Assembly (NCBI GenBank): GCA_003990745.1
Contig: RBNI01002088.1
Location: 1 to 19,765, forward strand
Origin: Jimgerdemannia flammicorona
Lineage: Eukaryota > Mucoromycota > Endogonomycetes > Endogonales > Endogonaceae
Length of the DNA stretch: 19,765 nucleotides
Direction: 5' to 3'
This document shows, piece after piece, positions 1 through 19,765 of the stretch (position 1 is its first letter; each line of letters opens with the position of its first letter). The notes beneath the pieces are model-generated. The model did not search any database and was not told the origin of the DNA. It saw only the letters and a program-made list of their open reading frames with translations. Made by a program: the position numbers and the translations under genes.

Positions 1-55
1 AAAAAAAAAAAAAAAATGTTTTGATCTAATTCTCATATTATCTGCGATATCGTAG

Positions 56-1230
56 AGGAAACTATGACCATCAATCTTCCGAATTTGGCGGCATACCTTA
101 TTTTCAATCCCAACTTGACCTTGTTCGCGACCCAACCAGCCTTGAGGCGACTGGTATCCATTGCCGTTGACAAAGCTATCCGCGAAGTACGCTCTTATAC
201 CAAGTTTCGTTTCGTTTGGTGTTGTTGATCTGTTACTCACCTGATATTTACGTAAATTTCGATTCAGATCATTGGCCCTGTCGTGGAAAGGTCGGTCACC
301 ATTGCCGGCCTTTCAACTCGGGATATGATCATCAAGGATTTTGCGATGGAGCCAGACGAGAACAAAATGCGGAAGGCGGCCCATTTGATGGTCCAGAACC
401 TGGCAGGTTAGCAACCAATGTGACTAACACTTATAAGTTTAGTCGGTTGTGCCCTGTTAGCGCATCGCGTTGAAGAGGCGAAGCGAATGTTGATAATCAA
501 CTCTGAATAAACTTTTTATAGGGAGCTTGGCTATGGTCACCTGCAAGGAACCTCTTCGGCTCAGCATGGTTACACATATGCGAAACTTATTTTTGCAAAA
601 CGGCTTCACTGAGGTACGTTAAATCTGTACAATCTATTTTGTTCATTATGAGCTAGGGCAATCAATCTTATCATCGCCACGGGATTTGTATTCGGTTAAA
701 ATAGCAAACGCTGCCAGAACAAGCTATCATGATTGTTGTAAACGAAAATTCCGAGTTGGCTTGCTCCATCATTGAGAAGGCTGCTATGGAGAAGGCATTG
801 CCAGAGATCGACGAGGCATTAGCTTCTGGTTTCAACAACAGGAAAAAGCATCGCGAAGTATGTGTAGTTTGCGTGTATTCTCGATCATTTCATGTTATAC
901 TTCACACCCTGCATCTGGTGTTTACTCGTTGCTCCAACTTACCCTTATTTCAATCGACAGCGGACAAATCAACCGTTCTATGATATGTCTGTCTTCTCGG
1001 CCTCGCGGTATCCCTCAAGTCTTCCCGAGCCTTTGCGTTTAAAGCCCAATGGTTTGCAAATGCAACAGGTATGTGGTCAATCTGTTTCTTTGTATCGATA
1101 ATGTTGCACGGCATCGCTAAAATTCCTTTGCTATCAGCTCCGTGTCTATGAGGATTTTGCGAGATCTCGCATGCAAAACCAACTAACGACATATGGAGCA
1201 GGTGAGCATTATGAAATCTGTTACTCGTTT

Positions 1231-1261
<31 letters not shown>

Positions 1262-4039
1262 TTGCGCCACCAAGTTCACCTCCGTATGAATTTCTCATTG
1301 TAGAACCCGATCGAGTCCCGAGAGCTACGCGGCCTGAAGTATACCATCCTTCTTATGGGTATGCTGCTGACGTGTCATACGAAGGGGGCGCTCAAGCACA
1401 AGCCGGCGCACATCAAATTCTCGAGAAGTTTGCTGTAAGTTCTTCGATTTAGCTATGTGGGACATGCTAAACCACATCTTTGAATTTTATCTAATCCGTT
1501 ATTCTCGTCTTTTTCTAGCAATTTATCGCCGAGCTAGATAAACAAATCAGCCAAACCTCTGCGGGATCGTTCAATGTGCTTCCGCAAAATCATGATATCC
1601 GCTTGTTAGTCCGCCAGATTCCAGTTTTGGCAAGCCAATCTTTCAACCGCGTTGAAACCGCCATGACCCTTGCACAGAAGGTTGTCCAGCTGCTGTATAA
1701 GAGCGAATCGAACCTTGCTCGCGAGACATATGTTGCACTCCTTGAACGTTTGTGCGAGACCTCGAACAATGTGGCGAAGGAAGTCACCACGTGGCTCGTG
1801 TACGCGGACGATGAGGTTCGCTTTTTCAAACTCGGTTCTGTGATTTATGGACTCATTTGTGGTATTGACTGTCTGTTACACCCATCATAATCTTTAGCGT
1901 AAATACAACGTTCCGGTAACGGTGGCATTGATCAGATCCGGTCTCATCAGTCTTGTTGATCAAGATATGCAGCTGGCGAAGTTGATTGAAAACGGGCGTC
2001 CAACCGTCATTGATTTCACGACGAAGCTCGTTCGGACTTGTGTCTTGGAGGAACCCTCTTGTGCCACTCGCCAGGAATTCATCAACTCGTTGGAGGCATT
2101 GAACAGGCTTGCTCAGCGTGCCAAAGCTCCAGAAAGGTATCGCGTCGAAAATCACTCACAAAATACCTAAATTTTAGGTTCGACTTATCAACCCTCCCTT
2201 CTCTGCTATTTTGTAGCGTCCTTATGCTTCTGGACGATATTAGGCGGGGAGCGCAGAAATCTGCGAGAGATGCGACAAGAGACGATGAGAATGCTGGATT
2301 GCGAGAGCAATTGCAATACCTCTTTACGGAGTGGGTCAGACTTTATCAATACCCGTCATCCAATGAGAAGGCGTACCTTTCCTTCCTGAATCAAGTAAGC
2401 AAGGCGGTAATTTCTTTTCTTTTTTTTTTTTTTCAACGCTAATAATTGTTTACTCGATAATGGCACAGCTTGCACAACAGGGTGTTTTTAAGGGCGATGA
2501 CATCTCTTCAATGTTTTTCCGCATCTGCACCGAAACCTGTGTGGACCATTTCCTGAAGAACAAGCCAAGCCCGGGAACCGCGCCGACGGCTAGCTATCAG
2601 CCTATCGACGCCTTTTCCAAGCTCGTGGTGTTGTTGGTGAAAATCCAAACGGACCCGACCAATACCAATAATAACGCAGCGAAGATCAATCAGCTCAGCA
2701 AGATTTTGTCTATCATTGTACTCGTGCTTGCTCAGCAGCATGAGCAGCGCCGCCACCAGTTCAACCAGAAGCCTTTCTTGCGCTTATTCTCGAGCCTGCT
2801 CAACGATTTCAACTCGTATGAACATCACTTCCAGTCCATCTACTTCCAAATCTTGAGTGCGTTGGGCCACACGTTCCACACGTTGCAGCCATTGTATTTC
2901 CCGGGCTTTACCTTCGCTTGGTTGCAGTTGATCTCGCACCGTCTTTTTATGCCGAAACTGTTGCTCGCTGATCACCAAAAGGTAATTAGCTGCGACAATT
3001 TTTTATTTTTATGGGCGCTCGTTGTTCCACTTACAGATCCTTTAATTTACATCTATGATATTCCACAGGGATGGCCGGTTTTCCAACGCCTGCTGATTTG
3101 CCTATTCACATTCCTTGTTCCTTTCTTGCGGAACGTGGAGTTGCGGGAAACGACACGAATGCTATATCGCGGTACGCTGCGCGTCCTGCTGGTCCTGCTG
3201 CATGACTTTCCCGAGTTCCTTTGCGATTATCATTTCAGTTTCTGCGATGTGATTCCGGCGTCATGCATCCAGCTGCGGAATCTCATCTTGAGCGCGTTTC
3301 CCCGCAACATGCGTCTCCCTGATCCTTTCACGCCCAACCTCAAGGTCGATCTGCTTCCGGAGATTAATCAGTCGCCACGCGTGCTGTCGGACTATAGCGG
3401 TGTCCTACTCACCAATAATTTCAAGCAAGACGTTGATGTCTATTTGAAGACGCGAGCACCAGTTCCGTTCCTGTTGGATCTCCGCAGCAAGCTGTTGCTT
3501 GATCCGAATAGTGCTGAGGCTTATAATACGGGCTCCAAGTATAATGTGCCTGTAATCAATGGCTTGGTACTTTATGTTGGGATCCAGGCCATAGCACAGA
3601 GTGCTCCGATAACGCATAGTGCGCCAATGGACATATATCAGCAATTGCTTCTTGATCTGGATTCGGAAGGTTAGCGTTTGGAAAATACCCTTGAAACATA
3701 TACACTTTCATATGCTCATCAATTCTCCATTTGGCCATATTTATAGGGCGGTACTTGTTCCTGAGCGCCATCGCCAACCAATTGCGGTACCCGAATAGTC
3801 ATACGCACTACTTCAGTTGCGTGCTTCTGTACCTGTTTGCGGAGGGTAACCAGGAGATTATCAAGGAGCAAGTAACAAGGGTGCTTCTTGAGAGATTGAT
3901 TGTCAACAGGCCTCACCCGTGGGGTCTCCTCATCACCTTCATTGAGCTGATTAAGAATCCACGGTACAACTTTTGGAACCACTCGTTCACTCGCTGTGCG
4001 ACAGATATTGAGAGGCTCTTCGAGAGCGTTTCTAGGTGA
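56..4039 (+). CDS. NOT1: CCR4-NOT scaffold subunit NOT1/CNOT1, C-terminal part (5' truncated)
   Basis: This is the scaffold of the CCR4-NOT deadenylase, which acts in cytoplasmic mRNA decay and translational repression. I read 13 exons: <56-186, 268-406, 522-613, 705-857, 961-1068, 1138-1201, 1304-1434, 1519-1815, 1898-2136, 2217-2394, 2469-2981, 3069-3669 and 3747-4039. All joins keep phase and give 978 residues ending at TGA 4037-4039. Residues 1 to about 175 match the DUF3819/CAF40-binding region ([28 protein letters not shown]). Residues from about 590 match the Not1 C-terminal domain that binds NOT2/NOT3 ([69 protein letters not shown]). Bases 1-55 are the end of an intron (in-frame stop at 22-24, acceptor near 54-55); the N-terminal half lies outside. 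The last residues fall shortly before the usual animal C-terminus, and a GTGAGT at 4036 leaves a further small exon possible. The gene converges on RBM42. Confidence 0.95.
1228..1256 (+). repeat. Poly-T tract (T29) in a NOT1 intron
   Basis: A run of 29 T lies in intron 1202-1303, upstream of the acceptor at 1302-1303. A shorter T14 run (2420-2433) occupies the same kind of position in intron 2395-2468. Both may serve as extended polypyrimidine tracts, or they may be simple slippage tracts. Confidence 0.9.
2982..3068 (+). other. Stop-free, in-frame 87-bp intron of NOT1
   Basis: This intron (GTAATT...CCACAG) has a length divisible by three and no stop codon in the gene's frame, so an ORF caller reads straight through it. 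I treat it as an intron because the flanking protein joins as [12 protein letters not shown], the contiguous form in the CNOT1 family. The 29 retained residues are hydrophobic and unlike the family. Confidence 0.8.
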
Positions 4040-4565
4040 GTTTACATTTATTTCCTAATGATTGATATATTCGAGTTTGCCCACAAAGTGGCCGGCGTCT
4101 CATTTTCAATTATTGTGGTTTGTTAGGTCAATTAATCAAACATAAAAGTCGGGTGTGCTGCAGATCAAGGTAGCCGGGTTATGACATTGATTGAGATAAG
4201 AGCCAAACAGAACGCTTTGCATGTACAAATCGAGTTTACGATTCTATAGACTCCCTCCCTGTTTCCTTTTTCTTTGTTTTCTTTGTCAGATATCTCCATT
4301 TTTTTCGATACAGTAGACTGAGACTCATCTCGGAGGGTGTTTGTAGTAGATACAGCAATTCACACTATCAGTGGCACTTGTACAATTGTTTTCAACCATT
4401 ACAGTTCTTTGTTGCGTTTTGTCCCTTTCGCATTTCTTGAATGTGGATTTTGTTTTGTTGTCAAATATACACGTTTCGCTTGGCTGTCATGTGGAATGAA
4501 TGTGGAAAAATCCCCCCTAAAACTATTCAATCCCCCGTATATACTGGTAGCTTCAATGCTCATGT
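4040..4565. other. Intergenic region between convergent NOT1 and RBM42
   Basis: The 526 bp between two facing stop codons hold the 3' UTRs and polyadenylation regions of both genes. The sequence is pyrimidine-rich around 4251-4310. No conserved ORF, RNA gene or strong repeat is visible. Confidence 0.6.
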
Positions 4566-5759
4566 CTACCGCCCTTTGAAATATGGTGCTGCTTTTTCCG
4601 CCGCCTTACGGGTCCGTACATCAATATTACGATCTTGCCATGTGCTCTTGCGTAGTTTGATGGGACGGTTGCCGACGTACTTGCCTAATAATGAGTTTTG
4701 CGGTTTATCCGGAAAACGGCTTATTCATAGTACTACTCGGAGCAAATGATGAACCCTTCGCACTATACACCTCGCCCTGAGTATATCTTTTCTCTTTTAT
4801 CAGATTTGCACACACACACACAAGATACTCACCATTCATCTCCCTCCACGCTCTTACAAACTCGTTCGGGTCCTTGAAACTCACGAAACCATACCCTTTG
4901 GACTTGAGAGTCCGCTTGTCTCGGATGACCTTGGCGCGTAATAGCGAAGGATATTTGGAGAAGGCCTTCTCGAGTATCTCGTCCGTAACTTCGTTGCCTA
5001 GATCTCCGCAGAAGAGGCGGAAGTCGTCTGGTTGTGTGGTACGTGGGGAAAAAAAAAAGGGTTAAAGTATGCTCGACGTTTACGAATAGACGTTATGCGT
5101 GTAACCATGGAGAGATAGCGATACAAGAATATGTAAAATTAAGCTTTACCATCATCCCATTCTAACAATGTGTTATCCTCCCACACTTCTCCACCCGCCG
5201 CTCGAACCACAACCTTCTGCTTTTTCTTCTTTTTTTCCTTCCCATCCTCATCCTTCTCCCCAATGGTCACCACATCCACCACAGGCGTTCCTGTCACCGC
5301 CGACGTGACCGGGGTATACAATCCCGGCCCTACCGTCGAAGTAGCTGCCGGATACGAGCTGGCGCTCGTGGTCGCGTTAGTAGTGGACCCTGCCGGTGCG
5401 GCGTACCACTGCCCCTCATAAAAGTAGTACTGCCCCGACGGGTCATAGTAGCCACTCGCCGCCGTCGTAGCGTCGTATCCGACCGCCGCCACCGCCCCCG
5501 CTCCCGTCCCGTAGGATGCAGTGTTCTGGGGTTGCCCGGCGCCGTATGCGCTGTAATCATACGCGTAGCCGCTGGGTGTGCTGGTAGGGTAGTAGGTCTG
5601 CTGCTGAGCTAGCGCGGCTGGTCGTGACTGGTAGGGCTGCTGTGGTGGAGCGGCGGCAGAGGGCTGAGGGCGGAAAGGGCGCATGGGCCCTGTAGGGACG
5701 TTGTTTGCTCCTGTGGAGAAGGCGGGGTTGTAGTTGTTGTAGGGCGGGCGATTCGACAT
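4566..5759 (-). CDS. RBM42: RBM42-like RNA-binding protein with one RRM
   Basis: The minus-strand exons 5759-5150, 5027-4833 and 4684-4566 (introns of 122 and 148 bp) give 307 residues from ATG 5759 to TAG 4568-4566. The first ~160 residues are low complexity (Gly, Ala, Tyr, Pro, Gln) and include a short YYDPSGQYYFYEGQWY aromatic stretch. A lysine-rich linker and the family's pre-RRM motif GEVWEDNTLLEWDD follow. The RRM spans about residues 205-285, with RNP2-like RLFCGDLGNEV and RNP1 KGYGFVSF. It ends in GKYVGNRPIKLRKSTWQDRN, the RBM42 hallmark. RBM42 binds RNA and in animals is linked to hnRNP K and splicing; the role here is inferred. Its start codon is 133 bp from that of PSD1, head to head. 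The second intron contains a short CA repeat near 4808-4822. Confidence 0.93.
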
Positions 5760-5892
5760 GATGGCGTTGAAAGCCGACTTGTGGCGAAGGAGGAATGTTT
5801 CGAGTTGTATTAGTGACGTTCATGGCCACCCACGTGGCAGTCGTGAATATATATATATTTCGAACCCTGCTTTTGCAAACAAATCCAACTTC
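5760..5892. promoter_or_regulatory. Divergent RBM42/PSD1 promoter
   Basis: Only 133 bp separate the start codons of the two divergent genes, so regulatory sites must be shared or overlap 5' UTR. A TATATATATATT stretch lies at about 5849-5860. The PSD1 reading frame is open upstream to ATGs at 5758 and 5761, so a longer PSD1 form overlapping the RBM42 start cannot be excluded. Confidence 0.6.
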
Positions 5893-7456
5893 ATGTTCCT
5901 CTCAACCCACCCTCCGTCCTCGTTGCGCACCTTTCGCCACGCGTGTTCGCTCGTGAGACCTATCATCAATGTTCAGCGCCTCCGACCATTTCATCGCTCA
6001 TTGGCCCGTTTCAATGCCGAGGCGGGACCAAAGAAACCCTACTCGGAGCGCCTCAAGAACGCCTGGAACGCCACACAGGTCAAATGGTATCCCATACCTG
6101 TCGGCCTTGGCATCGCATTTATTGGCTTTCAACATTCCCGACATATCCGAAAACGAGAATGGCAGCGGTTGCGAGAGGAGGCAGAGGCGCAAGCGGAAGC
6201 GCAAGGCCGGCCACGTGTCGTGGTTGAGGGTCCCTGGCAGGTATATATGTCCTTGCTACTGCGATTGCTGCCAATGAGAAAAAACATAATTTGAACTCGT
6301 CATTTTTGTCAAAACAGGTTCGCGTCGCCGCGGCTCTTCCACTCCGCTCCTTATCGCGGCTATGGGGCTGGTTCAACAATCTCAACATCCCTAGACCGCT
6401 TCGCATCCCTGGATTCAAACTATACAGCTTTCTGTTCGGCTGCAACCTCGAGGAGATGAAGAACCCGGATCTGAGGACTTACTCGAATCTTTCCGAATTC
6501 TTTTACCGGGAGCTGAAGGATGGTGCGAGGCCAATCGAAAATTCACCCTTGGTACGCCTTGAATCTGTCGACGGTTAAGTATGGCATCGCCATCCAAATG
6601 TCTGTCAAAAATTTTACCGCGTTTCTGTCGTTACTTTGCAGGTGTCTCCATCCGACGGCAAAATCCTCCACTTTGGCGTCGTCGAGGGCCGCAACATCGA
6701 GCAGATAAAGGGAAAAACTTACTCCCTTGACGCCTTGATCGGTGGAAAGTCGGCAGGAAACACCACTGACATTCTTGCCTCGAGCCAATCGGCCAACATC
6801 GTCAACGAGGAGAAATTTGCCAACATCAATGATATCCCTTACTCGCTCGACACCCTACTTGGCAGCGATCCGGCCGCGGGGGTCAAGGCTGAGAGCATCG
6901 TTGGGCCTGATGGAACCGTGCGGACCAAGGGCAAGCCCGCGGCGGATACGACGGGCAACGCACGGGCTATTTTGAAGAGGACGGATTTGGAACCGAAGGT
7001 TCGCGATCACCATCGTCCCGCTGAGGGGCATGGCTTGTTCTTTTGCGTAATCTATCTCGCGCCTGGCGATTATCATCGGTTTCATTCGCCTACGAACTGG
7101 GTGGTCGAGGCAAGGCGTCACTTCGCCGGTGAGTTTAACAAAGATGTCGAGCTGCATGGTATACAATATTGTCGCTAGACAATGACAGAAACCTGCGCTT
7201 CACCCATTTGCATGTAGGTGAACTTTTTTCGGTGTCGCCATACATGGTGAAGCTGCTCGAGAACCTGTTTGTCCTTAACGAACGCGTGGTACTGAACGGC
7301 CGGTGGCAGTACGGTATCTTCTCCATGATCCCTGTCGGCGCCACCAACGTCGGGTCGATCAAGATCAACTTTGATGAGGTCAGTTCCTCACTAGATACTG
7401 AGATCGAAACAAGCTGGTCACGAAACTAACATTGATGTATACCATTCCTTCTCATT

Positions 7457-7493
<37 letters not shown>

Positions 7494-7759
7494 CTCTCTC
7501 TCTCTCCCCATCTATCACATAGGCTCTCAAAACCAACCGGAGGGAAGACCTCCCTGGAGGTACGTACACCGAAGTCTCGTACCGATCGGCGGACCCATTC
7601 GTCGGTGGGAAACAGCTCGTGCCGGGCGAGGAGATGGGCGGGTTTTGCCTAGGCTCGACGGTCGTGCTGGTGTTCGAGGCGCCGCTGGGCTTTAGGTTCG
7701 GGGTTCAGGCGGGGCAAAAGGTGCGCATGGGTCAGGCGCTGGGCGAAATGACGGCATAG
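5893..7759 (+). CDS. PSD1: Mitochondrial phosphatidylserine decarboxylase (Psd1 type)
   Basis: This pyruvoyl enzyme converts phosphatidylserine to phosphatidylethanolamine at the mitochondrial inner membrane. Exons 5893-6240, 6318-6551, 6642-7128, 7218-7378 and 7523-7759 join in phase to 488 residues, close to yeast Psd1. The start at 5893 is chosen because it opens an Arg/Ser-rich, acid-poor presequence followed by a membrane segment (about residues 79-98, [15 protein letters not shown]). The family core is complete: [11 protein letters not shown] with the catalytic Asp199, [11 protein letters not shown] with His339 and His342, [13 protein letters not shown] and VGATNVGSI. The self-cleavage motif is LGST at 453-456; Ser455 (codon 7655-7657) becomes the pyruvoyl group of the small subunit. 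A long, weakly conserved insert (about 221-320) contains a second copy of the YSLDxLxG motif. A GTACGTAC inside the last exon looks like a donor, but the protein continues in frame through it. Confidence 0.96.
7458..7506 (+). repeat. Compound (CA)n(TC)n microsatellite in PSD1 intron 4
   Basis: About 16 CA units (7458-7490) are followed by 8 TC units (7491-7506) inside intron 7379-7522. The tract ends 16 bp before the acceptor, so its pyrimidine-rich half can act as the polypyrimidine tract. Confidence 0.95.
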
Positions 7760-8078
7760 AGTTGGAGATGTGCCGAGTAAAATGGGTAGAATGGATGCGA
7801 ATTTATTGATGTTGTATGTAGGAATTATTGTAAACGGTATATTGTTTTGATCGTGTACATACATATGCGTTAGTATAGAACGCCGGAAGGGTCATAGAAA
7901 CATTTCCGCTAAATTAGGAAGGAACATATTTGATTGAGGTTTGCTGCGCTCAATGCAATAGGTATAGTTTGCTCGATGAAGTGATATCATTCTTTTCCAA
8001 AGGCCCGAAGAGAAACACCAAGACGCTAGGCACGGACGAGTTCGTTAAGAGCCGGGTGGTCAAGGTTCAAGCGAACCA
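7760..8078. other. Intergenic region between convergent PSD1 and the membrane-protein gene
   Basis: About 320 bp of 3' flanking sequence is AT-rich around 7795-7870. No ORF with an ATG start and family resemblance is visible on either strand. The plus-strand open frame over 7930-8328 starts at TTG and is antisense to the membrane-protein gene's last exons. Confidence 0.55.
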
Positions 8079-9133
8079 TCATCTCCTCGGCTTTGTTAAC
8101 CTGGTGGTCGACATGTTTTCATTGGGCAACGCCGCCTGTTTCATGCGCAACTCGATGGGGGTGGCGCCGAAAGGGTTTGGGAAAAATCGGCGCCGAATGG
8201 CCGTCACGGCCATAACGGGAGGCGGGAAAGAATGGAAAACTAGGAATGTTGACCTGTGGTGGGGGAGCAGGTGTGTAAGGAGATTGAATGGTGAACCGTT
8301 GCACAATGTGATTATCGTCTTTACCTAAGGAAAGTTTTGGCGGTGGTCAGGTTCATGTCGATGGACTTGTTGATGCGCCAAGGATATACAGTAGAAAGTG
8401 CCTCGCAGAAAATATCTAGAGAGACAACGATGACCAACCCGGAAAAGTACCTGTAATGATTGTCGGTCGGGATGCGAATGAAATCGCGCTTAGTAAGGGT
8501 GCTACCATCGACTCGTGCATTGGTAGTAAACATTTGCCGAAAATCCGCGCAGTCTCACCACATCCCCACAGCTACAACCGCTGATGGCATCTCATCCATT
8601 CCTGTATTTGCATTCATCAATGGGTAGAACATGTACATGAAGGCGCAAATTCCAGCGAGAAGGAACATGAAGCGCGCGACATTGGAAAGGCACGTGGCCA
8701 CTTCATTCATGAGTAGCGCCTGCAAAACGAGGCTCGCGATCATCGCCAGGTTCGTCAGTAGGCCCGTCGCGAGCGACATCCAGAAGAGGTTGTTAATGCG
8801 CTTCTTTGGCGGGTAAAACTTTCCTCCCAAGGTGTAGGTGACGATGGTGAGGAGGTCGAGGAAGACCATGAGGAAGATGGTCGAGATGTCGTTGAAGACG
8901 TCCTCCGGGATGGTGGAAGATATTCGTAGGACGTTGGCCACGGCCACAACGAGGCAGGAGAGAAAGTTGACGACGAGGCAGCTGACCCGGAGGGAGCTGT
9001 AGCTGACGATGACTTTGCAGAGGATGGCACCGCAGCCGATGAAACTGAAACCGACGGTGGCCCACGCGCCGGCGATGGTCGCAACGTCACTGGACGGGAT
9101 CGGCGGGTTGAGAGGACTGGTTGTGGAATTCAT
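8079..9133 (-). CDS. Unrecognised integral membrane protein, about six membrane segments
   Basis: I do not recognise the family. The minus-strand exons 9133-8559, 8450-8325 and 8253-8079 give 291 residues. The first intron (8558-8451, 108 bp) is well supported: splicing joins AVVAVGMW to YFSGLVIVVSL and completes a sixth hydrophobic helix. The second intron (8324-8254, 71 bp) is weaker; if it is not spliced, the protein ends at TAA 8323-8321 after residue 234. Hydrophobic segments lie at about 18-42, 49-71, 80-104, 114-141, 146-173 and 183-212. The tail is short and Arg-rich. The start at 9133 is the only in-frame ATG near the 5' end; the frame is open further upstream to 9280 but without an ATG. 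No transporter signature or rhodopsin lysine is evident. The layout resembles small lineage-specific fungal multi-pass proteins. Confidence 0.75.
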
Positions 9134-9605
9134 CGGCTGGACAAGAGGACAAGTTGGCGTGGGTGAGGTAGGGTATCCAAGGCCAATTCGATCGAACAAA
9201 AAGGATTGAGTGTGATCGACATGTGTGAGGGAAATTCGATCGACATGTGTGAGGGAAAGACGATCGACGTGTGGCAGCACGATAAGGTGAAGAAACTCGC
9301 GGAGGGGGGTTTTTTTTTTGTTTAAAAAAAATCGCAGACAAACTCGGAAAATAGCTGGACAAAGGAATTCGAATGTCTACATACTTACAAACGGTTTCTA
9401 TTCTTTTTTCGCCCCTATATATAGCAATCCAGAATACGGAATGGTTCCTCCAATCTGTACGTTTTTTTTATTTTATTTTACTTTACTATGTATACTTGAT
9501 TTTTTATGTATTCGTAGTTTTGTACTCTATTTCGCACCCTGGAATTGGTGGATTTGATGTACCACGATGAATTGGGAACTATTTCCTTCGTAAGTATATA
9601 TTATA
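9134..9605. promoter_or_regulatory. Upstream region of the membrane-protein gene
   Basis: This 472-bp region contains the likely promoter of the minus-strand membrane-protein gene, the 24-bp tandem repeats, a T10/A8 low-complexity patch (about 9310-9330) and a T-rich stretch (9460-9530). It ends at the fold-back element. No conserved ORF is seen. Confidence 0.5.
9214..9277 (+). repeat. 24-bp tandem repeat, about 2.7 copies
   Basis: Two full copies at 9214-9237 and 9238-9261 and a partial copy at 9262-9277 share GATCGACATGTGTGAGGGAA. They differ at a few bases. They lie 81-144 bp upstream of the membrane-protein start, in its promoter or 5' UTR. Confidence 0.9.
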
Positions 9606-9760
9606 CTATGCCGGCACGAAATTCAGTTCCTCCTGCCTACTTGAGGCAAAATTCATCAATAATAAAATACTTTTGAATAAAAAATAAACTGTTTAAAATA
9701 CACTTAAATAAATAGTTGGTACAACATTTCTGAGCACAAGCATAAGTTGTGCCATATAAT
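9606..9760 (+). repeat. Left terminal inverted repeat
   Basis: This matches the reverse complement of 11283-11436 with few substitutions and one 3-bp indel. Shared blocks include CCTGCCTACTTGAGGCAAAA and GTACAACATTTCTGAG. Confidence 0.93.
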
Positions 9761-9799
9761 TAGAACTAAGCAACCCTAAATCATGTCCTTGCAAAATTG

Positions 9800-9916
9800 C
9801 ACGTCCTTCATGCCTTCACGAAATTGCCGTGTCCTCACGTCCTTGAAATCATCACGTCCTGTCTTAGAAGTATACATCCTATCATGAAATCACCACATCC
9901 CATCTTAGCACGTCCT
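9800..9916 (+). repeat. Subterminal CACGTCCT motif cluster
   Basis: CACGTCCT occurs at 9800-9807, 9836-9843, 9853-9860 and 9909-9916, with near variants between. Its complement AGGACGTG occurs in the right arm at 11178-11185 and 11260-11267. Clusters like this inside terminal repeats are often transposase-binding sites; that role is inferred. Confidence 0.7.
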
Positions 9917-10507
9917 GTGAAATTTGTACTGAAACTACTCATCCTACTATTGGTCAATACATCAATCGTCTACTAAGCAACTTACTCAAGATTACAGATA
10001 CCTGCTATCAATAAATTGTGCATTAGAACCCCAACTCAATCTTGTCATAGTGGATGACTCAGTATCTTCACTGGATCTCAATTTATTATTAAAATTAATT
10101 GTTTACAATAATTTGTAAAATTAAAAATTATAATATTTATTATTATTATATTATATATTGTATATTGTATAATAATAATAGTTATTTAATATTAAATAGA
10201 CTATATATAATATAATATAATAGTTATTTATTATCAAATAAATTGATTATTAATATTTTATATAATATAGTATATCTAAGATAGCTCTCTATATTTAATT
10301 AAATTTATATCAGAAGACTTAATAAACAAAAATTCTAGCTAGTTGATAATAAGTTCTTTAAGTTTCTAATAAACTACTTTAATATTATATATATGTGTAT
10401 TATTTTATTATTAAATATAATTATCATAATAAATAAAATTATAATATAAAGTAATCTATAGAAGAACTTTTTTATATATTATGGTAAGATATATTTAATT
10501 AATAATA

Positions 10508-10536
10508 TAAGTATTTATTTAAAAAATAAATACTTA
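10508..10536. repeat. Perfect AT hairpin in the element core
   Basis: TAAGTATTTATTT and its exact reverse complement are separated by three A, giving a 13-bp stem. In such an AT-rich core this may be chance or a leftover of nested inversion. Confidence 0.7.
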
Positions 10537-11282
10537 TAATGTTAGAAAATTCAACTGAAAACTGTAATACTATCATTACTATCTTCAATTTATAGTTAAA
10601 GTTAAATAATCTAAATAAATTTAACAATACTTATAATATATCATTTTGTATCAGACTAATGATAGTATTTAGATTGTTTATAATAAGTAATAAGTAATAT
10701 TTAAATCTAAGAGTAATAACTTATAAATAGTAATTCAAGAGTAATAACTAAGAGCTTCAATTTCATATTTAATTGTTTTATAGTAAAGTAGTAGTAATCC
10801 AGCATTTATTAATAGTTATGAAAATTCAATATAATATATATTTAAAGCTAAAAATAAAAATATAATAATATATATTATATAATATATAATATAATTTTTA
10901 ATCTTATCAATTATTGTGAACAATTGATTTTAATATTATATATTGAGGTCCAGTTAAGATATATACTGAGTCATCTACCACAATGGAGTTCCAAATTGTA
11001 ATTAATTGACAGCAGATATAATATGAATATTGTAAGTTGCTTAGTGTTTCTATGCACCAAGCAACTAGTAATAGGGTGAGGGGTAGTTTCAGCAGTAGAC
11101 ATTTTTTGAATGATGAAATAATAATTCGAAAACAGTCTATTTATTCTGTACAGATTTCGACAGCATACTTCTAAGACAGGACGTGGTGATTTCGCGACAG
11201 CATATTTCATGAATACCTTCCTGTGCAATTTCACGAGGACTCGAAGTCATGAAGACGTGAGGACGTGCAATTTTTGCAGTAC

Positions 11283-11436
11283 TATGTGGCACAAGTTATG
11301 CTTGTACTCAGAAATGTTGTACGATTATTTATTTAAGTGTATTTTAAACGGTTATTTTTTATTCAAAAGTATTTTATTATTGATGAATTTTGCCTCAAGT
11401 AGGCAGGTGCAACCGAATTTCGCGCCGGCAGAGTAG
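11283..11436 (-). repeat. Right terminal inverted repeat
   Basis: This is the inverted counterpart of 9606-9760. It ends 88 bp before the SulP start codon. Confidence 0.93.
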
Positions 11437-11524
11437 TATAATTATAATAAGCCGTCCGCATGACGCAATAAGTCGTAAGTCTTCGTTCCACGCAGACGCG
11501 TTCTTGCCAAATTCTCCCCCAAAT
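11437..11524 (+). promoter_or_regulatory. Short SulP leader next to the element
   Basis: Only 88 bp separate the element's right end from the SulP ATG, so the promoter or 5' UTR of the transporter must abut or include element sequence. Confidence 0.5.
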
Positions 11525-14212
11525 ATGTCTGCCAGCTTGTCCGTGCCTGAATCTGTGCCCAACGACAGCGACGATGATGTTATCGAGCTTCCTCGCTCTG
11601 GGGAACAAACCCCTCTCCTAAAGGACAGTGTAACTGGATACCGCAGCGCTTTCCCCTGTACGAACTCCCATTTCCACTCCTTCAAAGTTAAAAAAAAAAA
11701 TGGGATCCGTCTGATCCAACCCCAATCCATACTCTACTCCCCCTGCTAAACCCAGTGCCTTCAGCCCGTGTCTACGACAGCCCACCCAAGGACAAGCTGC
11801 AAACGTTCTGGACCCGCACCAAGTACTATGTCCCCGTGCTACAGTGGCTGCCCGCCTACGAGATGCGGTTGCTTTTGGGCGATGTCATCGCTGGCCTGAC
11901 CCTCTCATGCCTACTGATCCCTCAGGCCTTGTCGTACGCGACCGCGCTCTGTAAGCTTCCAGCCATACACGGGCTGTATGCCATTGCATTTCCAGCGACC
12001 ACCTATGCTTTGTTCGGGACGTCGCGGTAATACGCCCACCAAATATTTCCCCCATTTGATCCTGTGGAACGGGAGCAGTTCTCTTGAATGTCGATTGTTT
12101 TTTTTTTTTCTTTTTTTTTTTTTTTTTCTTCAATCTCTGTGACGTTAATACGCGGTTTCATATACCTCCCCAGACAACTCTCCATGGGCCCCGAAGCAAC
12201 ACTTTCGATGCTCGTTGGCTCCGCCATCGCCCAGATAACCCACTCATCCTCCAGCGAGCTGGATCCCCTGGCTCTTGCTTGCCTTATGACCCTCTTCGTC
12301 GGCGTCTTCACCTTCCTTTTAGGCCTCTTCCGACTGGGCTTTCTGGATTCCCTCATGTCGCGTGCCCTCCTCCGCGGTTTCATCACGGCCGTCGCCATCG
12401 TCGTCATGGTCCAGCAGAGCATCACCCTTCTCGGCCTCGTCGAGACTAGCATCGATGCCGGCATCAATGAGGCCTCCTCCACCATTGATCGCGCCATCTT
12501 CCTCATCCAGCACTTCCACCTCGCCCACCCTCTCACATCCGTCGTCTCCGCCGTTGCGTGTTCGTTCCTCTTCAGCTTCCGCCTTCTCAAAAGCAGATTC
12601 CCCAACGCTGCCACGCTACAAATTACACCCGAGGTCTTGCTCGTCGTCGTCTTGGCCACAACACTCACGGGTATCTTTCGCTGGGATAAACTCGATCTGA
12701 AGATCCTCGGCGACGTCAAGAGCGGCGGGATCCCCTGGCCATCCATCCCGAGGATGCCCAAGGTTAAGGTCGTCAAGGATATTGCATTCACGTCCGCGCT
12801 CATCTCCATTTTGGGTTTCGTCCAATCAATCGTTATCTCCAAGACGTACTCGTCAAAACATAATTATTCCGTCAGCCCCAATCGCGAGCTGATTGCTATG
12901 GGCGTCGCGAACATTATAGGCGGCCTGTTCCAGGCTATTCCCGCCTTCGGATCGGTACGTACTCTTCAATTTTTCATTCTTGCCTGACGCCACCGCCTTA
13001 TCATGCCGTTCGTTTTTCATCTGACCCTCCACCTATATCTCTCCAAACCTCTGCAGGTGGCTCGTAGCAAGATCAATGACCGCGCGGGCGCTCGAACGCA
13101 GCTGGCTGGCTTCATAGCCGGGGTGGTTTCCCTGCTCGCCATCTTCTTCCTTCTTCCCTACTTCTACTACTTGCCCAAAGCCGTGCTTTCGTCCATCATC
13201 TTTGTCGCCGTGCTCTCGCTGCTCGCCGAGGCGCCCGAGGACATCGAGTTCATGTTCCGCATTCATGCATGGCGGGATTTCACCCTCCTGTGCATCATTT
13301 TCCTCGCCACCGTCTGCGTGTCGCTCGAGATGGGGACGTTGCTCGCTGTGTCACTGTCGCTGCTGCTTACGGTGAAGGAGACGAGCTATCCTAGGATCAC
13401 GATTATGGTAAAGGGGGGGGGGATGTATGTGTGAGAATTTGGGTTAAAATGGGGTGGAAAATAAGGCTGAGCTTAAATATTGGATGGACTCGTAAATTGG
13501 TCATTGAACCCCGTTTTATTTCGCCGGGATCGCACTTGGCAGGGCCGCGTGAAAGGCACTACCAACAAGTTCAAACCAATACGTGATGCCCCCGAAGGTA
13601 TGGTCGAGCACGTTGAGGACACGCTTATTGTCCGCGTTGAGGAGCCGCTCTTTTTTGCCAACACTGGTAAGTACCGCCTTGGAGTATTTCATGTTGTGGT
13701 AAATCACGAGACGCTGAGGCTGGTCTAATCTTTGTTTCTGGGTCTTTCTGCTTTCCCCGTACGGCCTCTCGCGCAGGCCAGCTCAAGGACCGTCTGCGCC
13801 GTCTGGAGCAGTTTGGCGACATGTCGGTGCACCCGAGCGAGGAGCCTAGGTTCGGCGCTATCTCGAACGTCATCTTTGACGTCGAGCTGATGCTCGAGAT
13901 CGATGCCAGGTAGGTTGTGGATTATTGCTATGTGTTTTCCTCTTTTATTTCGTTCCGTTCCTCTTTGCCTTACCAAGCAACAATGATTTTTCTTCCGCAA
14001 ACGACAGCGCGATTCAAATCCTCATTGAAATTGTCGAGGCATACCACGCGCGCCACGTGCAGGTATTCTTCGTCAAGGTGCACGAGGAGGCGCGCGAATT
14101 GTTCCAGCTCTCGGGGCTGATCGAAAAGGTTGGCACTGACCACGTCATCAAGCGCGTATCCACGGCGATTGACTACATCGAGAACCATACGGAAAGATAC
14201 AATACTGTTTAA
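11525..14212 (+). CDS. SulP-family sulfate/anion transporter with C-terminal STAS domain
   Basis: Exons 11525-11627, 11756-12026, 12174-12954, 13057-13407, 13543-13666, 13777-13909 and 14008-14212 join in phase to 655 residues. An acidic cytosolic N-terminus is followed by the Sulfate_transp core. Its signature includes DVIAGLTLSCLLIPQALSYA and GLYAIAFPATTYALFGTSRQ, then SMGPEATLSMLVG and KINDRAGARTQLAGF. Ten or more hydrophobic segments run to about residue 495. The STAS domain (about 515-650) has VIFDVELMLEIDASAIQIL at the usual conserved loop. Family members carry sulfate or other anions, often with protons. The sequence recalls the fungal group containing yeast Ypr003c rather than the Sul1/Sul2 plasma-membrane permeases, but substrate and membrane are not shown here. 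Intron 2 holds a T12-C-T17 tract (12098-12127). The gene converges on the SBP2-like gene, 215 bp away. Confidence 0.93.
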
Positions 14213-14427
14213 GCGGGTTGCTAAGCGGGAGAGGATGACACCAGGGGATGATGCGCAACTGTATTTATCGCCATTGCTTTTTGTTCGTCTGTCTCTTTTC
14301 AAAGTACTGCGGTCGAAAAATAAAACAAGTAGATATTCGTTGGATTCTCATACATACATGCCAGCCTTTTTTTTTTTTTTTTTGGGAGACGTCCATATTG
14401 GCCACGAATCGTATGCCGCGGAATAAT
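14213..14427. other. Short convergent intergenic region with a T17 tract
   Basis: Shared 3' flank of the SulP and SBP2-ankyrin genes. A T17 run lies at 14367-14383 and an AATAAA polyadenylation-type hexamer is found near 14320. Nothing else is supported. Confidence 0.6.
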
Positions 14428-17400
14428 CTACACCGCCCCCAACATATTACGTATCTCCTTGACAATTTCCTCGTGGGATATTGGCGCAGCTTTACCGCTT
14501 CGGCCGGACTGCCTTTTCTTTTCATCTATTTTGTCTTCGATCGCTCTAGTCTTCACTTTTGCCAGCACTTTCTTGTCCTTCCCACCGTCTTCTTTTTCGT
14601 TTTCGTCACCTTCGTCCGAGCTCGTCTCCGTCTCCTCCACACTTCCTCCACCACCGGCTTCAGTCTCCTCCTTCACACCCACCACATCACCGCCCTCCTC
14701 ATTCACTGCCTCACCAATCCCAACAACCTCCATCCCCATCCCCACCACCTCCCTGGGCACTCTACCCTCTAAATCCGGTACGCCGATATCACACTTTCCC
14801 TCCCATACCAGAATTTTCACCACTTCTCTCCTACCTCCCCATGCCGCCCACCACACCGCCGTGTGTCCCATCCGATCCCGCGCGTTTACGTACGCCGCGT
14901 CCGGCGGCATGGGCTTCGAAGCGCGCGCTGCGACCGCGGGTGGCTTCCCCGAACGACGCACGTACGCTTTGGGCGGCGGCGGCGGCGGCGGCGGGATGGA
15001 TGCGTGGACGAGTGCGCGCACCAGGTCGGCGGCGGTGGTCGATGGAAAATTCGGGTCCTTGCACGCGACGATCAACGGCGTCTCGCCTTGGTTATTGACC
15101 GTGTTCCATAACGGGAGCGGCAATGCATCTGACCCCAAAGAATCCTCGTTACGGGCACTCACCTCCGCTATCCTTGTCTCCCCCGCCACCAACACTGCTC
15201 TCACCACCTCCACCTCCCCGCTCACGACCGCCATCTCCATAATCCCACTCTTGTTCGCTGGCTCCCTCGCCCACAAATCAATCACGTCCGCGTATTGCAG
15301 TAGCGTCCGCACGCACTCGAGATGTCCTCCCCTCGCCGCGACCATCAGGGGCGTAAACCCGGCAGCGTTGGGCGCGTTAACGAGCTGTCTGAGCGAGTAC
15401 GGTCTCGCTTCCCGGTAATGCTCCAACATGAGCGCAAGTACGTCGTCGTGTCCATGTGCCGCGGCCAAGAACGCACACGTCTCTCCCCGAAACGACTTCG
15501 CCGTCACGTCGACCCGGCCGTCGCCGTAAGCCTTCAAAATATGGTGCGCGAATTCGACCCGTCCGTACCGGCACGCGACCAGTAGAGGTGTCATGCCGTT
15601 CACGCCGTCGGGCTCGTCGAGGCGCCATCCTGTCGCGACGCAGCGGTCGACCAGCCCTGGGAGGTCGTAGCCGTAGTAGGCCGCGAGCCAGAGCGGGGTC
15701 TCGTTGCGCGAGTTGTGTAGGACGGGGGGCATGGGTTGGGGTCGTTGCGGCCTGTCGTCCGCCATGTCAGACGCCTTATCTGCAGGTGATTCTCGTCCTT
15801 GCTTCGCCGCGAACTGCTGGATCCATTCCTGGCGGCCCTGCTCCGCGGCGTCGAGCATGCGACGGTGAAAGCCCTCTGCACCGTCGACCCGAGTGATGCC
15901 GATGCAGGAGAAAGAGGTGTCGCGCGTGCCGCAAATGACGGCGCCGAGGGCGTGGCGCGTCATGGAGAAGACGACAGGGGTCGAGGCCTTGTGGCAGGCG
16001 GTGAGGATTGAAAGCGTCATGTAATCCAGGCCGGCTGGTTGAGTGGGCAAGGAGAGGGTAAGAAGGTTTGGTGGGTGTTGGCTGTTGTTTACCAGGAGCA
16101 ATGAGAACGCAAATGGATATGACAATGATCGGGGGAAACCGTACTGCCTTCTTCCGTCGTTTGTTCAATGTTCCGTGCCATGATGACGCACTTGATTCGG
16201 CCCCGCTTCACGTGTTTTAGCACTTCACGAAGGCCCATGTACATCCTTCGCTTGGATTTGGCCTTTATGTTGAGAAAAACGAGATGGACATCAGCACATC
16301 AATCCTCCAAAACCCGCAACCTATGGCCGGGTTTGAGTGAAGATCGACTGTCACGGTCAATCTTGCTCGTTCCTCCTCAGTATGTGTTCGTATAAAAGTA
16401 CACGCAACTCACTTTAGTTGCATTGATGTTCAACTGCCGCTTCTGAAACCTCATAATCTCCCCTAGAAAGTCTCGCACAATTTTGTCGAGCTCCTCCGTG
16501 CATATCTGGGTGCAGTAGCTGGTAATAAAAGAATGATGTCGTCACGACATTAACAATAAATCTTTTCGAGGACTCGTCTTCCCACACAAACCCGAATCTC
16601 ACCATCTGGCCTCCCCTCGATCCCGTATGAATCGTGGCCTCTCAAGCGCGATGCGAACAGCGTGCGACTGCGGATCTGAGATCTTCTTTGAACGGCGTTT
16701 CTTGGAGGCCTGACGGCCCTGCGGTTGGGGCGTTGTCTCGGCTATGGGTGGGTTGTTGGAATTGGAAAGTGAGACGACAGACTGCTGTTGCACCGGCGTA
16801 TGTTTTGGGGGTACGATGGTGGTGGGATCGACATAGGACGGTAACGGTGACAGATGGAGGATGGAGGCGAAAGTTCTAGCGAGGCCGGGCGAAGGGGCTG
16901 CGCGGGAGTCGAGATCGAGATCGTGAGAGGGTGACGAAATACTTGTTATTTGTGGGGATATGGTAATTTTTGATCGTTCCGAGCCCTCTTTTGTCACCAC
17001 CAAGGCCATTTCTTCATTGCCGTTTCCGCTTTCTTCGACATGATCGTCTTCCGAATCTTCCCCGTTCACCTCAGTCTTCACCAATTCCTCTACCTGAACC
17101 ACCTGTTCCTCCTGCCCTGCCATGCTCGCTTTACCGACTTCCTCCGATTTCCCTCCCCCTCTTTCATCTTTAAACGCCTCATCCGCTTCCTTCCTCTTCT
17201 CAAACACGGCCTTTTTCATCTTCGTTGTCTTCTTCTTCTTGGGCGTCAGTCGTTGGATCCCGCGATACTTAACCGAAGGAGCCGACCCGTCGACCGTGTT
17301 GGTTTGCGTCAATTGCAGCTTGTCCGGGTTTGTTACGAAAGGTGCTCCGTGGGACCAGTCGGGCTTTGGATTCGTTTGCGAACGGGGTACGCGAGGTCGT

Positions 17401-17720
17401 TTGTCAGGGTTGTGTTGTCGCGTGACGTCTTGATACGGTCGTGACGCCGGGGCAGAGGCAGAAGACCGCCGTTGTACAGGATCTGTTGCGGCATTCTCTA
17501 TTTTCTGTTATTTTAGTAAATTGCAGGTTATCGCTTCTATTCATGTATTGTAATGGATCTGGCGCCGCATGAATAAGCATACTTCTAGCTGGTCACCGAT
17601 CAGATCAGCAAGGGACATGGGAGCGACCTTCCATTTTTTTTTGGGTTGGGCGGTAGCGAAAGCTGGCGTGGTTCCAAAGGTTTGATGTGCGAATGAGGGG
17701 TTGTTTCGTCTGTCGGCCAT
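14428..17720 (-). CDS. SBP2-like (SECIS-binding protein 2) L7Ae protein fused to ankyrin repeats
   Basis: Exons on the minus strand are 17720-17583, 17504-16603, 16518-16413, 16262-16145 and 16034-14428. All junctions keep phase, giving 956 residues. Residues 1-46 include KKKWKVAPMSLADLIGDQLE, and 123-150 a Lys-rich stretch ending AVFEKR, placed like the SID of animal SBP2 (IILKE). Residues 150-335 are low complexity and acidic/Ser-rich. The L7Ae domain spans about 346-496: CYCTQICTEELDKIV, EIMRFQKRQ (animal RFQDR/RFQER), MYMGLREVLKHVKRGRIKC, VIMARN, GLDYMTLSIL and STPVVFSMTRHALG, then a GITRVDGAEGFHRRML ending. About seven ankyrin repeats follow (532-845), interrupted by a Pro8 linker, then an acidic tail. 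SBP2 recruits eEFSec/Sec-tRNA to SECIS elements; that function here is inferred. The 16263 acceptor is AAG, not the usual C/TAG. The alternative, two genes, is unlikely because L7Ae and ankyrin share exon 5. Confidence 0.87.
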
Positions 17721-18325
17721 TTGCAGAAGAGAGTAGTATGTCTACAAGCCACCCATTTTTTTCTATTATCTCAATCCCATGGTATACTCAACCCTCTTTA
17801 ACTCCATGGCATACCAGACCCAACCACCTCCGATTGGGTTCAATCTACGGGCATTGGGGTGTATATATGTATTCGTATGTATAGATGACACAGTTGTGTA
17901 TCAAAGAATCAAAAAAAAAAAAAAAAAAAAAAAAACGTAGATGCTTTCCCTTTGTGAATCAGCCAACTGTAGCTAATAATTGTCTGAGATATAACTGAGA
18001 TATATACATTAAAGCAATCTAGTGGCAGGAGTATGTGGATATTGGACATAAGAGATTGCAATGTCAAACGCACAAAGGAGTATTGCATGACACCTAACAA
18101 AGGATTAGAGCGCGACACTAAAAAGCAAAGCAGCATTGCGCCAAACGAACAAAAGGAGCGGAGAGAAAGAAAAGATCACATGAATAGCCACAAGGAAATA
18201 TTATGTACGCATTGGCCCATCAATAGAAAATAGGGGACATTTACCATTACCCTTGAGCGGGTCTCGGGGTTGAAGTCGCCCTTCGTTGTGCTTGCTTCTT
18301 GCTCCGACTTCATGTCACATCGCAA
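17721..18325. promoter_or_regulatory. Divergent SBP2-like/BUB2 intergenic region with A25 tract
   Basis: The 605 bp between two divergent start codons must contain both promoters. It holds an A25 run (17911-17935) and short TATA-like stretches (17864-17871, 18000-18006). No conserved ORF or RNA gene is recognised. Confidence 0.55.
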
Positions 18326-19634
18326 ATGGCCGCTCAGATGACTTCAGTAAAGACTAGGCGGGCAGAGCTGCGCAGAGAGACGATCGAAAATATTCTAAGT
18401 ACCCCACACAGTTCAGAGGAAGATGTTGCAACAAGCTTAGCGGAAATACGCAGGATTGTCGCCATCGAGGGGCTGCCCGTCGTAAGCAATTAGAAGCGAA
18501 TTCCACCGAGCTCGTCGTATCAATACTTTCTAACATCATTTTATCTCCCATATACCCATCTGCTCCGCTATGATCTCAACTCAAAAGCCAAATACTTCCG
18601 AGTTCTCTCCAGTCCGTCCGGCCCCCATCCGGCCCCGGGACCTCCAACATCGGCTCGTACATTATGACCGCCAACGCCTTCGTTCACAGGTTTGGAAGGT
18701 GTTTCTGGGTGTCTATCACGTCTCTGCTACCGAGTATACGTGCTTGGTTAAGAAGGGTCCGTCCGATGTCTACGACAAGGTGCGCAACGATACATTCCGT
18801 ACATTGGCGACGGATCAGGGATTTTCCATGGAGGTACAGGAAGGCATGCTGATAAGGGTGCTGAATGCGTTCGCGTGGAAGGCAAAAGGTAATTGGCGTT
18901 CTCTGGTTTGGCTGCGGTCAATTTTAAGTACTAGTTGAATAATATTGTCTTTACCTGAATTCCAGGCGATTTAGCAACCTCTCCCCCTCCGACAGGTCAT
19001 GACCCTCTGGAGTTTACCTACGTGCAAGGCATGAATGTCCTTGCTGCACCATTTCTGTACGCCATGCCGGAAGTGGAGGCGTTTTTTGCCTTCTCAACCC
19101 TGATTCAGTACTGCTGCCCGATGTACGTCCAGCCATGCTTGCAGGGTGCGCATTGCGGATTGAAGGTAAGAGTGGATCTACATTCTGGCACATAATCTTG
19201 CAATTTTCCTCTTTCGCATGTCCTGTACGTCCTGCCAACTCGCGCGCGTTCTTGCAGTTGTTGGACATGTGTCTTCAGGTTGTAGATCCAGAGCTGTTCG
19301 GGTACCTGCGCGGCAAGAGCCTAACGGCAGAATTATATGCGTTTCCATGTAAGCTACGTTGCAATTTCTTTCACCGACATTAGCATAACTTTAAGACCAT
19401 ATTTTGTACTCAAATGATATATCTGCTAAGTTTATTCCCAAAAAGACTCACTGCTTGCTATTGTAAACTTGAAAATGCTCGATTAGGTGTTTTGACTTTC
19501 TCTGCGTGCACACCACCTCTGGATCAAGTACTGGAACTTTGGGATTTCCTTTTTGCGTTTGGGATGCATCTCAATGTATTGTGCATTGTCGCACAATTAT
19601 TAATGATTCGAATCGATCTTTTGCAAAGTCCAAG
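18326..19634 (+). CDS. BUB2: Bub2/Cdc16-type TBC GTPase-activating protein (3' truncated)
   Basis: Bub2 (Cdc16 in fission yeast), with Bfa1/Byr4, is the GAP for the Tem1/Spg1 GTPase that times mitotic exit and septation at the spindle pole body. Exons read 18326-18481, 18603-18888, 18966-19165, 19258-19348 and 19487-19634>. The exon 2 start is uncertain: an acceptor at 18587 would also keep frame. The TBC domain shows WKVFLGV, the arginine-finger motif VRNDTFR (IxxDxxR class) and the glutamine finger YVQGMNVL. It continues with MYVQPCLQGAHCGLK, GKSLTAELYAFPC, LTFSACTPPLDQVLELWDF and LFAFGMHLNVL, all strongly Bub2-like. The start at 18326 is the first in-frame ATG. The last donor (19635) opens into homopolymers at the window edge, so the final residues are missing. 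Confidence 0.93.
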
Positions 19635-19641
19635 GTTGGGG

Positions 19642-19675
<34 letters not shown>

Positions 19676-19765
19676 TTAGTATTTTTATTTATATTTTTCA
19701 TCTCTTACCACCCCCACCCCCCCCCCCCCCCCCCCCCCCGCACCCCTCCCCCCCCCCCCCCCCCC
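19635..19765. repeat. Low-complexity right edge: T19, A13 and poly-C
   Basis: Within the last BUB2 intron a T19 run (19644-19662) adjoins an A13 run (19663-19675). From about 19711 the sequence is nearly pure C to the end, with a few A, G and T interruptions. It is not a TTAGGG-type telomere. A contig-end or sequencing artefact is the simplest reading. Confidence 0.8.

Follow-up and report, generated by a model that had tools for sequence, protein, structure and literature searches.

A predicted SBP2 ortholog with C-terminal ankyrin repeats, and its accompanying selenocysteine genes, in the fungus Jimgerdemannia flammicorona

The closest described relatives of the gene reported here are the animal SECIS-binding proteins SBP2 and SBP2L (SECISBP2 and SECISBP2L). 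In the available part of PMC2746813, the selenocysteine (Sec) incorporation domain (SID) is described as unique to the SBP family, Q520 and the RFQDR motif of SBP2 are tied to Sec incorporation, and K650, L681, and N730 are given as SECIS-binding positions, which differ between SBP2 and SBP2L as well. Among fungi, a 2019 study reported Sec use in nine early-branching species, Bifiguratus included (as related in passages of PMC7988114 and PMC10386755), which fall in the Chytridiomycota, Zoopagomycota, and Mucoromycota (excerpt of PMC11378755), with Harpellales making up seven of the nine (passage in PMC10386755). Six fungal Sec-user names are printed in the available text of PMC7988114, among them Bifiguratus and Gonapodya, and the Endogonaceae (Jimgerdemannia, Endogone) are absent from these six. 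A 2021 proteome survey denied the occurrence of Sec in fungi, as no examined protein record holds U (PMC7988114, same portion).

J. flammicorona belongs to the Endogonaceae, in the order Endogonales, where NCBI taxonomy now also files Bifiguratus, so that the Sec trait had already been reported within this order. The window, i.e. the whole stretch of 19,765 nucleotides of J. flammicorona DNA that was analyzed, contains on its minus strand a gene that hand-splicing resolves into five exons (17720-14428) with GT-AG introns, a start and a stop codon, and a predicted product of 956 aa; from its sequence, this gene looks complete. Like animal SBP2/SBP2L, its product carries a SID core, an RFQ-R motif, and an SBP2-type L7Ae domain in this order; it differs from them in having no long N-terminal regulatory half and in the addition of a C-terminal ankyrin-repeat domain. 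The features are as follows.

17583-17720, minus strand: SBP2 exon 1, with the start codon and an N-terminal SID motif, SLADLIGDQLEK, resembling the human QLDL region (alignment with the Endogone and human sequences)
16603-17504, minus strand: SBP2 exon 2, with the SID core, an acidic/low-complexity linker, and the beginning of the RNA-binding domain
About 17300-17163, minus strand: SID core, residues ~115-160, within exon 2
16413-16518, minus strand: SBP2 exon 3, with the YCTQ...RFQKR segment that precedes the L7Ae core
16145-16262, minus strand: SBP2 exon 4, with the L7Ae core (MGLREVLKHVK...)
14428-16034, minus strand: SBP2 exon 5, with the end of the L7Ae domain (GLD, TPVVFSMTRHALG), the ankyrin-repeat domain (residues ~555-845), a charged tail, and the stop codon
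15811-16607 including introns, minus strand: whole SBP2-type RNA-binding domain (RBD), residues ~346-496, from PDB search, tree, and alignment
14764-15636, minus strand: ankyrin-repeat domain, which shares its exon and reading frame with the final part of L7Ae (Ank_2, E 4.1e-25)
About 11390-14212, plus strand: sulfate permease (SulP) gene; the Pfam match covers 12088-12987 only and the ends were set by eye
About 18330-19390, plus strand: RabGAP-TBC domain gene (Pfam), upstream of the SBP2 gene and divergent from it

The initial annotation had proposed an SBP2 homolog at 16145-17720. This interval covers exons 1-4, but the gene extends 1.7 kb further, to 14428. The SBP2-type motifs quoted there for the minus strand are present and can be joined through predicted GT-AG introns; GLD and the following motif also exist, but lie in exon 5 (16034-14428), outside that interval. 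The L7Ae domain had been recognized, whereas the SID (exons 1-2) and the ankyrin repeats (exon 5) had been overlooked. Next to the gene, SulP and SBP2 stand tail to tail with ~0.2 kb between them; SulP proteins can carry selenate, and the pairing may be due to chance. The left half of the window gives matches to Not1, RRM, and phosphatidylserine decarboxylase.

When the Endogone gene model is aligned to the window protein, residues are continuous over all four exon junctions. The two proteins are identical at 487 of 877 positions, with 79/156 in the SID part (residues 1-160), 48/126 in the linker, 128/170 in the RBD, 180/307 in the ankyrin part, and 47/103 in the tail, so the linker is less conserved than the RBD and the ankyrin part. 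Pfam reports Ribosomal_L7Ae (E 4.7e-9) and several ankyrin families, the best at E 4.1e-25. The database protein of this gene (P0003, 530 aa) begins inside exon 5, so that it is missing the SID along with the greater part of the L7Ae domain.

In a search of the entire PDB, SBP2 is the one strong match of the RBD, with an E value of 5.2e-25 (91.3 bits), whereas the next L7Ae proteins reach at most 17.5 bits (E 0.02 or worse). The N-terminal 182 aa gave two PDB matches, the better of which is SBP2 503-548 (E 0.0054). There, N-terminal to the RBD, the SID core (K517-R543 in human) is present, with 19/40 residues identical and Q520 kept. The RFQDR motif at 654-658 of SBP2 appears as RFQKR (4/5). 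Together with the proteins of Endogone and Bifiguratus, the window protein retains the human SID residues G518, Q520, and R521 and the RBD residues R654, F655, Q656, R658, G676, and L681. The FRDY motif is not conserved in the window protein, and human K650, L681, and N730 correspond to G, L, and T; N730 is replaced by T in all three fungal proteins, and K650 by G, K, and Q across the three.

The same domain shows a weaker likeness to L7Ae, Snu13, Nhp2, and eL30 in the PDB search, which would be expected if the gene encoded another RNA-binding protein of the L7Ae family (eL30-, Nhp2-, or Snu13-like) that merely resembles SBP2. In a pruned tree of 16 rows, the three fungal proteins group with animal SBP2 (95/89; recovered in 96% of 200 bootstrap trees) and separately from eL30, Snu13, and Nhp2, including the eL30 and Snu13 of the same genome. 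This tree was obtained by dropping four long-branch rows (human eL8, P0010, P0011, and P0012); with all 20 rows, the split of fungal plus animal SBP2 has a support of 82/76, and the tree program gave a long-branch warning on both trees. Constraining the fungal rows to Snu13 alone or to Nhp2 alone was rejected (p < 1e-6 in single-family tests), while joining them with eL30 costs just 4.8 log units and was not rejected (p 0.12), nor was joining them with Snu13 and Nhp2 together (p 0.12). An AU test uniting fungal SBP2 with all other L7Ae families (p 0.18) was set aside as uninformative, since it merely places the root, and the single-family tests were used instead. The genome already has its own Snu13 and eL30 genes (90/122 and 80/105 residues identical to the human proteins), which also argues against another L7Ae protein at this locus. 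What decides for SBP2 over the other L7Ae families is the SID, unique to the SBP family; together with the score gap, it largely refutes the alternative, which we consider extremely improbable. The initial assignment to SBP2/SBP2L, not Nhp2/eL8/eL30/Snu13, is thus upheld by the score gap, the tree, and the SID, with the eL30 grouping as a caveat.

With residues 335-520 as query, three of 408 candidates were retrieved in a word-limited search of ~5.8 billion proteins, which may miss other fungi: an Endogone sp. protein (74% identity over the searched region), a Bifiguratus adelaidae protein (51%), and the window's own fragment. When 7998 candidates were scored with a profile of fungal and human sequences, a limit through which further fungi may have escaped, 11 proteins were retrieved: those of Endogone and of the window (the fragment), bird and fish proteins named as SBP2 or SBP2L, one flatworm protein, and three unnamed ones. 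The Endogone (BC937DRAFT_87678) and Bifiguratus (BZG36_02854) proteins, both named "hypothetical", share the SID core, the L7Ae domain, and the ankyrin repeats with the window protein, and L7Ae and ankyrin families are listed for their entries as well (P0001 and P0002, respectively). The Bifiguratus model differs in extending much further at its N-terminus, probably through fusion with a neighboring gene. In contrast to the window protein with its ankyrin repeats, the animal proteins retrieved by the profile have PF01248 as their sole Pfam family. Two of the unnamed SBP2-like proteins (P0011 and P0012) show RRM or zinc-finger families beside the L7Ae domain, so that SBP2 may have acquired additional domains in other cases as well.

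Five factors of Sec synthesis and decoding other than SBP2 were sought in the same genome, and four of them are present; Sec machinery genes are likewise present in the early-branching fungi of Mariotti et al. 2019, so far as the excerpts cited above describe them. A complete tRNA-Sec with anticodon TCA (UCA) lies at C2694:12498-12583 and scores 72.8 bits against a cut-off of 47; it is the only one of five matches above this cut-off, the other four being below. SepSecS (contig C622, 11 exons) is full-length: it is identical to its human counterpart at 245/459 residues, scores 563 bits against TIGR03531 (cut-off 224.85), and matches PDB chain 3hl2_A at E 6.7e-154. eEFSec (contig C934, 12 exons) is full-length too, identical to the human protein at 282/568 residues, and matches the eEFSec PDB chain 5izk_A over residues 2-573 of 574 (E 2.4e-167); its score with the NCBIfam model of bacterial SelB is below the cut-off (172.8 vs 242.25). 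The gene model is probably inaccurate in the details of two introns (28 and 32 nt). The database record of eEFSec from J. flammicorona (P0013) departs from the spliced gene at these introns and at the 3' end, where the record seems to read into an intron. The three best matches of eEFSec are the J. flammicorona, Endogone, and Bifiguratus proteins. The eEFSec search gave nine matches, and six loci were examined, one of which is eEFSec itself; the others were judged by eye to be EF-Tu, IF-2, eEF1A, and related GTPases. An eEFSec-like protein of 608 aa was also seen in the chytrid Synchytrium microbalum (P0044; 50% identity across the whole query), which makes this species a further candidate fungal Sec user.

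The fourth factor is SPS2 (contig C4700, 11 exons), identical at 200 of 343 aligned residues to human SPS2 and scoring 248.7 bits to the SelD family TIGR00476 (cut-off 125) with Sec entered as Cys. A TGA at C4700:3833 is in frame and aligned with Sec, with no further stop until the final TAA, and the Sec site reads LKG-U-GCK-VPQ through an 8-nt exon. The gene start was not found on C4700 by spliced alignment to the human protein. J. flammicorona is therefore a probable Sec-using fungus on the evidence of its genome, and the initial suggestion of a "candidate selenocysteine user" is supported by tRNA-Sec, eEFSec, SepSecS, and the UGA-containing SPS2, although PSTK and a recognized SECIS, also looked for, were not found.

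These family searches were run exon by exon on an assembly of 7754 contigs that looks incomplete: the highest-numbered contigs seen (C7707 and C7726 of 7754) exceed 10 kb only slightly, so that the assembly searched was probably cut at 10 kb. The absence of PSTK, SECIS, and further selenoproteins is weak evidence for this reason. Within this scope, PSTK gave no match with TIGR03575 and four weak matches with PF08433, none of them convincing after spliced alignment to human PSTK. Rfam SECIS_1 had no match genome-wide at E <= 10, nor downstream of SPS2. A hairpin 193 nt after the SPS2 stop (L019, 6023-6081) has UGA/GA flanks and unpaired AA, which we take to be features of a form-2 SECIS; criteria set after seeing it give 11 background matches in 142,248 nt (both strands), or ~0.07 per 870 nt. 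We regard this hairpin as a weak SECIS candidate. Among the selenoprotein families tried, UGA was found in SPS2 only. GPx (PF00255) and Rdx had no exon-wise match in the genome at E <= 1, and none of nine AhpC matches has a TGA. A missing glutathione peroxidase is odd for a fungus, for which the exon-wise search and the incomplete assembly may account. No animal-type thioredoxin reductase was found among the TGR matches read: of eight matches, seven fall in two genes that look, by eye at three loci, like glutathione reductases, and the eighth (contig C96) is weak. Two TGA codons flagged at one TGR locus come after the last conserved stretch of the protein and are probably situated beyond a splice donor.

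A repurposed SBP2 ortholog, which would keep the fold and some role in translation or RNA binding without Sec insertion, with the ankyrin domain marking a new job, would agree with the lack of a recognized SECIS and of PSTK, with the ankyrin fusion, and with the replacement of K650 and N730. We nevertheless find it improbable: the SID core and RFQ-R are retained, and tRNA-Sec, eEFSec, SepSecS, and UGA-SPS2 are all present, with reading frames that are open in each of the three protein genes, whereas loss of these genes is expected once a genome abandons Sec. It is also conceivable that some Sec genes of the assembly come from another eukaryote, given that the assembly is fragmented (7754 contigs) and that, among the Sec-gene contigs, only that of eEFSec was matched to a J. 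flammicorona record. Such contamination appears highly improbable, since the nearest proteins of both SBP2 and eEFSec are those of Endogone and Bifiguratus, and since the window correlates in tetranucleotide composition at 0.73-0.83 with the stretches that hold SPS2, SepSecS, tRNA-Sec, and eEFSec. The latter test is weak; three shorter pieces taken from this assembly gave 0.65-0.80.

We conclude that the gene is very probably the J. flammicorona ortholog of SBP2, working in UGA-selenocysteine decoding. If the gene is expressed, as we infer, its RNA target would be a kink-turn-like element of selenoprotein mRNAs, bound by the L7Ae domain/RBD as in animal SBP2. In its presumed recoding activity, the RBD together with the SID would, as in animal SBP2, bring eEFSec with its Sec-tRNA-Sec to ribosomes that stand at a UGA, where Sec would be inserted; SPS2, itself a predicted selenoprotein, would make the selenophosphate for SepSecS. 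The C-terminal ankyrin domain would be a protein-binding module gained by the lineage of the Endogonales, with docking or regulation as its most likely role.

A bolder proposal is that the Endogonales have a remodeled Sec-insertion factor, in which the SBP2-fused ankyrin domain provides a protein-tethered route, to the ribosome, eEFSec, or an mRNA-bound partner, permitting RNA signals unlike the canonical SECIS. This we put forward tentatively, as being rather unlikely. Consensus SECIS elements are said to be absent from most fungal selenoproteins in the 2019 study of Mariotti et al., and the absence of a SECIS_1 match here fits that result; the ankyrin fusion as part of a shift away from the consensus SECIS is speculation. 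If the tethered route is real, SBP2-ankyrin and unusual fungal recoding signals would have co-evolved.

Our literature search returned no paper joining SBP2, ankyrin repeats, and selenocysteine, and none with the phrase "fungal selenoproteins"; for selenoprotein with Endogone or selenocysteine with Jimgerdemannia it returned just one review, whose selenoprotein passage, in the text available, concerns Harpellales (PMC10386755). The Sec trait is thus known in kind, and what looks new, within the literature searched, is the nearly complete Sec system of an Endogonaceae genome, as well as the SBP2-ankyrin fusion common to Jimgerdemannia, Endogone, and Bifiguratus. The truncated P0003 and the altered eEFSec record of J. 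flammicorona exemplify how annotation can overlook a Sec system. Automatic gene models commonly stop at UGA or skip it, and the argument from protein records without U therefore does not reach the genome evidence given here. Fungal Sec use being disputed in print, an SPS2 gene that is open but for a UGA precisely where the Sec codon is expected bears on the dispute. Jimgerdemannia is putatively ectomycorrhizal (PMC12574304, in the part available). With the Sec genes described here, the selenium dependence of such a plant-associated fungus becomes directly testable, and the ankyrin-fused SBP2 offers a handle on a possible rewiring of Sec insertion.
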